Source: Arenibacter nanhaiticus
GTDB lineage: Bacteria > Bacteroidota > Bacteroidia > Flavobacteriales > Flavobacteriaceae
Direction of reading: 5' to 3'
Length of the DNA: 64,000 nt
Assembly: GCF_900141935.1 (NCBI RefSeq)
Contig: NZ_FQYX01000020.1
Location: forward strand, 1 to 64,000
The notes under the pieces: generated by a model
The model's database searches: none
Told to the model about the DNA's origin: nothing
What the model saw: the letters and a program-made list of their open reading frames with translations, nothing else
Translations under genes and position numbers: made by a program
In this document: positions 1 through 64,000 of the stretch, in pieces
How positions within the stretch are numbered: position 1 is the stretch's first letter
How the letters are laid out: each line of letters opens with the position of its first letter

Positions 1-254
1 TAGGCAGGAAATTCAAAAGCGATTTGCACTACGGCTCTTTCCACTTCTTCCTCAATTCGATTCTTGAGGTTTGGCTTCCTTCTATTGAGTTCCCGTAGTG
101 CCAACTCACCTCCTTGGTCGTAGAGCTCTTTGAAACGATAAAAGCTATCTCTGCTATAACCAAAAAGCTTGCAGGCCTGAGATACGTTGCCCAATTGTTC
201 TGCTAACTGTAATAAACCTACCTTAGATTTAATTACCTTTGCTTCTGTATTCAT
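1..254 (-). CDS. IS481-type transposase, N-terminal part (runs off window)
   Basis: An open frame begins with ATG at 254 and stays open to the left edge of the window, giving about 84 residues starting [20 protein letters not shown]. The segment contains a helix-turn-helix of the kind that opens IS481 transposases ([20 protein letters not shown]) followed by the ELNRRKP-type linker; the DDE catalytic core would lie outside the window. It would catalyse cut-and-paste or copy-type transposition of its own element. An inverted repeat at 256-318 just upstream fits an element end. I cannot tell whether the full gene is intact. Family assignment rests on remembered similarity of this N-terminus to IS481 members. 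Confidence 0.85.
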
Positions 255-255
255 T

Positions 256-318
256 CTGACAGTTTTAAGGATTAATATTTGTTGTTTTGACTCTTTAAAT
301 ATAATTCTTAACTGTCAG
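256..318. repeat. Inverted repeat at presumed insertion sequence end
   Basis: The 9-base arms CTGACAGTT (256-264) and AACTGTCAG (310-318) are perfect inverse complements separated by 45 bases. They lie directly upstream of the transposase start at 254. The outer arm at 310-318 is the likely terminal inverted repeat of the element; the inner arm overlaps the presumed translation start region of the transposase, so pairing of the two in mRNA could limit transposase expression. The element's other end and target duplication are outside the window. Confidence 0.5.
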
Positions 319-357
319 ATTTTATCGTGGTTACTTCATTTTAAAAAAAAAGTCGGA

Positions 358-2412
358 TTACTCTTCCTTTGTGGTTCCTGCTTCGTCATTCTCGGCATCT
401 TCCGCTTCTTTAATTAAATTGTTTTCTAAAATATTTAATTTTTTAAGCTTTTCTTTCCAAGTGGCTAAGGCGGCTTTGTGATTTTCGATATTTTTAATCA
501 CCTCTCTAACTACCGGATTGTCCTCAGAAGCATTGGAGAAGAACTGAAGGTTGTTCTCTAATTGTCTGACCTCGTTCTTGCTTTCGTCTATTTTTCTTCT
601 AATAAAAGTACGTTCGTTAGAGATCGCATATTCATTATCGTTATTAGCCAATTGCTGAATCTTATTGCCGTATTTAAGCAATTCTGCCTCTTGTTTGTTG
701 ATGTTTAGTTTTTTGAAAATCGCATCAAGAATTTTGTTGAACTTAACATTAATGTTCTTTTTGTTAAAAGGGACCCTGCCTATAGATTTCCATTCTGAAA
801 TAAATTCTTTTATGCTGGTTAAATCTTTGGATTTATCCCCACTTAGTTCAAAAGCCTTTAGTTTTTCTAAACATGCATTTTTAAGATCAAAATTCTCAGC
901 TTCTTCCTTGTGTGCTTCATTTTTTAAGGCGTGTAAACGGTCAAAGAAATGGTTGCAAGCGGCTTTGAATTCTTTCCATATTTTATCCGAATACTTTCTT
1001 GGGACATGTCCGATTTTTTTCCATTCGTTCTGAATCCTTTTTAATTCTTGAGTAGTCGTATCCCAATCTTCACTATCCTTTAAGGAAACGGCAAGTTTTA
1101 ATAAATCTCTTTTTTTATCGAGATTTATCTGCTGTTCTTTCTTTAGGTTCTTATAGTAGTTGTTTTTGTTCCTATTAAATTCCCTAACAGCTTCCTTAAA
1201 GCTTGCCCAAGTTTTTTCATTTACCTTTTGTGGTACCTTCCCCGCCTTAAAGAAAGACTCTCGAAGAGCCTCGACCTCTTTTATTTGTTGCTGAAGCTCT
1301 TTGTGTTTCTGAGATACGTTGGATGCTATAGCGCTAATGGCTTGGGTAATTTCTGTTTTCTTGGCTAAATTTTGCTCGTATACTTTTTCAATGTCTTTAA
1401 AGTGTTCTTGCCTACGGCCGTGGAGGGCTTTGGTGGCATTGCTAAAGCGTTCCCAGATTGCTTCTCTATGGTCTTTGCCAACAGGGCCTATGTCTTCCTT
1501 CCAGATTTTGTGCAGGGTTTGTAGTTCTTGGAAGGCTTTAGATAAATCTTCTTCCCCCACTAGGGCTTCGGCGCGCTCTACTATCTTAATTTTTTCTTCT
1601 AGATTGTGTTTAAAATCTAAATCGCGCAATTCTCTATTAAGATGTAAAAAATCGTAAAAAATTTCAATATGATGGTGGTAAGTACGCCAAACATCATTGT
1701 AGTTTGTTCTAGGAATAGGGCCTGCATTTTTCCAAGCTTCCTGTAAGTCCTTGAAGTTTTTATAGGTGGTGTTGATGTCTTCTTCGACATTAACAAGTCC
1801 CTTTAACTCATTGATTATTTCTAATCTCTTGGCTAAATTGGCTTTAAGTCCCTGTTCTAAATTTTTATAATAGAGGTTTCTTTTTTCGCGATATTCGGAA
1901 TAAACTTCATTAAACTGACGCTTGGTTACCGAATTGTATCGGAAATCAATTTCATTGCCGCCATTATTAATAAAGTCTTCTTTCTTTTCCTCGATGAAAT
2001 CTTGAAATTTTAAGTCGAATTCAGCTTTAATACCTTCTACATGCTTCTTTATGGCTTGTACCTTTTCGTTACGGATCAAGCGTTGTAATTCTCCAACCAG
2101 ATTTTCCATGGACATGGCATGGTAATCGGGCATAGGGATCTGGTGTCTTTGTTGATTGTCTTCGTCCTCGGCATCTTCGGCATTAGATTCATCAATTTCT
2201 TCCAATACATCTTCTTTTTCCTCGTCACCATCTTTTTTGGTGGATGTTTCTGCCATAGCTGATGTTGTATCTATATCGGCAACAGAGTCTTGATCTACTG
2301 TATTTGTTGTTGTTTCAGATGATATTTCTGAACTTTTGGAGGATGCAGAGGTCTCTGAAACTTCTTCTATCTCTACATTATTTTGTAGTTTATCTTCTTT
2401 GTCTTCTAACAT
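358..2412 (-). CDS. DUF349 repeat protein
   Basis: A 684-residue cytoplasmic protein with an acidic, Ser/Thr/Glu-rich, probably disordered first 90 residues. It is followed by about five copies of the helical DUF349 repeat, recognisable by the pattern W-K-x-x-G-x-x-P-R ... W-x-x-F (for example near residues 225, 300, 385, 465 and 545), and it ends in a charged coiled region. DUF349 proteins of this length are standard in Flavobacteriaceae; their biochemical role is not established. The start is ATG at 2412. It is transcribed separately from aroE, with a 137-base AT-rich gap between them. There is no signal peptide or membrane segment. Confidence 0.9.
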   Translation of the reverse strand: MLEDKEDKLQNNVEIEEVSETSASSKSSEISSETTTNTVDQDSVADIDTTSAMAETSTKKDGDEEKEDVLEEIDESNAEDAEDEDNQQRHQIPMPDYHAMSMENLVGELQRLIRNEKVQAIKKHVEGIKAEFDLKFQDFIEEKKEDFINNGGNEIDFRYNSVTKRQFNEVYSEYREKRNLYYKNLEQGLKANLAKRLEIINELKGLVNVEEDINTTYKNFKDLQEAWKNAGPIPRTNYNDVWRTYHHHIEIFYDFLHLNRELRDLDFKHNLEEKIKIVERAEALVGEEDLSKAFQELQTLHKIWKEDIGPVGKDHREAIWERFSNATKALHGRRQEHFKDIEKVYEQNLAKKTEITQAISAIASNVSQKHKELQQQIKEVEALRESFFKAGKVPQKVNEKTWASFKEAVREFNRNKNNYYKNLKKEQQINLDKKRDLLKLAVSLKDSEDWDTTTQELKRIQNEWKKIGHVPRKYSDKIWKEFKAACNHFFDRLHALKNEAHKEEAENFDLKNACLEKLKAFELSGDKSKDLTSIKEFISEWKSIGRVPFNKKNINVKFNKILDAIFKKLNINKQEAELLKYGNKIQQLANNDNEYAISNERTFIRRKIDESKNEVRQLENNLQFFSNASEDNPVVREVIKNIENHKAALATWKEKLKKLNILENNLIKEAEDAENDEAGTTKEE

Positions 2413-2549
2413 TTTATGAATGTTTATAGCTTTCTAATTCTAATATACGGAAATATACTAACAACCGCTTTAATAGCAAAGCTTATGAATCTTCTTTTTA
2501 AGATTTAGCAGTGAAAAATGCAAAATGTATCTTAAAATTTCTTGCTTAC

Positions 2550-3314
2550 TTATAATTCCTCACCAGAATTCCATATGGACCAAGCTTTTTCTGCCTGTAG
2601 CTCTAACATGTTTGCTCCGTTACAGATCTGGGCTCCTTGTGCTGCTCCTGCCAAAAGGAATGCTGTTTTATCAGGATTATAAATTAAATCGTAGAGCAGG
2701 TGTTTTTCTGTAATAAAGGAGTATGGAATAGTTGGTTTCTCTTCTATATTGGGAAAGGTTCCTAAAGGAGTACAATTAACTATTACTGAGTAATTGGCCA
2801 TGATCTCCTTATTAAGGTCCTTATACTGCAGTTGTCCTTCGGCGGGGTTTCGCGAAACAAAATTGTAACTAATGCCCAATTCAGCGAAAACATGGGCAAC
2901 TGCTTTGGAAGCACCGCCAGTACCTAAGATAAGAGCTTTGGTGTGGTGATCTTTTAAGTGGGGTGCGATAGATTGTCGAAACCCATGGGCGTCTGTATTG
3001 TACCCATAAGTTTTGTTTCCGATAACTTTTATGGTGTTTACTGCTCCTATTTTTTGTGCTTCTGGGTGAATCTTAGTTAATAGAGGCATTATTTTTTCCT
3101 TGTAGGGAATAGTGACATTAAAACCTACGATATTGTTGTTGCCTTCTAGAAGATTAGTAAACTCTTCTATTTCTTCCAAGTCAAAATTTTCGTAGGAATG
3201 GGTGTCTAGTCCCATTTTTGAAAACTTATTGGTAAAATACCCTTTTGAAAATGAATAGGAAATGTTTTTTCCTATCAAACCAAATCTAAACTTTTTTTTC
3301 TCTGTTATTTCCAT
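2550..3314 (-). CDS. aroE: Shikimate dehydrogenase
   Basis: A 254-residue enzyme that reduces 3-dehydroshikimate to shikimate with NADPH in aromatic amino acid synthesis. The N-terminal substrate domain shows the SYSFSKGYFTNKF segment (the usual S-x-S motif that binds shikimate), N-V-T-I-P-Y-K-E with the catalytic lysine, and the NTDAHGF motif. The Rossmann segment LILGTGGASKAVAH and the C-terminal GANMLELQAEKAW box are present. Its length is slightly short of the usual 270-280 but typical for Bacteroidota. The start overlaps the 3' end of the upstream DUF368 gene by 29 bases, implying translational coupling. It is the last gene of a minus-strand run. Confidence 0.93.
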   Translation of the reverse strand: MEITEKKKFRFGLIGKNISYSFSKGYFTNKFSKMGLDTHSYENFDLEEIEEFTNLLEGNNNIVGFNVTIPYKEKIMPLLTKIHPEAQKIGAVNTIKVIGNKTYGYNTDAHGFRQSIAPHLKDHHTKALILGTGGASKAVAHVFAELGISYNFVSRNPAEGQLQYKDLNKEIMANYSVIVNCTPLGTFPNIEEKPTIPYSFITEKHLLYDLIYNPDKTAFLLAGAAQGAQICNGANMLELQAEKAWSIWNSGEEL

Positions 3315-4305
3315 ACCAATCCAAACCTATTAAAATGAATATTCCAAATAAGATAAAAAACAAAGCCCACCATGTTTCTGTGGACTCTAATTGTGGTAAA
3401 TATCTTTCGTAATTTTTTATGATAGGATTTTGGTTTGAATCCATTATTAGGTTGCCATCGTCAGATGTTAGGAAAAGTGTTCTTTTCCAAGGCCATACCA
3501 CTCCTAAAGAGCCTGTTATAAAACCAATAATTACCGCGGTGGTAATGTGTTTGTAGTGTTTTAATACAAAGCTTAAGAAATGCGATAATGTAACCAGGCC
3601 TACTGCCGATCCTGCTGTAAATACAGCTAATATTTTTAAGGTGTTCAGGCGCTTTGAGTTTTCTAGAAAACTAAAGTTGCCAACCAAGATTTCTGATAAA
3701 GTGTCGTAAAGGGCATTTACAGAATCGACCAATAATAGAACGTAGTTCCCTAATAAGATTAGGATAAAAGAACCTGATAATCCAGGTAATGTCATTCCAG
3801 AAACACTTATTATGCCGCAGAAAAAAATAAAAATCAGGTTCCCGTTTTCGCGGGCCGGACTAAGAAAACTGATGGAGATGCCTACTAAAAGGCCTAAAAT
3901 ACCGGCGGTAATAGTTTTTTTGTTCCAGTGGTTGAAGTCTTTAGCAATAAAGTAAATAGAACCAAGGATCATCCCAAAAAAGCTAGCCCAAACAAAAAGC
4001 TCCTTGGTTTCTAAAAAATAATCCAAGACTTTAGAAATACTAAAATAGCTTACTAGCATTCCAAGAATAAGAAGGGATAAAAATTCTCCATTGGTATAGC
4101 TATAAAAACTTCTAAATCTTCCACTTGCCAAAAGTTTAATTGCCTTAAAATTGACTTTTTGAAGGGAATATATGAATTCCTCGTAAAAACCACCGACATA
4201 AGCAACAATACCTCCAGAGACACCTGGTACTTTATTGGCCGCCCCCATGCATAGTCCTTTGATAATCAAAAAGAATTTATCCGACAATGTTCTGGAGTTT
4301 TTCAT
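3286..4305 (-). CDS. DUF368 membrane protein (undecaprenyl-phosphate translocase family), copy 1
   Basis: A 339-residue polytopic inner-membrane protein with about eight hydrophobic segments. It carries two copies of the family signature: GAANKVPGVSGGIVAYV near residue 21 and SGMTLPGLSGSFILILLG near residue 170. Members of the DUF368 family (PopT) were recently shown in other bacteria to recycle undecaprenyl phosphate across the membrane for cell-envelope glycan synthesis, so that role is likely here. It lies 14 bases downstream of a paralogue (4320-5237), and its end overlaps aroE. The C-terminal quarter is longer than in the paralogue and holds a polar stretch before the last helix. Confidence 0.88.
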   Translation of the reverse strand: MKNSRTLSDKFFLIIKGLCMGAANKVPGVSGGIVAYVGGFYEEFIYSLQKVNFKAIKLLASGRFRSFYSYTNGEFLSLLILGMLVSYFSISKVLDYFLETKELFVWASFFGMILGSIYFIAKDFNHWNKKTITAGILGLLVGISISFLSPARENGNLIFIFFCGIISVSGMTLPGLSGSFILILLGNYVLLLVDSVNALYDTLSEILVGNFSFLENSKRLNTLKILAVFTAGSAVGLVTLSHFLSFVLKHYKHITTAVIIGFITGSLGVVWPWKRTLFLTSDDGNLIMDSNQNPIIKNYERYLPQLESTETWWALFFILFGIFILIGLDWYGNNREKKV

Positions 4306-4319
4306 TTGGGTGGTAAGGT

Positions 4320-5237
4320 TTACTTTTTAGTAGCCAACTTTTCTAGCATAAAAATAAGGGAAAAACCTAGGATACCTAAAAGAATGGCCCATAATATTTG
4401 AGGATCGCCATCAAAGGATAGGGGAGAAATGTTTTGTTCCTTGATTGTAATTATTTTTTCGCCAAAGGTTTTCGTTTCCAACACTTCTTTCCATGGCCAT
4501 ATTTTGTTAAGTGAGCCTAAAATAAAGCCTGTTAAAATGGCAAGGGTAAGGTTCTTATAGTGAGAAAACATCCATTTTAAGAGTTTGGAAAAACTCAATA
4601 ATCCGAAAATAGCCCCAAAACCTACAGTAATAATTATTTTAAGATCGCGTTCATGAACGGCTTCAAGTATGGTTTTATACGATCCCAATAAAACAAGAAT
4701 GAAGGCTCCTGATATACCTGGTAAAATCATAGCGCAAATAGCCAAAGCTCCCGAGAAAAATAAATAAGGGAGGGAGTCGGTGTTTGCAGAAGGGGGTAGG
4801 CTGGTAATAAAATAGGCCACTACCGCACCAAGAACTAACATCAATATGGTGGCGGTATTCCAGCGTTGTATTTCCTTGCCTACGAAAAAGACGCTGGCAA
4901 TAACAAGGCCAAAAAAGAAGGACCAAAGCGGAATAGCCTGATTTTCTAATAGCCAACTGATTAATTTTGCCAAGGAAACTACGCTAATTGCTATGCCTGA
5001 GACCAAGGCAAGTAAAAAATTACCGTTTAATTGTTTCCAAAAAGAAGTAAAACCTTCTTTTTTAAGGGTTTTTAAGAGCGATAAGTTTACATTGTTAATA
5101 CTACTGATAAGTTCTTCGTAAATACCAGAGATAAAGGCGATGGTGCCTCCTGAAACCCCGGGTACTACATCTGCAGCACCCATGGCCATTCCTTTTAGGG
5201 ATATAAAAATATAATTTAAAAGATTGCGTTTTTCCAT
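4320..5237 (-). CDS. DUF368 membrane protein (undecaprenyl-phosphate translocase family), copy 2
   Basis: A 305-residue polytopic membrane protein of the same family as its downstream neighbour. It shows the paired signatures GAADVVPGVSGGTIAFI near residue 20 and CAMILPGISGAFILVLLG near residue 168. In this copy the first signature has the more usual A-D-x-V-P-G form, while copy 1 has A-N-K-V-P-G. The family moves undecaprenyl phosphate between membrane leaflets (established for other members). The copies look like an old tandem duplication: topology and motif positions are shared but much of the sequence has diverged. It is probably co-transcribed with the TPR gene upstream (29-base gap). 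Confidence 0.9.
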   Translation of the reverse strand: MEKRNLLNYIFISLKGMAMGAADVVPGVSGGTIAFISGIYEELISSINNVNLSLLKTLKKEGFTSFWKQLNGNFLLALVSGIAISVVSLAKLISWLLENQAIPLWSFFFGLVIASVFFVGKEIQRWNTATILMLVLGAVVAYFITSLPPSANTDSLPYLFFSGALAICAMILPGISGAFILVLLGSYKTILEAVHERDLKIIITVGFGAIFGLLSFSKLLKWMFSHYKNLTLAILTGFILGSLNKIWPWKEVLETKTFGEKIITIKEQNISPLSFDGDPQILWAILLGILGFSLIFMLEKLATKK

Positions 5238-5265
5238 AATTGATAAAAAAACAAAAATAGTTTAT

Positions 5266-6666
5266 TTATCTGGAAGCTTTTTTGATATCTTGGATTAAGT
5301 TTTTCGCCCAGTCCGTATGGTAAAATTGCGGAAACTCCTTCTTGAATAAATGTAACTGTCCTATATCTATTTTTAAAGCATTGATTAGTTGGTGCTGAGC
5401 TTTTTCAAAATCGCTGATCAATAGGTAAAAGCCTGCTAATTTATATTGCATTTCTGAGCGATCCGGATAAAAAACGATCCCTTGCAATAATATTTCAATG
5501 GCCGAGGGTACATCAAAATTTTGGATCGCGACATTGGCCCAATGAAACCATATGTCAAATTCAAAATATCCTAAGTCTACCGCTTGCTGGTAGGCGTAAT
5601 AGGCTTCGTCATTGTTTTTTAAGGTGGCGTGTATACGGGCGCATTTTTTCCAGTATTTGGCATTCTCACCATCTAGATTAATGGCCTTATTGATATAATA
5701 AAGGGCTTTTGTGAAATCTTTTTGTCGAATATAATAGTCCGTAATGGCTAGCCATCCTTTATCCAATAAAGGGTCTTCGTGTACAGTTCTGTAGTAAAAT
5801 GACTTTGCTAACTCCTCGTTTTGTAACTTTTCATGGCATCTCCCGATTCTTAAATAGGCATGAGAAGTGGGGTCTTCCATTTCTATGGTGATCTCGTAGT
5901 TTTCTATAGCTTCATTATATCGGCCTAGTTTTTCCAAAACCTTTCCTTTTTCAAAATAGGCTCCAATAAAGGTGTCATCAGAAATAACCGCAAAGTCAAA
6001 GGCAGCCAAGGCTTCTTTGTATAGTTTTTTCTCAAAATACATTTTTCCCAGCTGGTGCCAAGCAACTTCGCTATAAGGGTTTCGTTCTAAGTAATCGTTC
6101 AGATATAAAATGGCACCATCGTGTTCTTCCAAGAACTCAAAACAATAGATGACATTATAGAGCGATTGGTAATCATGTTCGTCATGCGAAACACATTTCA
6201 TGAAGTTGAGTTTGGCATCTTCAAAATTATCCATGAATAGATACTCCATGCCCAATAGGGAATGAATGTCAAAACTATCATCGGTAAGGTTAAGAGCCTC
6301 ATGTAAGAGCATAACTGCGGCCTCATGATTGTCTTTTTTAGAAAATATGTTGGCACGCTGAATGTAAATTTCTTCGTTGCTACTATCAATAGACTGCAAT
6401 TCGTCAAGAAGTTGTTCGGCCAGATCCAAGTTGTTTTCAAAAACAAGGACTTCGACAAATAACAGCTTCAATTCGATACTGTCCGGATGCTGTTCTAGAC
6501 TAATTTTTATGGCCTTTTTGGCCAAGGCAATTTTACCGTTGTTTAAGTAATGGTGTATGATGTCCTCGAAATCCTCTGCGTCAAAGAAGTATATGTCATC
6601 TGTCTTGAGCATGGATTCAAACTTTGTAATGGGTGGTCCAGGTCTTTCATTCGGTTCTAACGCCAT
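5266..6666 (-). CDS. Tetratricopeptide repeat protein
   Basis: A 466-residue soluble protein built almost entirely of TPR helices; repeats with the A-x-x-x-Y/F-x-x-A-I pattern can be followed from about residue 40 to 440. There is no signal peptide, so it is probably a cytoplasmic scaffold. The start at ATG 6666 gives MALEPNERPG followed by a conserved-looking FESMLKTDDIYFFDAEDFEDII segment before the first repeat. It is followed by the DUF368 pair and aroE on the same strand. The partner protein is unknown. Confidence 0.85.
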   Translation of the reverse strand: MALEPNERPGPPITKFESMLKTDDIYFFDAEDFEDIIHHYLNNGKIALAKKAIKISLEQHPDSIELKLLFVEVLVFENNLDLAEQLLDELQSIDSSNEEIYIQRANIFSKKDNHEAAVMLLHEALNLTDDSFDIHSLLGMEYLFMDNFEDAKLNFMKCVSHDEHDYQSLYNVIYCFEFLEEHDGAILYLNDYLERNPYSEVAWHQLGKMYFEKKLYKEALAAFDFAVISDDTFIGAYFEKGKVLEKLGRYNEAIENYEITIEMEDPTSHAYLRIGRCHEKLQNEELAKSFYYRTVHEDPLLDKGWLAITDYYIRQKDFTKALYYINKAINLDGENAKYWKKCARIHATLKNNDEAYYAYQQAVDLGYFEFDIWFHWANVAIQNFDVPSAIEILLQGIVFYPDRSEMQYKLAGFYLLISDFEKAQHQLINALKIDIGQLHLFKKEFPQFYHTDWAKNLIQDIKKASR

Positions 6667-6764
6667 AGGAACTCTTTGATTAATCTTATGAAAACTAAAA
6701 TAGTCTTTTGAGAATTGTATTTACGGAGGGTCGGGACTATATTATTAACAAATTAGTTAACAAT

Positions 6765-7946
6765 TTATAATTGCGATTTATCTAGAACTTCTAAGATAAT
6801 AGCACACCCAGCAATAATTTCCTCTTCCGAGAGGGTTAATGGGGGTGAAATCCGCACCGCTGTTGGTTCAAATAGCAACCAAAACAGAATAAGGCCGTTT
6901 TGGGCACACCTAAGAACCAATTCATTGGCTAATTCCGGGCTGTCTACCATAATGGCAAGCATTAAGCCTTTTCCGCGTATTTCCGTAATTTTCGGATGTT
7001 TTAAAAGTTTTCTGAAAAGCTTTTCCTTTTTTAAGGTGTCGGCAATCAGTTGGGATTCCGTCAACTCCTCCAAGGTGGCCAAACAAGCAGCTGCTATAAC
7101 AGGGTTTCCGCCAAAGGTAGTAATATGTCCGAGTTTCGGACTGTCTTGCAATGACTGCATTATTTTATTGGAAGATACAAATGCACCTACAGGCATCCCG
7201 CTAGCCATGCCTTTGCCTATTACCAAAATGTCCGGAACACAGTTGAAGTGTTCAAAAGAAAACAATTTGCCTGTTCTTCCAAATCCCGGCTGTATTTCAT
7301 CTAAAATCAATAAGGCGCCAACTTCTGAACATCGCTGTCTTACCTTCTGTAAATAATCATTTTTTGGCAGTATAAAGCCAGCCCCTCCTTGTATGGTTTC
7401 TAAAACAACCGCGGCTGTTTTTTCCGTGATACGTGCTAGATCTGCTTCCTCATTAAACTGTATAAAGCCAACATCGGGAATAAGGGGTCTAAAGACGCTT
7501 TTTCGCTCTTCAAGTCCCATTAAGCTTAAGCTTCCCATAGTATTTCCATGATAGGCCTTCTTCGCGGCCAAAATTTGTGTTCTTCCTGTATATCGTCTGG
7601 CTAATTTTATGGCACCTTCCATCGCTTCTGTTCCCGAGTTTACCAGGTAAGTGGACTCTAAAGGATCGGGCAGGTGTTTTGCTAAAAGCTTGGCATAGGC
7701 TACGGCAGGCTCCTGAACATACTCTCCATATACCATAACATGCATATATTTCTCTGCTTGTTCTTGGATAGCTTTTACCACTCTAGGGTGACAATGACCT
7801 AGGCAACAGGCAGAAACGCCAGCTACAAAATCCAAATGAGCCTTGCCTTGGGAATCATAAATATAAGAACCTTTGGCATGGGAAACTTCCATGGCTAAAG
7901 GGTGTGGGCTAGTCTGAGCCTGATATTTAAAAAAATCGTGAAGCAT
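6765..7946 (-). CDS. Class III PLP-dependent aminotransferase
   Basis: A 393-residue fold-type I aminotransferase of the acetylornithine/ornithine/4-aminobutyrate group. It has the SGTEAMEGAIKLAR phosphate-binding segment near residue 104, LILDEIQPGFGRTG with the PLP-nitrogen aspartate at about 216, and VIGKGMASGMPVGAF with the Schiff-base lysine at about 245. The substrate cannot be fixed from sequence. It is not in an arginine cluster, so argD is not assigned. The stop lies one base from the start of the neighbouring OstA-like gene region, implying one transcript with that upstream gene. Confidence 0.88.
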   Translation of the reverse strand: MLHDFFKYQAQTSPHPLAMEVSHAKGSYIYDSQGKAHLDFVAGVSACCLGHCHPRVVKAIQEQAEKYMHVMVYGEYVQEPAVAYAKLLAKHLPDPLESTYLVNSGTEAMEGAIKLARRYTGRTQILAAKKAYHGNTMGSLSLMGLEERKSVFRPLIPDVGFIQFNEEADLARITEKTAAVVLETIQGGAGFILPKNDYLQKVRQRCSEVGALLILDEIQPGFGRTGKLFSFEHFNCVPDILVIGKGMASGMPVGAFVSSNKIMQSLQDSPKLGHITTFGGNPVIAAACLATLEELTESQLIADTLKKEKLFRKLLKHPKITEIRGKGLMLAIMVDSPELANELVLRCAQNGLILFWLLFEPTAVRISPPLTLSEEEIIAGCAIILEVLDKSQL

Positions 7947-7947
7947 T

Positions 7948-9654
7948 TTAAGGTTCTTGTTTTGCTTTTGTTAAGGCAGTTTTTGTTTTAGAAGGTGTTG
8001 TGCTTGGTCTATTTTTTTCTGGTTGGTCAATGGGGTCTCCTTGGTTTTTGGAACGCTCTTCTTCCTCAGCATCGATGTCTATAGGGTTTTCGATGCCTCT
8101 AATGGTGGGGAGCACTAGATTGTCGTCGTCCTCATCGAAAATATCTTCCATGGTAAGTATCCGTTCTTCTCCTCTCCAAATAAAACCTTTTAATTTTCGG
8201 CTATTATCGGGTAAATCTTTTTCCGGAAAAATATCCCCATCGGCATTGGTATTGAGGTAGATATCTTCAATATCGTTTTTGTCCATCGTTAATCGGATAG
8301 CACTACAGATACTTTTGTTGATGCCTATAGGTTCTTTCTTATCGTTGTACATATAGTAAATGACCTCGGTATTCTTGACCAAATCTATGATTTTTAGCTC
8401 ATTGTCTATAAACTGTCCAAACAAATCTTTTCCCTTTGCTTGGTTATAGCCAGTGTTGCTAACCGTGTCCAAGGCTATGATAAAGGCATTATTGATTACC
8501 TTGAGCGAATCGAGTTTTTCGGTTTTTAAATTCGTGAGCAAATGAATGCTGTCCCCGGTCATCTGGTTTTTACCGTTCCAAATAATAGGGGCTTTAATGA
8601 GTTGTGTTATTCCTGTCTTTTGGTCGAAATGAATGGAGTCGCATTTGCCGCTAAGATCTTTTTTGTAAAATTTAGCATTCCGAAAGGTTCTTAAGATGCG
8701 TTCATCGGGTTTTCCTGTGATCATTAAAGTATCTCCGTGCATATAAAGCGAGTCTTTTTCTACCAGAGTAATCGATACGGCTCGTTTGGTAGCAAAAACA
8801 GAATCCTTGGCCTTGTGTATTTCGGCGTAATGAGCCCTTATGATCCCTTTATTAATGGTATCCGTGATGGTAATATTATTGGTGGCAGAAGCAAATTCCG
8901 ACTTCTTGTCAAAGAAAAGACTGTCGCCTTGAATGATTCTGTTATTGTAATCTATACGGGTGTTTTTGATACCGTAGCCACTTTCTATTTTTGTATCGTA
9001 GAACCCACGTTCGCAATACAGTTTATAGGCTTCCCCTGTGATGGTTGACGGTCCGTACATATAGACATTCTTAGAAGTCGTATAGTAATCTAATTGTTTG
9101 GAATCTATAATATAGTCAGGATTGTTAATGTTTACGCTGTCCAAAAATTGTAATTTTTTTAGAGGCATAAAATATCGGCCTATTTTACTGGTCAGGGTAT
9201 TGGAAGAATCTACTACAGTACCATGGTCTTGATAAAAAGCTTCTTGCCTTTCTCGGTCAAGCCGCAGGGTATCGGTAGTAAGGGTCATACTAGAGTTTGT
9301 CAGAACAACATTGTCCCATGCTTTTGCTAGTTTTACATTACCATTGTAGTCTATTTTGCCACTGGTCATTTGTAGAGAATCTCCTTGTTGTAAACGGATA
9401 TTGCCAATGGCTTTTAACTTATTCTCTTTCTGGTAAAAGATGGCAATATCGCACCATAAGTCGGCGCCTTGATGTTCAAATTGTACCTGTTGCCCATCTT
9501 TTCTGAAAATTGCCGCACCGGGATACAGTTTCTCGTCTTTGGTAAAGGTACCTCCGTAAACAATGTTTATTTGTTTTTTTTCTGGTTGTTTATCCTGCGC
9601 TGGGCTATGATAAGCTGTGAGAGCTGCAAATAAAAAGAATACTAACTTGTGCAA
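7948..9654 (-). CDS. OstA/LptA-like periplasmic protein
   Basis: A 568-residue exported protein with a short signal peptide (LVFFLFAALTAYHSPAQ). It is followed by OstA-type beta repeats in which short hydrophobic strands alternate with D-S-L/G-D-S-L turns (for example near residues 85-130, 225-260 and 365-385). LptA-like proteins shuttle lipopolysaccharide through the periplasm; the long Bacteroidota form likely does a related job. The tail from about 510 is charged and low in complexity. The only sensible start is TTG at 9654: a TATTTTTG -7 box at 9679-9672 leaves a leader of only a few bases, and no in-frame ATG precedes it. Confidence 0.82.
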   Translation of the reverse strand: MHKLVFFLFAALTAYHSPAQDKQPEKKQINIVYGGTFTKDEKLYPGAAIFRKDGQQVQFEHQGADLWCDIAIFYQKENKLKAIGNIRLQQGDSLQMTSGKIDYNGNVKLAKAWDNVVLTNSSMTLTTDTLRLDRERQEAFYQDHGTVVDSSNTLTSKIGRYFMPLKKLQFLDSVNINNPDYIIDSKQLDYYTTSKNVYMYGPSTITGEAYKLYCERGFYDTKIESGYGIKNTRIDYNNRIIQGDSLFFDKKSEFASATNNITITDTINKGIIRAHYAEIHKAKDSVFATKRAVSITLVEKDSLYMHGDTLMITGKPDERILRTFRNAKFYKKDLSGKCDSIHFDQKTGITQLIKAPIIWNGKNQMTGDSIHLLTNLKTEKLDSLKVINNAFIIALDTVSNTGYNQAKGKDLFGQFIDNELKIIDLVKNTEVIYYMYNDKKEPIGINKSICSAIRLTMDKNDIEDIYLNTNADGDIFPEKDLPDNSRKLKGFIWRGEERILTMEDIFDEDDDNLVLPTIRGIENPIDIDAEEEERSKNQGDPIDQPEKNRPSTTPSKTKTALTKAKQEP

Positions 9655-9671
9655 GGTGTTTAATTTTTGCT

Positions 9672-9679
9672 CAAAAATA
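9672..9679 (-). promoter_or_regulatory. TAnnTTTG -7 box for OstA-like operon
   Basis: TATTTTTG on the minus strand matches the Bacteroidota -7 consensus TAnnTTTG and sits 17 bases before the TTG start of the OstA-like gene. I did not fix a -33 TTG. Confidence 0.5.
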
Positions 9680-9737
9680 GCATATTTTGAGTGAGGATAA
9701 TATAGTTTAGGATAGAATTAGTATAAGAGTAGAAATA

Positions 9738-9763
9738 AAAAAGCCACTTTTCAGTGGCTTTTT
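9738..9763. terminator. Intrinsic terminator after purA
   Basis: Arms AAAAAGCCACT (9738-9748) and AGTGGCTTTTT (9753-9763) pair perfectly around a TTTC loop. The flanking A and T runs make it work on both strands; it lies just downstream of the purA stop, so it ends purA transcription before the OstA-like operon. Confidence 0.85.
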
Positions 9764-9768
9764 AACTC

Positions 9769-11040
9769 TTATCTATGAATGGTTTGCGTTCTGTCCGGGC
9801 CTACCGAAACAATTTTAATAGGCACTTCTAGTTCTTTTTCCAAAAATTCGATATAATCGTTTAAAGCTTGTGGTAATTGAGAAGCTTCTGTCATGCCAGT
9901 TAAATCTTCGTTCCATCCTTTTAATTCAGTATAGACAGGAGTAACGTTTTCTGGCTCAATATTATAAGGGAAATGGTTTATGATCTCTCCTTTATATTTA
10001 TAGGCAGTACAAACATTGATGGTTTTAAAACCAGAAAGAACATCGCCTTTCATCATCATTAATTGGGTAACGCCATTTACCTGAACTGCGTATTTCAAAG
10101 CTATAAGGTCTAACCATCCACAACGTCTTGGTCTTCCTGTTACGGCGCCAAATTCATTACCGATCTTAGCCATCTTTAAGCCTACTTCGTCAAATAATTC
10201 AGTTGGGAATGGGCCAGAACCAACACGGGTAGTATAAGCTTTAAAAATACCGTATACTTCCTTAACCTTATTAGGGGCAATACCCAAACCTGTACAAGCA
10301 CCAGCTGCAGTAGTGTTAGAAGAAGTAACAAACGGGTATGTACCAAAATCAATATCTAATAAAGATCCCTGTGCGCCTTCGGCTAAAATAGTTTGACCTT
10401 CTTTGATGGCACTGTTAAGGTATTCTTCGCTATCGATAAACTGTAATTCCTTTAATTTTTCGACTGCGGCAAAAAATTCTTTTTCCAGCTCTTCTAAATC
10501 GTATTCTATGGCTACATCGTAGAAGCTGATCATAGATTCGTGCTTATTAGCTAGTGCGCGATATTTTTCTTTCCAATTTTCTAATTCAAGGTCACCTATA
10601 CGAATTCCGTTTCTGCCGGTTTTATCCATATAAGTGGGGCCAATACCTTTTAAGGTAGAACCTATCTTAGCCTTTCCTTTACTGGTTTCGCTGGCGGCAT
10701 CCAATAAACGGTGCGTTGGGATAATGATATGGGCTTTGCGGGATACGATCAATGTTTTTTTATAATCGATCTTGAATTTGTCCAAACCTTCTAGTTCTTT
10801 TACAAAAACTACAGGGTCTATAACCACACCATTCCCGATAACATTCACGGATTCTTTATGAAAAATACCTGAGGGGATAGTACGTAAAACATGTTTAATT
10901 CCGTCGAACTCCAAGGTGTGTCCAGCATTTGGGCCTCCCTGAAAACGGGCAATTATGTCATAGTCTTTGGTTAGTACATCAACGATTTTTCCTTTTCCTT
11001 CGTCTCCCCACTGTAGTCCTAGTAGTAAATCTACTGCCAT
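9769..11040 (-). CDS. purA: Adenylosuccinate synthase
   Basis: A 423-residue enzyme that joins IMP and aspartate using GTP, the first committed step from IMP to AMP. The N-terminal P-loop GLQWGDEGKGKIVD (residues 7-20) holds the catalytic Asp and is followed by GGPNAGHT near 35. GPTYMDKTGRNGIR, AEGAQGSLLDIDFGTYPFVTSSNT and TGRPRRCGWLD are all intact. Length matches the family (about 425). It follows the Fur-type regulator gene after 21 bases and the relA/spoT gene, so these three probably form one transcript ended by the hairpin at 9738-9763. Confidence 0.97.
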   Translation of the reverse strand: MAVDLLLGLQWGDEGKGKIVDVLTKDYDIIARFQGGPNAGHTLEFDGIKHVLRTIPSGIFHKESVNVIGNGVVIDPVVFVKELEGLDKFKIDYKKTLIVSRKAHIIIPTHRLLDAASETSKGKAKIGSTLKGIGPTYMDKTGRNGIRIGDLELENWKEKYRALANKHESMISFYDVAIEYDLEELEKEFFAAVEKLKELQFIDSEEYLNSAIKEGQTILAEGAQGSLLDIDFGTYPFVTSSNTTAAGACTGLGIAPNKVKEVYGIFKAYTTRVGSGPFPTELFDEVGLKMAKIGNEFGAVTGRPRRCGWLDLIALKYAVQVNGVTQLMMMKGDVLSGFKTINVCTAYKYKGEIINHFPYNIEPENVTPVYTELKGWNEDLTGMTEASQLPQALNDYIEFLEKELEVPIKIVSVGPDRTQTIHR

Positions 11041-11061
11041 TATATTATGTAATTGGATTAA

Positions 11062-11508
11062 TTATTTGTCTTCTTTGTTTCTTGTCCCGTAAAAATAGAG
11101 GGAATGAGTGTTTATTTTGATGTCAAAAATCTCCTCTATAGTTTTTTTGATGGATTGGATACGGGGATCGCAAAATTCCATAACCTCTCCGGTATCCGTT
11201 AGGATAACATGATCGTGCTGTCTGTCGAAATAAGATTTTTCATATTGGGCCTGGTTTTTACCAAATTGATGCTTTCGTACCAACTTACAATCCAATAATA
11301 ATTCGATGGTATTGTAAAGCGTAGCTCTACTAACCCTATAGTTCTTATTTTTCATTTTGATATAGAGTGATTCTATGTCAAAATGCTCGTCATTATCGTA
11401 TATTTCTTGTAAAATAGCATAACGTTCTGGTGTCTTTCTATGACCATTTTCCTCTAGAAAAGTGGTGAAAACATTTTTGACTATTTCCTGATTCGTATTA
11501 TCTCCCAT
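11062..11508 (-). CDS. Fur-family transcriptional repressor
   Basis: A 148-residue metal-responsive regulator. The start is the ATG at 11508 ([14 protein letters not shown]); a longer frame would need a TTG at 11535. The winged-helix DNA-binding half carries [20 protein letters not shown] near residue 60, and the dimer/metal half has [17 protein letters not shown]. In canonical Fur this last segment is H-H-H-x-x-C-x-x-C-G; here both cysteines of the first CxxC pair are replaced (L-T-D-T-G), so the structural zinc site is absent or rebuilt. Whether it senses iron, peroxide or another signal cannot be told. It sits between relA/spoT and purA. Confidence 0.88.
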
Positions 11509-11550
11509 AGCAGTTTGCCCAGCATTAAGCTGCAAATGTACAGTTAAAAT

Positions 11551-13767
11551 TTAAATTCTGGTTACTTTATCGATACCGTTAATGCCCTTTAGACTTTCTA
11601 TAACTTTTTTAAGGATAGAATTGTTTTTTACAACAAGGGTAATTCTTCCGGTAAAAGTACCGCCATCGGTACTAAAATTAAGGTTTCTCATGTTTACATG
11701 CAGGTTGCCCGATATGATTTTGGTGATGTCACTGATCAATCCTAAATTATCTAGACCGGTAAGGATTATTTCCGATGTAAACTCTTCTTGTGAAGAATCT
11801 ATCCATTTCGCACTAATTATCCTATAGGCATAATTGGATTGCAGTGAAATGGCATTTGGACAATTCTTTTTATGCACCTTTATTCCCTCGTTAACGCTAA
11901 TGAAACCAAAAACTTCATCGCCGGGAATAGGATTGCAACATTGCGATAATGTAAACTCTAGTTTGTCTTCTTCTTTCCCGAACACAAGGGTGTCAAATTT
12001 CGTGGTTATTTCATCCTTGTCTACATCTTCGGGAACATGTTGTTTTCGTATTTTATTTTTAAAGAAACTGATAAAGGCATTGCTGTAAGAGGCAGCAAAT
12101 TCCTTGATTTTTTGGTTGTCAATAACCCCTATTCCTACCCTGTAAAATAAATCCAGACTTGTTTTTAGTTTAAAAAAGATCACCATTTTGTGAATGGTAT
12201 CGTCGTTAAAACTGATTTTTTGAGATTTAAGTTTCCTTCTAAGGATTTCCTTGCCTTCCTCGGCAGTCGATTTCTTCTCTTCGCGAAGCGAGGATTTAAT
12301 TTTTGCTCTTGCTCTTGCCGTAGTAGCATAATCTAACCAGTGTTGGCTAGGTTTGGCTGTGACGGAGGTGATAATATCTACCTGGTCTCCACTGTTTAAG
12401 GTGGTGTTTAACGGTACCAGCTTTCCGTTTACCTTGGCCCCACGGGTATGCATTCCTATTTCCGTATGGATATTAAAGGCAAAATCTAATGGGGTAGCTC
12501 CTTTTGGAAGTGATTTTAATTCTCCCTTCGGAGTAAAAACAAATATTTCCTTGGAATATAAGTTTAATTTAAATTCCTCTACAAAATCTACCGCGTTTGA
12601 ATTGGCGTTTTCTAAGGCTTCCTGTAGTTTGTTCAACCATTCCTCAATACCTTGCTCCTTTTGGTCGCCATGTTTGTATTTAAAGTGGGCAGCGTAGCCT
12701 TTCTCTGCGATTTCATGCATCCTCTCGCTCCGGATCTGTACTTCTACCCATCGCCCTTTAGGACCCATAACGGTTATGTGCAGGGCCTCATATCCGGTAG
12801 ATTTTGGAGAAGATATCCAGTCCCGTAGTCGTACCGGGTTAGGTGTAAAGTGGTCGGTGACGATGGAGTAAATTTTCCAAGCCAGAAATTTTTCATTTTG
12901 CTTGTCCGATTCATAAATGATCCGAATCGCAAACTTGTCGTAAATCTCATCAAAGGAAACATTCTGAATCTTCATTTTCCGTCGGATAGAAAATATAGAT
13001 TTCATCCTTCCTTTGATCTTGTATTGAAGGTTCTCCTTGTCTAAGGAATTACTGATTACTCCCGAAAAAGCATCTATATAGGCTCGTTGGTCTTCTTTGG
13101 ATTCTTCTATTTTACTCAGTATGTCGGAATATACCTCTGGTTCGGTATATTTAAGACTTAAATCCTCAAGTTCCGTTTTTATATTGTAAAGGCCTATTCT
13201 ATGGGCCAAAGGGGCGTAAATATACAGGGTTTCAGAGGCGATCTTAACTTGCTTGTGCTCTGGCATAGAATCCATAGTAAGCATGTTGTGGTAACGATCG
13301 GCAATTTTTATGATAATAACCCTTACGTCATCGTTTAGGGTTAGGAGCATTTTTCTAAAATTTTCTGCCTGTTGCGATATATTCATATCCTTTTTCAGGT
13401 GGGCAATTTTAGTAAGGCCGTCGACAATGCGAGCGACGGTTTCCCCAAACATACGTTCAATATCGGCAAGGGTATATTCGGTGTCCTCTACCACATCATG
13501 TAACAAAGCCGATGCTATAGAAACTGCATCCAACCCTATTTCCGAAGCCACAATCTTTGCCACGGCAATTGGATGAAAAATATAAGCTTCTCCAGATTTT
13601 CTTCTCTGATCTTTATGAGCATCCACGGCTGTATCAAAAGCTGATCGAATTAACTTTTTGTCCTCATCTGTCAGCGTTTGATAACTGATACGAAGCAATT
13701 CCTTATATTGCTTGGCAATCTCCTTGTTTTCTTTCTCTATTGCAGCTTCTGTCATCATAAAATACAT
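11551..13767 (-). CDS. RelA/SpoT bifunctional (p)ppGpp synthetase/hydrolase
   Basis: A 738-residue long-form RSH enzyme that makes and degrades the alarmone (p)ppGpp. The hydrolase HD domain is complete (H51, H65, HD at 90-91, with the surrounding LLHDVVEDTEYT). The synthetase domain holds SPKSTGYEALHITVMGP near residue 330. A TGS domain (VFTPKGELKSLPKGATPLDFAF) starts near 408, followed by the helical/zinc-finger region with CCNPIPGDEV and a C-terminal ACT domain. All this fits a SpoT-like bifunctional enzyme. The start is ATG 13767; ATGs at 13758 and 13755 are alternatives. It is the first gene before the Fur-type regulator and purA. Confidence 0.94.
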   Translation of the reverse strand: MYFMMTEAAIEKENKEIAKQYKELLRISYQTLTDEDKKLIRSAFDTAVDAHKDQRRKSGEAYIFHPIAVAKIVASEIGLDAVSIASALLHDVVEDTEYTLADIERMFGETVARIVDGLTKIAHLKKDMNISQQAENFRKMLLTLNDDVRVIIIKIADRYHNMLTMDSMPEHKQVKIASETLYIYAPLAHRIGLYNIKTELEDLSLKYTEPEVYSDILSKIEESKEDQRAYIDAFSGVISNSLDKENLQYKIKGRMKSIFSIRRKMKIQNVSFDEIYDKFAIRIIYESDKQNEKFLAWKIYSIVTDHFTPNPVRLRDWISSPKSTGYEALHITVMGPKGRWVEVQIRSERMHEIAEKGYAAHFKYKHGDQKEQGIEEWLNKLQEALENANSNAVDFVEEFKLNLYSKEIFVFTPKGELKSLPKGATPLDFAFNIHTEIGMHTRGAKVNGKLVPLNTTLNSGDQVDIITSVTAKPSQHWLDYATTARARAKIKSSLREEKKSTAEEGKEILRRKLKSQKISFNDDTIHKMVIFFKLKTSLDLFYRVGIGVIDNQKIKEFAASYSNAFISFFKNKIRKQHVPEDVDKDEITTKFDTLVFGKEEDKLEFTLSQCCNPIPGDEVFGFISVNEGIKVHKKNCPNAISLQSNYAYRIISAKWIDSSQEEFTSEIILTGLDNLGLISDITKIISGNLHVNMRNLNFSTDGGTFTGRITLVVKNNSILKKVIESLKGINGIDKVTRI

Positions 13768-13818
13768 CTATCGTCTTGAAATAAAAATAACATAATCTTA
13801 GCGAGTAGGCAACAAAAA

Positions 13819-15051
13819 TCAATTCTTTAAATTTTTAATGCGATCGACTAGGGTAGGATGGGAGTAGTGCATAAACACATAGGCCGGATGAGGGGTAAGG
13901 TTGCTTAAACTATTGTTAGAAAGTTTTTTTAAGGAAGATATTAGCGGTTGAGCCCCAAAAGTGATTTTGGCATAATCATCGGCTTGATATTCAAATTTCC
14001 GCGACATATTGTTCATGATTAAGGAGGTAATTTCAGAAATTGGACTATATAGAATTCCAAAACCGATTAAAGCGGCATGAAAACTGGGCTGAGAAACTCC
14101 TATGGCCAAGGATAGCTCCGGATTGTTGATGAAAATAGACAAAACAAAAAGGGTGATCCCTGTGAGTAAAAGAGATGCGGAAAGATTAAATAGGATATGT
14201 TTTCGTTTGTAATGACCAACTTCATGGGCCAAAACTGCTACGATTTCCTCTTCGCTCAGGTCCTTAATAAGGGTGTCGTACAAGGTTACTCGTTTTTCTT
14301 TCCCAAAACCAGAAAAGTAAGCATTTGCTTTGGTAGACCTTTTAGATCCGTCGATCACATAAATATTTTTTAATTCAAAACCTACCTGTTGGGCGTAGGC
14401 TTCAATTTTATCCTTTAAGCTTCCAGGGGATAGGGGTGTCTGTTTGTTGAATAAAGGAACAATGAGTTTGCTGTAAAATAAATTCAGAAATATAGAAAAA
14501 ACAGCTACCAGGCCCCAGGCATAAATCCAAAAATTAGCACCCGCCCATTGAAAAAACCAGATGACCAAGGCCAACATACCCCCTCCAAGGAGTATGGTCA
14601 TTACCCAACCTTTAATTTTATCGAAAAAGAACAGCGTCCTTGTGCTCTTGTTAAAGCCAAATTTTTCTTCTATCACAAAAGTGCGATAGTACGAAAAAGG
14701 AGTGGTCACTATATCGCTTCCTATCATTATTATCCCAAAGAAAACAAGGGCTACGACTATAGGGTTTTCGCTTAAGCTGCGGGCTATGCCGTCTACCCAA
14801 CCAAAACCGCCAAAGACCAGGAAGCCTAAGGTTAAAACTATAGAAAAGGTAGAAGAGAACAAGCCAAACCTATAATTTGTTCTTTTATAAGCCTGTGATT
14901 TTTTATATTCTTCTTCATCAAACACATCCTTTAAATCCTGCGGTATGGGATCGGAATAATGTTTCGAGTTTAGGTATTCTAAAAACGTTTCAATGAAAAA
15001 CTGAAGGACCAATATGGCTATAATGGTATAAAAGAGAGGATCACTATTCAT
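13819..15051 (-). CDS. M48 family zinc metalloprotease (Ste24/CAAX protease 1 type)
   Basis: A 410-residue integral membrane protease. It has about seven hydrophobic segments, the zinc motif HEVGH at residues 276-280 inside VAVLAHEVGHYKRKH, and the distal glutamate in FEYQADDYA near residue 355. The segment GSKRSTKANAYFSGFGKEKRV before the active site is typical of the Ste24 branch. In bacteria such proteins act on membrane or misfolded envelope substrates; prenylated substrates are not expected here. It is a single gene on the minus strand, 51 bases from the relA/spoT start. Confidence 0.92.
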   Translation of the reverse strand: MNSDPLFYTIIAILVLQFFIETFLEYLNSKHYSDPIPQDLKDVFDEEEYKKSQAYKRTNYRFGLFSSTFSIVLTLGFLVFGGFGWVDGIARSLSENPIVVALVFFGIIMIGSDIVTTPFSYYRTFVIEEKFGFNKSTRTLFFFDKIKGWVMTILLGGGMLALVIWFFQWAGANFWIYAWGLVAVFSIFLNLFYSKLIVPLFNKQTPLSPGSLKDKIEAYAQQVGFELKNIYVIDGSKRSTKANAYFSGFGKEKRVTLYDTLIKDLSEEEIVAVLAHEVGHYKRKHILFNLSASLLLTGITLFVLSIFINNPELSLAIGVSQPSFHAALIGFGILYSPISEITSLIMNNMSRKFEYQADDYAKITFGAQPLISSLKKLSNNSLSNLTPHPAYVFMHYSHPTLVDRIKNLKN

Positions 15052-15166
15052 AAATAGATAGGAAGTTTAAAGGTTTGAATTATCAATGTCTAATGCCTAA
15101 GCTTCTTTGTAGGGGTTACCTTAAATTTAGTTAGAAAAAAGAAAGAGTCGTTAAGGGGCTTTGGTA

Positions 15167-15976
15167 TTAAAAACCTCGCTGTCTTTTTGCTTCAAAGATA
15201 ATTATTGCAGCCGAAACGGACACGTTCATGGAGTCTATTTCGCCCTGCATAGGAATTATAATATTCTGGGCTGAACTTTGAAGCCATTCCTCAGAAAGTC
15301 CAGTCGCTTCGGTACCTACAACTATTGCAGTTGCCGGAGTAAAATCTACCTTGATATATTCTTTAGAGGCCGTTAAGGCAGCACAATTAATGGCAATATT
15401 ATGCTTTTTTAGGAAGGCTATGATCTCTGTGGTAGATCCGGTTGCAATGTTATTGGTAAATACACAGCCTACACTAGAGCGTATGACATTGGGATTGTAA
15501 AGGTCGCTTTTTGGATTGGCAATTATAACGGCATCTAAATTGGCGGCGTCCGCAGTACGAAGGAGCGCACCTATATTGCCTGGTTTTTCCGGGGCTTCCG
15601 CAACCAAAATCAAAGGGGTTTTGTTTTTAAACTGTAGCGATTCCAAAAGGTGTGTTTTCGTCTCAGCTACGGCAAGGATACCTTCGGTAGTATCGCGGTG
15701 GGCCAATTTTTGATATACCTCTTTCGAAATAGCAATGATTTCCGGACGGACAGCTACGCCTGATAACATAGAGGTAAGCTGCTCTTGGGAAATAAGTTCC
15801 GGATAATAAAACAAGGTTCGCAAACTATAATCGCCCTTCATGGCCAGCTGTAATTCCTTAATGCCTTCTATGACAAAAAGGTTTTGCTTTTTACGATCTC
15901 TCGATTTTTCTTTTAGCAACAGCGTATTCCTAACCATAGGATTCTGAACGCTGGTAATTTCTCTTATATAGCTCAT
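15167..15976 (-). CDS. SpoU/TrmH-family RNA 2'-O-methyltransferase
   Basis: A 269-residue SPOUT enzyme that transfers methyl from S-adenosylmethionine to a ribose 2'-OH of rRNA or tRNA. All three SpoU motifs are visible: NIGALLRTADAAN near residue 132, VVGTEATGLSEEW near 217, and IPMQGEIDSMNVSVSAAI near 240. An N-terminal substrate-binding extension of about 100 residues is present. Which RNA base is modified cannot be fixed from sequence. It is divergent from the lipoprotein gene at 16050, with 73 bases between them. Confidence 0.92.
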   Translation of the reverse strand: MSYIREITSVQNPMVRNTLLLKEKSRDRKKQNLFVIEGIKELQLAMKGDYSLRTLFYYPELISQEQLTSMLSGVAVRPEIIAISKEVYQKLAHRDTTEGILAVAETKTHLLESLQFKNKTPLILVAEAPEKPGNIGALLRTADAANLDAVIIANPKSDLYNPNVIRSSVGCVFTNNIATGSTTEIIAFLKKHNIAINCAALTASKEYIKVDFTPATAIVVGTEATGLSEEWLQSSAQNIIIPMQGEIDSMNVSVSAAIIIFEAKRQRGF

Positions 15977-16049
15977 CGGCGCAAAAATACTACATTATTG
16001 TAAACTTGTTTCAAGTTAGACGACAAAGGCTTTAACTTAAATAGAAATT

Positions 16050-16850
16050 ATGAAATGTGTAATGTTGACCCTATTACTGGTAGGTATAATGGGCTGTAAG
16101 GGTGAAGGTAAGGATGTGACGAAGAACAAAATTAACCAAAGCAAAGAGCAACAGCAGTCGGTAATGTTCCAATACCCCCCAATGCTAGCCAAAGTATTTG
16201 AGGCCCATGGCGGAATGGCGACCTGGAAACGCAAAAAAAGTATGGTGTTTCAATTAGGGGAAGAAGTACATACGCTAAATCTATCTTCCCGAATGGATAG
16301 GGTAGATGGTCCTGGATATTCTATGGGGTTCAACGGAAACAAAGTGTGGTTGTTCGATGAAGGGAACAACTATAAAGGAGATGCGGTTTTCTATCATAAC
16401 CTAATGTCTTATTTTTATAGTATGCCCTTTATTCTAGGCGATAAGGGAATTGTATACGAAAAGACCGAAGACTTGGTTTTTAAAGGAGTGAGTTATCCTG
16501 GTTTCCGGATCGGGTTCCATGCTGGTGTGGGGATTACTCCAAAAGATGAGTATTATATTCATTATGACCCCAAAACTTTTAAGATGGCCTGGCTGGGATA
16601 TACGGTGAGTTATCGCAGCGGCGAGCGATCCGATAATGTCAAGTGGATAGGGTATCACCATTGGATGGAAGTAGATGGGGTGCTGATGCCCAAGGAACTT
16701 ATTTGGTACGAGTATGAAGGACGGACCCTTAAGGAACCTAAAACCCCCTTGGTTTTTAAAAATGTTGTGCTTAGTGAAGAAGCAAAACCTATCTTGTTTT
16801 TCGAGAAACCAGAGAGGGCTGTGTACGTCTCTGGAAAAAATCAACAATAA
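16050..16850 (+). CDS. Lipoprotein, possibly DUF6503 family
   Basis: A 266-residue protein with a lipoprotein signal: a short hydrophobic stretch ending L-L-V-G-I-M-G-C, with the lipidated cysteine at residue 16. The mature part contains EAHGGMATWKRKKSMVFQLG and a predicted beta-rich body with many Tyr/Trp residues, resembling DUF6503 proteins of Flavobacteria. No catalytic motif is visible. It is probably an outer- or inner-membrane anchored periplasmic protein. It is a single plus-strand gene ended by the strong shared terminator at 16939-16977. Confidence 0.75.
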   Translation: MKCVMLTLLLVGIMGCKGEGKDVTKNKINQSKEQQQSVMFQYPPMLAKVFEAHGGMATWKRKKSMVFQLGEEVHTLNLSSRMDRVDGPGYSMGFNGNKVWLFDEGNNYKGDAVFYHNLMSYFYSMPFILGDKGIVYEKTEDLVFKGVSYPGFRIGFHAGVGITPKDEYYIHYDPKTFKMAWLGYTVSYRSGERSDNVKWIGYHHWMEVDGVLMPKELIWYEYEGRTLKEPKTPLVFKNVVLSEEAKPILFFEKPERAVYVSGKNQQ

Positions 16851-16938
16851 AGAACGCCTTATAGAGCTAATTCCTGTTGATGGACGGCAGGCGATAAGCC
16901 TTAATTTTGGGACGTTACTTCTTTCTTTTACAAATAAA

Positions 16939-16977
16939 AAAAAGGCTTGGAAACCGCTAGTGTTTCCAAGCCTTTTT
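16939..16977. terminator. Bidirectional terminator between convergent genes
   Basis: A 16-base perfect inverted repeat (AAAAAGGCTTGGAAAC at 16939-16954 and its complement at 16962-16977) with a 7-base loop, flanked by A and T tracts. It serves both the lipoprotein gene on the plus strand and the amidohydrolase gene on the minus strand. Confidence 0.92.
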
Positions 16978-17001
16978 AAGCTGTATTATGATCAAATGCA
17001 A

Positions 17002-18300
17002 TTATTTGCTATTGTATTTTTCCATATAGCGCTTCCATAGTTCTGTCTGGTGCGTTTCTAGGGAAATATCCCTACCGTCTATAAATGCCCGTGTCAATTG
17101 ATTGGTTCGCATGTCTAATGCGTCGCCTTCCGAAATAAACAGCGTAGCGCTTTTGCCAGCTTCCAAACTTCCGTAATCGGCATCTATGCCCAAAATCTTT
17201 GCAGGATTACTAGTAATCATTTGTAAAGCCTTTTCCTTGGATAATCCTTGTTGTACTAATTGCCCAGCGTAAAAAGGAAGGTTTCTGTTTTGGAAATTAG
17301 ATTGGTGCATATTTTGTATCCCCACCACTAAACCGGCATCGGACAATAATTTTGGAAGTTTAAAAGGAAGGTCATAATCGTCATCATCAAACTCTGGTAA
17401 GTTATGAGGGGCCCTTACCAAAACGGCTACCTTGTTTTCTTTTAAAAAGTCTGTGATCTTATAGGCATGATACCCCCCTACAAGAACAATATGCTGTATT
17501 CCCAATTTTTTGGTGAAGGTAACGGCATCTATGATCTCTTTTTCGCCATCGGCAGCTATATATAGCTTCTGAGTGCCGTTAAACAAACCTTGTGAAGCTG
17601 CAAAAGCAGGGTTTACCGTGGCAGGAGTTGATTTTCCGTATGCTATGGCATTTTTAAAGAAGGTTTCTATATCGCCTACCTCTTTGGCATAGTCTTTATT
17701 GGGTTTAAAAGCGGCGTCCTCGCCTAACCACCAACGGCCTTGTTTAAAACTATTGGGCCAATTCAAATGAATGCCGTCATCTGCCTTTACGGCAGCATCT
17801 TCCCAGTTCCAAGCATCGAATTGCACTACCGAGGAAGTTCCGGAAATGGTACCCCCTTTAGGTGATATTTGCCCCATAAGCACCCCGTTGGGACGCATGC
17901 TTTCTACTACTTTAGATTCCGCATTATAGGCAATTAAGCTGCGGATATGAGGAATCATTTCCCCTATTTCGTCCTTGTCGTTTGTTGCTCTTACGGCATC
18001 TATTTCTACAAGCCCCAAGGAAGTACAAGTAATAATGAACCCGGGATATACATGTTTCCCCGTAGCGTTAATAAGGGTTCCCTGTCGTGCTATTTTTGTT
18101 TTGGCGTCGCCTACAAAAGTAATTTTTCCGTCTTGGAACATAATTAAGGAATTCTCAATGACTTCCCCATTTCCAAGGTGGGCGACGGCTCCTTCAATAG
18201 AAAAAGCTTCCGATTGTTTTGGTGCTGGCGTTTGCTGGGCAAAACTAGGTAGACTACAAATTAGTAGCACTACTGATATGATATTTCTAATTATTTTCAT
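17002..18300 (-). CDS. Exported amidohydrolase-family protein lacking the HxH metal motif
   Basis: A 432-residue protein with a signal peptide (MKIIRNIISVVLLICSLPSFAQ). It has the beta-sandwich/TIM-barrel layout of the imidazolonepropionase-like amidohydrolases, shown by ATGKHVYPGFI near residue 88 and the C-terminal ALQMITSNPAKILGIDADYGSLEAGKSA motif near 370. At the place where active members carry H-x-H straight after the PGFID segment, this protein reads I-I-T-C-T-S, so the usual binuclear metal site is missing. It follows the larger amidohydrolase gene by 12 bases. The two products may work as a pair, with this one in a binding or structural role. Confidence 0.85.
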   Translation of the reverse strand: MKIIRNIISVVLLICSLPSFAQQTPAPKQSEAFSIEGAVAHLGNGEVIENSLIMFQDGKITFVGDAKTKIARQGTLINATGKHVYPGFIITCTSLGLVEIDAVRATNDKDEIGEMIPHIRSLIAYNAESKVVESMRPNGVLMGQISPKGGTISGTSSVVQFDAWNWEDAAVKADDGIHLNWPNSFKQGRWWLGEDAAFKPNKDYAKEVGDIETFFKNAIAYGKSTPATVNPAFAASQGLFNGTQKLYIAADGEKEIIDAVTFTKKLGIQHIVLVGGYHAYKITDFLKENKVAVLVRAPHNLPEFDDDDYDLPFKLPKLLSDAGLVVGIQNMHQSNFQNRNLPFYAGQLVQQGLSKEKALQMITSNPAKILGIDADYGSLEAGKSATLFISEGDALDMRTNQLTRAFIDGRDISLETHQTELWKRYMEKYNSK

Positions 18301-18312
18301 TTCAATTATATT

Positions 18313-21270
18313 TTAAAGGCTATCACAATGAAATAGTTCGTCGGTATTTTTTTGGGGCTCTTGTGTGGCTGCGCCCTTATCTTTTTCTTTTAACATTAAA
18401 TTGATCAATTGGCTCCTTTCTGCTTTAATGGCCTCTCTTTGTTGTTTGTCTTTTTCCAGGTCAAAATAAACCGTCCCGTCTATAAGTGTTTTCTCTGCCT
18501 TGGCATAAACCGACAGTGGGTGGTCGTTCCAAAGGACTAGATCGGCATCTTTTCCTTCTTTAATACTCCCTACACGCTCGTCTATATGTAACAATTTAGC
18601 CGGATTAATAGTAATCATTTTCCAGGCTTCCAATTCTGTCATTCCACCGTATTTTACGGTTTTTGCAGCCTCTTGGTTAAGTCTTCTCGACATTTCGGCA
18701 TCATCACTATTAAGAGCTACGGTAACACCTTGACTTTGCATAATGGCGGCATTGTACGGAATAGCATCGTTTACCTCATATTTATAGGCCCACCAGTCAC
18801 TAAAAGTAGAGGCGCCAACACCGTGTTCTTTCATTTTGTCGGCTACCTTGTAACCTTCCAAAATATGGGTAAAGGTATTTACCTTAAAATTGAATTTTTC
18901 GGCCACTTTCATCAACATATTAATCTCACTTTGCACATAGGAATGGCAACTGATGAAACGTTCCCCATTTAGGATTTCGACCAAGACTTCCATTTCCTCA
19001 TCATATCTAAAAGCCTGTCCGCTGTTCTTTTTAGTCTCGTATTCCTTAGCTCGTTGGAAGTAATTGATCAGCATTTGTTCTACTCCCATTCTAGTTTGTG
19101 GGAAACGGCTATAGCTGCTCCAGTTAGACTGTTTTACATTTTCTCCCAAGGCAAATTTTATGAATTTGGGCGAATTGCTGTAGATCATTTCATCGGCACT
19201 TACTCCCCATTTTAACTTAAGGATCGCAGAACGGCCACCGATAGGGTTTGCCGATCCATGTAACAATTGGGCCGTAGTGACCCCACCGGCCAAATTTCTG
19301 TATATGGCAATGTGTTCTGGATTTACAACGTCTTCCATTGTAACTTCGGCAGAAGAGTTTTGACCACTCTCATTAACGGCCAAGGCTGCAATATGGGTAT
19401 GCTCATCGATGATGCCGGCCGTAAGGTGTTTTCCTGTAGCGTCTACCACAGTAGCACCACCTGCCTTTAGGTTTTTTCCGATTTTAGCTATTTTTCCGTT
19501 TTTGACCAAGACATCGGTTGCCTCTAAAATTCCCGCATCTTCACTGGTCCAAACGGTGGCATTTTTAAACAATATAGTTTCTTGTTGCGCTTTGCTTTTG
19601 TAGCCATAACCAAGGTTAGGGTAGGTAAGGGCCAATACCTCTGAAGAGGAGTCCTTGTCCGAGTCCGCTTTCTTTTCCTTTTCAACGAAAGGGGCTGTCT
19701 TGGTTGCTTTAAAAGTCGATTCTGATCCGTTAGGAAGCCATAACCTTCCTGTCAATAGGTCCGTGGAAGGATCTATTGGGGCGGTCATTCGGTACGCCTT
19801 ATCGCCTTCTTTGTTGTTAAAAGAAAGTTCAACCCATTGGTTGTCAAAATTGATTTTAGCAGTAAGTTTGTCTTCTCCTGCTTTTACCTCTACCTTAGGT
19901 TTGTTGATCTCCCCAGAAATAGAAAGTTTGTAGGTAGTCGCGCCGGCTACTAAATCGTATTCGCCTCTGATATCTTTCTGGTTTTTATCGACTATTATAT
20001 TTTGTTGGCCTTGCACCCAGTTTTCATACAGAAGGGTTTCTTTTTCAAAAATATCCCCAGAGGTAATCAGGAAATTGGCAAGGGCCCCCTTTTCTAAGCT
20101 TCCTATCTGATTGGTTTTTCCCAATAGTTGTGCAGGAACCGTTGTAAGGGCGGCCAAGGCCTTTTCTTTTGGTAATCCGTAGGCGATTGCTTTTAATAAA
20201 TTTGATTTAAAAGTAGCAGTTTCTTTTAAGTCGTGAAGCGTAAAGCTAAAAGTTACACCATGCTCTGCCAATATCTTCGGATTGGTGGGCGCCTGGTTCC
20301 AATAACGCATATCTTCCAAGCTAACGTATTCTGCCTGATATGGATTGGAAACATCATAGGCGGCAGGGAAATTTAAAGGCACTATCAAAGATGCATTGGT
20401 AGCTTTTACTTCATCGATGCTTTCAAATTCGTTGCCCCCCGCTAGAATAGTGTATTGGATGTTAAAAGCATCCCCAATTTTGTCGGCCCTTAAAATATGT
20501 CCTTTGTCTTTAGCTTCAAATATTTGAACTAATTTTTTTTGCGCTATCAAGGCTTCCAAAGAGCGGTCTTTGGTAGTGCTATTTCCCTTGGCATACCAAT
20601 CCATATCGTGGTACATCTGTCGCAATAAAGCCATAGACCCCATGAGCGATGTAGGGTAAGATTGTTGGCTAAGAACACTTTTTTTAAATGATAAATACTG
20701 TGCAGATTTGTCGTCGAGCACTCTATCATTGTCCGTGCCATTACCGTTTAAAGTAATTAAAGCTCCTGTACCACGTACAATTCCGTCATGGATATGGGTG
20801 TTGACAACCCCAAAACCGGCTTCCCGTAATTCTTTGGCTTTTTTGTCGTCGAAGCTAAAACTGGAAAGGGCATTTTTTTCGGGCATGATATGGTCATTCC
20901 AATAAAATCCTTCCCTCGAAGGACCGTACTGTGCCGTTCTTCCGCCATTGCTAGCCTTTTTAGGTTTTTCTATCCCGAAATCGGAATAAATATCTATAAA
21001 AGAGGGATATATGTATTTGCCTTCTAAATTTATAATCACCGTGTTTTTGGGGATACTAACAGATTTCGCGGCCTGAACGACCTTGCCGTTTTGTATCAAT
21101 AAGGTCCCATTATCCAGTATTTTAGTCGGACTGATGTAAATTTTAGCATTTGTGAAGGCAGTAAAGTTATTGTTGTCTGCCTTTACACCTTCATTGTTAG
21201 GGAAGTAATCCTGTGCAAACAAGGAAACGCTACACCATAAGGTGGCGAGCGCTAGAAATCGCATTTTCAT
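18313..21270 (-). CDS. Exported double amidohydrolase-domain protein
   Basis: A 985-residue protein with a signal peptide (ending SLFAQ near residue 20) and two amidohydrolase units in tandem. The first (about 35-430) has the PSFIDIYSDFG segment with no H-x-H, and ends in a TTVPAQLLGKTNQIGSLEKG motif. A beta-rich linker follows (about 440-530). The second (about 565-960) has an intact metal motif HTH at 624-626 in AGIIDEHTHIAAL, and the closing ITINPAKLLHIDERVGSIKEGKDADLVLW. So only the C-terminal half looks catalytic. Substrate is unknown; exported imidazolonepropionase-like enzymes often act on peptides or cyclic amides. It lies upstream of the 432-residue homologue in the same operon. Confidence 0.88.
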   Translation of the reverse strand: MKMRFLALATLWCSVSLFAQDYFPNNEGVKADNNNFTAFTNAKIYISPTKILDNGTLLIQNGKVVQAAKSVSIPKNTVIINLEGKYIYPSFIDIYSDFGIEKPKKASNGGRTAQYGPSREGFYWNDHIMPEKNALSSFSFDDKKAKELREAGFGVVNTHIHDGIVRGTGALITLNGNGTDNDRVLDDKSAQYLSFKKSVLSQQSYPTSLMGSMALLRQMYHDMDWYAKGNSTTKDRSLEALIAQKKLVQIFEAKDKGHILRADKIGDAFNIQYTILAGGNEFESIDEVKATNASLIVPLNFPAAYDVSNPYQAEYVSLEDMRYWNQAPTNPKILAEHGVTFSFTLHDLKETATFKSNLLKAIAYGLPKEKALAALTTVPAQLLGKTNQIGSLEKGALANFLITSGDIFEKETLLYENWVQGQQNIIVDKNQKDIRGEYDLVAGATTYKLSISGEINKPKVEVKAGEDKLTAKINFDNQWVELSFNNKEGDKAYRMTAPIDPSTDLLTGRLWLPNGSESTFKATKTAPFVEKEKKADSDKDSSSEVLALTYPNLGYGYKSKAQQETILFKNATVWTSEDAGILEATDVLVKNGKIAKIGKNLKAGGATVVDATGKHLTAGIIDEHTHIAALAVNESGQNSSAEVTMEDVVNPEHIAIYRNLAGGVTTAQLLHGSANPIGGRSAILKLKWGVSADEMIYSNSPKFIKFALGENVKQSNWSSYSRFPQTRMGVEQMLINYFQRAKEYETKKNSGQAFRYDEEMEVLVEILNGERFISCHSYVQSEINMLMKVAEKFNFKVNTFTHILEGYKVADKMKEHGVGASTFSDWWAYKYEVNDAIPYNAAIMQSQGVTVALNSDDAEMSRRLNQEAAKTVKYGGMTELEAWKMITINPAKLLHIDERVGSIKEGKDADLVLWNDHPLSVYAKAEKTLIDGTVYFDLEKDKQQREAIKAERSQLINLMLKEKDKGAATQEPQKNTDELFHCDSL

Positions 21271-21465
21271 ATAGATTAGTGTTTGTTTATTAGGTGTCTA
21301 AAGATAAAATTCGGGAACTAATTAGACGTGGTGTTTGGTTTTTTTTAACATTTAGCAAGCCGTCAATAAGCAAAGACCAAAAAAAGAGAAGCGTTAATAT
21401 GGTAGCATGCAAAATAAATGTGGGCCCTTTGTCAATTTTTCAAGACACCGGGCATTTCGATTTGG

Positions 21466-21543
21466 GCGTTCCCTCCTTTGTCGGGCGGGCCATTGGCTAT
21501 ATCCCTCGCTGCGCAGCGGGGATGCCGCCGCTGTCCCTAACGC
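21466..21543 (-). ncRNA. Structured repeat RNA, copy A (three-way junction)
   Basis: Read on the minus strand this begins GCGTT (21543-21539) and ends AACGC (21470-21466), which pair as a closing stem. Inside are a first hairpin (ATCCC, 21523-21519, with GGGAT, 21505-21501, and an inner CGC/GCG) and a GC-rich second hairpin (CCC-G-CC with GG-A-GGG). The conserved joining segments AGCGGCGGC before and GATATAGC after the first hairpin are shared with copies at 24985 and 61284. It lies 84 bases after the stop of the DUF3810 gene, in the same direction. Confidence 0.7.
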
Positions 21544-21627
21544 AAAGCCATTATACCGAGGCAACAATGTCGCTAACGTTAATAGTGGCAAAAGCATAAT
21601 TTTTGGGAATACTGTATAAACCGGGAA

Positions 21628-22695
21628 TTACAACGGTCTATCTAAATAGTAGGTAACCAAAAGTGATACAACCAAATTATAGCTTTTTATACCTTGTTTC
21701 TGATTATTGGCTTTTAAAAAAGTATTAAAAATAGACTTGAATACAGGTTCCATAGGGTTTTCATGTGCTGCCCAAAAATCCGATACTTCTTTAAAATTCT
21801 TTTTAACACCACCGTGAAGACGGTTGTAGCTACTCTTAAAAAGGGTGCTGTCTCTTCGGTGAAGCTCTCCTAAGCAATAATTGAGCGCATATGCATAGGC
21901 CGAATATTTAAAATATACATCCTCATTGTTTACAGTAGCCAAATAGCCTATAAAATTGGTTTCGTTTTCTGCGGAGTAGCCCAGCTGGTGTCCTATTTCA
22001 TGGGCGCTCACCACGGGAAATCTAAAATTGGGCAGCAGGCTATTGGTTTGGGCCTCATTGGTAAAGGGGTTTAAATACCCCCCATAGCCCATATAAGTTA
22101 ATGGCCAACTCCATAGTGATTTTTTAAGACTGGGATGATGATATTCAAATAAAGCGTGTTTTTTTTCTAATAACTTATATCCCTTGAGTGTTAGTTCAAA
22201 AATTTCCTTTTTAGAATAAGGGATGGCTACCATAGCACTAGTGTCCGATGTGATTTGGAAATGTGTTTCATTGGTCTTGGTTATCAAACGGTCTATAAAA
22301 TTTACCAAATCTTCCTGACTGTGCTTTGTTGGTAAATCTAGGGTCTTGGCAAGGGGTTGCCTGTAGTAATTAAACCCCCATAGCAGGTGAAAAGCAAAAT
22401 AGGTAATGGAGAAAACCATGGCAATATTTCTTAGGAAATACAAAGGTCTTTTTTTGATTGTTAGTCTGTTAACAACAAGGTAGCGAATTCCTATTACAGC
22501 CAAGGCGGTATAGAAAAGATCACCTATAGAAAATGGCAGCCATCCTAACAGAATACGCCAAAAGTTGGAAACCATTGGGTATATTCCTTGACTGTAATAG
22601 GTTTCTATAATTTCGGGGTAATTTCCCAGCCATTTAACCAATAAGATTTGAGGGATGATTAAAACGGCTATTAGATTTTTGATTCTATTGTTCAT
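21628..22695 (-). CDS. DUF3810 membrane protein with zinc-protease motif
   Basis: A 355-residue protein starting at ATG 22695 (MNNRIKNLIAVLI); the frame continues upstream only through a TTG. Three hydrophobic segments occupy roughly the first 110 residues. The soluble part contains VSAHEIGHQLGYSAENETNF, a gluzincin-like H-E-x-x-H followed by a candidate Glu ligand about 7 residues on. DUF3810 proteins are widespread in Bacteroidota and probably are membrane-anchored metallopeptidases; substrate is unknown. It is divergent from pepD, with 72 bases between starts. The structured repeat RNA copy A lies just beyond its stop. Confidence 0.87.
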   Translation of the reverse strand: MNNRIKNLIAVLIIPQILLVKWLGNYPEIIETYYSQGIYPMVSNFWRILLGWLPFSIGDLFYTALAVIGIRYLVVNRLTIKKRPLYFLRNIAMVFSITYFAFHLLWGFNYYRQPLAKTLDLPTKHSQEDLVNFIDRLITKTNETHFQITSDTSAMVAIPYSKKEIFELTLKGYKLLEKKHALFEYHHPSLKKSLWSWPLTYMGYGGYLNPFTNEAQTNSLLPNFRFPVVSAHEIGHQLGYSAENETNFIGYLATVNNEDVYFKYSAYAYALNYCLGELHRRDSTLFKSSYNRLHGGVKKNFKEVSDFWAAHENPMEPVFKSIFNTFLKANNQKQGIKSYNLVVSLLVTYYLDRPL

Positions 22696-22741
22696 CGACC
22701 CAAAAATAGTTAATAATCTCGCATAGTTGTTTTTCAATGTG

Positions 22742-22749
22742 TATTTTTG
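22742..22749 (+). promoter_or_regulatory. pepD: TAnnTTTG -7 box for pepD
   Basis: TATTTTTG lies 18 bases before the pepD ATG at 22768 and matches the Bacteroidota -7 consensus. No TTG at the ideal -33 spacing was found. Confidence 0.4.
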
Positions 22750-22767
22750 AACCTGGAAAATAGCATT

Positions 22768-24228
22768 ATGAGTAAAGAAATAAGAGTTTTAGAGCCAATA
22801 GCGGTATGGAATAAGTTCGCCGATTTAAACGAAGTTCCTAGACCTTCGAAAAAGGAGGAAAAGGTAATTCAATTTATGGTCGATTTTGGCAAAAGTCTAG
22901 GTTTAGAGACCATAGTAGATACTGTAGGAAACGTTATTATTAAAAAACCTGCTTCTACGGGAATGGAAAATAGGAAGGTAGTAATCCTTCAATCGCATTT
23001 GGATATGGTGCATCAAAAGAATGCCGATACCGTTTTCGATTTTGATACCCAGGGCATACAAATGTTTGTAGAAGGCGATTGGGTAAAGGCAAAAGGAACA
23101 ACCTTGGGTGCCGATAACGGCATGGGAGTGGCTACGATTATGGCTTTGTTAGAAAGCACAAACATTCCTCATCCAGCTTTAGAAGCCTTGTTTACCATCG
23201 ATGAAGAAACCGGCATGACTGGCGCTATGGGGCTACAAGGCGGACTGTTACGGGGAGAAATATTATTGAACCTGGATACCGAAGAAGATGATGAAATTGA
23301 TATAGGATGTGCAGGAGGAATAGATGTTACCGCAAAAGGGAGCTATACCGAAATAACAACTTCGTCGGATGCTTTGGCCTACGAAATTAAAATTAAAGGA
23401 TTGTCGGGAGGACATAGCGGAATGGATATTCATAAAGGCTTGGGGAATGCCAATAAGCTTATGAATAGTTTGCTGTGCGGTGCTCAGCAAGAATTATCCC
23501 TTCATATTTCAGAAATAGACGGAGGTGGATTACGAAATGCAATTCCTAGGGAAAGCAAGGGAACAGTAGTCGTAAATGCCGCGGATGCCGAGACGTTTAA
23601 GGACGTTTTTGAAACTTTGTCCAAAAAACTGATCGAAGAATACGCCGCTACTGAACCTAATCTTCAGGTAGTTTACACCGCTATCGATGTTCCAGTAAAA
23701 ATGATGGATGCCGATGCTCAAGGAAAGCTTTTAGAATCTTTGAAAAAAGCTCATAACGGGGTGTATGCCATGAGTGAGGCTATGGACGATTTGGTAGAAA
23801 CTTCTAACAATATCGCTCGGGTAACGGTAAAAGAAGGTACCGTTAAAATTAGCTGCCTAACAAGGTCATCCGTAGAAGAGGGTAAAATGGAATTGGCGAA
23901 CCGGCTAAAGGATGCTTTTGAGGCCGCTGGGTATGAAGTGACTTTTAGCGGGAGTTATCCAGGATGGAATCCTAATCCAGATTCAGGGATTTTAAAAGTG
24001 TTGGAAGCAAAGTACGAGGAGCTTTTTAAGGCTAAAGCCAATGTCGTTGCTTGCCATGCCGGATTAGAATGTGGAATTTTAGGTCAAAACTACCCAGATG
24101 TAGATATGATAAGCTATGGACCTACCATTAGAGGGGCCCACTCTCCTGACGAAAGAGTAAGCATTTCCTCGGTACAGAAATTTTGGCGCTATACCTTAGA
24201 AATCCTTAAAAATATTCCCAAGGCTTAA
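22768..24228 (+). CDS. pepD: Aminoacyl-histidine dipeptidase (Xaa-His dipeptidase, M20C)
   Basis: A 486-residue cytosolic zinc dipeptidase that cleaves Xaa-His and related dipeptides. Metal ligands are visible in LQSHLDMVHQKN near residue 80, TTLGADNGMGVATIMAL near 115, FTIDEETGMTGAMG near 148, and LNLDTEEDDEIDIGCAGG near 172, with a last ligand in GPTIRGAHSPDERVSI near 460. The central LSGGHSGMDIHKGLGNAN segment belongs to the dimerisation lid. The start at ATG 22768 (MSKEIRVLEP) is preferred over an upstream TTG. It is a single gene followed by a strong terminator at 24271. Confidence 0.95.
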   Translation: MSKEIRVLEPIAVWNKFADLNEVPRPSKKEEKVIQFMVDFGKSLGLETIVDTVGNVIIKKPASTGMENRKVVILQSHLDMVHQKNADTVFDFDTQGIQMFVEGDWVKAKGTTLGADNGMGVATIMALLESTNIPHPALEALFTIDEETGMTGAMGLQGGLLRGEILLNLDTEEDDEIDIGCAGGIDVTAKGSYTEITTSSDALAYEIKIKGLSGGHSGMDIHKGLGNANKLMNSLLCGAQQELSLHISEIDGGGLRNAIPRESKGTVVVNAADAETFKDVFETLSKKLIEEYAATEPNLQVVYTAIDVPVKMMDADAQGKLLESLKKAHNGVYAMSEAMDDLVETSNNIARVTVKEGTVKISCLTRSSVEEGKMELANRLKDAFEAAGYEVTFSGSYPGWNPNPDSGILKVLEAKYEELFKAKANVVACHAGLECGILGQNYPDVDMISYGPTIRGAHSPDERVSISSVQKFWRYTLEILKNIPKA

Positions 24229-24270
24229 GACATTCCTATTATATAAAAGTAGTTTTAAACTGGATCATTG

Positions 24271-24305
24271 AAACCCTCACCTATAAAAATAAAAGGTGGG
24301 GGTTT
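24271..24305 (+). terminator. Intrinsic terminator after pepD
   Basis: AAACCCTCACCT (24271-24282) pairs with AGGTGGGGGTTT (24294-24305), with one G-T wobble, across an A-rich loop, and is followed by a T run. It ends pepD transcription. Confidence 0.88.
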
Positions 24306-24366
24306 TTATTTTAGGTTAGATACCAAAATTTTATTAACTTTAAGAAGATACTAAAAGGATAATGTT

Positions 24367-24825
24367 ATGGGAATCAAAAGTTTTCAAGGGCCAATGGTGC
24401 CACAGCCAAATGAGAAAATATCATTGCGGGTTTGCGATTATATGACCAGGAAACTAATAACATTTAAACCCGAAGAATCCGTGGAAACGGTTATTATGGC
24501 ACTTTTAAAACACAAAATTTCTGGCGCCCCTGTTGTAAATGACAACAATGAACTGGTTGGAATTATTTCTGAGGGGGATTGTATTAAATATATTAGTGAG
24601 AAAAGATATCACAACCTTCCATCTAATAATAGTATTGGCGATCATATGGTAAAGAACGTGGAAACCATTGATGGCAATATGAACATATTTGATGCGGCCA
24701 ATAAATTTTTATCGGAGAAACGACGACGTTTCCCCATTGTGGAGAACGGAAAATTAGCGGGACAAATTTCACAAAAGGACATTTTAAAAGCAACCTTAAA
24801 ATTCAAGGCCAATGATTGGAGATAA
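24367..24825 (+). CDS. CBS-domain pair protein
   Basis: A 152-residue protein consisting almost only of two CBS motifs. The first runs from about residue 22 (VCDYMTRKLITFKPEESVETVIMALLK) to SEGDCIKYI near 75, the second from HMVKNVETIDGNMNIFDAANKFL near 95 to SQKDILKATL near 140. CBS pairs bind adenine nucleotides and act as energy or ligand sensors; stand-alone forms are of unknown target. The start is ATG 24367. The structured repeat RNA copy B lies 160 bases past its stop, in the same sense. Confidence 0.9.
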   Translation: MGIKSFQGPMVPQPNEKISLRVCDYMTRKLITFKPEESVETVIMALLKHKISGAPVVNDNNELVGIISEGDCIKYISEKRYHNLPSNNSIGDHMVKNVETIDGNMNIFDAANKFLSEKRRRFPIVENGKLAGQISQKDILKATLKFKANDWR

Positions 24826-24984
24826 ACGAAAGGTGTTATTTTTGTAAATCGCTATAAATTTTGTGGTACTGCTTAAAAAGGGCAATGATCGTCGAGGTTT
24901 TTTGGCCAAAACTCACTTGTATGAAAAAGCACCTCCTAGGTGTTTTTTTTAATGGTTCCTTTAAGCTCTTCATGATCTGTTTTT

Positions 24985-25062
24985 GCGTTAGGGATCGCAG
25001 CGGCATCCCCGCAGCAGCGCAAGGGATATAGCGAAGAGCCCGCCCGACGAAGGAGGGAACGC
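24985..25062 (+). ncRNA. Structured repeat RNA, copy B (three-way junction)
   Basis: GCGTT (24985-24989) pairs with AACGC (25058-25062). The first arm is ATCCC-CGC (25005-25012), loop AGCA, GCG (25017-25019) and GGGAT (25023-25027). The second arm is CCC-G-CC (25039-25044) with GG-A-GGG (25052-25057). It shares with copy A the outer stem and nearly the whole sequence except the hairpin 1 loop, and shares with copy C the joining segments GCAGCGGCATC and GATATAGCG. It lies in the 3' region of the CBS gene, sense orientation. Confidence 0.72.
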
Positions 25063-25140
25063 CCCAATTATTTTTCTAAAAACTATAAGAGTTCGGAATC
25101 GGATCTTCTTAAAGAATCCATATCTCAATGTAATCTCCAA

Positions 25141-25199
25141 AAAAAAAACTTGTCGTTCGCATATGGTCCCAAAAGGGGTATGCAAACCGACAAGCTTTT
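25141..25199. terminator. Terminator hairpin after cyclophilin-FKBP gene
   Basis: CTTGTCG (25149-25155) pairs with CGACAAG (25188-25194), and inside it GCATA (25159-25163) pairs with TATGC (25179-25183). The A run on the left reads as a T run on the minus strand, so it best fits termination of the minus-strand gene ending at 25215. Confidence 0.75.
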
Positions 25200-25214
25200 A
25201 TAGGGTACTTTGTC

Positions 25215-26324
25215 TTACTTTGTTATTTCAGTAATTTCAAGATCGAAAACTAAATTTGCGTTCGGAGGAATTACATTTCCTGCACCACTGGCACCATATC
25301 CTAGGTGTGATGGAATAAATAAACGAACCTTGTCGCCTTCCTTCATCTGCAAAAGTCCTTCTCTGAACCCTGGGATCAAACGAGCCTCTGGACTGTAATC
25401 CATAGGTATTGCCTGATAGCCTCCACCTTGTTTTCTGTTGGCATCGAACTTTCCGAATTTTGTCGCAATTTCTTCATAATTGCTGTCAAAAAGGGTACCG
25501 TCTGATAAATATCCGGCATAGTATACATTTACTTTCTGGCCAACTCTTGGCTTATCGCCAGTGCCTTCCTTTAAGGTGAATACTTTAAGACCAGAAGGTA
25601 GTTCTTGAGCAGATTTTTCCTGTTCATTGATCTCTGCCACAAAATCGGATTTTAATTTTTCCATGGCCTTTACCCTCGCTTCTTCCTCGGCGAAGTAATC
25701 TGTCATGATTTGTACGGCATCAAACTTTTTGGCTGCCTTGCCATTTCGTATAATCTCGATGGTTTCCATGACCACATCATCAACCGGTTTATCTCTCTCG
25801 GCAGTGGCAACATTGGCAATAGAATCTACTACATCCAGTCCTACAACAACTTCCCCAAATACGGTATGTCTGCCGTCTAAAAATGGCGTTTCCTTATGCG
25901 TAATAAAAAACTGACTTCCGTTGGTTGCAGGCCCCGAGTTGGCCATAGATAAAATACCTGCCTTATGGTGTTTCAAAGAGTCATTTATTTCATCCTTGAA
26001 TTTATAGCCTGGATTTCCAGTACCGGTACCCGTTGGGTCGCCTCCCTGTATCATAAAGTCCTTAATGACTCTGTGGAAAATAATACTGTCGTAGTATTTT
26101 TTTCCTTTGTACTTTTCATTGACAAAAGGATTTTTTCCTTCGGCCAATGAAACAAAATTTGCTACGGTGACCGGCGTCTTTTCGCTTTCTAATTTTATGA
26201 TAATATCGCCTTTATTGGTTTTGATGTCTGCAAAAAGACCATCGCCCAAATCTGCATGCTTGCTGGACTTACAGCTCGAAACAGCAATGGAGATCATTGC
26301 CAATAATAAATAGGTTTTTTTCAT
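25215..26324 (-). CDS. Cyclophilin-FKBP fusion peptidyl-prolyl isomerase, lipoprotein
   Basis: A 369-residue lipoprotein (lipobox A-V-S-S-C, cysteine at about 18) carrying two unrelated prolyl isomerase folds. Residues about 30-195 are a cyclophilin: FHRVIKDFMIQGGDPTGTGT contains the catalytic Arg, and GPATNGSQFFIT follows. A helical linker (about 205-245) leads to a C-terminal FKBP domain (about 250-369) with VNVYYAGYLSDGTLFDSNYE and VIPPNANLVFDLEI. Both active sites look complete. It probably acts in the periplasm on folding of exported proteins. The gene directly follows gldI (11-base gap), which encodes another FKBP, suggesting a shared folding role linked to gliding or secretion. Confidence 0.94.
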   Translation of the reverse strand: MKKTYLLLAMISIAVSSCKSSKHADLGDGLFADIKTNKGDIIIKLESEKTPVTVANFVSLAEGKNPFVNEKYKGKKYYDSIIFHRVIKDFMIQGGDPTGTGTGNPGYKFKDEINDSLKHHKAGILSMANSGPATNGSQFFITHKETPFLDGRHTVFGEVVVGLDVVDSIANVATAERDKPVDDVVMETIEIIRNGKAAKKFDAVQIMTDYFAEEEARVKAMEKLKSDFVAEINEQEKSAQELPSGLKVFTLKEGTGDKPRVGQKVNVYYAGYLSDGTLFDSNYEEIATKFGKFDANRKQGGGYQAIPMDYSPEARLIPGFREGLLQMKEGDKVRLFIPSHLGYGASGAGNVIPPNANLVFDLEITEITK

Positions 26325-26335
26325 TTGATGAAATT

Positions 26336-26887
26336 TTAATTTTGAATATTAGTGGATTGTTTATCGATTTTTAAAATTGATACAGTGGCTTTTAAAGGAA
26401 TGTTGATACCGATTTGATCATTATCCCCGTGGTAGCCATAACCAAGGGAAGAGGGAATTAAAAAGGTAGCTGTTTCATTTTCTTTTAATAGTTTGACAGC
26501 GCTGCGCAAGCCGGGAAACAGTTCTTGTTTGTCTACCTTATATGTAATAATGCCAATATCTTGCTGGGTGTAAATAGTGTCATTTTCAAAACTTACAAGA
26601 TTGTATTGCAAGCTTACCAAATCATCTGGTTGCGGAAAATAGTCTGCCCGATCGTTCTTATTTACATAATAATACCAAGATCCGCCACCGCTAGAAAAAT
26701 ACGTGTTTAGGGAGTCTTGGGCTATGATTTGTTGCATCATAGCTTCTTCCATAGCCAATAGTTTTTTGTTTCGTTCTACAGACTGCTGTAAGACATTGCC
26801 TGTTTTGACCTTTACAGGGCGGCGCGCTTCTGTTTCGGAACAACCGATAAAGACTATCAAAAATGTAAAAAATAAGAGGTGTTTCAA
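26336..26887 (-). CDS. gldI: Gliding-motility-associated FKBP-type isomerase lipoprotein
   Basis: A 183-residue lipoprotein (signal peptide ending V-F-I-G-C, cysteine at 16) whose C-terminal half is an FKBP-type prolyl isomerase domain with the closing LIPSSLGYGYHGDNDQIG and IPLKATVSILKI strands. GldI is required for gliding in Flavobacterium and helps mature other Gld proteins. The N-terminal MEEAMMQQIIAQDSLNTYF and GGGSWYYYVNK segments are typical of the family. The start must be the TTG at 26887 (or a nearby CTG): an in-frame stop lies shortly upstream and no ATG fits the signal peptide. It is followed by the cyclophilin-FKBP fusion. Confidence 0.9.
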   Translation of the reverse strand: MKHLLFFTFLIVFIGCSETEARRPVKVKTGNVLQQSVERNKKLLAMEEAMMQQIIAQDSLNTYFSSGGGSWYYYVNKNDRADYFPQPDDLVSLQYNLVSFENDTIYTQQDIGIITYKVDKQELFPGLRSAVKLLKENETATFLIPSSLGYGYHGDNDQIGINIPLKATVSILKIDKQSTNIQN

Positions 26888-27018
26888 GCTTTTAGATTTC
26901 AGTTATTGTAATTGCGTTAAACGATTTTTCTGTAAGAAAGGTATTAAAATTTTTCTTTACAAGCTGCAACAAATGGGTTTTGTATGAAGGCAGACCTTCT
27001 TATGGCAATGATAATGCT

Positions 27019-28035
27019 TTAGGCTTCCAAGGCCTCCTTGTATTTTGGAAGCAAGGATTTAAAAAAGTTTGTTGTTTCTTCCATAGACACATCACTACGT
27101 CCTCCTGATGCATTGGTATGACCACCACCGTTAAAATGATTTCTTGCAAATTCATTGACAGAAAAAGTCCCTTCTGACCTAAAGGATATTTTTATGATGC
27201 CTTCTTCTTTGTTCTCTATGAAAATAACAGCAAATTTTATGCCTTCTAAGGTTAATCCGTAATTTACGAAACCTTCGGTGTCTCCTTTTTTATATTCGCA
27301 CTGGTCTAACTCTTCTTGTGACAAGGTGATATAAGTAGTATGGTATTCCTCTAAAATGACCATGTTTTTTAAGGCGCATCCCAATAGATGCAGGCGGCTT
27401 GGGGTATTGGTGTCGTACACCTTGTTATGGGCTTCAGTGTTTTTGGCGCCTTTGTCTATTAATTGGGCAACCACCTTATGGGTTCTGCTGGTAGTAGAAG
27501 AAAATTTAAAGGAGCCAGTATCGGTCATTATGCCGGTATATAGGCAAATTCCTATTTCCGGGTCAATGAGATCGGTATCGCCTAGGGCTTCTACGAAGTT
27601 GTACACCATTTCGCAGGTAGAACTCATACGTACGTCAGAGTACATGATTTGGGCATAATCCGAAGGCTCTTGGTGATGGTCTATCATTACAAAAGTAGCC
27701 GTTGCTTCTTCTAACAAAGGTTGTAACTGACCAATTCTGCCAAGGTGGTTGAAATCTAAAGTGAAAATCACCGAGGCCTTGGAAATAAGATCTTTGGCCG
27801 CAGAAGCTTCCTTTTCAAAATTGACGATTTTCTCACTTCCCGGCATCCATTTTAAAAACTTCGGGAAATCGTTAGGAGAAACAATTACGGCCTCGTGTCC
27901 TTTTTTGATTAAATAATGCCATAGTCCTAAGGTGCTTCCTATTGCATCTCCATCAGGATTTTTATGCGGAACAATAACAATTTTTTGTGGCGTTTCCAAT
28001 AACGCCTTAATGGCTTGTGTAATCTCTAAATTCAT
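27019..28035 (-). CDS. nrnA: DHH-family oligoribonuclease / PAP phosphatase
   Basis: A 338-residue phosphoesterase that degrades nano-RNA and 3'-phosphoadenosine 5'-phosphate. Motifs are complete: VPHKNPDGDAIGS near residue 22, FTLDFNHLGRIGQL near 93, the DHH triad in VMIDHHQEPSD near 118, and the DHHA1 closing motif GGGHTNASGG near 310. The start is ATG 28035; the frame continues 60 codons upstream without family similarity. A perfect inverted repeat sits 17 bases before the start. It is divergent from ndk. Confidence 0.92.
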   Translation of the reverse strand: MNLEITQAIKALLETPQKIVIVPHKNPDGDAIGSTLGLWHYLIKKGHEAVIVSPNDFPKFLKWMPGSEKIVNFEKEASAAKDLISKASVIFTLDFNHLGRIGQLQPLLEEATATFVMIDHHQEPSDYAQIMYSDVRMSSTCEMVYNFVEALGDTDLIDPEIGICLYTGIMTDTGSFKFSSTTSRTHKVVAQLIDKGAKNTEAHNKVYDTNTPSRLHLLGCALKNMVILEEYHTTYITLSQEELDQCEYKKGDTEGFVNYGLTLEGIKFAVIFIENKEEGIIKISFRSEGTFSVNEFARNHFNGGGHTNASGGRSDVSMEETTNFFKSLLPKYKEALEA

Positions 28036-28051
28036 GCGGGCTAAGATACAA

Positions 28052-28079
28052 TTATTAGGATATACTTTTGTCCTAATAA
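28052..28079. repeat. Perfect inverted repeat upstream of nrnA
   Basis: TTATTAGGA (28052-28060) and TCCTAATAA (28071-28079) are exact inverse complements around a 10-base spacer. It lies 17 bases before the nrnA ATG. It may be an operator or a leader hairpin. Confidence 0.45.
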
Positions 28080-28428
28080 AACTCTTTTTAAACCGTTGGC
28101 TATTGCTTACTGATATTAATTCTTTAGTTGTTTTATTAACCAGGGGTGGGATACATGTATCTAAGGTCGATGTGGTGAGGCTTGTCTTAAGTTGAATTTT
28201 TAAGAGGGGCAGCATCTGCCGGAACCTGTAAATATATCAAAGCGAATGATGGTTTGGAAAATATAAAAATAGGGTCGGATTATAGCAAATCTATTAGTAT
28301 ATACCAATTGACTTTAATGAAGGGAAGGGGAAATAGATATCCTTGTTTTTTTGTTATTGGAAGCCGTACTGCTAAGTGTGGTAAAAAGCGGTAAGGTGTT
28401 GGAAGTCTAGAGAGAAAACGATATTGTA
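28080..28428. other. Intergenic region, no gene seen
   Basis: Apart from the ndk promoter near 28429-28458, the stretch between the divergent nrnA and ndk genes has no convincing coding frame, RNA gene or repeat. The upstream extension of the nrnA frame reads through part of it but looks like chance. Confidence 0.5.
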
Positions 28429-28458
28429 TTGTGAGTTGAAGAATAAAACGTATTTTTG
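28429..28458 (+). promoter_or_regulatory. ndk: Promoter of ndk
   Basis: TTG at 28429-28431 and TATTTTTG at 28451-28458 match the Bacteroidota -33/-7 elements with a 19-base spacer. The ndk ATG follows 17 bases later. Confidence 0.6.
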
Positions 28459-28475
28459 CCGAAAATTAAAAAAAA

Positions 28476-28895
28476 ATGAGCACAAACAGAACATTTACCA
28501 TGATTAAGCCTGATGCTGTTGAAAACGGACATATCGGTGGGATCTTGGAAAAAATATCCTCAGCTGGATTTAAAATCGTAGCTATGAAATATACGCAATT
28601 GAGCACAAGAGATGCTGAAGCGTTTTACGCCGTTCATAGCGAGCGTCCATTTTTTGGAGAATTGGTTGAATTTATGACCAGAGGTCCTATTGTAGCTGCT
28701 ATTTTAGAAAAGGACAATGCCGTTGAAGATTTTCGTGCTTTAATTGGAGCAACGAATCCTGCAGAGGCAGCAGAAGGAACTATCCGTAAATTATTTGCAA
28801 CCTCAATAGGGGAGAATGCAGTTCACGGTTCGGATAGTGATGAGAATGCAGCTATTGAAGGTGCATTTCATTTTTCTGGAAGAGAAATTTTCTAG
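28476..28895 (+). CDS. ndk: Nucleoside-diphosphate kinase
   Basis: A 139-residue enzyme that balances nucleoside triphosphate pools by a ping-pong phosphohistidine mechanism. It opens with [21 protein letters not shown], and the catalytic histidine is in [21 protein letters not shown] near residue 116. Length equals the usual 140. It is a single plus-strand gene with its own promoter (28429-28458) and terminator (28911-28941). Confidence 0.97.
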
Positions 28896-28910
28896 TCATA
28901 GAAATACATA

Positions 28911-28941
28911 AAAAAAGCCAGCTGAAACAGCTGGCTTTTTT
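28911..28941. terminator. Terminator between ndk and DUF721 gene
   Basis: AAAAAAGCCAGCT (28911-28923) and AGCTGGCTTTTTT (28929-28941) pair perfectly with loop GAAAC. It is flanked by A and T tracts and serves both convergent genes. Confidence 0.92.
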
Positions 28942-28962
28942 TGTTTAACGACATTGCATATG

Positions 28963-29259
28963 CTATCGCAAAACGATTTTTGTGATGAGGTCTTTGCCAA
29001 GCTCTTCGTTGAGCATGCTTATGATTTTTGATTTCCCGTGACTTAACTCTTCTCTTAGGACAGAAGAAGAAAGGGAAACAAATAAGGTGTCATTTCTTAG
29101 CTCTATTGCGGTGGTATAGTTGTTTACTCCATTTCCCATTAGGTTTTTCCACGCTTCTTGGGCATTTACCTTGTCAATTCCCTTTTGGAGGCCTTTTTCG
29201 GAAATAAATTGTTGTAACGCTTCCCCTAATTTTAAGTTGTCATTTTTTCTTTTAGCCAT
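28963..29259 (-). CDS. DUF721 protein
   Basis: A 98-residue small protein of the DUF721 (DciA-like) family. It shows LGEALQQFISEKGLQKGIDKVNAQEAWKNLMGN followed by a beta segment LRNDTLFVSLSSSVLREEL. Related DciA proteins load the replicative helicase in bacteria without DnaC; whether this short form does so is unknown. Its ATG overlaps the stop of the upstream lipoprotein gene by one base, and recF lies upstream, which fits a replication or repair context. Confidence 0.85.
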   Translation of the reverse strand: MAKRKNDNLKLGEALQQFISEKGLQKGIDKVNAQEAWKNLMGNGVNNYTTAIELRNDTLFVSLSSSVLREELSHGKSKIISMLNEELGKDLITKIVLR

Positions 29260-29678
29260 TATTCTGTGATGTTAATGGGTTGGAATCGTTTGTATTGGTA
29301 GTGTGTGTTTTCCCTATTACTGACCGTGAAACTATTTTCGGAAATGCTTATGACTTGCTCCTGCCACTCGCTTAGATCGGTTTTGTAATGTAGGGTAAAA
29401 ACACCGTCTTTTTCGTATATGCTAAAATACTCGGCATCATTGGAAGTTTCGTAAGTCCCGTCAAATTTTGGATACATTTTTTTGCGAAAACCTTCTGTGT
29501 CTTTTAATTCAATATAATCTATACTGGTATTGACTGTATAGGCTTTGGTACTGCCGTCAGGAAAAGTAACCTTTTTGATTTCCCAATATCCGTTTAATAA
29601 ATTTAAGTCGGCCTTGCTCACCTTGGTGCTACAAGAGCTTGCAATTATAAGCACAAATATAACTACTAAATTTCTCAT
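29259..29678 (-). CDS. Small lipocalin-like lipoprotein
   Basis: A 139-residue lipoprotein with lipobox A-S-S-C (cysteine at 16). The mature part is a beta-rich domain beginning LNLLNGYWEIKKVTFPDG, the opening pattern of lipocalin-like proteins of Bacteroidota. No function is known. The start is ATG 29678; a longer frame would overlap recF. It lies between recF (1-base gap) and the DUF721 gene. Confidence 0.78.
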   Translation of the reverse strand: MRNLVVIFVLIIASSCSTKVSKADLNLLNGYWEIKKVTFPDGSTKAYTVNTSIDYIELKDTEGFRKKMYPKFDGTYETSNDAEYFSIYEKDGVFTLHYKTDLSEWQEQVISISENSFTVSNRENTHYQYKRFQPINITE

Positions 29679-29679
29679 A

Positions 29680-30759
29680 CTATAGGTTGAAAATTTTATA
29701 AGATTGATGTATGTTTTTGATAATATTCTCTGTTCTTTCGGCATGGGTATCGCTTAGGAAAATCTGACCAAAGTTTTCTTCATCTACTAGTCGAATAATA
29801 TGCGCTACCCTATTTTCATCCAATTTGTCAAAAATATCATCTAAAAGCAATAAAGGAGTAGTGTTGGCCTGTTTTTTTATAAAATAAAATTGGGCTAATT
29901 TTAAAGCTATCAAGAACGATTTTTGCTGACCTTGGCTGCCAAATTTCTTAATAGGATGGCCATCAATTTCAAAACTTAGGTCGTCCTTATGAATCCCTAC
30001 CCCAGTATATTGAAGAGCCCTGTCTTTGTCCAGGTTTTTCTCTAATAAGATTAATAGGTCTTCGTTTATTAATTTGCTGTCATACAATAGGTTGACTGGT
30101 TCTTTGTTTCCTGATATGACGGCGTATTGTTCCTTAAAAATAGGTATAAATACTTTAAGAAAGGCTACTCTTTTTGCAAATATTTCAGAGCCGTATCGAT
30201 GCAGTTGTTCGTTGTATACGGCTAAATTAGTCTTGTTAAAAGTTTGGTTTAGAAAGAAGTATTTTAAAAGGGAATTCCTTTGAGAAAGTATTCTGTTGTA
30301 ATTGATTAAATTCTCTAAGTATTGTTTGTCGGATTGGGAAATCACTCCGTCTATAAATTTTCTTCTGGTTTCACTGCCTTCAATGATCAAATCCCGATCG
30401 GCGGGAGAAATGATGACCAGGGGTAAAAAACCAATATGATCCGAAAACTTTTCATACGCTTTTCCGTTGCGCTTTATGATCTTCTTCATGCCTTTTTTTA
30501 GGCTACAAAGAATTCGTTCTTCCCTATCGTTCTTCTGGAACTCCCCGTCGATTACAAAAAAATCTTCGCCATGTCTTATATTTTGACTGGCAATAGGGTT
30601 AAAGTAACTCTTGCCAAAGGAGAGGTGGTAAATAGCGTCTAATACATTTGTTTTCCCAATACCATTATCTCCGACAAAACAGTTGATCTTATTGTCGAAC
30701 TCAAAACTTTTAGAAGAAAAGTTTTTATAATTTATAAGTGATAATTTTTTTAAAAACAT
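29680..30759 (-). CDS. recF: DNA replication and repair protein RecF
   Basis: A 359-residue SMC-like ATPase that loads RecA at gaps with RecO and RecR. The Walker A box [22 protein letters not shown] is near residue 30, the signature segment [18 protein letters not shown] near 275, and Walker [13 protein letters not shown] near 305. Length is normal. The start is ATG 30759. It heads a three-gene minus-strand run with the lipocalin-like and DUF721 genes, and is divergent from the TPR gene at 30895. Confidence 0.96.
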
Positions 30760-30844
30760 TCTGCGAAGTAAAGATTTTATTTTTCACTAGCTTAGCAAAC
30801 GGCAAAATAATAAAGATTCAAAAAAATATCGATTGAATTGGTGT

Positions 30845-30872
30845 TTGATATTGGATAAAAACTATATTTTTG
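30845..30872 (+). promoter_or_regulatory. Promoter of TPR-ribH transcript
   Basis: TTG at 30845-30847 and TATTTTTG at 30865-30872 with a 17-base spacer match the Bacteroidota consensus; the start codon of the TPR gene is 22 bases downstream. Confidence 0.6.
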
Positions 30873-30894
30873 CCCGATTCATAAACTAAAAAAT

Positions 30895-31659
30895 ATGGCA
30901 ACTTACAAGAAAAAAGGGTTCAAACCGAAAAACAAGGAGGAAGAAATTCAATTGAATGAGCAAGAAAGTACTACTGCGGAAGTCTTTAGCTCCTTGGATG
31001 AAGGCGCTTCTAGGTCCGAAGAATGGGTTTCTAATAACCAAAATTACATTCTTGGTGTAATAGGTATAGTTGCTGTGGCTGTTTTGGGGTATTTGGCATA
31101 TTTTCAATTTGTTCAAAAGCCGAAAGAGGCAAGTGCAGCTAACGAGATGTTATATCCACAACAATATTTTGATATGGCCCTAGAGGGTTCTGTCGAAAAG
31201 GATTCTTTGTTTACTTTAGCTTTGGATGGAGCAGAAGGAAAATACGGTTTCTTGGATATTATCGAAGAATACAACGGGACCAAGGCTGCCAATTTAGCCA
31301 AATATTCTGCAGGTATGGCGTATTTGAATATGCAGAAGTACGATGAAGCTATTAAATACTTGGAAGATTTTTCTTCTCCAGATATGATTTTAGGCGCTTT
31401 GGCAAAAGGTGGATTAGGGGATGCATTTTTGCAATTGAACCAGCCTGCCGATGCTTTAGGGTATTATGAAAGCGCTATAGCCCATAGCACGAACGATTTT
31501 ACGACACCAAAGTTTTTGTACAAAGCAGGCGTGACAGCCATGGAGTTAGGGGAAAATGATAAGGCTCTAGGGTATTTTAATAGAATAAAAGAAGAGTTTG
31601 GCACTTCTAATGAGGCCAGGAATATAGACGCCTTTATAGGTAAGGCTAAAACCAACTAA
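30895..31659 (+). CDS. Membrane-anchored TPR protein (YfgM-like)
   Basis: A 254-residue protein with a charged cytoplasmic N-terminus (residues 1-50), one membrane helix (YILGVIGIVAVAVLGYLAYF, about 51-70), and an extracytoplasmic TPR region. TPR units are visible near 140-160 (AYLNMQKYDEAIKYLEDF) and 175-240. The layout matches the YfgM/CcmH-type anchored TPR proteins. It has its own promoter and is followed by ribH after 2 bases, so the two are co-transcribed. Confidence 0.87.
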   Translation: MATYKKKGFKPKNKEEEIQLNEQESTTAEVFSSLDEGASRSEEWVSNNQNYILGVIGIVAVAVLGYLAYFQFVQKPKEASAANEMLYPQQYFDMALEGSVEKDSLFTLALDGAEGKYGFLDIIEEYNGTKAANLAKYSAGMAYLNMQKYDEAIKYLEDFSSPDMILGALAKGGLGDAFLQLNQPADALGYYESAIAHSTNDFTTPKFLYKAGVTAMELGENDKALGYFNRIKEEFGTSNEARNIDAFIGKAKTN

Positions 31660-31661
31660 GA

Positions 31662-32144
31662 ATGGCTACGGCTAATAAGAACTTGTCGGTTTACGATAAA
31701 AACACTATCCCGGACGCGAGTAAGTTTCGGTTTGGGATAGTTGTTGCTGAATGGAACCCTGTAATTACAGAAGGGCTTTACAATGGAGCTATAGAAGCTT
31801 TGTCAGATTGCGGTGCCAAGGCGGAAAATATTATTCGATGGAATGTTCCTGGGAGTTTTGAACTTACTTATGGATGTAAGAAAATGGCAAAAACCCAAGA
31901 AGTAGATGCTGTTATTGCCATTGGAAGTGTAATTCAAGGAGAGACCAAACATTTCGATTTTGTTTGCAGTGCTACGGCACAAGGCATCAAGGATTTAAAC
32001 GTGCAGTTAGATGTTCCGGTAATATTCTGTGTGTTAACGGATAATAATATGCAACAATCTTTGGAGCGAAGTGGAGGTATTCACGGAAATAAGGGTACTG
32101 AAGCAGCAATTGCTGCAATAAAAATGGTCACTTTAGGGGCTTAA
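31662..32144 (+). CDS. ribH: 6,7-dimethyl-8-ribityllumazine synthase
   Basis: A 160-residue enzyme for the penultimate step of riboflavin synthesis, forming lumazine from a pyrimidinedione and a butanone phosphate. It shows the substrate-binding IVVAEWNPVITEGLYNGA near residue 26, NVPGSFELTYGCKKMA near 60, and SVIQGETKHFDFVCSATAQG near 88 with the conserved histidine. It would form a 60-mer or pentamer. It is encoded 2 bases after the TPR gene stop. Confidence 0.96.
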   Translation: MATANKNLSVYDKNTIPDASKFRFGIVVAEWNPVITEGLYNGAIEALSDCGAKAENIIRWNVPGSFELTYGCKKMAKTQEVDAVIAIGSVIQGETKHFDFVCSATAQGIKDLNVQLDVPVIFCVLTDNNMQQSLERSGGIHGNKGTEAAIAAIKMVTLGA

Positions 32145-32261
32145 ATCCTCAAAGGACAGGGAAGTCGTTCACTAGCGGTTCAAGTGTTTTCGTACCACTT
32201 TAGGGAAAGAGCCATATTCTTTCTTCAGGTATGCTATTACTTATAAAAAAATCTATGTATA

Positions 32262-32301
32262 ACAGCCAAAATGTGTATATCTTTTAACATTTTTTGGCTG
32301 T
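32262..32301. repeat. Inverted repeat between ribH and small membrane protein gene
   Basis: ACAGCCAAAA (32262-32271) and TTTTGGCTGT (32292-32301) are perfect inverse complements with a 20-base spacer. It may be a weak terminator for ribH; the T run lies inside rather than after the stem. Confidence 0.4.
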
Positions 32302-32330
32302 ATATCTACTACATATTTTTTCATTTTGAG

Positions 32331-32338
32331 TAACTTTG
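32331..32338 (+). promoter_or_regulatory. TAnnTTTG -7 box before small protein-mutL operon
   Basis: TAACTTTG fits the Bacteroidota -7 consensus and lies 14 bases before the ATG at 32353. A matching -33 TTG was not found. Confidence 0.4.
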
Positions 32339-32352
32339 AAACAATAAGTATT

Positions 32353-32640
32353 ATGGGAAAGTTTTCAAAATTACGCAAGAATAAAAAGTTCGATTATACG
32401 CCTCGTTACTACAAGGATCAAGGCGAGGGAAGTCCTTTTAAAATTGAGCATAAATTCGATAAATTTAGACCTACCCTGGATGGGCGAACTGGTTTAAAAG
32501 GAAAGTTCAGCAGGGCTATGGACGATTTTAAACAAAAAGGCAATCGCAGTCAAAATATTCGGTTGCTAGTTATCATCGCTATTCTTGTATTTATTTTTCT
32601 ATTTATAATCGATTTCGATTTATCTATATTCAAACCTTAA
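32353..32640 (+). CDS. Small basic protein with C-terminal membrane helix
   Basis: A 95-residue protein starting at ATG 32353 (MGKFSKLRKNKKFDYTPRYY); the frame extends upstream only through a TTG inside the promoter. The first 70 residues are rich in Lys, Arg and aromatic residues, and a single hydrophobic helix (LLVIIAILVFIFLFIIDFDL) lies near the end, so it is tail-anchored with a basic cytoplasmic domain. Similar small genes next to mutL or ribH in Flavobacteria are sometimes labelled riboflavin synthase subunit beta, which nothing in the sequence supports. It is followed by mutL after 2 bases. Confidence 0.78.
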   Translation: MGKFSKLRKNKKFDYTPRYYKDQGEGSPFKIEHKFDKFRPTLDGRTGLKGKFSRAMDDFKQKGNRSQNIRLLVIIAILVFIFLFIIDFDLSIFKP

Positions 32641-32642
32641 CA

Positions 32643-34493
32643 ATGGCAGATATTATAAAACTCTTGCCAGATCATGTTGCCAACCAAATTGCGGCGGGAG
32701 AAGTGGTGCAAAGACCAGCTTCTGTAGTAAAGGAACTTTTGGAAAACGCTATTGATGCTGGAGCTACTACCATAAAATTAGTGATCAAAGAAGGTGGGAA
32801 AACCTTGATCCAAGTAATTGACGATGGGGTGGGAATGAGCGCTACAGATGCCCGATTAAGTTTTGAACGGCATGCTACTTCTAAAATTCAAAAAGCGGAA
32901 GATCTATTCAACCTACATACAAAAGGGTTTAGAGGAGAGGCGCTGGCTTCTATTGCTGCTATTGCCCATGTAGAAATGCACACCAAAACCGAGGAAGATG
33001 AAGTAGGGACCCATTTAAAAATAGAAGGCAGTACCATTGTTTCACAAGAAGTTACCGTGACTCCAAAGGGGACTTCTATGATGGTGAAAAACCTGTTTTT
33101 CAATATTCCTGCACGTCGTAATTTTTTAAAATCAAGTCAGGTAGAACTTCGTCATATTATTGAGGAATTTCAAAGGGTAAGTTTGGCACACGCCAGTATT
33201 TCCTTTCATTTCTATAATAATGGAAACGAGTTGTTTAATTTGCCTAGCTCTAACCATAGGCAACGAATTGTCAACCTCTTTGGAGGGAAAATAAAAGAAA
33301 AATTAGTGCCTGTAGATGAGGAAACACAGGTAGTTACTATTAGTGGATTTATAAATAAACCAGAATATGCCAAGAAGAGCAGGGGAGAACAGTTTTTCTT
33401 TGTCAACGATAGGTTTATAAGAAGCCCGTATCTGCATCATGCAGTGGTATCGGCCTTCGATGGTCTAATAAAAAAAGAAAATCATCCTGGATATTTTTTA
33501 TATCTCACAGTGGATCCGGCGTCTATCGATATCAATATTCATCCGACCAAAACCGAAATTAAGTTTGATGATGAACATACCTTGTACGCTATTCTAAGAT
33601 CTACGATTAAACATAGTTTAGGGCAGTTTAATGTAATGCCTTCCTTGGACTTTGATAAGAATCAGAACTTGGAAACGCCTTATGAATACAAGGATAAATT
33701 GGTTCAGCAGCCTAAAATAAATGTAGATTCTAACTTCAACCCTTTTAAGGAAGAGATGCTTAGAACTAATTATAGGCCTAATTTTCAAAAACAATCGACC
33801 AAGGGTTGGGAAAGCATGTATGTTGGGATGGATTCCGAGGACGATGAAAAGGAAGCAGATACTAGTATCACCTATGAGTCCGATACTATTACCGGTTCAA
33901 TTTTTGAAGGGAAAAAATCTAATTTCGAAACTGCGTCCACGACTTTTCAACTAAGAAGGAAATATATAGTTACGACCATTAAATCTGGTATGGTAGTTAT
34001 AGATCAAAGTAGGGCGCATCAAAGAGTTCTCTATGAGCGTTTTTTAAAAAATATTACCATTAAAGGAGGTGTTAGTCAACAATTATTATTTCCCTTAAGA
34101 TTGGCTTTTACGAAATCCGATTGTGCTATCATCCAGGAGATTAAAGAAAGTTTAATTACTGTAGGCTTTGTTTTTGGGACCATAGACGAAGAGGAAGTAG
34201 AGATTACCGGAGTTCCTTTGTCTGTGCCGGAAAGTGAGGTGGGAATGATTTTAGATCAATTGATATCAGATTACCAACAAGATTTCGTGGTGGATGGTTT
34301 TTCCCAAACTGATGTTTTGTCAAAAACACTGTCAAAGTCTTTAGCAGTAAAAACCGGTGAAATATTGGATAGTGATTCCCAATTGGCGTTGGTAAACGAT
34401 TTGTTTGCATGTAAGGAATCGGGAGTAAGTCCTTTTAATAAACCAATATACGTGACCATTACGGAGAGCGATATAGATAAAAAATTTTTATAA
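32643..34493 (+). CDS. mutL: DNA mismatch repair protein MutL
   Basis: A 616-residue GHKL ATPase that links MutS mismatch recognition to strand removal. The ATPase motifs are complete: KELLENAIDAGATTIKLVIKEGG near residue 29, IDDGVGMS near 60, FRGEALASIAAIAH near 95, and KGTSMMVKNLFFNIPARRNF near 140. The C-terminal dimerisation domain starts near 430. The endonuclease metal motif found in many MutL proteins (D-Q-H-A-x2-E-x4-E) reads D-Q-S-R-A-H-Q-R-V-L-Y-E here, so key His and Glu positions are changed. It is encoded between the small membrane protein and a rhomboid gene with almost no spacing. Confidence 0.96.
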   Translation: MADIIKLLPDHVANQIAAGEVVQRPASVVKELLENAIDAGATTIKLVIKEGGKTLIQVIDDGVGMSATDARLSFERHATSKIQKAEDLFNLHTKGFRGEALASIAAIAHVEMHTKTEEDEVGTHLKIEGSTIVSQEVTVTPKGTSMMVKNLFFNIPARRNFLKSSQVELRHIIEEFQRVSLAHASISFHFYNNGNELFNLPSSNHRQRIVNLFGGKIKEKLVPVDEETQVVTISGFINKPEYAKKSRGEQFFFVNDRFIRSPYLHHAVVSAFDGLIKKENHPGYFLYLTVDPASIDINIHPTKTEIKFDDEHTLYAILRSTIKHSLGQFNVMPSLDFDKNQNLETPYEYKDKLVQQPKINVDSNFNPFKEEMLRTNYRPNFQKQSTKGWESMYVGMDSEDDEKEADTSITYESDTITGSIFEGKKSNFETASTTFQLRRKYIVTTIKSGMVVIDQSRAHQRVLYERFLKNITIKGGVSQQLLFPLRLAFTKSDCAIIQEIKESLITVGFVFGTIDEEEVEITGVPLSVPESEVGMILDQLISDYQQDFVVDGFSQTDVLSKTLSKSLAVKTGEILDSDSQLALVNDLFACKESGVSPFNKPIYVTITESDIDKKFL

Positions 34494-35240
34494 ATGGGTA
34501 GAGTGACAGACGCTGTAAAGCATTTGATTATAATTAATGTATTGTTCTTTTTTGCGACACAATTATATGGGGATCAAATGTATCAGTGGTTTTCCCTTTG
34601 GTTTCCTAAAAATGAAAATTTTGTTTTATGGCAGCTGATTTCGCATATGTTTATGCACGGAGGCCTTATGCATATATTATTTAATATGTACGCCTTATGG
34701 GCATTTGGATCGCCATTGGAGCAGATGTGGGGAAGGAATAAGTTTTTCTTTTTTTATTTTTCTGCCGGAATTGGAGCCGCCCTTATCCATACTGGCGTAA
34801 ATTATTACTATTTTAATGAAGGAATGGATGCCATATTGAGTTCAGGGATCTCTAAAGAACAAGTATTGGAGGTGGTATCTAGTGGTAAATATAGTCCCAG
34901 TTGGTACGAATTGGCCTCTAAGAGTACTATTGATAATTTTTTAAGTTCTTTTAGTACTCCTGCCGTAGGGGCTTCTGGGGCAATTTATGGTATATTAGTG
35001 GCTTTTGGAATGTCTTATCCCAATAGCGAACTGTTTTTAATGTTTGTGCCAGTCCCGGTTAAAGCGAAGTATTTTATACCAGTGCTTATAGGGATCGATC
35101 TATTTTCCGGAGTGACAGGATATTCCATCTTTGGGAATGGCATTGCGCATTTTGCTCATGTGGGTGGAGCTTTGGTTGGATTTTTGATGATGTGGTATTG
35201 GAAAAAAAATCAATTTAATAATAACCGTTGGGATAGATAA
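34494..35240 (+). CDS. Rhomboid intramembrane serine protease, copy 1
   Basis: A 248-residue polytopic protease. The catalytic serine is in AVGASGAIYGILVAFG near residue 162, the histidine in IAHFAHVGGALVG near 222, and the conserved HMFMHGGLMHILFNMYALWAFG motif is near residue 51. Six helices are expected. It cleaves substrates inside the membrane; substrates are unknown. The ATG directly follows the mutL stop, and the end overlaps the next rhomboid gene by one base, so mutL and both rhomboids are translationally coupled. Confidence 0.92.
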   Translation: MGRVTDAVKHLIIINVLFFFATQLYGDQMYQWFSLWFPKNENFVLWQLISHMFMHGGLMHILFNMYALWAFGSPLEQMWGRNKFFFFYFSAGIGAALIHTGVNYYYFNEGMDAILSSGISKEQVLEVVSSGKYSPSWYELASKSTIDNFLSSFSTPAVGASGAIYGILVAFGMSYPNSELFLMFVPVPVKAKYFIPVLIGIDLFSGVTGYSIFGNGIAHFAHVGGALVGFLMMWYWKKNQFNNNRWDR

Positions 35241-36112
35241 TGGATACAAAAAATATTACATATCAGTATAATAGGTTAAACATAGCCGAAAAGCTTATTG
35301 TAATTAATGTATTCATATTTATTGCCGCCGGCCTGTTGAAAATTCTCTTTGGGTGGTCTGGAGCTACCATTACTCAATGGTTTGAACTGCCAAAGGATTT
35401 TTTCCAATTCCTGACACAACCTTGGTCTATTGTTACCTATTCTTTTTTTCACTCTGGTTTTGGCCATGTTTTTTGGAATATGATTATGTTGTATTTCTCT
35501 GGAAAAATATTTCTAAACCTTTTTGACAATAAAAGATTTATTAATGTCTACTTCCTAGGAGTTATTTTAGGAGGATTGATATTTCTATTGTCCTATAATA
35601 TATTTCCGGCTTTATTGGGGATTAATACTTCTCTTATAGGGGCTTCTGCTGGGGTAACTGCTGTGCTGATCTTCGTTTGTACCTATTTGCCAAACCAAGA
35701 GGTACGTGTCGTTTTCTTTAATGTTAAACTATGGCATATTGGCGTATTTGTAGTAGCTCTAGATCTGATACAGATTTCTTATGGAGGTAACGTCGGAGGG
35801 CGTTTGGCTCATTTAGGAGGGGCTGCTTTAGGGTATTATTATGCTCGCCAACTTTTTAAAGGCCATGATATAGGTAGTGGTTTTTCTAAATTTTTGGGGT
35901 ATATGGAAGAGCTTTTTAAAAGAAAGGATAAAAAAGCTCCTTTAAAAACAGTTTACCGTAGGGAAAGCTCGGGAGCAAAGAGCAAGGAGTTTTATGATAA
36001 GGAGAGCCACCAGCGTAAAATAGATGCTATTTTGGACAAAATTAGTAAATCTGGCTATGAAAGCCTTTCTAAGGCCGAAAAGGATTTTTTGTTCAAAGCA
36101 GGTAAAGAATAA
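35240..36112 (+). CDS. Rhomboid intramembrane protease, copy 2, with C-terminal DUF6576-like tail
   Basis: A 290-residue rhomboid. It has the FFHSGFGHVFWNMIMLYFSGK motif near residue 71, the catalytic serine in LIGASAGVTAVLIFV near 135, and histidine in GRLAHLGGAALGYYYA near 190. A cytoplasmic tail of about 85 residues ends in RKIDAILDKISKSGYESLSK, the pattern of the small DUF6576 domain common after Bacteroidota rhomboids. G-A-S-A replaces the usual G-A-S-G after the serine, probably tolerated. It overlaps the first rhomboid by one base. Confidence 0.9.
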   Translation: MDTKNITYQYNRLNIAEKLIVINVFIFIAAGLLKILFGWSGATITQWFELPKDFFQFLTQPWSIVTYSFFHSGFGHVFWNMIMLYFSGKIFLNLFDNKRFINVYFLGVILGGLIFLLSYNIFPALLGINTSLIGASAGVTAVLIFVCTYLPNQEVRVVFFNVKLWHIGVFVVALDLIQISYGGNVGGRLAHLGGAALGYYYARQLFKGHDIGSGFSKFLGYMEELFKRKDKKAPLKTVYRRESSGAKSKEFYDKESHQRKIDAILDKISKSGYESLSKAEKDFLFKAGKE

Positions 36113-36116
36113 GGTC

Positions 36117-37151
36117 TTGAAAAATCTACATTTTTTCGATAAAATAGTCTTCCTGTTTAATGTGCTCTTAGCATTTTTATTGCTAATTTCTTTTGTTGCT
36201 CCCTATATTTCCGTAGTTCATTTTCCTTATCTGTCTGTATTGAGTTTAGGGGTGCCTATATTAGTACTGATAAATATGCTCTTGTTGTTTTATTGGACCC
36301 TTAGGCGTAAAAGGCAATTGCTGCTTTCTTTGTTGGTGTTGAGTATTGGTTATTTGTGCTCGGATAGCTTTTTTATGTTTAAGATAAAGGAAGAACCTAT
36401 TGTAGCGGACCAATTAAATATTATGAGTTACAATGTCCGTGGATTTAATAAATATAATTGGATAGAGGATACGACCGTTGGCGACCAAATTATTGATTTT
36501 ATTAAAGTCGAAAATCCTGATATTCTGTGTATTCAAGAATTTTCCCGTATCAAGCATGGGGATTTAAAAAATCATTTCAAGTACCACTATATTAGCGAAA
36601 TGCGTGGCGAAAAGAAATCCTTGCAAGCTATTTATTCAAATTATCCCATCCTGTCAAAGGGCTCTTTAAACTTTCCTCAGAGTCAGAACAATGCTATTTA
36701 TGCCGATATCCAATACCAAAAGGACACGATAAGGGTTTACAATTTGCATCTAGAATCCTTAAGGGTAATACCCAGTGCAGAAGTCCTAACGCAAGAGGCT
36801 TCCTCCAAGCTATATAAAAGATTGGGGAACTCTTTTGGTAAACAACAGGAACAGGCAGATATTTTTCGGAAGCACTGCAATATGGCCCCTTTTAAAACGA
36901 TTGTATGTGGCGATTTTAATAATACACAGTTCTCTAACGTGTATAAGGTAATCCGAGGAGACATGAATGACTCCTTTATAGAACAAGGAACGGGTTACGG
37001 ACGGACTTTTAATTTTGAGTATTATCCGATGCGAATAGATTTTATTCTTGCCGATGATACCATAGAAATAAAAGCACATAAGAATTTCAACCTAAAATTA
37101 TCAGATCACTTTCCGGTAATGGTTTCTTTTGATATGGATGATGATCAATAG
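36117..37151 (+). CDS. Membrane-anchored endonuclease/exonuclease/phosphatase family protein
   Basis: A 344-residue protein if translation begins at the TTG at 36117 (KNLHFFDKIVFLFN); an ATG at 36057 exists but lies inside the rhomboid gene and gives a basic extension without family character. Three hydrophobic helices fill residues 10-90. The EEP domain follows: MSYNVRGFNKY near 103, DILCIQEFSR near 137 with the metal-binding Glu, VCGDFNNTQFSNVY near 262, and LKLSDHFPVMVSF near the end. Such proteins are phosphodiesterases; the substrate could be nucleic acid, inositol phosphate or lipid. It ends the mutL-rhomboid operon. Confidence 0.88.
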   Translation: MKNLHFFDKIVFLFNVLLAFLLLISFVAPYISVVHFPYLSVLSLGVPILVLINMLLLFYWTLRRKRQLLLSLLVLSIGYLCSDSFFMFKIKEEPIVADQLNIMSYNVRGFNKYNWIEDTTVGDQIIDFIKVENPDILCIQEFSRIKHGDLKNHFKYHYISEMRGEKKSLQAIYSNYPILSKGSLNFPQSQNNAIYADIQYQKDTIRVYNLHLESLRVIPSAEVLTQEASSKLYKRLGNSFGKQQEQADIFRKHCNMAPFKTIVCGDFNNTQFSNVYKVIRGDMNDSFIEQGTGYGRTFNFEYYPMRIDFILADDTIEIKAHKNFNLKLSDHFPVMVSFDMDDDQ

Positions 37152-37313
37152 CTAAGAAGTTGAAGGAGGAGGATCATCGTACTTCTCACAATGGATTGGT
37201 TTGCGCTATTAACAGTTGAACCTCCAAGTGGCATTCCGAACTAAAAAAACAAGGGGATAAAAAAGGGCTCCAATTGGGCCTCATGTATCTAATTATCCTA
37301 GTAAGCAAGATGG

Positions 37314-38060
37314 TTATAGTTCATCTACTATTTGTTCAGCAGAGGTAACTCCTTTAGGTAATTCTATTACCTTTAAATTTCTAAAATGGATTTCGGCTCC
37401 TTCAGATTCTAGGCAGAGGTATCCTTTTTTAATGGACGACTTGCTGATTCCGTTTACAAATTTCCCGTTTACCGATAATTTTACGGTGCCGTCGACACAA
37501 ATTACTATGTAGCTGTTCCACGCTCCCTTTCCTAGAGATCTGTTTTCCAATGACCTACTTCTGGTTCCTCTAGGGTTGTCCGGAATGGTAGTAACCCCGC
37601 CCACGCCAAACAATTCTCCGTGTACATAGGCTATGGGTGGCTTTACGCCGTCGCGTATATTCTGGTTTACCCAATCTAGCTCTAACATCTGTACTTCTAC
37701 ACCCCCTGGAAGTCTGTTTTTCTCCCCGGGTATGGCGTCGCTCCATACAAATATACCAGAATTTCCTCCTGCTTCCATATGGCGCCATTCTACGGTTAGA
37801 ATGAAGTTTTCGTACATCTTTTCGGAGCGTATAACGCCTATGGGTAGCCCCTTGCATACCAGAAGATCGCCTTCTTTATGCCAGGTATCTGGCTCGGTAT
37901 TAACATTGATCCATTTAATTTCTTGGACATTTGCCTTGTCGCCAGATACCAAGTGATCAAGACTGGTTTCGGTACCAAAGAATAGGGGGTTTTCTTGTGC
38001 TTTTATTTTTAAGCTGCTGCCCCATAGTGCAAAGAGGCATAACAATAAGGAGGGCTTCAT
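37314..38060 (-). CDS. Exported DUF1080 (3-keto-disaccharide hydrolase type) protein
   Basis: A 248-residue exported protein with signal peptide [22 protein letters not shown]. The rest is a concanavalin-like beta sandwich of the DUF1080 family, with [23 protein letters not shown] near residue 83 and [20 protein letters not shown] near the C-terminus. Some family members hydrolyse 3-keto-glycosides. The gene follows a Gfo/Idh/MocA oxidoreductase gene on the same strand, and that enzyme type can create or remove 3-keto sugars, so a joint role in sugar breakdown is likely. Confidence 0.9.
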
Positions 38061-38149
38061 ATTAAATTGGTGGGTTATTGGGCTGTTTGCTCCTTTGGGG
38101 CGTGCTCGCCAAAAAAGTAGACAGCGGTTGCTTTAAATGTTATTTAGGA

Positions 38150-39463
38150 TTAGAAGAATTTAGTTTTACCGGGTATGGCCACTGGTGGAGTAGGCCACTT
38201 TAAATGCCAATTGTATTCCTCTATTTTGGGGCCGAGGTTTTCCTTGGAATTAAAAACTTGATCCCAGGTGAGGGTTTGGCCGGTGTAGGCAACCATACGA
38301 GCCCAAATGGCCAGCATGGTACTTTTGGACATCCATTCCCCATCGTTTATAGGCTTCCCGTTTCGGATGGAGGCAAATAGCTCATCTTGCTCTGTCTGGA
38401 ACATATTATTCCTTTCCCCGTCATAGGTATAGTTGTTCTTACCGGTGATTTCATATCTGCGTCCAATATGGGTTATAGAAGTGCCTTCGGTACCTAGGGC
38501 CTCTACGCTGTTCCTATGGGAGGTGTTGTTTTGTTGCCTAGTAAAGTGGTAGCCCTTGGCCCCGTTTTCATATTCGAACTCTACCGCAAAATGATCGTAT
38601 ATATTTCCATACTTACTATCTACACGTACTTGTCGGCCTCCAGTTCCAGTGGCACTTACAGGCATTTTATCCCCCATTACCCAAGACATCATATCTAGGC
38701 TATGTACTGCTTGTTCCACTACTATATCGCCCGATAGCCAATTGTAGTAATACCAGTTGCGCATTTCGTAGGCCATATCCGTCCAATCTGGCTGACGGTC
38801 CTTATACCATGCCTCGCCTCCATGACGAAAGGTAGTTACGGTTCTGATGTCCCCAATCTGACCATCTAGGATACGCCCAACAATTTCCCTGTTGGGATAG
38901 TCATACCTAAAACAAAAACCTGACACTAGGGAAAGCCCCTTTTCCTTAGCTTTTTTGGCGGCGGCCAATACTTTGTGTATTCCGGGTGCATCTACGGCAA
39001 CGGGTTTTTCGCAAAATACATGTTTCCCTGCTTCTACCGCAGCATTTAGATGGTCTGGTCTAAAGGCCGGTGGAGTGGTAAGCAATACCACATCCACGCC
39101 CGAATCTATTACTTTTTGGTAGGCGTCAAATCCTATGAATTTATTTTCTGGAGCAACCTTTACCTTGTTTCCCATGGCTTTCTGCAACTCTCTATGTGCT
39201 AAATTCAATTGGTCTTCAAACACATCGCCCATGGCGTATAGAATTACGTTTGGATCTGCTTGTAAGGCTTGGGCGGCAGCACCGGTTCCACGACCACCAC
39301 AGCCAATTAAACCCACTTTTAGGGTGGAGTCTTTATAAAGGCTATTGGCGCCAAAGGTAAGTACTGGCGATACTAAGGATCCTCCGAGCAGGGCCATGCC
39401 TGATTTTTTGATGAAGTCTCTTCTTCCCGATGGAAAAGTGGGGTAGATTTTATGATTTCCCAT
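38150..39463 (-). CDS. Tat-exported Gfo/Idh/MocA-family oxidoreductase
   Basis: A 437-residue NAD(P)-dependent sugar oxidoreductase. The N-terminus carries a twin-arginine signal (SGRRDFIKKSG followed by a hydrophobic run), so the folded, cofactor-loaded enzyme is exported. The Rossmann motif VGLIGCGGRGTGAAAQA is near residue 51, and HVFCEKPVAVDAPGIHK near 148 holds the catalytic lysine. The length and tail (IEEYNWHLKWPTPPVAIPG) fit the GH109-like or dehydrogenase branch. Exact sugar is unknown. It is co-oriented with the DUF1080 gene 89 bases downstream. Confidence 0.92.
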   Translation of the reverse strand: MGNHKIYPTFPSGRRDFIKKSGMALLGGSLVSPVLTFGANSLYKDSTLKVGLIGCGGRGTGAAAQALQADPNVILYAMGDVFEDQLNLAHRELQKAMGNKVKVAPENKFIGFDAYQKVIDSGVDVVLLTTPPAFRPDHLNAAVEAGKHVFCEKPVAVDAPGIHKVLAAAKKAKEKGLSLVSGFCFRYDYPNREIVGRILDGQIGDIRTVTTFRHGGEAWYKDRQPDWTDMAYEMRNWYYYNWLSGDIVVEQAVHSLDMMSWVMGDKMPVSATGTGGRQVRVDSKYGNIYDHFAVEFEYENGAKGYHFTRQQNNTSHRNSVEALGTEGTSITHIGRRYEITGKNNYTYDGERNNMFQTEQDELFASIRNGKPINDGEWMSKSTMLAIWARMVAYTGQTLTWDQVFNSKENLGPKIEEYNWHLKWPTPPVAIPGKTKFF

Positions 39464-39648
39464 GGTATTTTATAAGTTTGCTATGTTAGGATAAAATGAA
39501 GCATATAAAATAGTAATTATTTTCTATTCTTTAAAAGAGGAAGGACAAAAAATTATAAGAATTTGCATTGCTGCCTGCTTCTTAAAAAGACTGCTAGTTA
39601 AAAAGGAGTGTATTTATGCGGGGTCTACCCTGTAACCAAGATATATAA

Positions 39649-39957
39649 CTACATTAAAAGGCAATCCGTTATGTCTGCTGCGATATGGATTACCAAGGCC
39701 AATCCGAATATCCTGGTTTTTTTGGGGATTAACATCGCTACATACAAAGCAATAGCCCAGTAGGTATGCAAGGGGTGAAAATTAATACTGCAGCGATTCG
39801 GATCAAACAATGGGTCGGCGAATACATGGTCTATATCTATTATTATTCCTGCCAATAAAATAGCGATTACAGTGAACCGCTGTTTTTTATAGAAAAGGAG
39901 GCCTATAGCAATAGGAACAAGAAAATGTATTCCGTAATGAACGCAAAACCTAAGCAT
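39649..39957 (-). CDS. DUF6122 small membrane protein
   Basis: A 102-residue protein with about four hydrophobic segments and conserved polar residues inside them: LRFCVHYGIHFLVP, IIIDIDHVFADPLFDPNRCSINFHPLHTYW, and LVIHIAADITDCLLM. The D-x-D-H and H-P-L-H-T clusters recall metal-dependent membrane hydrolases (YdjM-like). It matches DUF6122 of Bacteroidota. The activity is not known. It overlaps the wbqC-like gene upstream by 8 bases. Confidence 0.82.
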   Translation of the reverse strand: MLRFCVHYGIHFLVPIAIGLLFYKKQRFTVIAILLAGIIIDIDHVFADPLFDPNRCSINFHPLHTYWAIALYVAMLIPKKTRIFGLALVIHIAADITDCLLM

Positions 39958-40582
39958 TTAAATAGGTTAAATGAATGCTTTTAAGGTAAGAAAGCGCGTT
40001 GGGGCCTTCGTTAAAAAGCAGGTCTAATATGCTAAGATTCTTTATAAAATGGTGTCGATCATCGAAAACCTGTACATACTCAGGTTGTTCTAGTGCTACT
40101 TCTTTTTTGGATAATATTAAAAATCTTCCGTCCTTATCCGGACCCAAATCTTTTTTGAATTCCGAAGTTCTTGTCGTAGGCATTTTTATTTGAAGGCAAT
40201 CGCATACGGCAGCTGTAGTAGCTAAATTGTACTCCATCAAAAACTTGTATTCATTTTCAAAGAGGGGCGCAAGCTCATCCTCGTAGAATTCAAAGAAAGG
40301 CGAAGTTCTATAGGCAGTTTGCAAGGTGCGCCAATGTTGTCTTTGCCATTGATAGGAATTATCGATCTTAAGTTCTGAATATTTCTGCTTACCACTAGTT
40401 TTTTTCTCGTGCTTTATAGGGATATTAAGCATGTGCATGCCTATGTCCGTGGCAATATAGCAGCGGTTTCGAAAGGTTTGTTTTTGATAATTATCATGAA
40501 CTTCCCAACAAATATTGTTCTGAACAATAGCGGCGAAATTAGCGATGTTAAGAAAGTAACCAGGGTGAAGGACAAGTGTCAT
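39950..40582 (-). CDS. WbqC-family protein
   Basis: A 210-residue protein of the WbqC family, starting at ATG 40582 (MTLVLHPGYFLNIANFAAI). Family marks are the N-terminal H-P-x-Y-F, the HDNYQKQTFRNRCYIAT segment near residue 30, and LNIPIKHEKKTSGKQKYSELKID near 52. WbqC proteins are found in O-antigen and lipopolysaccharide loci and probably act in sugar modification; no mechanism is established. A 22-base palindrome lies 42 bases before the start. It is probably co-transcribed with the DUF6122 gene. Confidence 0.86.
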   Translation of the reverse strand: MTLVLHPGYFLNIANFAAIVQNNICWEVHDNYQKQTFRNRCYIATDIGMHMLNIPIKHEKKTSGKQKYSELKIDNSYQWQRQHWRTLQTAYRTSPFFEFYEDELAPLFENEYKFLMEYNLATTAAVCDCLQIKMPTTRTSEFKKDLGPDKDGRFLILSKKEVALEQPEYVQVFDDRHHFIKNLSILDLLFNEGPNALSYLKSIHLTYLNA

Positions 40583-40624
40583 GGTTGTGAATAAATCTTA
40601 ATTAATACGAATGTTTTATAGGGC

Positions 40625-40646
40625 GTTTTAAGACCGGTCCTAAAAC
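40625..40646. repeat. 22-base palindrome upstream of wbqC-like gene
   Basis: GTTTTA and TAAAAC flank the perfect 8-base palindrome GACCGGTC, with one mismatch on each side. It sits between the lepB stop and the wbqC-like start. It may be an operator. Confidence 0.4.
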
Positions 40647-40753
40647 AGGTTCAAGAAGCAAAGGATAGTAGTTCAGGGTGTCAGGCTACTATCCCATGCA
40701 TGGTGTTATTCTTCGGTTTTCGATTAATAAAATTGGAAGCCGTTATTTTATTT

Positions 40754-42493
40754 TTATTGGTCTTCTGTTTTAGCTTGTTTCTTTTTTCTAAAATAATCAA
40801 AGGCAAACCAAGCTCCTAGGGCAATTAAAAAATATTTAAAATAAGAGACTGGTTCTCCATCGCCACCAACAGTGGTGAAAACCCTATCCCATCTAATTTT
40901 CCAATTGCTAAGGCCGTCATTAATGCCATCTACGCTCATCCAAATAAAAACAGGAGTACCTACGACATGGTCTTCTGGAACATACCCCCAGTAGCGGCTA
41001 TCTTCTGAACGATGTCTATTATCTCCCATCATCCAATAGTAGTCTTGTTTAAAGGTGTAGTTGGTTGTTACTTCCCCGTTGATAAGTATTTGGTTTCCAT
41101 TTACCGAAAGGTCGTTTCCTTCGTATTCCTTAATTATTTTTTCATATAAGGGAAGCACTTCGAGGTCTAGAGGAACCGTTTTTCCTTCTTCCGGGATGTA
41201 AATGGTCTTCATATTGTCAGAAGTTCCAGCGTAGGCGGCGTTTTGAGGGAATACATCGGTATGAGGAATGGTGTAAGCGAACTTTTTTATGTCAGTAATA
41301 CCAGCTTTTCCGATATAATTCTTAGCTTCTTCTTCTGTTAAGAGGAAAAGGGCCTTGTTTTTTACTTCTTCAGCCTTAAGGTAGTTAATGGCTTTTTGGT
41401 TACTGATGCTACCGGTATAATAGGTATAGGCGCTATCAGAACTTACCTTATCTAAATGCATGGCGCTAATAACCTCTTGGGCGCGATCTTGTTCCAAAGA
41501 ACTTGCTGGGACACGTATTACGTTTCCAGACACGTTCTCCCTACCTAGAAGGTCAATGGAGGCAGAAGTGAATTGATCGGCCACGGTTACGGTGTGTAAA
41601 AATTGTGGTTTTGCCCTATAAGGTAGCACCGTTTTTTTGCCATTGATGTGAACATAGCCATCAACAATAGAAAGGGAATCACCAGGAACTCCAACACATC
41701 GTTTAACGTAGTTTGATTTTTTGTCTATTGGTTTTCTTACCCCTGCCTGCTTTTTAAAGAATTGGTATACCGTATCGGCAGGCCAACTGAAGACTACAAT
41801 ATCATTTCTTTTGATTTTTTTAAAACCGGGGAGTCGCAAATACGGAAGCTGTAGTTTGTTCCAAATCGAAGTTTTGTAAGTAGCCGGATCTACATCGGCT
41901 ACATAGGACCTTGATTTAAAAACAGGTAAGGTATCGTGTACCATGGGTGCCGCAACCGTGGTCATTGGGACACGGGCACCGTAATGAAATTTACTTACAA
42001 AAAGGAAATCGCCAACAAGCAAAGTCTTCTCTAAAGAAGATGTTGGGATGACAAAGGGTTGAATTAAGTATGTGTGTACCAGGGTAGCTGCTACAATGGC
42101 AAATACTATGGAGCTTACCCATTCTCCAATAGCTGTTCTTGGGTGAAGATCCCTGTTTTCGACATATTTGACGTCTAAAAAATAATTTACATAATAGATA
42201 TATAAACCAAGGGTTAATAGTGCTAGCCAAGTGTCAACTAAGGAATTTTTGCCGAAACTACGGATGGTTTCTACCCATATCACGGGAAACATTAACAAAT
42301 TGATGATGGGTATGAAAAGTAATATAACCCACCATTTTGGCCTGCCAATAATTTTCATTAGAATAATGGCGTTATACACGGGTATGGCAGCTTCCCATGC
42401 CTTTCTTCCCGCCTTTACATAAAGTTTCCAAGTACCCAAAAAATGTATAACTTGGATAATAAGAATAAAAATAATCCACTGTGTGCCGTTCAT
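40754..42493 (-). CDS. lepB: Signal peptidase I, large Bacteroidota form
   Basis: A 579-residue membrane protease that removes signal peptides from exported proteins. Three hydrophobic segments lie in the first 115 residues (a DUF5684-like start), then a further helix near 130. The catalytic serine region IPTSSLEKTLLVGDFLFVSK is near residue 150, the catalytic lysine in NYVKRCVGVPGDSL near 268, and the closing box MMGDNRHRSEDSRYWGYVP near 495. Between the lysine box and the closing box lies an insertion of about 200 residues not found in E. coli LepB but common in Flavobacteria. It is followed upstream by dapB. Confidence 0.94.
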   Translation of the reverse strand: MNGTQWIIFILIIQVIHFLGTWKLYVKAGRKAWEAAIPVYNAIILMKIIGRPKWWVILLFIPIINLLMFPVIWVETIRSFGKNSLVDTWLALLTLGLYIYYVNYFLDVKYVENRDLHPRTAIGEWVSSIVFAIVAATLVHTYLIQPFVIPTSSLEKTLLVGDFLFVSKFHYGARVPMTTVAAPMVHDTLPVFKSRSYVADVDPATYKTSIWNKLQLPYLRLPGFKKIKRNDIVVFSWPADTVYQFFKKQAGVRKPIDKKSNYVKRCVGVPGDSLSIVDGYVHINGKKTVLPYRAKPQFLHTVTVADQFTSASIDLLGRENVSGNVIRVPASSLEQDRAQEVISAMHLDKVSSDSAYTYYTGSISNQKAINYLKAEEVKNKALFLLTEEEAKNYIGKAGITDIKKFAYTIPHTDVFPQNAAYAGTSDNMKTIYIPEEGKTVPLDLEVLPLYEKIIKEYEGNDLSVNGNQILINGEVTTNYTFKQDYYWMMGDNRHRSEDSRYWGYVPEDHVVGTPVFIWMSVDGINDGLSNWKIRWDRVFTTVGGDGEPVSYFKYFLIALGAWFAFDYFRKKKQAKTEDQ

Positions 42494-42575
42494 AATCTAT
42501 TGGTGTTGATTAATGATGAAGGGACCTTAATCCCGCCATAGTTAAGTCTTAGCTGTCTTGTTTTTGTTACGTCCC

Positions 42576-43277
42576 TTAACTTAGGTTTAACACATCTTTC
42601 ATGGAAAAAACGCCTTTTTTACCAACAATCCACTCGGCTGCTACAACGGCACCAAGTGCAAATCCTTCCCGATTATGGGCGGTGTGTTTAATTTCAATCG
42701 AATCAACTGCGCTATCATAAGATACGGTATGGGTTCCCGGAACATCGGCAATGCGCTTGGCTGTAATGGCAATCTCGTTCTCGTTTGCCGTATCCAATTG
42801 CCATCCTGAGTAATCGGTTTCTTCAATAATACCTTCAGCCAAGGTTATTGCCGTTCCACTAGGGGCGTCAAGTTTTTGGGTATGGTGAATTTCTTCCATA
42901 CTGACGTTATACTCTTTAAGTTGCTTCATCATTTTGGCTAAATATGAATTTAGTTCAAAAAACAAATTCACGCCAAGGCTATAGTTGGAGGCATAAATAA
43001 AGGCGCCATTTTTTTCTTTGCAAAGGCTTACGGCCTTGTCATAATCTTTTAACCATCCGGTAGTTCCGCAAATGATAGGAATATTGTGTTCCAAACAACT
43101 TTTAATGTTGGAAAAAGCGGCATTGGGCATACTAAAATCGATGGCGACATCTATTTTTGAGTAGTCGATATCTGTAGTATCCAAATCAATTTTTTCTACA
43201 ATGGTATGGTTTCTGTTTAGGGCGATTTGTTCAATCATTTTTCCCATTTTACCATAGCCAAACAAGGCAATATTCAT
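42576..43277 (-). CDS. dapB: 4-hydroxy-tetrahydrodipicolinate reductase
   Basis: A 233-residue enzyme of lysine and diaminopimelate synthesis. It has the N-terminal GYGKMGKMIEQIA nucleotide-binding turn, ICGTTGWLKDY near residue 70, and the active-site box EEIHHTQKLDAPSGTAITLAEG near 128. It is slightly shorter than the E. coli enzyme (273), the Bacteroidota norm. It lies between lepB and the DUF5683 gene, 3 bases from the latter, and probably shares the parAB transcript. Confidence 0.95.
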   Translation of the reverse strand: MNIALFGYGKMGKMIEQIALNRNHTIVEKIDLDTTDIDYSKIDVAIDFSMPNAAFSNIKSCLEHNIPIICGTTGWLKDYDKAVSLCKEKNGAFIYASNYSLGVNLFFELNSYLAKMMKQLKEYNVSMEEIHHTQKLDAPSGTAITLAEGIIEETDYSGWQLDTANENEIAITAKRIADVPGTHTVSYDSAVDSIEIKHTAHNREGFALGAVVAAEWIVGKKGVFSMKDVLNLS

Positions 43278-43280
43278 AAA

Positions 43281-43928
43281 TTAAAACTTAATGGTTAGAG
43301 CCAAACCATAAACAGGGTTGGCGGTAATTTTATTTATATCCAAATATGGCCTAAAATCCATACTTAGGTTATCATCTACATTAAATTGCTTTAAATGGGC
43401 GTCGACATTGGCGTCTACTATATTTAAAACATATATTCCTATAGTGGCTAAAAGCCACAAATCCCTATCGTTCTGATACCTTTCTTGGGCGTCTTCCAAG
43501 GCTTTATCAGAAAAATCGGGGGCCGACCCAGGAGGGTTTGGGCTGCCTAAGTCGTAAAATTCGTCATCTGTAAATCCGGCTTGCCTACGTTTAAAAGCTG
43601 AACGGAAGCGATCATAGAGATCGTCATTGTACATATAGGCATAAACGCCGGTGCCAATAGCCGCAAATACAATGGGAGTTTTCCAGTAACGTTTGTTATA
43701 AATTTGTCCAAGACCGGGAAAAACAGCGGAATAAAAAGCAGCCTTACTAGGTGCCAAGGGATTAATACCTCTTTTTTTAATGGCGAGGGTATCTATAATA
43801 GTGATGCCTTCTTTTTTAAGAGAAGTCTTTATGGAGTCTGAGGGTTGAGATTTGTTCTTGTCGTCTTGAGCCGTGCCAAGAACTACAAAAAAACAAAAAA
43901 ACACCCATGATACAAGAGTTTTATTCAC
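43281..43928 (-). CDS. DUF5683 protein
   Basis: A 215-residue exported protein with a signal peptide ending V-L-G-T-A-Q (about residue 21). The DUF5683 core contains APSKAAFYSAVFPGLGQIYNKRYWKTP near residue 55, two short hydrophobic segments, and IYVLNIVDANVDAHLKQF near 170. The start is GTG at 43928, overlapping the parB stop by 8 bases. Function is unknown; it is a regular neighbour of parAB in Flavobacteria as far as I recall. Confidence 0.87.
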   Translation of the reverse strand: MNKTLVSWVFFCFFVVLGTAQDDKNKSQPSDSIKTSLKKEGITIIDTLAIKKRGINPLAPSKAAFYSAVFPGLGQIYNKRYWKTPIVFAAIGTGVYAYMYNDDLYDRFRSAFKRRQAGFTDDEFYDLGSPNPPGSAPDFSDKALEDAQERYQNDRDLWLLATIGIYVLNIVDANVDAHLKQFNVDDNLSMDFRPYLDINKITANPVYGLALTIKF

Positions 43929-44844
43929 CTGTGATCAATTTTTTTAATCGACTAAATTCTTCCTTAGAATTAAAGGCAATAGTGATTTTACCTTTTCCTT
44001 TTTCCGAGGCTTTAATATCTACTTTGGTGGATAGGTAGTTAGAAAAAGAACCGAGATTTTCTTTAATAAATTCTGGCTGAAGGCTAGGCTTTTTCTTGGC
44101 TGAAGGAATATTTTCCCCAGCATCGCCATTTAGTATTCTTTCTTGATATTCTTTAACAGCTTTCTCTGTATCTCTGACCGAAAGGTTTTCGCCTACGATC
44201 TTCTCATATAATGCTATTTGGTCTTTTTGCTTCTCTATATTTACCAAAGCCCTACCGTGGCCCATAGAAACAAACCCATCTCGAATACCGGTCTGAATAA
44301 TAGGATCTAACCGTAGTAAGCGCAGGTAATTGGTTATGGTAGAACGTTTTTTTCCGACCCTTTCGCTCATTTTTTCCTGAGTCAATTGAATTTCATCAAT
44401 TAATCTTTGGTATGACAAGGCTATTTCTATAGGGTCTAGATCTTGTCGTTGGATATTTTCTACCAAGGCCATTTCTAAGGACTCTTGGTCGTTGGCAATA
44501 CGGATATAAGCCGGAATGGTTTCCAAACCGATCAGTTTGGAGGCTCTAAAACGTCGTTCCCCAGAAACTAACTGATAGCTGTTAAAATCGAGTTTTCTGA
44601 CCGTAATGGGCTGAATAACCCCTAGTTCCTTAATGGAAGAGGCCAGTTCTTGTAGTGCTTCATCGTTAAAATTGGAACGTGGTTGGAAAGGGTTTACTGC
44701 GATACTTTCCAGATCTAATTCTACAATATTGCCTACTACTTTATCGGCATTTTTGTCGGATACCGATTGAATATCATTATTAGGGTCTTTTAATAAGGCC
44801 GATAGGCCTCGTCCTAGTGCTTGTTTTTTGATTGCTTTCGCCAT
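43921..44844 (-). CDS. parB: Chromosome-partitioning protein ParB
   Basis: A 307-residue CTP-dependent DNA clamp that spreads from parS sites. It begins with the typical KKQALGRGLSALL, the CTPase/nuclease-fold domain has QPITVRKLDFNSYQLVSGERRFRASK near residue 77, and the helix-turn-helix has LTQEKMSERVGKKRSTITNYLRLL near 153. The C-terminal dimerisation region (FSRLKKLITG) is present. It overlaps parA by one base. No parS site was recognised in the window. Confidence 0.95.
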   Translation of the reverse strand: MAKAIKKQALGRGLSALLKDPNNDIQSVSDKNADKVVGNIVELDLESIAVNPFQPRSNFNDEALQELASSIKELGVIQPITVRKLDFNSYQLVSGERRFRASKLIGLETIPAYIRIANDQESLEMALVENIQRQDLDPIEIALSYQRLIDEIQLTQEKMSERVGKKRSTITNYLRLLRLDPIIQTGIRDGFVSMGHGRALVNIEKQKDQIALYEKIVGENLSVRDTEKAVKEYQERILNGDAGENIPSAKKKPSLQPEFIKENLGSFSNYLSTKVDIKASEKGKGKITIAFNSKEEFSRLKKLITGE

Positions 44845-45617
44845 TATACTGTTTCCTTGTTTTTCACTACAACTTCATGGGCCAAATTTAAGTAATTGGC
44901 AGCTCCTTTACTACTGGCGTCGTATTTAATAATGCTTTCTCCGTAGCTAGGGGCTTCGCTAAGTCTAACATTTCGTTGAATGATAGTGTCGAAGACCATT
45001 TCGGAAAAATGTTTTTTTACTTCTTCCACGACCTGATTTGATAAACGTAGCCTAGAATCGTACATGGTAAGTACCATGCCTTCTATATCTAAGTCTGGGT
45101 TATGGATTTTTTGAACACTTTTAATAGTGTTTAATAACTTGCCTAATCCTTCCAAGGCAAAATATTCGCACTGAATAGGGATCATAACAGAATCTGCCGA
45201 TGTTAAGGCATTAAGCGTCAGAAGCCCTAAGGAAGGAGCGCAGTCTATAAGAATATAGTCATAATCGTTTTTCAGGTCTCTTATTGCTTTTTTCATCATA
45301 TACTCCCTTTCGTCCTGATCTACAAGTTCTATTTCAATAGCAACAAGATCGATATGGGCAGGAATAAGGTCGACATTAGGAGAAGAGGTTTTTACAATCA
45401 TTTCCCTGGCAGCTTTGGTATGTTCCAAAAGTTGATAGGTACCATAGGCTACACTTTCGACATCGATACCTAAGCCAGAAGTGGCATTTGCTTGTGGATC
45501 AGCATCAATAAGTAATACTTTTTTTTCCAAAACCCCCAAAGAGGCAGCCAAGTTTACCGAAGTAGTAGTTTTTCCTACTCCTCCTTTTTGATTCGCAATA
45601 GCAATTATTTTGCCCAT
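44844..45617 (-). CDS. parA: Chromosome-partitioning ATPase ParA
   Basis: A 257-residue Walker-type ATPase (Soj) that positions the ParB-bound origin. The deviant Walker A KGGVGKTTTSVNLAASLG starts near residue 11, and LLIDADPQANATSGLG and ILIDCAPSLGLLTLNAL follow. It starts at ATG 45617 and heads the run parA-parB-DUF5683-dapB-lepB on the minus strand. Chromosomal rather than plasmid origin is indicated by the housekeeping neighbours. Confidence 0.96.
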   Translation of the reverse strand: MGKIIAIANQKGGVGKTTTSVNLAASLGVLEKKVLLIDADPQANATSGLGIDVESVAYGTYQLLEHTKAAREMIVKTSSPNVDLIPAHIDLVAIEIELVDQDEREYMMKKAIRDLKNDYDYILIDCAPSLGLLTLNALTSADSVMIPIQCEYFALEGLGKLLNTIKSVQKIHNPDLDIEGMVLTMYDSRLRLSNQVVEEVKKHFSEMVFDTIIQRNVRLSEAPSYGESIIKYDASSKGAANYLNLAHEVVVKNKETV

Positions 45618-45765
45618 TTTCCTAGTAAGTTAGAGGGTAAAAATACAATTATTTATGGTGTTATAAAATGTAATTTGTTAACACAAAGTGAATAACTTAC
45701 GGTATATTTTGTTAAATAAAGTTAATAACTAAGGGTGGTCGCGAACAATAAATGATTATAGGGGC

Positions 45766-47967
45766 TTAATCGATCAATATTTTCAAAATCTCAATGGCGG
45801 CATCGCTTATTTTAGTCCCGGGACCATATATAGCCACCGCTCCGGCATCAAGTAGGTAGGCGTAATCCTGTTTAGGAACTACCCCTCCTACGATCACCAT
45901 AATATCTTCGCGCCCATGGGCCTTTAATTCCTGTAATACTTGCGGCACCAATGTTTTGTGGCCTCCTGCCAATGAGGAGATACCTAGAATATGCACATCG
46001 TTTTCCACGGCTTGTTTTGCGGCTTCTGCCGGGGTTTGGAAAAGGGGGCCTATATCTACATCGAAGCCTAGATCGGCATAGCCGGTTGCCACTACCTTAG
46101 CTCCACGATCGTGACCATCTTGGCCCATTTTAGCAATCATGATACGTGGCCTACGGCCATCTTGCTCTGCAAAGGTGTCGGCCAATTCGCGTGCTTTTTT
46201 AAAGCTATCGTTGTTCTTTATTTCTTTTGAATACACCCCGGTAAATGATTTTATTTCGGCTTTATGGCGCCCAAAAACTTCTTCAAGAGCCAAACTTATT
46301 TCGCCTAAAGTAGCTCTTGCTTTTGCAGCCTTGATCGCTAAAGCTAATAAATTTTCTTCATTATGAATCTGTCCTTGCCTGCTTTTGTCTTTGGCCGATG
46401 TTTTTTGATGGGCTGTATCTGTCAGGTCTTTTAGAGCCTGCCTCACCGCTTCTTCCTTTCTGTTTTTCTTTACTTCTGCTAAACGGGCCAATTGCTGCCT
46501 TCTGACCGCTGCATTATCTACTTCAAGGATTTGAAGGGTATCATCTGCGGAATATTTATATTTATTAACACCTACAATTATATCCCTATCACTATCGATA
46601 CGAGCTTGTTTTTTTGCGGCAGCTTCTTCAATTCTTAATTTTGGAATACCTGCTTCAATAGCCTTGGTCATCCCGCCGAGAGCTTCTATTTCTTCAATTA
46701 ATTCCCAAGCTTTTCTTGCAATTTCGTCGGTCAGTTTTTCTACGTAGTAACTTCCTGCCCAAGGATCTACCGTATTTGTAATTCCGGTCTCATGTTGCAA
46801 AAACAATTGGGTGTTTCGGGCAATACGGGCCGAAAAATCGGTGGGTAGGGCAATGGCCTCGTCCAAGGCATTGGTATGCAAGCTTTGGGTGCCCCCAAAA
46901 ACAGCCGCGGCCGCTTCTATGGTAGTACGTGCAATATTGTTAAAGGGATCATGCTCGGTCAGACTCCAACCGCTGGTTTGGCTATGGGTGCGCAACATCA
47001 AGCTTTTTTCGCTTTTTGGATGAAACTGTCGTACCAGTTTGGCCCATAGTAATCTTCCCGCCCTCATTTTGGCGACTTCCATAAAATGGTTCATTCCTAT
47101 GCCCCAAAAGAAAGATATCCTAGGAGCAAAGGTGTCTATAGTCATTCCTGTTTTAAGTCCGGTTCTAATATATTCGAGGCCATCGGCCAGCGTATAGGCC
47201 AATTCTATGTCTGCCGTAGCCCCTGCTTCGTGCATGTGGTAACCAGAGATACTGATACTGTTAAACTTTGGCATATGCTTGCTGGTATACTCAAAAATAT
47301 CGGAAACAATTTGCATCGAAGGTGCTGGGGGATAGATATAAGTGTTTCTCACCATGAATTCCTTTAGGATATCGTTTTGTATGGTCCCAGCAAGATCTTT
47401 GATAGCAACGCCTTGTTCTTCTGCTGCTACGATATAAAAAGCCATAATAGGTAAAACGGCACCGTTCATGGTCATGGAAACCGACATTTTATCTAAAGGG
47501 ATATCCTGAAATAGAATTTTCATATCTTCAACGGAATCAATGGCTACACCGGCCTTGCCAACATCGCCTACCACCCGTTCATGGTCGCTGTCATAACCTC
47601 TATGAGTAGGAAGATCAAAAGCCACGGAGAGGCCTTTTTGCCCCGCTTTTAAATTTCTACGGTAAAAAGCATTGCTTTCTTCCGCGGTAGAGAATCCGGC
47701 GTACTGTCGTATGGTCCATGGCTTTTTTACATACATAGTAGAATAGGGACCTCGTAAAAAAGGGGGTATCCCGGCTGCAAAATTTAAATGTGGTATTCCT
47801 TCAATGTCCTCCTGGGTATATAGAGGTTTTAAAGCGATCCCTTCAGCAGTTTCAAAAGGAGTGAGCTTTTCTTTCCCAGAGTTGGCCGCCATCTTCTTGT
47901 CCTGCAAACCTATGGGCGATTCTTGGGAAGGAACTAGTTGTATGTGTTGAAGATTTTTTCTTGCCAT
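45766..47967 (-). CDS. Methylmalonyl-CoA mutase, large (catalytic) subunit
   Basis: A 733-residue adenosylcobalamin enzyme that interconverts methylmalonyl-CoA and succinyl-CoA. The barrel has the active-site [13 protein letters not shown] near residue 87 and [19 protein letters not shown] near 260. The B12-binding domain (about 600-733) has the base-off motif [15 protein letters not shown], and [25 protein letters not shown] follows. It pairs with the small subunit encoded 82 bases upstream. Propionate or branched-chain amino acid catabolism, or the reverse route to propionyl-CoA, is the likely use. Confidence 0.96.
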
Positions 47968-48049
47968 GGTTTCTAAAGATGATTAGGTAGGTTCAGTACG
48001 ATACTTTTTGATGTTATACAACCAAAAATTAAACGGTAATGCTAATTGT

Positions 48050-49438
48050 TTATGGTTGTTCTTGTTTTAACCTATTTTGTTCCAGGGTTTCGGACAGTCT
48101 TTTCTCTATGATGGGTTCAATAAGGGTTTTTCTGGCTTTGGTTTTTACAAAAGGGTAAAGCTCTAGCATGTCTTTCATTGTATCTTCCTTGGAACGATAT
48201 TTATTGGTTCCAACAAGGATTTTTTCCTTATAGTTAAATAACTGTTCTTCCTTGCCGGCACTTTCCTTGATCTTTTTCTGTATTTGGTGTTCCTTCAACT
48301 GTACCAAAAAGCCTCCGCCTTTTTCAATTAGCTTAAAGAGCTCTAGAGCTTTTGAAGCTAGTTGGTGTGTTAGGGTTTCTATATAATAGGAGCCCGCTGA
48401 AGGGTTGTTTACTTTGTCAAAATAGCTTTCATTTTTTAGAATCAGCAACTGATTTCTGGCCATGCGTTCCGCAAACTCGTTATCCCTGTGATAAATAGCA
48501 TCATAGGGAGTGTTACAAATTGTATTGGCCTCGCCCAAAATGGCCGACATACATTCTGTAGTAGTACGGAGCAAATTGGTATTGTAATCGTAAATGGTTT
48601 TATTGCGTTTGCTAGGCATACCAATAATATGGCAATTGGGATTGGCACCGTATTCGGTGGCCAAGGAGGCAAATAGCCTGCGTAAAGCCCTTAATTTTGC
48701 TATTTCAAAGAAATAGTCGCTACCCACGGCTACTATAAAGGTAATGGTATGCTGCTGCATCCCTGCTTCCAGGGTATTGTTTAAATGGTTTAAATATTCA
48801 TTGGCATGGGCTAGGGCATATGCCAATTGTTGGGTGATGTTAGCACCTGCATTTTGATATAAAGCCATATCTACCCCCAAGGTCGTAGCGTGGCCCAGTG
48901 ATACTATAGCGTCTAAATTCTGATGGTCTTCTTTTAGGTTGACGAACCAATTGCCTTGCCTAGCCAAATGACCGATGATATCTATATTCAGAAAGATTTT
49001 GGCCGATTTGTTTTTGCTAAACTCGAGGATGGACTTCGTATAATTCTCGGAAAGAAACTGAAGGTTAAAATAAATAGGAGTTGTCCTAAGATCTATCCCC
49101 TTTAACAGCTCTTGAATTTCGGTTTCTGGGGAAGGCACTGTAAAATAAATGCTTTCGGCGCCACGGGAAATAGCATCTAAAGCTTTATCGTTGGCTACAA
49201 TGGCATTTCCCGCGAATATCTTTTGACAAATTCTCCATTTACTTTCCTGAGGAAAGGAGTTCAATGGTAGGTCTATTAAATCTTCTGAATTGTAAAATGG
49301 CTTTACCTTAATACCTTCAGGTGATTCCCAGACCAAGGTTTCGTTATAGTCGGCCCCTTTAAGGTCTACCTGAATTTTTTGTTTCCAAGCCTTGGATGAT
49401 GTTTCGGAAAAGTCACTAAATAGATCGGGTTTATCCAT
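48050..49438 (-). CDS. Methylmalonyl-CoA mutase, small (non-catalytic) subunit
   Basis: A 462-residue partner of the catalytic subunit. It retains the barrel (for example YDYNTNLLRTTTECMSAILGEANTI near residue 290 and NPSAGSYYIETLTHQLASKALEL near 345) but lacks any cobalamin-binding domain: it ends at about residue 462 without a D-x-H-x-x-G motif. Actinobacterial small subunits are longer and keep a degenerate B12 domain, so the Flavobacterial form is trimmed. The start overlaps the stop of the upstream FtsB-like gene by one base. It forms a heterodimer with the large subunit. Confidence 0.9.
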   Translation of the reverse strand: MDKPDLFSDFSETSSKAWKQKIQVDLKGADYNETLVWESPEGIKVKPFYNSEDLIDLPLNSFPQESKWRICQKIFAGNAIVANDKALDAISRGAESIYFTVPSPETEIQELLKGIDLRTTPIYFNLQFLSENYTKSILEFSKNKSAKIFLNIDIIGHLARQGNWFVNLKEDHQNLDAIVSLGHATTLGVDMALYQNAGANITQQLAYALAHANEYLNHLNNTLEAGMQQHTITFIVAVGSDYFFEIAKLRALRRLFASLATEYGANPNCHIIGMPSKRNKTIYDYNTNLLRTTTECMSAILGEANTICNTPYDAIYHRDNEFAERMARNQLLILKNESYFDKVNNPSAGSYYIETLTHQLASKALELFKLIEKGGGFLVQLKEHQIQKKIKESAGKEEQLFNYKEKILVGTNKYRSKEDTMKDMLELYPFVKTKARKTLIEPIIEKRLSETLEQNRLKQEQP

Positions 49439-49764
49439 TATTTTTTAGTTTTTAAACTATCCTCGTATTCTATTAAATAAATTTCTTCGTTTTTTCTTTT
49501 TAGATAGTACTGTTCCCGGGCAAATTTTTCGAGCTGGTTTTTGTCCGATAATTTTTCGATAATCAATTTGTCTTTGGCAATTTCTTCTTTTAAAAACTCT
49601 TGTTGTTTTTCTAATTTTTCAATTTCCTCTTTGAGTTCCCAATGTATTAAAAGGGAATTGGTGTCAAAAAAAACCATCCAAATGACAAATACCGTAAGGA
49701 TCAGTACATAGGTGTTGGTAACAATGCCAAACCATTTTTTCTTTCTTATACCTTTAATACCCAT
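49438..49764 (-). CDS. FtsB/DivIC-like septum formation initiator protein
   Basis: A 108-residue bitopic protein with a short cytoplasmic part, one membrane helix (VTNTYVLILTVFVIWMVFF, about residues 15-33), and a coiled coil (about 45-85) followed by the FAREQYYLKRKNEEIYLIE segment of the FtsB/DivIC family. It bridges FtsL and FtsQ in the divisome. It is encoded between udk (6-base gap) and the small mutase subunit (1-base overlap). Confidence 0.9.
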   Translation of the reverse strand: MGIKGIRKKKWFGIVTNTYVLILTVFVIWMVFFDTNSLLIHWELKEEIEKLEKQQEFLKEEIAKDKLIIEKLSDKNQLEKFAREQYYLKRKNEEIYLIEYEDSLKTKK

Positions 49765-49770
49765 ATATGA

Positions 49771-50379
49771 TTATCCTATTTTGTCGTTTATAATGGTACG
49801 TACGATATCTACGGCAACGGTATTGTATTTATTGTTAGGAATTATAATATCGGCAAATTCCTTGGTAGGTTCAATAAACTGATCGTGCATGGGCTTTAAG
49901 GTATGTTGGTAACGGTTAAGTACTTCCTCTAAATCACGTCCACGTTCATTAATGTCTCTTTTTAACCTTCTAATGAGGCGTTCATCCGAGTCTGCATGGA
50001 CAAAAATCTTAATATCGAACAATTCTCGAATTTCTGGTTGTGTCATGATTAAAATTCCTTCTACGATCATTACTTTTCTAGGGTGCGAAAGAATAGTGTC
50101 CTCGGTTCTATTGTGCTTGACAAATGAATACACCGGTTGGTGTATTGGCAAGCCTTCTTTTAGGCTTTTCAGGTGACTGACGAGCAAGTCAAAATCTATG
50201 GCACGTGGATGATCGAAATTTATTTGTGAACGCTCCTCATAAGTCAAATGGGACAAATCATTATAATAGGAGTCTTGAGAAATAACTCCCACTTCCTCAT
50301 TAGGAAATTCATTGATAATTTGGTTGACAACAGTTGTTTTGCCACAGCCTGTTCCTCCCGCAATCCCTATAATTAGCAT
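49771..50379 (-). CDS. udk: Uridine kinase
   Basis: A 202-residue P-loop kinase that phosphorylates uridine and cytidine. The Walker A motif IIGIAGGTGCGKTTVVNQII begins near residue 3, VISQDSYYNDLSHLTYEER near 34 and NFDHPRAIDFDLL near 56 bind the nucleoside, and RRLKRDINERGRDLEEVLNRY near 130 is the lid. The start is ATG 50379; a longer frame would need a non-ATG start. It is the first gene of the run udk-ftsB-like-mutase small-mutase large. Confidence 0.96.
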   Translation of the reverse strand: MLIIGIAGGTGCGKTTVVNQIINEFPNEEVGVISQDSYYNDLSHLTYEERSQINFDHPRAIDFDLLVSHLKSLKEGLPIHQPVYSFVKHNRTEDTILSHPRKVMIVEGILIMTQPEIRELFDIKIFVHADSDERLIRRLKRDINERGRDLEEVLNRYQHTLKPMHDQFIEPTKEFADIIIPNNKYNTVAVDIVRTIINDKIG

Positions 50380-50782
50380 GCTTATGTTTTTTGTTTCAAA
50401 AATAAGGATTTGGCACGAAACCAACCCGATTAAAATAAATGGCTACCGTTTATAAAATATGTTTTTATAGCACAGTGCACCAAAATTGTCTTTTTAAAGC
50501 TAAAGGTGAAAAAACTAAAATAATGATATAAAAATAGTTGATACCTATTGTTCAATTTTTCTGTTATTGGATCCGGTCCTATTTGTTTTTCTTCGACTTC
50601 TGAAGTCTTTTTACATAAAACGTATGGTTAAAAAGCATAGGTGTTTTCTATTTCAAAACCTTTGGTAGCATCTTTGGGAAAGTTAAGGAATGTTTTTTTA
50701 ACAAAAAAATGGATTAAATATAGTGAAATCCCTATGATTTATTGGTGTTTTGTATTTTGATAAGTGTTTAAAAATTAACAGA
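50380..50782. other. Intergenic region, no gene seen
   Basis: This AT-rich spacer between the divergent udk and serine hydrolase genes contains no convincing frame or RNA gene. It must hold the udk promoter; I could not fix it. The promoter for the plus-strand gene is at 50783-50810. Confidence 0.5.
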
Positions 50783-50810
50783 TTGTGGACGTGTATATTA
50801 AATATCTTTG
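50783..50810 (+). promoter_or_regulatory. Promoter of serine hydrolase gene
   Basis: TTG at 50783-50785 and TATCTTTG at 50803-50810 with a 17-base spacer match the Bacteroidota elements; the ATG follows at 50833. Confidence 0.6.
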
Positions 50811-50832
50811 TTTTTGTAATTGTTGCTAATAT

Positions 50833-51753
50833 ATGAGAAGCCTCTTTTTTATTTTCTTCGTTTGTTTTTTGTTTTTATGTCCTTTGTGGGCACAGAAAGC
50901 TTTGCCTCTACGTCTTGATGAGGCTGACTTAAAACCCTTAAGGAGTTTAGAACACACCCTTTTGCAAAGGAATTTAGAGAAGGAACTCATGGCCAATGCC
51001 CGTTGGAAATATCTCATGAACCAAAAGAAAATGGCTGTCGGGATTGTAGATTTAAGAAATCCTCAACAGGCAAAATTTGCCAGTATCAATGGGGCCCATA
51101 TGATGTATGCGGCAAGTTTGCCCAAAATAGCAATATTATTAAGCTCAATGGATGCCATAGAAAAAGGAGAGTTGCAAGAAACTGACGAAATTAAACGAGA
51201 CATGCGCTTAATGATCAGTAAATCTAACAACCAGGCTTCTACAAGAATGATAGACCGATTAGGATATGATAAAATAGCGTCGGTAATGACCGACCCTCAA
51301 TACAAATTTTACGATAAAAGTCGCGGGGGCGGTCTTTGGGTAGGAAAACGCTATGGAGGAGGAGGGGACACCAATAGGGAACCCTTGAAAAACTTATCGC
51401 ACGCTGCTACTGTGAATCAGGTTTGTAGGTATTATTATATGTTGGTGAACGGAAAATTAGTAAATAACCAACGCTCCAAACAAATGCTCGACATTATGGG
51501 GGAACCAGAACTACACCATAAATTTGTAAATACACTAGACCAAATTGCACCCACGGCAAAATTGTTCCGGAAATCGGGCTCTTGGAAAAACTTCCATTCG
51601 GACTCAGTTTTAGTCTGGGGAAAAAATCCTTCTAGACGTTATATTCTAGTAGCATTGGTCGATGATCCCAATGGGGACGAAATTATTAGGAGCCTAGTAA
51701 GGCCTATAGAAAAAGTTTTAAAGAATACCGTAAATACAGTAGCCTTAAATTAA
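50833..51753 (+). CDS. Exported class A beta-lactamase-like serine hydrolase, copy 1
   Basis: A 306-residue exported protein with a strongly hydrophobic signal peptide (about residues 1-21, ending L-W-A-Q). The serine beta-lactamase/penicillin-binding fold is shown by S-L-P-K at 95-98, S-N-N at 131-133 and K-S-G at 247-249, so the S-x-x-K, S-x-N and K-T-G-type triad is complete. The omega-loop Glu of true class A lactamases is not obvious. It may be a peptidase or amidase acting on wall or glycopeptide material. It sits before the nucleotide-transporter-like gene, and a second such hydrolase lies beyond that gene. Confidence 0.85.
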   Translation: MRSLFFIFFVCFLFLCPLWAQKALPLRLDEADLKPLRSLEHTLLQRNLEKELMANARWKYLMNQKKMAVGIVDLRNPQQAKFASINGAHMMYAASLPKIAILLSSMDAIEKGELQETDEIKRDMRLMISKSNNQASTRMIDRLGYDKIASVMTDPQYKFYDKSRGGGLWVGKRYGGGGDTNREPLKNLSHAATVNQVCRYYYMLVNGKLVNNQRSKQMLDIMGEPELHHKFVNTLDQIAPTAKLFRKSGSWKNFHSDSVLVWGKNPSRRYILVALVDDPNGDEIIRSLVRPIEKVLKNTVNTVALN

Positions 51754-51934
51754 GTCGACCTAATAAACACCTTAAGAATTTTCTTCTGGCTATATTGATT
51801 TTAGTCTCCTTGTAATCAATTATTTTCTTAAATTACCATATGATGAATTTTGTGGGATCGTGGTCCTTATGAGCAGGATCATATATAAGATTCTGTAGGA
51901 AACTTAATATAAAGAGCTAAGAACGTAACCATAG

Positions 51935-54760
51935 ATGCTAAGAACTGTACTGACAAGATTATTCGATATACGCGAGGGTGAGTACAAGGTGTCCTTATGG
52001 ATGCAGGCATATATTTTTATAATCATTGCCACCTTGCTTATTATTAAGCCAACTGTAAACGCATTGTTTCTTTCAGAATTAGGGGTAGAAAATTTGCCTT
52101 TTGCTTTTTTATGGGTGGCCTTAACAGCAGTGATAAGTTCTTATTTCTATTCTAAGGCGCTACGTAAATTCGCCCTTAATAAAATAATAGAAACCACTCT
52201 CATGGTTTCTATAGTGCTTCTTTTAGGGCTAGGGGTATTTTTACAATTGGGGGCACGCACCAATTGGGTGCTCTATTTCTTTTATGTTTGGGTGGCTATT
52301 TATGCCGTTTTATCGGCTTCCCAATTTTGGGTATTGGCCAATTTGGTGTTTAATATAAGGGAGGCCAAGAGATTGTTTGGATTTATTGGCTCTGGCGCAA
52401 TTTTGGGCGGTATTTTTGGAGGCTACCTCACTTCCTTGTTAGCACCAATCATAGGGGTCGAAAATGTCATCTTTGTAGCCGCTGGTTTATTGATGTTAAC
52501 ACTACCATTATTGCGAAATACTTGGCGTAATAGGGTAAAGAAACTCAATGATTTTAAGCAAAAAAAACGAAGTATATCCCCAGAGGAAAGGCCAATTGCC
52601 CTCATAAAAAAATCGAAACACCTTAGTTATCTGGCCGGAATAGTCGGAGTGAGCGTTTTGGTAGCCAAATTAGTCGACTACCTCTTTAGTGATTTTGCCT
52701 CTTCTGCTATTCCCGACCCCGATGATCTAACTTCCTTTTTTGCCTTTTGGTTTTCGACTTTCAACGTTTTATCCTTAGGGATTCAATTATTTTTCACCCA
52801 ACGGGTGGTTGGTGTTTTTGGGGTAGGCTTTTCCCTGGTCTTATTACCGCTTGGGATATTGATCAGTAGCAGTTTATTCTTTGTTTTCCCTGAGCTCGCT
52901 ATTGTCATTTTAATTAAAGCGATAGATGGCACCTTAAAACAGTCCATCAACAAAAGCGCCATAGAACTCTTATCGCTGCCATTGCCTTTTGAATTAAAGA
53001 ATAAAACGAAATCCTTTATCGATGTGGTAGTCGATAGCATAGCTACAGGTATAGCTGGTTTTATTTTGATTTTTGTGATCAAGGGCTTCGAGTTAAGTAC
53101 TACCTATATTGTTTCTATCATTCTTATACTAGTAGGAGTCTGGGTGTATTTTGTAAAGAAAGTGAGAAGCGAATATTTTAAAACATTCAGGGAAAACCTA
53201 ACATTAATGACCGATAAGAGCGGTCATAAAAAACTGCAAGTAAAACCTGTTTCTGTGATACAGGGAATGAAAACAGTTTTTGAAAGCGGCACCGAGACAC
53301 AAATATTGTTTATGCTTAAAAAGCTTCTCGAAATAAATGACAAACGATTTGAGTTAGAAGTGCAACAACTATTATCGCACCCAAGTGATAAGGTAAAAAC
53401 GGCAGCCATAAAGAACATGTATTTCTTAAATAGCAATACTATGGTTACTCATATACCAGCACTGTTAAAGTCTGAGGACGAGGAACTTGTTACTGAGACG
53501 CTTGCTTATTTATTATTGCATTCCAACAAAAATAGTGCTGTAGTTTTTGACAGCTATTTGTCAGATGAAAATATGCATATTTCCGATGCTGCCCTCTTGT
53601 GTTTAGCGCGTGAGGCTAGGGATAATTACTCCTTAAAACAACACTACAACTTAGAAGGACTCATTGAAAAGAAGATAAGTTATTTAGCAGCTCATCCCGA
53701 GGACGAATTTGGCTTACATATGCTGTTAAAGACCATTGGTGCAGCCAATTTACCTAAGTTCCATTCTTTTCTTATAAAGTACTTTGAGCATGCAGATGCG
53801 AAGGTTGTACGTATTGCCATTGAAGCTGCCGGCGCTACTTTAAATGGAATGTTGATACCCCATCTACTATCTTTTTTACCTCATAAAGGGTATCGGGAGA
53901 GCGCTATTTTAGCCCTGCATAACTATGGAAGGGAGCTGCTTCCCCAATTAAGGACAATGGTGGCAGACCGAAAAACAACGGAAGCCTATCATCAATATAT
54001 TCCCAAGGTCATGGAAATGTTCAATTCTCAAGAAGCAGTCCGGAATTTGTTCTTTTTGCTAGAAGATAAGGATTTAAACATGCGACTGGAGGCCCTGCGT
54101 TCCCTGAATAATTTGAAGCGAAATACGCCAAGGTTAAAATTTAATAAATTTAAAGTGGTAGCGATTATTCTGGAAGAATGTAATATGTACCATCAAACTT
54201 TATCCGCTATGCATGCACAAATTATTATTGCTTACCGAAACAGGAAAAAGTCAAAAATACAGGTGAGTGCCGAGGAATATGATGCCAGATCTACTTTGTT
54301 AGACTTGTTGGAAAGGCGGTTAGATTTGGGTCTTGAACGAATTTTTAAACTATTGGGGTTAAAGTATCAACAAGGCGATGTTGAAATAGCCTATTCGGGT
54401 CTCCTTAGCGAACGGCAAGAAGCCCAGGCCAATGCCATAGAGTTTTTGGACAACCTTCTTACTGGAAATCTTAAGCGAACCCTATTGCCCATTGTCGAGA
54501 GTACTATTTTAGACGTTACTACCGATGAAGGGATACAGAAAATTAAGCATAAGATTCCATCAGAATTGGACTGTTTCCAAATGTTGATGGAGGCGCATGA
54601 TTTAAAATTAAAATTAGCTGTTTTATATCTTATTAAAGTACAAAAGGACATTCGCTACCTTCCCCTTCTTGAAAAATTAAAGGATAGTGAGGAAGTTAAA
54701 ATACGAACTTTTGCCCAAGAGGCTTTGTTGGCGTTGGGGAATGTCGCTAGCCCTTCTTAA
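51935..54760 (+). CDS. TLC/NTT-type nucleotide transporter fused to HEAT-repeat tail
   Basis: A 941-residue inner-membrane protein. Residues 20-410 hold about 12 hydrophobic segments with two marks of the ATP/ADP translocase (TLC, Npt/NTT) family: FWVLANLVFNIREAKRLFGF at 131-150 and the INKSAIELLSLPLPFELKNK segment near 338-357, followed by IDVVVDSIATGIAG. From about 440 to 935 the protein is soluble and alpha-helical, with HEAT-like repeats (for example DKVKTAAIKNMYFL, AKVVRIAIEAAGATL, EVKIRTFAQEALLALG). The family exchanges nucleotides across membranes in plastids and intracellular bacteria; substrate and direction here are unknown. The gene end overlaps the convergent hydrolase gene by 14 bases. 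Confidence 0.85.
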   Translation: MLRTVLTRLFDIREGEYKVSLWMQAYIFIIIATLLIIKPTVNALFLSELGVENLPFAFLWVALTAVISSYFYSKALRKFALNKIIETTLMVSIVLLLGLGVFLQLGARTNWVLYFFYVWVAIYAVLSASQFWVLANLVFNIREAKRLFGFIGSGAILGGIFGGYLTSLLAPIIGVENVIFVAAGLLMLTLPLLRNTWRNRVKKLNDFKQKKRSISPEERPIALIKKSKHLSYLAGIVGVSVLVAKLVDYLFSDFASSAIPDPDDLTSFFAFWFSTFNVLSLGIQLFFTQRVVGVFGVGFSLVLLPLGILISSSLFFVFPELAIVILIKAIDGTLKQSINKSAIELLSLPLPFELKNKTKSFIDVVVDSIATGIAGFILIFVIKGFELSTTYIVSIILILVGVWVYFVKKVRSEYFKTFRENLTLMTDKSGHKKLQVKPVSVIQGMKTVFESGTETQILFMLKKLLEINDKRFELEVQQLLSHPSDKVKTAAIKNMYFLNSNTMVTHIPALLKSEDEELVTETLAYLLLHSNKNSAVVFDSYLSDENMHISDAALLCLAREARDNYSLKQHYNLEGLIEKKISYLAAHPEDEFGLHMLLKTIGAANLPKFHSFLIKYFEHADAKVVRIAIEAAGATLNGMLIPHLLSFLPHKGYRESAILALHNYGRELLPQLRTMVADRKTTEAYHQYIPKVMEMFNSQEAVRNLFFLLEDKDLNMRLEALRSLNNLKRNTPRLKFNKFKVVAIILEECNMYHQTLSAMHAQIIIAYRNRKKSKIQVSAEEYDARSTLLDLLERRLDLGLERIFKLLGLKYQQGDVEIAYSGLLSERQEAQANAIEFLDNLLTGNLKRTLLPIVESTILDVTTDEGIQKIKHKIPSELDCFQMLMEAHDLKLKLAVLYLIKVQKDIRYLPLLEKLKDSEEVKIRTFAQEALLALGNVASPS

Positions 54761-56009
54761 CAATTTTATCAATATTGGTCGCTAGGGTCATATGGTCAGT
54801 AGCCGAATTTTTCCGTAGTACATTGGTCATTAAGACCACAAAATAGGTACAGTTGTTAGGATGTTCTATAATAGCTACGGAATTCATAAAGTTGCTTATG
54901 TTCCCCATGTATTTACCGCAGGGCTCACCACTGGTTTTGTTGCATTGGTAGAGGCTTCCAGATTTAAAATATACGGCTGCCTCTTTTAGGGCGGGCGATT
55001 GAGCATATCTAATACGGCGATCTGTCATATACATAAGGCGTTTCATTTCCAAACTCGAATTTTGATCGACCACATTGCCTTGTTCTAATTTGATCAAAAA
55101 CTTCATTATACCTATAGGGCTACCAATACTACCTCCTTTATCGCCTACATAGGTATTGGCTCCTTTGGTGAAAAAACTTCCCAAACGCCATTCGTCCGTA
55201 GTAATCCCTAATTTTCGTAGCGGTTGGTTTACCACACTGTTTCCTAAATCTGTCAGTTCTTTTCTCGGGGTAGTTGCAAAATAGGAATCTGCCTGTTCTT
55301 GGGTCAAGTTGGGGTAGTCCTTGCCAAAAGCGGCCATAAGCATTGCTTCGCGCCATACGATACTGGCAGCGCCGTTATTGCTTACCGATAACATATGGTC
55401 TGTCCATTCAAATAAGCTAAATACATCACTCGGAATCACTTGCCTTTTAATCAGTTTATGGGTTTCTACATTAAAAATAGGAATGGTATGCGAATCTGTC
55501 ATTCCCCATTGGCCAGCTTTTACAGATTTAGTACGCAATAACTCGAGTCGTTTTTCAAAGGATTCGGGGTATATATTTGCCAATTGGGTAAACAGGGCTG
55601 CTAATACGGCTATTTTTCCGACACTTCCAGGTTGGTAACCGGCGGTTTCATTTCGCTTGGCAAAACGAAGGTTCTCCGGATCCGAAATATCTAAAACGGC
55701 AATGGAATAGCTTTTGTCCAAGCCTTTAAAAAGCCCATTGATTTCGCTCTGAAAGTTGTCATTTACCTTAAAAAAGGAATTGGTGCTATCATTTTTTTTG
55801 GCAGTTAGGTTTAGGGAAATATCCATATAAGACTTCATGGCTCCCGGTGGAAGGGTGCTCGGTTCTTTGATAACGCCATTTTTTATAAGTTCTACTCGCA
55901 GTAGTCGTTTAATACCGGTACGGGTATACCCATCAATAGGATAGTAGGCGATGGTGGTAAAGGCCAAACAGAATAGTGCAGGTACTAGAAATTTTAAATG
56001 TTTTTTCAT
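54747..56009 (-). CDS. Exported class A beta-lactamase-like serine hydrolase, copy 2
   Basis: A 420-residue protein with an N-terminal signal or anchor (about residues 4-22). An extra domain of about 80 residues precedes the hydrolase. Active-site marks are complete: S-V-G-K at 129-132 in AGYQPGSVGKIAVLAAL, S-N-N at 210-212, and K-S-G at 349-351 in AVYFKSGSLYQCNKTSGEPC. Several cysteines near 355-387 suggest disulfides and so a periplasmic location. The start lies one base after the stop of the exported dikinase-like gene, implying an operon. The substrate is unknown; it is larger than lactamases. Confidence 0.86.
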   Translation of the reverse strand: MKKHLKFLVPALFCLAFTTIAYYPIDGYTRTGIKRLLRVELIKNGVIKEPSTLPPGAMKSYMDISLNLTAKKNDSTNSFFKVNDNFQSEINGLFKGLDKSYSIAVLDISDPENLRFAKRNETAGYQPGSVGKIAVLAALFTQLANIYPESFEKRLELLRTKSVKAGQWGMTDSHTIPIFNVETHKLIKRQVIPSDVFSLFEWTDHMLSVSNNGAASIVWREAMLMAAFGKDYPNLTQEQADSYFATTPRKELTDLGNSVVNQPLRKLGITTDEWRLGSFFTKGANTYVGDKGGSIGSPIGIMKFLIKLEQGNVVDQNSSLEMKRLMYMTDRRIRYAQSPALKEAAVYFKSGSLYQCNKTSGEPCGKYMGNISNFMNSVAIIEHPNNCTYFVVLMTNVLRKNSATDHMTLATNIDKIVKKG

Positions 56010-56010
56010 C

Positions 56011-58917
56011 CTATATTTTTTTAGAAAGCGGTATTCGCTTATTAATATCTATTTTCGGGGTTATGGATTCCAAATAATCGGAAGTCAGCGCTTTTTTATT
56101 TTCCACGAAGGGCCGTATTTGAAATAACCACAATTTGTTGTTTTGGAAACCTAGTTCCACATCATAGGCACCCTCATAATCCGAATGGGTTTCTTTAGGG
56201 AGGGTCTGGCGGATGGTTGTTGCAAATGCCTTAATATCTTGAATGTTTTTTGGATTAAGGATGAAGTTTTCAAATGTGGATGATTTTTTTTCGGTACCCC
56301 CCGTTGCCGGCAGTCTATTGTGGTACATATCCCTGGCAGGTGCCAATAATTGAATTTCGCCCGTATCTTTTATCAAATAGGTTTCTGCAGCCTGACCGTC
56401 TACGGCCCCTCCGGCACCACGGCTAAAGGCAATAGTTAAATCCTTGTCATTGCCAGAACTAATACCTTTGGTAATCAATACCCCTGAATAATCCACATCG
56501 ACACTTGGAATGACCAAAATGGAAGGGAAAACATTTTCTGGATTGAGCAGGTATTTTTGACGCCATTTAAAACTGCGTTCAGTATAGGGAGAGGCCCACA
56601 CATCTTTAATACCTGATATGATTTTTTCTTTGGAAATGACATTAAAAATAGTCAGGTTTAATCCGGCTCCTGTAAAATCTTTAAGGTCTTCCATATTGGT
56701 ATCACTTCTTAGGAATACCGGAATATTGCCAATATCCTTTCCTAGTACATTCTTAAAATCTGATTCTAATTGGGTTATGAATTGGGGCTGTAGGGGCATT
56801 TTTTTTATGGCCTCTCGCAACGTTTCTAGCTGTCTTAGCTGGTAGTTTTCTATTTCCATTTCAGGAATACCTTTGCTGTGCATACCCTCGGCTTCTTTGA
56901 ACATTTGGTTTAAAAACTGCCAATAGGTGATTTTTTGCCCAGGCATAGCTTGGTCCATATGGGCTCTAAAAATACCAAAAGGAATCACCAAGCCTTCGAC
57001 TACTTTGTCTGGGAACATTTTTTTTAATTGCCCTAGATTAGCAGCCTTTGGACCGCAAAGTTTTCCAGAGTCAGCTGCATCAACCGATCTGAGGTTAAGG
57101 ATTTTGGTATTCGATAATTCAATGTTCTGTGTGGGGACTTGAATTTTTTCTTCCTTGCGTTCCTTTTTAGCAAAGAGGTTTTTCTCTTCTTGGGTCATGT
57201 CCTTTTCCAATTTCATAATAACATTGCCTTTGTTGGAGACGGCATAAAAAACTCTTTCGCCATGGAATGTTTGAAGATTTAGCAAGTTGTCATCTGCTAG
57301 GGCCGTATTGGGAATCCCCAAGTTTCGTGCTAATAATTGGACGTGAGATACCATATTTCCCTCAGAAACCGTAGCAATTCCGGCAATGGGCTTTAAATCG
57401 GCCGGGGGGCGTTGAAACACGTATATTTTATTGGAAGCTACTTCAATATTGTCGGGTGACCCGCTTACGACAACTAGTTCCCCGAGGGCATATCCGGGGT
57501 TGAGACCTCTTATACCACTTTGGTTGGGAATGTTCAACACCTTATTGGTCAGGGCCGATTCCTGAGCGATAATATCGCCCAAGTCTCCAACGGCCTTGCC
57601 TAAATGCAGGGCAATGGAGCCCCTGATTTTATCATCGATAAACCCATTGGCCAAAGGTTCAAATTCAGCATACAAGTCAACCACTTCCTGATAATTGGCT
57701 TTTACCATGCTAGAACTCCATTCTACTTCCCTACGGGCATTTTCTAGAATGGCGGTCAGGTCTTCCAAGGTAGCCGTTTTTTGCGAAGAAGAAATAGTAC
57801 TTAAATTCAGTTGTTCCCATTCGGCAAGTTCAATATAGCCGGCGCCGGCATTGGCCATTCCCAAATAGCATATTTTAGTTAATAAATCGTTTAGGGTTTC
57901 TGGTTTCCAAAGGGGTGAATTTTTAAAAATGATTTCTTCCAACTTTAAGGAGGTATCCAAAAGTTGAAGTTGCGCCGCAGGATTTTCTTGGGTGAGTATT
58001 GCTTTCCTTATAGCCAATAAAAGTTCGGCTGTTGCAGGAACAAGAAAGGAAGGCTCCTTTTGGTCCTTGTTATTTGAAATATAGGTCTGGATGGTTTTTC
58101 CTATTTCGGCCTCTTTTACCAAAGAAGTCTTTTGTTGTAGGGAAGCGATATCTACAGGTTTGTAAAAACCGATCATGTTTTCTAACAAAATATCTATTTT
58201 GGCTTGGATGGCAGAAGATAGTTTATGGCCGTTGGTACGTTTAAAATCCTTTACTTTTTCAATGTCACTTGCCTCTGGTTGTCCATGTATCTTTATTCTG
58301 ATGGACATGAAATCTGGCGCCATATCAGAAATAACTTTAGAATCGCTGCGGATCAATTGCGCCACGTTATCGTCTCCACGGTGTGGAATGTCTTTTAAGG
58401 ATTGGCGGATGAGGTAAAAATTCTCTTTTAAATTTTTATTGTTCGAGAACAGCCATTTGTAAAAATTGACGCCCCAAGCTTCTTCATCTTCTGATTGTAT
58501 GGCCCCTCTGTAATATTGTCCTTTTTGAAGGATCCAACCATTGTCTACGCTTCTTAAATATTGATTGAGCTGGTATTGTTTTAAACGAGAATGGTTGTTT
58601 TCTGCATCCCAAAACTCCTCTTGTGCAGTATAGGCCAAAATTTGACCAAGATATATATGATGCTGTTTTCCGAGTTGGACAATAGTAGGTTTGTAAGTAG
58701 CGTGCTGTATACCCGGGCCTATGTTTTTTGGACATGGATCTTTTGGTGCTCTGGTACTACCATCGGTACAGAACCATCTTATTTCTTGATAAGGTCCTCT
58801 AATATCTTTTTTATAGGAAGCTATCTGTTCTTTAATTTGGTCGGCGTTTATTTTTTGCGCCATTCCTAGATGGGTAGCATAACATAATATGAAGGCGAAA
58901 ATAAGTTGTTTTTTCAT
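56011..58917 (-). CDS. Exported PEP-synthase/glucan-dikinase-like phosphotransfer protein
   Basis: A 968-residue protein with a signal peptide (MKKQLIFAFILCYATHLGMAQ). Residues 22-460 are a mostly helical region of unknown fold with an early Cys pair (C50, C62). A phosphohistidine swivelling domain follows (about 470-570) with VSHVQLLARNLGIPNTA, H525 in the position of the phosphorylated histidine. A C-terminal ATP-grasp domain (about 605-940) has CGPKAANLGQL near 621, RSDTNMEDLKDFTGAG at 737-752, and YDVELGF plus FQIRP at about 918-936. This order (His domain before ATP-binding domain) is that of plant glucan water dikinases, reversed relative to PEP synthase. No PEP-binding barrel is seen. 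The protein thus looks like an active dikinase secreted to the periplasm. It is co-transcribed with serine hydrolase copy 2. Confidence 0.85.
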   Translation of the reverse strand: MKKQLIFAFILCYATHLGMAQKINADQIKEQIASYKKDIRGPYQEIRWFCTDGSTRAPKDPCPKNIGPGIQHATYKPTIVQLGKQHHIYLGQILAYTAQEEFWDAENNHSRLKQYQLNQYLRSVDNGWILQKGQYYRGAIQSEDEEAWGVNFYKWLFSNNKNLKENFYLIRQSLKDIPHRGDDNVAQLIRSDSKVISDMAPDFMSIRIKIHGQPEASDIEKVKDFKRTNGHKLSSAIQAKIDILLENMIGFYKPVDIASLQQKTSLVKEAEIGKTIQTYISNNKDQKEPSFLVPATAELLLAIRKAILTQENPAAQLQLLDTSLKLEEIIFKNSPLWKPETLNDLLTKICYLGMANAGAGYIELAEWEQLNLSTISSSQKTATLEDLTAILENARREVEWSSSMVKANYQEVVDLYAEFEPLANGFIDDKIRGSIALHLGKAVGDLGDIIAQESALTNKVLNIPNQSGIRGLNPGYALGELVVVSGSPDNIEVASNKIYVFQRPPADLKPIAGIATVSEGNMVSHVQLLARNLGIPNTALADDNLLNLQTFHGERVFYAVSNKGNVIMKLEKDMTQEEKNLFAKKERKEEKIQVPTQNIELSNTKILNLRSVDAADSGKLCGPKAANLGQLKKMFPDKVVEGLVIPFGIFRAHMDQAMPGQKITYWQFLNQMFKEAEGMHSKGIPEMEIENYQLRQLETLREAIKKMPLQPQFITQLESDFKNVLGKDIGNIPVFLRSDTNMEDLKDFTGAGLNLTIFNVISKEKIISGIKDVWASPYTERSFKWRQKYLLNPENVFPSILVIPSVDVDYSGVLITKGISSGNDKDLTIAFSRGAGGAVDGQAAETYLIKDTGEIQLLAPARDMYHNRLPATGGTEKKSSTFENFILNPKNIQDIKAFATTIRQTLPKETHSDYEGAYDVELGFQNNKLWLFQIRPFVENKKALTSDYLESITPKIDINKRIPLSKKI

Positions 58918-59282
58918 AGATTTCGATTGGTAATAAAAGCTAGTGGTCGTTTAAATGTACTATCAAATTTTAATCCAAAGAGCGTTACAAGGTAAAAAAT
59001 CGTTTTATAGATGATAAGTATCGACTTAGTAACCAGGGGAATAACTAAATATTTATACTGAAGCAGCAATGTCATCTTTTTGGAAGATAAGAAAAATTTA
59101 AACGGATTTATAAATTATCGGAGGGGGAATACTTGTTGTGTTTATTTTGTGCCAAGGAATCTAAGCAGCAGTGCAATCTGACAGTTTGTTTTAGGAAAAT
59201 ATTCGAATAGCGTACATTTAAAGATATCCTAATTCCAACGGGATACTGAAATTGTAAATATGAACATAAAAACTAGGGAAAT
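58918..59282. other. Intergenic region upstream of dikinase-like gene
   Basis: It holds a possible promoter for the minus-strand gene at 58952-58978 and otherwise no convincing gene or repeat. It adjoins the degraded VOC-family gene. Confidence 0.45.
58952..58978 (-). promoter_or_regulatory. Possible promoter of dikinase-like operon
   Basis: On the minus strand, TTG (58978-58976) and TACATTTA (58959-58952) are spaced by 16 bases; the -7 box deviates at its last base from TAnnTTTG. Confidence 0.35.
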
Positions 59283-59447
59283 ATGAAGGTCAGCGTTGTA
59301 AGCGTTCCGGTTCAAGGTTAGGGAGAAGGATTGAATTTTTATGCTAAGAACTTATTATTTGTTAAAAAAGTAGACATTCCTCTTGGGGATGGAAATATTT
59401 ACAAGACAGCAGGTTTACGACAAGGGTTGGCAGAGACGCTTATTTAA
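59283..59447 (+). pseudogene. Degraded VOC-family (glyoxalase-like) gene fragment
   Basis: From ATG 59283 the frame reads MKVSVVSVPVQG, a TAG stop at 59319-59321, then GEGLNFYAKNLLFVKKVDIP and LGDGNIY before drifting into unrelated sequence and a TAA at 59445. This is the N-terminal beta-alpha-beta module of VOC proteins (M-K-V-S-V-V-S-V-P-V ... A-L-x-F-Y-x-x-x-L-G-F) with an in-frame stop and a lost C-terminal part. It was probably inactivated by point change plus deletion. Confidence 0.7.
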
Positions 59448-59470
59448 TAGATCCAGGGGGTAGAACCTCT

Positions 59471-59701
59471 ATGCGTTTTGAACGTTTAGTAGCAGGAATC
59501 CAGGCCTATGGAAAAATACTAATTCTAACAGAAACCATTAAGAAAACGGGGAATCAGCAAGCATTGAATACCCTTAATGGCGCATTACAAGCATTCGATG
59601 AATCAACTTTGAAAGAAACTGCTGTTGCTGCTGAGGTAAACATGCAAAAGAGGTGGCAAATAAATTTTGTGAGTTGTAACTTCTTATTGAATTTTAATTA
59701 A
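59471..59701 (+). CDS. Short unrecognised frame, possibly a gene remnant
   Basis: A 76-residue frame; the reading frame is open upstream of the ATG (…YLIDPGGRTS), which suggests it is the tail of a former longer gene. The helical segment AGIQAYGKILILTETIKKTG and LNTLNGALQAFDESTLKETA look like real protein rather than chance. I do not recognise a family. It follows the broken VOC gene directly, in a gene-poor zone. It may not be expressed. Confidence 0.35.
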   Translation: MRFERLVAGIQAYGKILILTETIKKTGNQQALNTLNGALQAFDESTLKETAVAAEVNMQKRWQINFVSCNFLLNFN

Positions 59702-59995
59702 TTCTATATGGCAATATAATATTATTGTTATTCTAGTTTTTCTAATTTCACCCAATAAAATGGTGCTATAGGGGCGGACCTATAGGTAATGGTCCAAAGT
59801 GCTGTGTATTATGTGGTGATATTTAAATTACCCTCGGCTATTTTATAGATATGTTTTTGCCAAAGATAAGTTCAGTTCAGTCTACTTAGTGAAACTTAAA
59901 GGGTTTATTATGAATTGCTTAGTATTTTAGTCTATGGCCTGTACAAATACACTTGTAAACTGTTATCGTTATGTTATAATAAGGGGTAGGTTCTT
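59702..59995. other. Intergenic region, no gene seen
   Basis: No convincing frame, repeat or RNA was found between the short frame and the MFS promoter. Confidence 0.45.
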
Positions 59996-60022
59996 TTGTC
60001 TATAGGCTTATGCGTACATTTG
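59996..60022 (+). promoter_or_regulatory. Promoter of MFS transporter gene
   Basis: TTG at 59996-59998 and TACATTTG at 60015-60022 match the Bacteroidota elements with a 16-base spacer. The start codon follows only 4 bases after the -7 box, implying a very short leader. Confidence 0.45.
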
Positions 60023-60026
60023 CCGG

Positions 60027-61235
60027 ATGCAAAAATCGAAGAGTAAGGCTCAATTTGAATTTGTTGCCATTATGGCCTCTTTAATGTCTATAGTAGCATT
60101 GGCTATCGATGCCATATTGCCCGCCATGACCCATATCGGTCTTTCCGTAAACAGCTTGGACCCCACGGTGAACCAAATGTTAATCACTATGATATTTTTG
60201 GGATTGGGAGCAGGACAATTGGTTTTTGGACCATTGTCTGATAGTTTTGGAAGGAAACCCATTGTATATCTTGGGTTTTCTATATTTATTATCGGAAGTA
60301 TATTATGTGTCGTGGCCCCTTCTTTTGAATGGATGATCGCAGGGCGGGTATTACAGGGAATTGGATTATCGGCACCGAGGACTATTAGTATTTCTATGAT
60401 CAGGGACTCTTTTAAGGGTGATTATATGGCCAAGATTATGTCTTTTGTTACGGCCTTTTTTATTTTAGTTCCCATAGTAGCTCCTGCGATGGGGAAGTTT
60501 TTCTTGGACCATTACGGTTGGGAAGCTATTTTTTATGTACAGTTGTTTTTTACCCTTTTGGTGAGCCTTTGGTTTTGGAAACGACAGCCAGAAACCTTAA
60601 AAAAGGAGTATACCATACCTTTCTCTAAACACGTATTTATAGACGGGTTTAAGGAATTGTTCCGTCATAAGGAAACGGTGGCCTTTACCTTGGTTTCTGG
60701 TCTAATAACCGGCGCTTTCATGGTGTATTTAAGCACTGCCCAACAAATTTTTGAAATCCAATATAATTTGGCAGACGATTTTCCGTATATCTTTGCGGGA
60801 CTGGCTATTTCTGTAGGTTTATCTACCCTTTTAAACGGTACTTTGGTGGTACGTCTCGGGATGCGCAGACTGGTTTATATAGCGCTTTCCTTGTATTGCA
60901 GCACAGCTTTAATTTACATAGGGATGTTTTGGAACGCTCCCAATCCTAGTTTAGGGGTACTGATCACTTTTTTAGCGCTCCAATTTTTTACCCTTGGTTT
61001 TTTATTTGGGAATTTACGTGCTATTGCCATGGAGCCCATTGGGCATATTGCCGGAATAGGGGCGGCCATAACCGGTTTTATTTCGACTATGATGGCCATT
61101 CCGATAGCCACTTATATTGGTAGTTTTGTGCAGAACAGTACTTTGCCTTTATTTATCGGCTTTTCTGTCTGTGGGGTGATTTCTTTAGGGGTTTTTCTAA
61201 TGATAAAGGGTAAATCCTTGATAGCTACTGCCTAA
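60027..61235 (+). CDS. Multidrug efflux MFS transporter, Bcr/CflA type
   Basis: A 402-residue 12-helix drug:proton antiporter. The loop 2-3 motif GPLSDSFGRKPIVYLG is near residue 67, and the fourth/fifth helix region GRVLQGIGLSAPRTISISMIRDSF near 105 matches the drug-export signature of the Bcr/CflA branch. It likely expels small toxic compounds; the substrate is unknown. It has its own promoter just upstream. Structured repeat RNA copy C lies 49 bases beyond its stop. Confidence 0.9.
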   Translation: MQKSKSKAQFEFVAIMASLMSIVALAIDAILPAMTHIGLSVNSLDPTVNQMLITMIFLGLGAGQLVFGPLSDSFGRKPIVYLGFSIFIIGSILCVVAPSFEWMIAGRVLQGIGLSAPRTISISMIRDSFKGDYMAKIMSFVTAFFILVPIVAPAMGKFFLDHYGWEAIFYVQLFFTLLVSLWFWKRQPETLKKEYTIPFSKHVFIDGFKELFRHKETVAFTLVSGLITGAFMVYLSTAQQIFEIQYNLADDFPYIFAGLAISVGLSTLLNGTLVVRLGMRRLVYIALSLYCSTALIYIGMFWNAPNPSLGVLITFLALQFFTLGFLFGNLRAIAMEPIGHIAGIGAAITGFISTMMAIPIATYIGSFVQNSTLPLFIGFSVCGVISLGVFLMIKGKSLIATA

Positions 61236-61283
61236 TCCTTATTTTTCACTTCTGGGTAAGATAGGATAATGGTACTTGAATTT

Positions 61284-61391
61284 GCATTACTGATTGCAGC
61301 GGCATCCTTTTTATAAGCCGAAGAATGAGGCATAAAAAGATATAGCGGAAAGCAGGTGCCACTTTATGGGGGAACCATAAAGCGGCAATGC
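61284..61391 (+). ncRNA. Structured repeat RNA, copy C (three-way junction, divergent arms)
   Basis: GCATT (61284-61288) pairs with AATGC (61387-61391), a compensated version of the GCGTT/AACGC stem of copies A and B. Arm 1 is ATC, TTTTTAT (61308-61314) and GCC (61317-61319) pairing with GGC (61329-61331), ATAAAAA (61332-61338) and GAT (61339-61341). Arm 2 is GCC (61358-61360) and CTTTATGG (61362-61369) pairing with CCATAAAG (61375-61382) and GGC (61384-61386). The joining segments GCAGCGGC and ATAGCGGAAAGC are shared with the other copies. It lies between convergent MFS and acs genes, in MFS sense. Confidence 0.75.
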
Positions 61392-61437
61392 CCTAGCAAT
61401 AATCAAAAGAAACAATTGCTGCTTCCGTACTTAGTGC

Positions 61438-63345
61438 CTACAGTGCACTGTCTTTAATAACATCTACAATTTCCGGATTTAGCAAAGTAGAGGTGTCTCC
61501 CATATTGCTCATGTCCTTACTGGCGATCTTGCGTAAAATTCGCCTCATGATCTTACCCGAGCGGGTCTTGGGAAGCCCACTAGTAAATTGGATCTTATCT
61601 AATTTGGCGATAGGGCCAATATGTTCCGTAATGATTTGATTGATCTCTTTTCTTAGGTTGTCGTGCATACGGGATTCTCCGGATTCTTTAAGGATAACGA
61701 AGCCATAAAGAGCGTTCCCTTTAATGTCGTGTGGAAAACCTACGATAGCCGATTCAGCCACTGCCGGATGTTCGTTGATGGCGTCTTCTATTGGGGCGGT
61801 ACCCAAATTATGTCCAGAAACGATAATAACATCATCGACACGCCCGGTAATTCTGTAATAGCCTACCTCGTCTCTAAGGGCGCCATCGCCGGAGAAGTAC
61901 ATACCTGGAAAGGCCGAGAAATAGGTGTCTTTGTAGCGTTCATGATTGCCCCAAATGGTTCTGGCCATCCCTGGCCAGGGGAATTTTATACACAAGCGCC
62001 CCTCTACTTGGTTGCCTTTTAGTTCTATTCCCTTTTCATCCATCAGGGCTGGTTGTATCCCTATAAAAGGAAGTGTAGCGTAGGTTGGTTTTGTCGGCGT
62101 TACAAAAGGGATAGGAGTAATCATAATTCCCCCAGTCTCTGTTTGCCACCAAGTATCTACAATTGGACTTTTCTTTTTTCCGATTACATCGTTGTACCAA
62201 TGCCATGCTTCCTCGTTAATTGGTTCTCCAACGGAGCCCAATACTTTCAAAGAAGAGAGATCGTGTTTTTCGGCGAAGGATATATTTTGTTTTGCCAAGG
62301 CCCTGATTGCCGTTGGAGCGGTATAAAACTGATTGACCTTATGTTTTTCGACGATTTCCCAAAAACGGCTATAGTCCGGATAGCTAGGGACACCTTCGAA
62401 CATTAGGGTTGTGGCGCCATTAGCCAAAGGACCGTACACAATATAGCTATGACCGGTAATCCATCCTATATCTGCGGTACACCAATATACATCGTTCTCT
62501 GTGTATTGAAAAACGTTTTTAAAGGTGTAGGCGGTATACACCATATACCCCCCGGTAGTGTGGACCATTCCCTTAGGTTTTCCGGTAGATCCTGAAGTAT
62601 ACAGAATAAATAAGGGATCTTCGGCATTCATGATCTCTGGAACGCAGTCTTGGTAAGCTTTGTCTAATAAGGGCTGTAGCCATTTATCGCGTCCTTCTTT
62701 CATGGCAACTGCAGTATTGGTTCTTTTTACAACCAATACCGTTTTTACTCCTGGGCAATCTTCCAAGCCTTCGTCTACAATTGCTTTTAGGTCAATAGAT
62801 TTGGATCCTCTGTAGGAGCCATCGGAAGTGATGACCAATTTACAATCGCTATCATTGATCCTAGTAGATAGTGCAGTGGAAGAGAATCCGGCAAAAATCA
62901 CGGAATGGATGGCGCCTATTCTGGCGCATGCTAATAATGCAATAGAGAGTTCCGGAATCATGGGAAGGTAAATACACACCCTATCTCCTTTTTTTACACC
63001 TTGGTCTTTTAATACATTGGCCAATTGACATACACGGGCATGAAGCTGGCGATACGTAATATGTTGTGCTGCTTCTTCTGGATTGTTTGGTTCAAAAATT
63101 AAGGCGGTTTTGTCTCCTCTTGTGAGCAAATGCCTATCGATACAATTTTCTGTTATGTTGAGTTGGGCACCTTGGAACCATTTTACTTCAGGAGTATTAA
63201 AATCCCAACTTAAAACATTGTCCCATTTTTTACGCCACATAAAATGCTCTTCTGCGACTTCTCCCCAAAAATTTTCTGGTTCTCTTACTGATTTTCTATA
63301 AACTTGGTAGTATTCTTCTAAATGTTTGATGTGGTAGTTACTCAT
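61438..63345 (-). CDS. acs: Acetyl-CoA synthetase
   Basis: A 635-residue ligase that activates acetate with ATP and CoA. The P-loop FILYTSGSTGKPKGMVHTTGG is near residue 248, DTWWQTETGGIMITP near 395, GRVDDVIIVSGHNLGT near 505, and GLPKTRSGKIMRRIL with the acetylatable lysine near 592. Length is normal (about 640). It is followed upstream, on the same strand, by a sodium:solute symporter gene, a common acetate uptake and activation pair. Confidence 0.96.
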   Translation of the reverse strand: MSNYHIKHLEEYYQVYRKSVREPENFWGEVAEEHFMWRKKWDNVLSWDFNTPEVKWFQGAQLNITENCIDRHLLTRGDKTALIFEPNNPEEAAQHITYRQLHARVCQLANVLKDQGVKKGDRVCIYLPMIPELSIALLACARIGAIHSVIFAGFSSTALSTRINDSDCKLVITSDGSYRGSKSIDLKAIVDEGLEDCPGVKTVLVVKRTNTAVAMKEGRDKWLQPLLDKAYQDCVPEIMNAEDPLFILYTSGSTGKPKGMVHTTGGYMVYTAYTFKNVFQYTENDVYWCTADIGWITGHSYIVYGPLANGATTLMFEGVPSYPDYSRFWEIVEKHKVNQFYTAPTAIRALAKQNISFAEKHDLSSLKVLGSVGEPINEEAWHWYNDVIGKKKSPIVDTWWQTETGGIMITPIPFVTPTKPTYATLPFIGIQPALMDEKGIELKGNQVEGRLCIKFPWPGMARTIWGNHERYKDTYFSAFPGMYFSGDGALRDEVGYYRITGRVDDVIIVSGHNLGTAPIEDAINEHPAVAESAIVGFPHDIKGNALYGFVILKESGESRMHDNLRKEINQIITEHIGPIAKLDKIQFTSGLPKTRSGKIMRRILRKIASKDMSNMGDTSTLLNPEIVDVIKDSAL

Positions 63346-63461
63346 TGTTTCTCTATAAATTTTATTGTATCATCAAAAAATTGGGATGATTATATTGCAC
63401 GTTTTAAATTTACTATAATATTATTAAATATCTAGCCCTTTTATGTTTTTCACCGATGTTG

Positions 63462-64000
63462 TTAATGCATTTTAGCATTTCCCGCACCGCTAGGAATACG
63501 GATGTTTTCTGTGATTTCTTGAACTTGTAAAGGTGGTTCTGGAGTGAAGCGACTGATAATCAGTGCCACGATGAAATTCACTGCCATGGCGACACTTCCA
63601 AACCCTTCTGGGGATATGCCAAACCACCAATTGGAGTTATCGGGAATTTCTCCTAACCATCCTAATTTAAATTTGGCCATATAGTAGAGCATAAGGCCTA
63701 TACCGACTATCATTCCGCTTACCGCTCCTTCTTTGTTCATTTTTTTATAAAAAATCCCTAGGATAATAGCGGGAAAGAATGATGCTGCGGCCAGGCCAAA
63801 AGCAAGGGCTACAACAGCGGCGACAAAACCGGGGGGGTGAATTCCAAAATACCCAGCGACGATTACGGCTAGGGTAGCAGCAATACGCGCTGCCCACAAT
63901 TCTCCTTTTTCCGAGATATTGGGGTTAAAGACATTTTTGATCAAATCGTGGGAAACCGAGGAGGAGATCACTAATAGGAGTCCGGCTGCCGTAGATAAGG
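63462..64000 (-). CDS. Sodium:solute symporter, C-terminal part (acetate permease type)
   Basis: The gene runs off the right edge; about 179 C-terminal residues are visible. They start in a helix STAAGLLLVISSSVSHDLIKNVF, the helix-8 region of sodium:solute symporters, and include three further helices (near VIVAGYFGIHPPGFVAAVVA, AASFFPAIILGIFY, and GIGLMLYYMAKFKLGW). The S-S-S-V-S-H-D-L segment fits the ActP branch. The neighbouring acs gene supports a monocarboxylate or acetate uptake role. The C-terminus (about residue 140 on) is soluble. The start lies outside the window. Confidence 0.88.
   Translation of the reverse strand, partial: LSTAAGLLLVISSSVSHDLIKNVFNPNISEKGELWAARIAATLAVIVAGYFGIHPPGFVAAVVALAFGLAAASFFPAIILGIFYKKMNKEGAVSGMIVGIGLMLYYMAKFKLGWLGEIPDNSNWWFGISPEGFGSVAMAVNFIVALIISRFTPEPPLQVQEITENIRIPSGAGNAKMH

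Follow-up and report, generated by a model that had tools for sequence, protein, structure and literature searches.

Four adjoining genes in the window (the whole analysed stretch of 64,000 nucleotides from Arenibacter nanhaiticus) form a real unit, whose members are almost always inherited together in the window's family. They encode two serine hydrolases of the beta-lactamase superfamily (H1 and H2), a membrane transporter with the NTT fold (TLC), and a dikinase-like protein that is very probably exported (DIK). We propose, with confidence about evenly balanced, that the four proteins make up an envelope module of Bacteroidota, in which DIK would perform phosphotransfer, H1 and H2 would work on the material it phosphorylates, and TLC would transport a different anion. 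ATP is scarce outside the cytoplasm, and phosphotransfer from ATP is therefore mostly regarded as cytoplasmic. The deep conservation and co-inheritance of a module built on an exported dikinase suggest that phosphotransfer from ATP takes place in the envelope of some Bacteroidota. We know of no other dikinase pathway wholly committed to the cell envelope, and if the proposal is true, the extracytoplasmic module would be the first. Among the records listed in open-access literature searches, none described the four-gene set. The module is a well-defined object for study: it consists of four genes with intact active sites, its presence or absence follows a simple pattern, and some of its hosts are in culture.

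Gene content and layout

The four genes are as follows.

50833-51753, + strand: H1, predicted exported serine hydrolase of the beta-lactamase superfamily, 306 aa (PF13354, Beta-lactamase2)
51935-54760, + strand: TLC, NTT-fold membrane transporter with a HEAT-repeat tail, 941 aa (PF03219 plus HEAT)
54747-56009, - strand: H2, second PF13354 serine hydrolase, with a hydrophobic N-terminus, 420 aa (Pfam)
56011-58917, - strand: DIK, dikinase-like protein, predicted exported, 968 aa (PPDK_N at residues 620-944, Pfam)

A sequence-only reading of this DNA had described a serine hydrolase, a TLC transporter, another serine hydrolase, and a swivel/ATP-grasp protein lying side by side, the last two one base apart, and this description holds. 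The genes are arranged as two convergent pairs, H1-TLC on the forward strand against DIK-H2 on the reverse strand, which rules out a single four-gene operon. DIK and H2 are separated by 1 bp, the 3' ends of H2 and TLC overlap by 14 bp, and 181 bp lie between H1 and TLC. In one genome (G318), TLC has the same orientation as the DIK-H2 pair.

Distribution across genomes

The sample for the window's family had one genome from each of 149 genera. An identical set of 28 of these genomes contains full-length DIK, TLC, and H2, and H1 occurs in the same 28 and in one more, G263. The contig of G263 ends within TLC, with H1 and the start of TLC present, and the assembly (90% complete, ~260 contigs) gave no match to DIK or H2. 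The chance of one such coincidence of presence under a random draw is 6e-31, a value that is too small because the genomes are related. The presence pattern is patchy across the family and survives scattering of the genes. The set is complete in G226, G260, and G261 although its genes are scattered, and in G425, from the phylum sample, although they lie in four places.

DIK was found in 11 of the 345 genomes of the phylum sample, H1 and H2 accompany it in all 11, and a close TLC does so in nine. The other two, G429 and G445, which belong to other classes, carry DIK and both hydrolases but lack a close TLC, so that the chemistry may not depend on TLC. More distant TLC-HEAT proteins (474–553 bits) are present in nine phylum genomes including G445; the other eight gave no match to DIK, H1, or H2, and thus that TLC branch lives without the set.

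In a scan of public genomes, which kept 80 loci and left out 73 weaker relatives, all four genes are present at 60 loci, with the same order and orientation in 60/60. Together with the shared 28/149 pattern, these loci show that the four families are not neighbours only in this strain, the outcome that the sequence-only reading had named as fatal to it. Of the 20 loci where the full set was not seen, two (L074 and L113) lie where the contig breaks off within the set, and in five (L091, L093, L097, L103, and L118) the DNA continues for <3.5 kb beyond DIK. At the remaining 13, TLC, H1, or both are absent from the 10 kb after DIK, which describes the locus only. The named matches are mostly Flavobacteriaceae, many of them from marine genera, and cultured hosts are among the named strains.

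Between the window and ten other Arenibacter loci, TLC identity is 44–46%, and that of DIK, H2, and H1 is 72–77%. By this sequence comparison, DIK follows the genus, and TLC lineages have replaced one another at the TLC position of the set. Since the TLC and DIK trees disagree, the parts appear to have moved separately and yet stay together.

A transporter of the NTT fold with altered charged residues

The features of TLC are listed below, all on the forward strand, with columns numbered as in AtNTT1.

51935-53212, + strand: membrane domain, residues 1-426 (model helices; residues 1-422 align with AtNTT1)
53252-54757, + strand: HEAT-like helical tail, about residues 440-941 (Pfam HEAT_2/HEAT, model)
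52106-52108, + strand: F58 at the K155 column (ADP binding), lysine lost (Y in 50, F in 14 of 64)
52295-52297, + strand: A121 at the E245 column, acid lost (A in 51, S in 12, G in 1 of 64)
52667-52669, + strand: K245, invariant lysine of the module TLC (64/64)
52676-52678, + strand: D248 at the E385 column, acid kept (D in 62, E in 2 of 64)
53045-53047, + strand: T371 at the K527 column (ATP binding), lysine lost (T in 64/64)

With NTT ATP/ADP exchangers such as AtNTT1 and Chlamydia NTT1, TLC has the fold and the PF03219 domain in common (residues 109-414, 49.8 bits against a cut-off of 21); it differs from them in its neutral K155, E245, and K527 columns, its HEAT tail, and its invariant K245. 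Its best fold match is AtNTT1 (Z 38.9, 2.6 Å over 412 residues, 20% identity), followed by Chlamydia NTT1 (Z 35.4), with MFS proteins outside the family at Z ≤30. ATP/ADP exchangers are reported to need the four charged residues K155, E245, E385, and K527 (PMC10654386, PMC3306366). Nucleotide binding or exchange is reported as lost in AtNTT1 mutants at K155, E245, and K527, with some ATP import kept in K527R (PMC3306366). None of the 75 TLC examined (the 64 aligned and 11 more) has a charged residue in the K155, E245, or K527 column, and as a positive control, K, D, and K stand there in three single-domain TLCs of that alignment. The N-terminal alignment to AtNTT1 that places the K155 column is weak, but the single-domain TLCs do have K in it. 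The K245 column is T or A in 9/9 TLC-HEAT proteins outside the four-gene set. These comparisons suggest that this TLC branch should not be called an 'ATP/ADP transporter'.

It had been proposed from the sequence that TLC could supply nucleotide for phosphotransfer to a glycan or other envelope target, which the hydrolases would edit, and a full version of this idea, in which TLC exports ATP (for ADP, or for AMP plus phosphate) to a periplasmic DIK while H1 and H2 edit a phosphorylated envelope target, now seems to us unlikely. The fold stands closest to AtNTT1 and Chlamydia NTT1, well above MFS, the presence of TLC and DIK is identical in the family sample, and the acid at the E385 column adjoins the invariant K245, which makes an anionic substrate plausible. 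However, three of the four exchange residues are neutral throughout the 64 aligned TLC, the set stands without a close TLC in G429 and G445 (2/11 phylum genomes), and other exported dikinase-like proteins occur in genomes where the TLC profile matched nothing at full length. The proposal of ATP supply by TLC is therefore weakened.

Single proteins that, like TLC, join an NTT domain to HEAT repeats behind it have been described as widespread in bacteria, with no function assigned, in a 2017 survey that mentions cNBD proteins as genomic partners (Major et al., PMC5381601). Here, the fusion protein belongs to a fixed set with DIK, H1, and H2. NTT-HEAT proteins thereby gain a testable genetic context.

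A probably exported dikinase-like protein

DIK is read from the reverse strand and contains the following features.

58858-58917, - strand: signal peptide, residues 1-20, with predicted cleavage before Q21 (Q in 79/82 at this column)
57550-58857, - strand: helical N-terminal region, residues 21-456 (model; C50 and C62 invariant, 82/82)
57202-57549, - strand: phosphohistidine swivel domain, residues 457-572 (5fbu, Z 10.7 over 102 residues, 2.9 Å)
57343-57345, - strand: swivel histidine 525 (82/82 aligned sequences)
56095-57114, - strand: ATP-grasp domain, residues 602-941 (5hv1, Z 21.4 over 310 residues, 3.4 Å)

The ATP-grasp motif residues K624, R737, E743, E921, and Q933 are present in 82/82 DIK. 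The swivel domain was placed by the structure model, Pfam gave no swivel match, and a linker of 29 residues joins it to the ATP-grasp domain. Rifampin phosphotransferase, PEP synthase, and pyruvate phosphate dikinase are the likeness for both domains, the ATP-grasp domain at Z 21.4 (5hv1) and 21.0 (2ols) and the swivel at Z 10.7 (5fbu) with its histidine invariant. DIK differs from this group in being exported, in placing the swivel before the ATP-grasp domain, and in its unmatched helical N-terminal region. For example, the order in rifampin phosphotransferase is ATP-grasp, rifampin-binding domain, and swivel, unlike that of DIK, whose ATP-grasp and swivel domains align to its residues 1-315 and 761-867, respectively. 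The order swivel, then C-terminal ATP-grasp is that of glucan water dikinase of plants, from which DIK differs as an exported bacterial protein. Pfam reported no carbohydrate-binding domain in DIK. No fold match was listed for residues 21-456, a part that the whole-model search barely tests.

In Bacteroidetes, a Gln is reported to follow the signal-peptide cleavage site (the Q-rule, PMC5837995). A peptidase-like motif followed by Gln, scored by regular expression rather than by a trained predictor, is present in 80/82 DIK, with two rows lacking the Gln motif, and three rows fail the rule that a positive charge precede the hydrophobic stretch. Start codons are probably wrong in some of the DIK and H1 rows that fail the export rules. 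Because of the motif in 80/82 and the Cys pair in 82/82, these sequences make it very probable that the dikinase-like protein is exported, as the sequence-only reading had it, and the swivel histidine and ATP-grasp site are intact in 82/82.

DIK could instead be an ATP-consuming ligase or condensing enzyme of the prodigiosin type that builds an envelope molecule, which H1 and H2 would trim and TLC would flip. Sub-cut-off NCBIfam matches include PigC and RedH, both with an ATP-grasp domain, and no known acceptor domain was matched in DIK, with the reservation already given for residues 21-456; PEP-synthase models nevertheless outscore PigC, and the invariant swivel histidine also speaks against a ligase, which we regard as improbable.

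Two serine hydrolases

The motifs SxxK, SxN, and KSG of PF13354 (Beta-lactamase2) are found in both hydrolases: S95xxK98, S131xN133, and K247SG in 64/64 aligned H1 sequences, and S129xxK132, S210xN212, and K349SG in 81/81 of H2. The active-site serines, both assigned from the alignments, are at:

51115-51117, + strand: H1 serine 95
55623-55625, - strand: H2 serine 129

Judged by sequence motifs, most H1 proteins carry export signals. The Q-rule motif is present in 53/63 H1, ten rows being without the Gln motif, and five fail the positive-charge rule or the hydrophobicity limit. The location of H2 is less sure, since only 1/81 has the motif; H2 may be anchored or cleaved otherwise. H1 also has an EPxxN-like stretch at 183-187 (column 183 is E in 55 and D in 9 of 64, column 187 is N in 37/64), which resembles the omega loop of class A beta-lactamases, the loop that bears their general-base glutamate. 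Profile search gave no solved relatives of H1 or H2, and a single-sequence search gave only weak matches for H1 (E 0.06 or worse) and none for H2.

Proposed envelope module

We propose that DIK, outside the inner membrane, would transfer phosphate from ATP or another nucleotide donor to histidine 525. The swivel would then bring the phosphate to an acceptor bound by the helical N-terminal region, with release of AMP and phosphate, in a cycle modelled by analogy on PEP synthase and rifampin phosphotransferase. The same envelope material would also be the substrate of H1 and H2, which would cleave an acyl or a peptide bond in it, either ahead of phosphorylation or once it has taken place. Rather than exchange ATP for ADP, TLC would move a different anion, with the phosphorylated product or its precursor as the most likely candidate, and could use for this its invariant K245 and the acid at position 248. 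A more specific version, which we offer tentatively, is that Bacteroidota have a system devoted to phosphotransfer outside the cytoplasm: a periplasmic dikinase, together with two PBP-fold hydrolases, would phosphorylate an envelope or scavenged molecule, and an NTT relative that no longer exchanges ATP for ADP would import or export the phosphorylated anion.

Mobility and neighbouring genes

Two beta-lactamase-like enzymes, an enzyme like rifampin phosphotransferase, and an efflux pump could also be read as an antibiotic-resistance cassette. Rifampin phosphotransferase is the best match of the DIK ATP-grasp and swivel domains, and H1, with its EPxxN-like stretch, and H2 belong to the beta-lactamase superfamily. 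We nevertheless consider such a cassette very improbable: DIK is predicted to be exported and has another domain order, strict co-inheritance of four chromosomal genes across genera is atypical of such cassettes, and NCBIfam gave no match above cut-off for any of the four proteins. A mobile or plasmid-borne cassette was rejected, as 0 of 72,556 plasmid records cover 80% of DIK (the eight matches listed of 30 have 33–36% coverage and 23–26% identity), and so was a defence system, with no padloc match. Least credible is that the genes co-occur through common ecology or ancestry and share no biochemical function. In favour of this reading, the genomes are related and the named matches mostly Flavobacteriaceae; against it, three genes have identical and the fourth near-identical presence over 149 genera, the set is kept unlinked in G226, G260, G261, and G425, and TLC and DIK, whose trees disagree, remain together.

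Neighbours of the envelope module were counted at 63 loci among frames of at least 100 aa with a match over 60% of their length, so that small genes would be missed; no fifth partner gene was found among these frames, and the next commonest neighbour family is present at 11/63 loci. Insertions inside the set, named by eye as OmpA-like, TerC-like, PBP1A-like, esterase-like, and others, occur at one to three loci each.

A recurring four-gene locus

The four genes that a sequence-only reading had placed side by side were all found as open frames at the positions it gave. A single operon is ruled out, as the arrangement is one of two convergent pairs:

50833–51753, + strand: H1, serine hydrolase (306 aa); Pfam Beta-lactamase2
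51935–54760, + strand: TLC, NTT-fold transporter with a HEAT tail (941 aa); Pfam TLC plus HEAT
54747–56009, − strand: H2, serine hydrolase (420 aa); Pfam Beta-lactamase2
56011–58917, − strand: DIK, dikinase-like protein (968 aa); Pfam PPDK_N

Upstream of DIK lies a Bcr/CflA-type MFS transporter (window 60027–61235), with a similar gene in 16 of 80 loci, which is probably ordinary synteny.

Three DIK sequences served as queries against public genomes; 153 relatives were confirmed, and the best 80 were kept. Among these matches, the window's nearest locus is that of Arenibacter sp. 6A1 (DIK identity 95%), and marine carriers of the set include Dokdonia, Formosa, and Polaribacter as well as Arenibacter strains. 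The four families recur together: in the best 80 of 153, all four genes are present in 60 loci, with identical order and orientation in 60/60, and H2 follows DIK in 79, the sole exception being a contig that ends inside DIK. DIK and H2 are spaced by at most 6 bp in 61 of 81 pairs (the 80 scan loci plus L033 and L034). Counting neighbour families in 63 loci (50 from a thinned set and 13 from other samples), we found the four module families in 63, 61, 51, and 48, and the next-commonest in only 11; the unit is therefore four genes, as judged from frames no shorter than 100 aa. Three Lutibacter loci (L062:13509–15413, L080:17099–18985, and L092:17135–19038) carry a tandem duplication of H1, and in Maribacter arenosus a frame inside the set (L051:15775–18141) resembles, by eye, a bifunctional penicillin-binding protein.

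Joint inheritance

The window's family was sampled at one genome per genus, 149 in all. With limits of E at most 1e-60 for DIK and TLC and at most 1e-20 for H2, full-length DIK was found in 28 of them, and TLC and H2 each in exactly the same 28. H1 occurs in these 28 and in G263, a fragmented assembly in which DIK and H2 were not found, and where H1 sits at a contig end whose final bases encode the start of a TLC. Among 119 genomes of the class sample, full-length DIK and TLC share the same three, one of them the window's genome and the others belonging to different families. Across 345 genomes of the phylum, DIK is present in 11, H1 and H2 in 11/11 of these, and a TLC scoring at least 770 bits in nine of the 11 and in no other genome. 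The remaining two, G429 and G445, have no TLC that reaches this score, and in both the DIK–H2 pair and H1 face each other without an intervening TLC; G429 has a TLC-family frame elsewhere (441 residues, ~35 bits), and G445 has a distant TLC-HEAT protein and a single-domain TLC on another contig. Because these two genomes keep the other three genes without a close TLC, the core appears to consist of DIK, H1, and H2, with TLC as an almost constant companion.

The linkage goes beyond mere closeness. Four genomes hold the complete set in scattered form: TLC is 2 Mb from the other three genes in G226, H1 is ~1 Mb or more from the rest in G260, the two convergent pairs lie deep inside different contigs in G261, and the four genes are at four places in G425. 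We consider it almost certain that the four genes work together.

From one Arenibacter species to another, the transporter in this locus has also been exchanged, as judged from sequence comparison. In quick trees with long branches, DIK and TLC disagree: DIK groups all Arenibacter, but in the TLC tree the window and strain 6A1 cluster with Maribacter, Pricia, and Muricauda. Ten other Arenibacter loci (L041–L049 and L077) carry a different TLC lineage, 44–46% identical to the window's (51935–54760), next to module neighbours that are 72–77% identical. Further mixed DIK and TLC ancestries were seen, for example in Arcticiflavibacter (L115).

A dikinase-like protein, very probably exported, and two hydrolases

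The claim that the dikinase-like protein is exported held up. In 80 of 82 DIK sequences, a hydrophobic stretch is followed by a signal-peptidase-like motif (small, aliphatic, or Phe at −3; small at −1) and then Gln, and alignment column Q21 holds Gln in 79 of 82 sequences; Gln after the cleavage site is what the Q-rule describes for Bacteroidetes signal peptidase I (PMC5837995). C50 and C62 are invariant, as would be a disulfide pair, and DIK is very likely exported.

In the AlphaFold2 model of DIK (mean pLDDT 83), the N-terminal region is helical, residues 457–572 form a swivel domain (rifampin phosphotransferase match Z 10.7, 2.9 Å, 102 residues), and residues 602–941 an ATP-grasp domain (Z 21.4, 3.4 Å, 310 residues). 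The swivel precedes the ATP-grasp domain, whereas in rifampin phosphotransferase the order is reversed. All 82 sequences share H525, K624, R737, E743, E921, and Q933; DIK thus looks active, and it probably forms phosphohistidine from a nucleotide. Rifampin phosphotransferase yields phospho-rifampin, AMP, and Pi (PMC4844700), and by analogy DIK would apply this chemistry to another acceptor.

Both hydrolases keep the three active-site motifs of the beta-lactamase superfamily (H1 in 64/64 and H2 in 81/81 aligned). The Q-rule is obeyed by H1 in 53 of 63; H2 may stay anchored, since its N-terminus is hydrophobic in 81/81 but follows the rule in just 1/81. A profile search for solved relatives of H1 and H2 found none. 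From their joint inheritance, we infer that both act on DIK's target.

The transporter and its substrate

The sequence-only reading proposed that TLC could supply nucleotide for phosphotransfer in the periplasm. The fold agrees with this, in that the TLC model (pLDDT 82) matches the ATP/ADP exchanger AtNTT1 (Z 38.9, 2.6 Å over 412 residues) and Chlamydia NTT1 (Z 35.4), with other MFS proteins reaching 30. The fold is common to both, but the nucleotide residues of AtNTT1 are lacking in the module TLC. AtNTT1 requires K155, E245, E385, and K527 (PMC10654386 and PMC3306366), which we placed by hand on the printed chain (constant offset 84) and transferred via HMMER alignments. In these columns, module TLCs have Y or F; A, S, or G; D or E; and T (64/64), with the N-terminal part bearing K155 aligning weakly. 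In none of the 64 does column one, two, or four carry a like charge, and 11 further module TLCs are also neutral there (fourth column T in eight, G in three), whereas three single-domain TLC controls in the same alignment read K, D, D, K. That TLC feeds DIK by exchanging ATP for ADP is unlikely.

K245 sits a turn away from D248; the residue is K in 64/64 module proteins and K or R in the 11 further ones, and T or A in nine TLC-HEAT proteins outside the set (one in G445), which carry F, S, D, and Q in the AtNTT1 columns. Five NTT-HEAT proteins still further removed differ in these columns (R at the second column in three and at the fourth in one). We take the overall pattern to mean that the anionic substrate has changed. 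An envelope phosphotransfer module, in which DIK phosphorylates an acceptor, H1 and H2 act on the same material, and TLC moves a different anion, is in our view about evenly balanced as a whole statement. Searches of an open-access library found no described system matching the four-gene set; its parts belong to known families, and its reaction class is not new.

Relatives outside the set

Seven genomes of the class sample (L006–L010, L012, and L014) encode weaker DIK relatives, 632–862 residues long and apparently bearing signal peptides. They form a broader group of dikinase-like ATP-grasp proteins, apparently exported, in other Bacteroidota. In the four surroundings covered (L035, L036, L037, and L039), none of H1, H2, or TLC is nearby, and just one of the seven genomes (G118) has a TLC profile match, a short one. 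Exported dikinase-like proteins therefore need not have this TLC.

TLC-HEAT genes also have a different recurring set. In genomes without the module (L177:4940–11830 and L185:2349–9206), they are followed by Omp85-type, ~560-residue, and metallophosphatase-type frames, the first and last with a Pfam basis in L177 and the ~560-residue frame without a Pfam match. Elsewhere, TLC-HEAT shares its neighbourhood with a single-domain TLC (L176:4880–9256, L179:6224–15239, and L180:6653–11409), and these single-domain neighbours keep the nucleotide-exchange residues.
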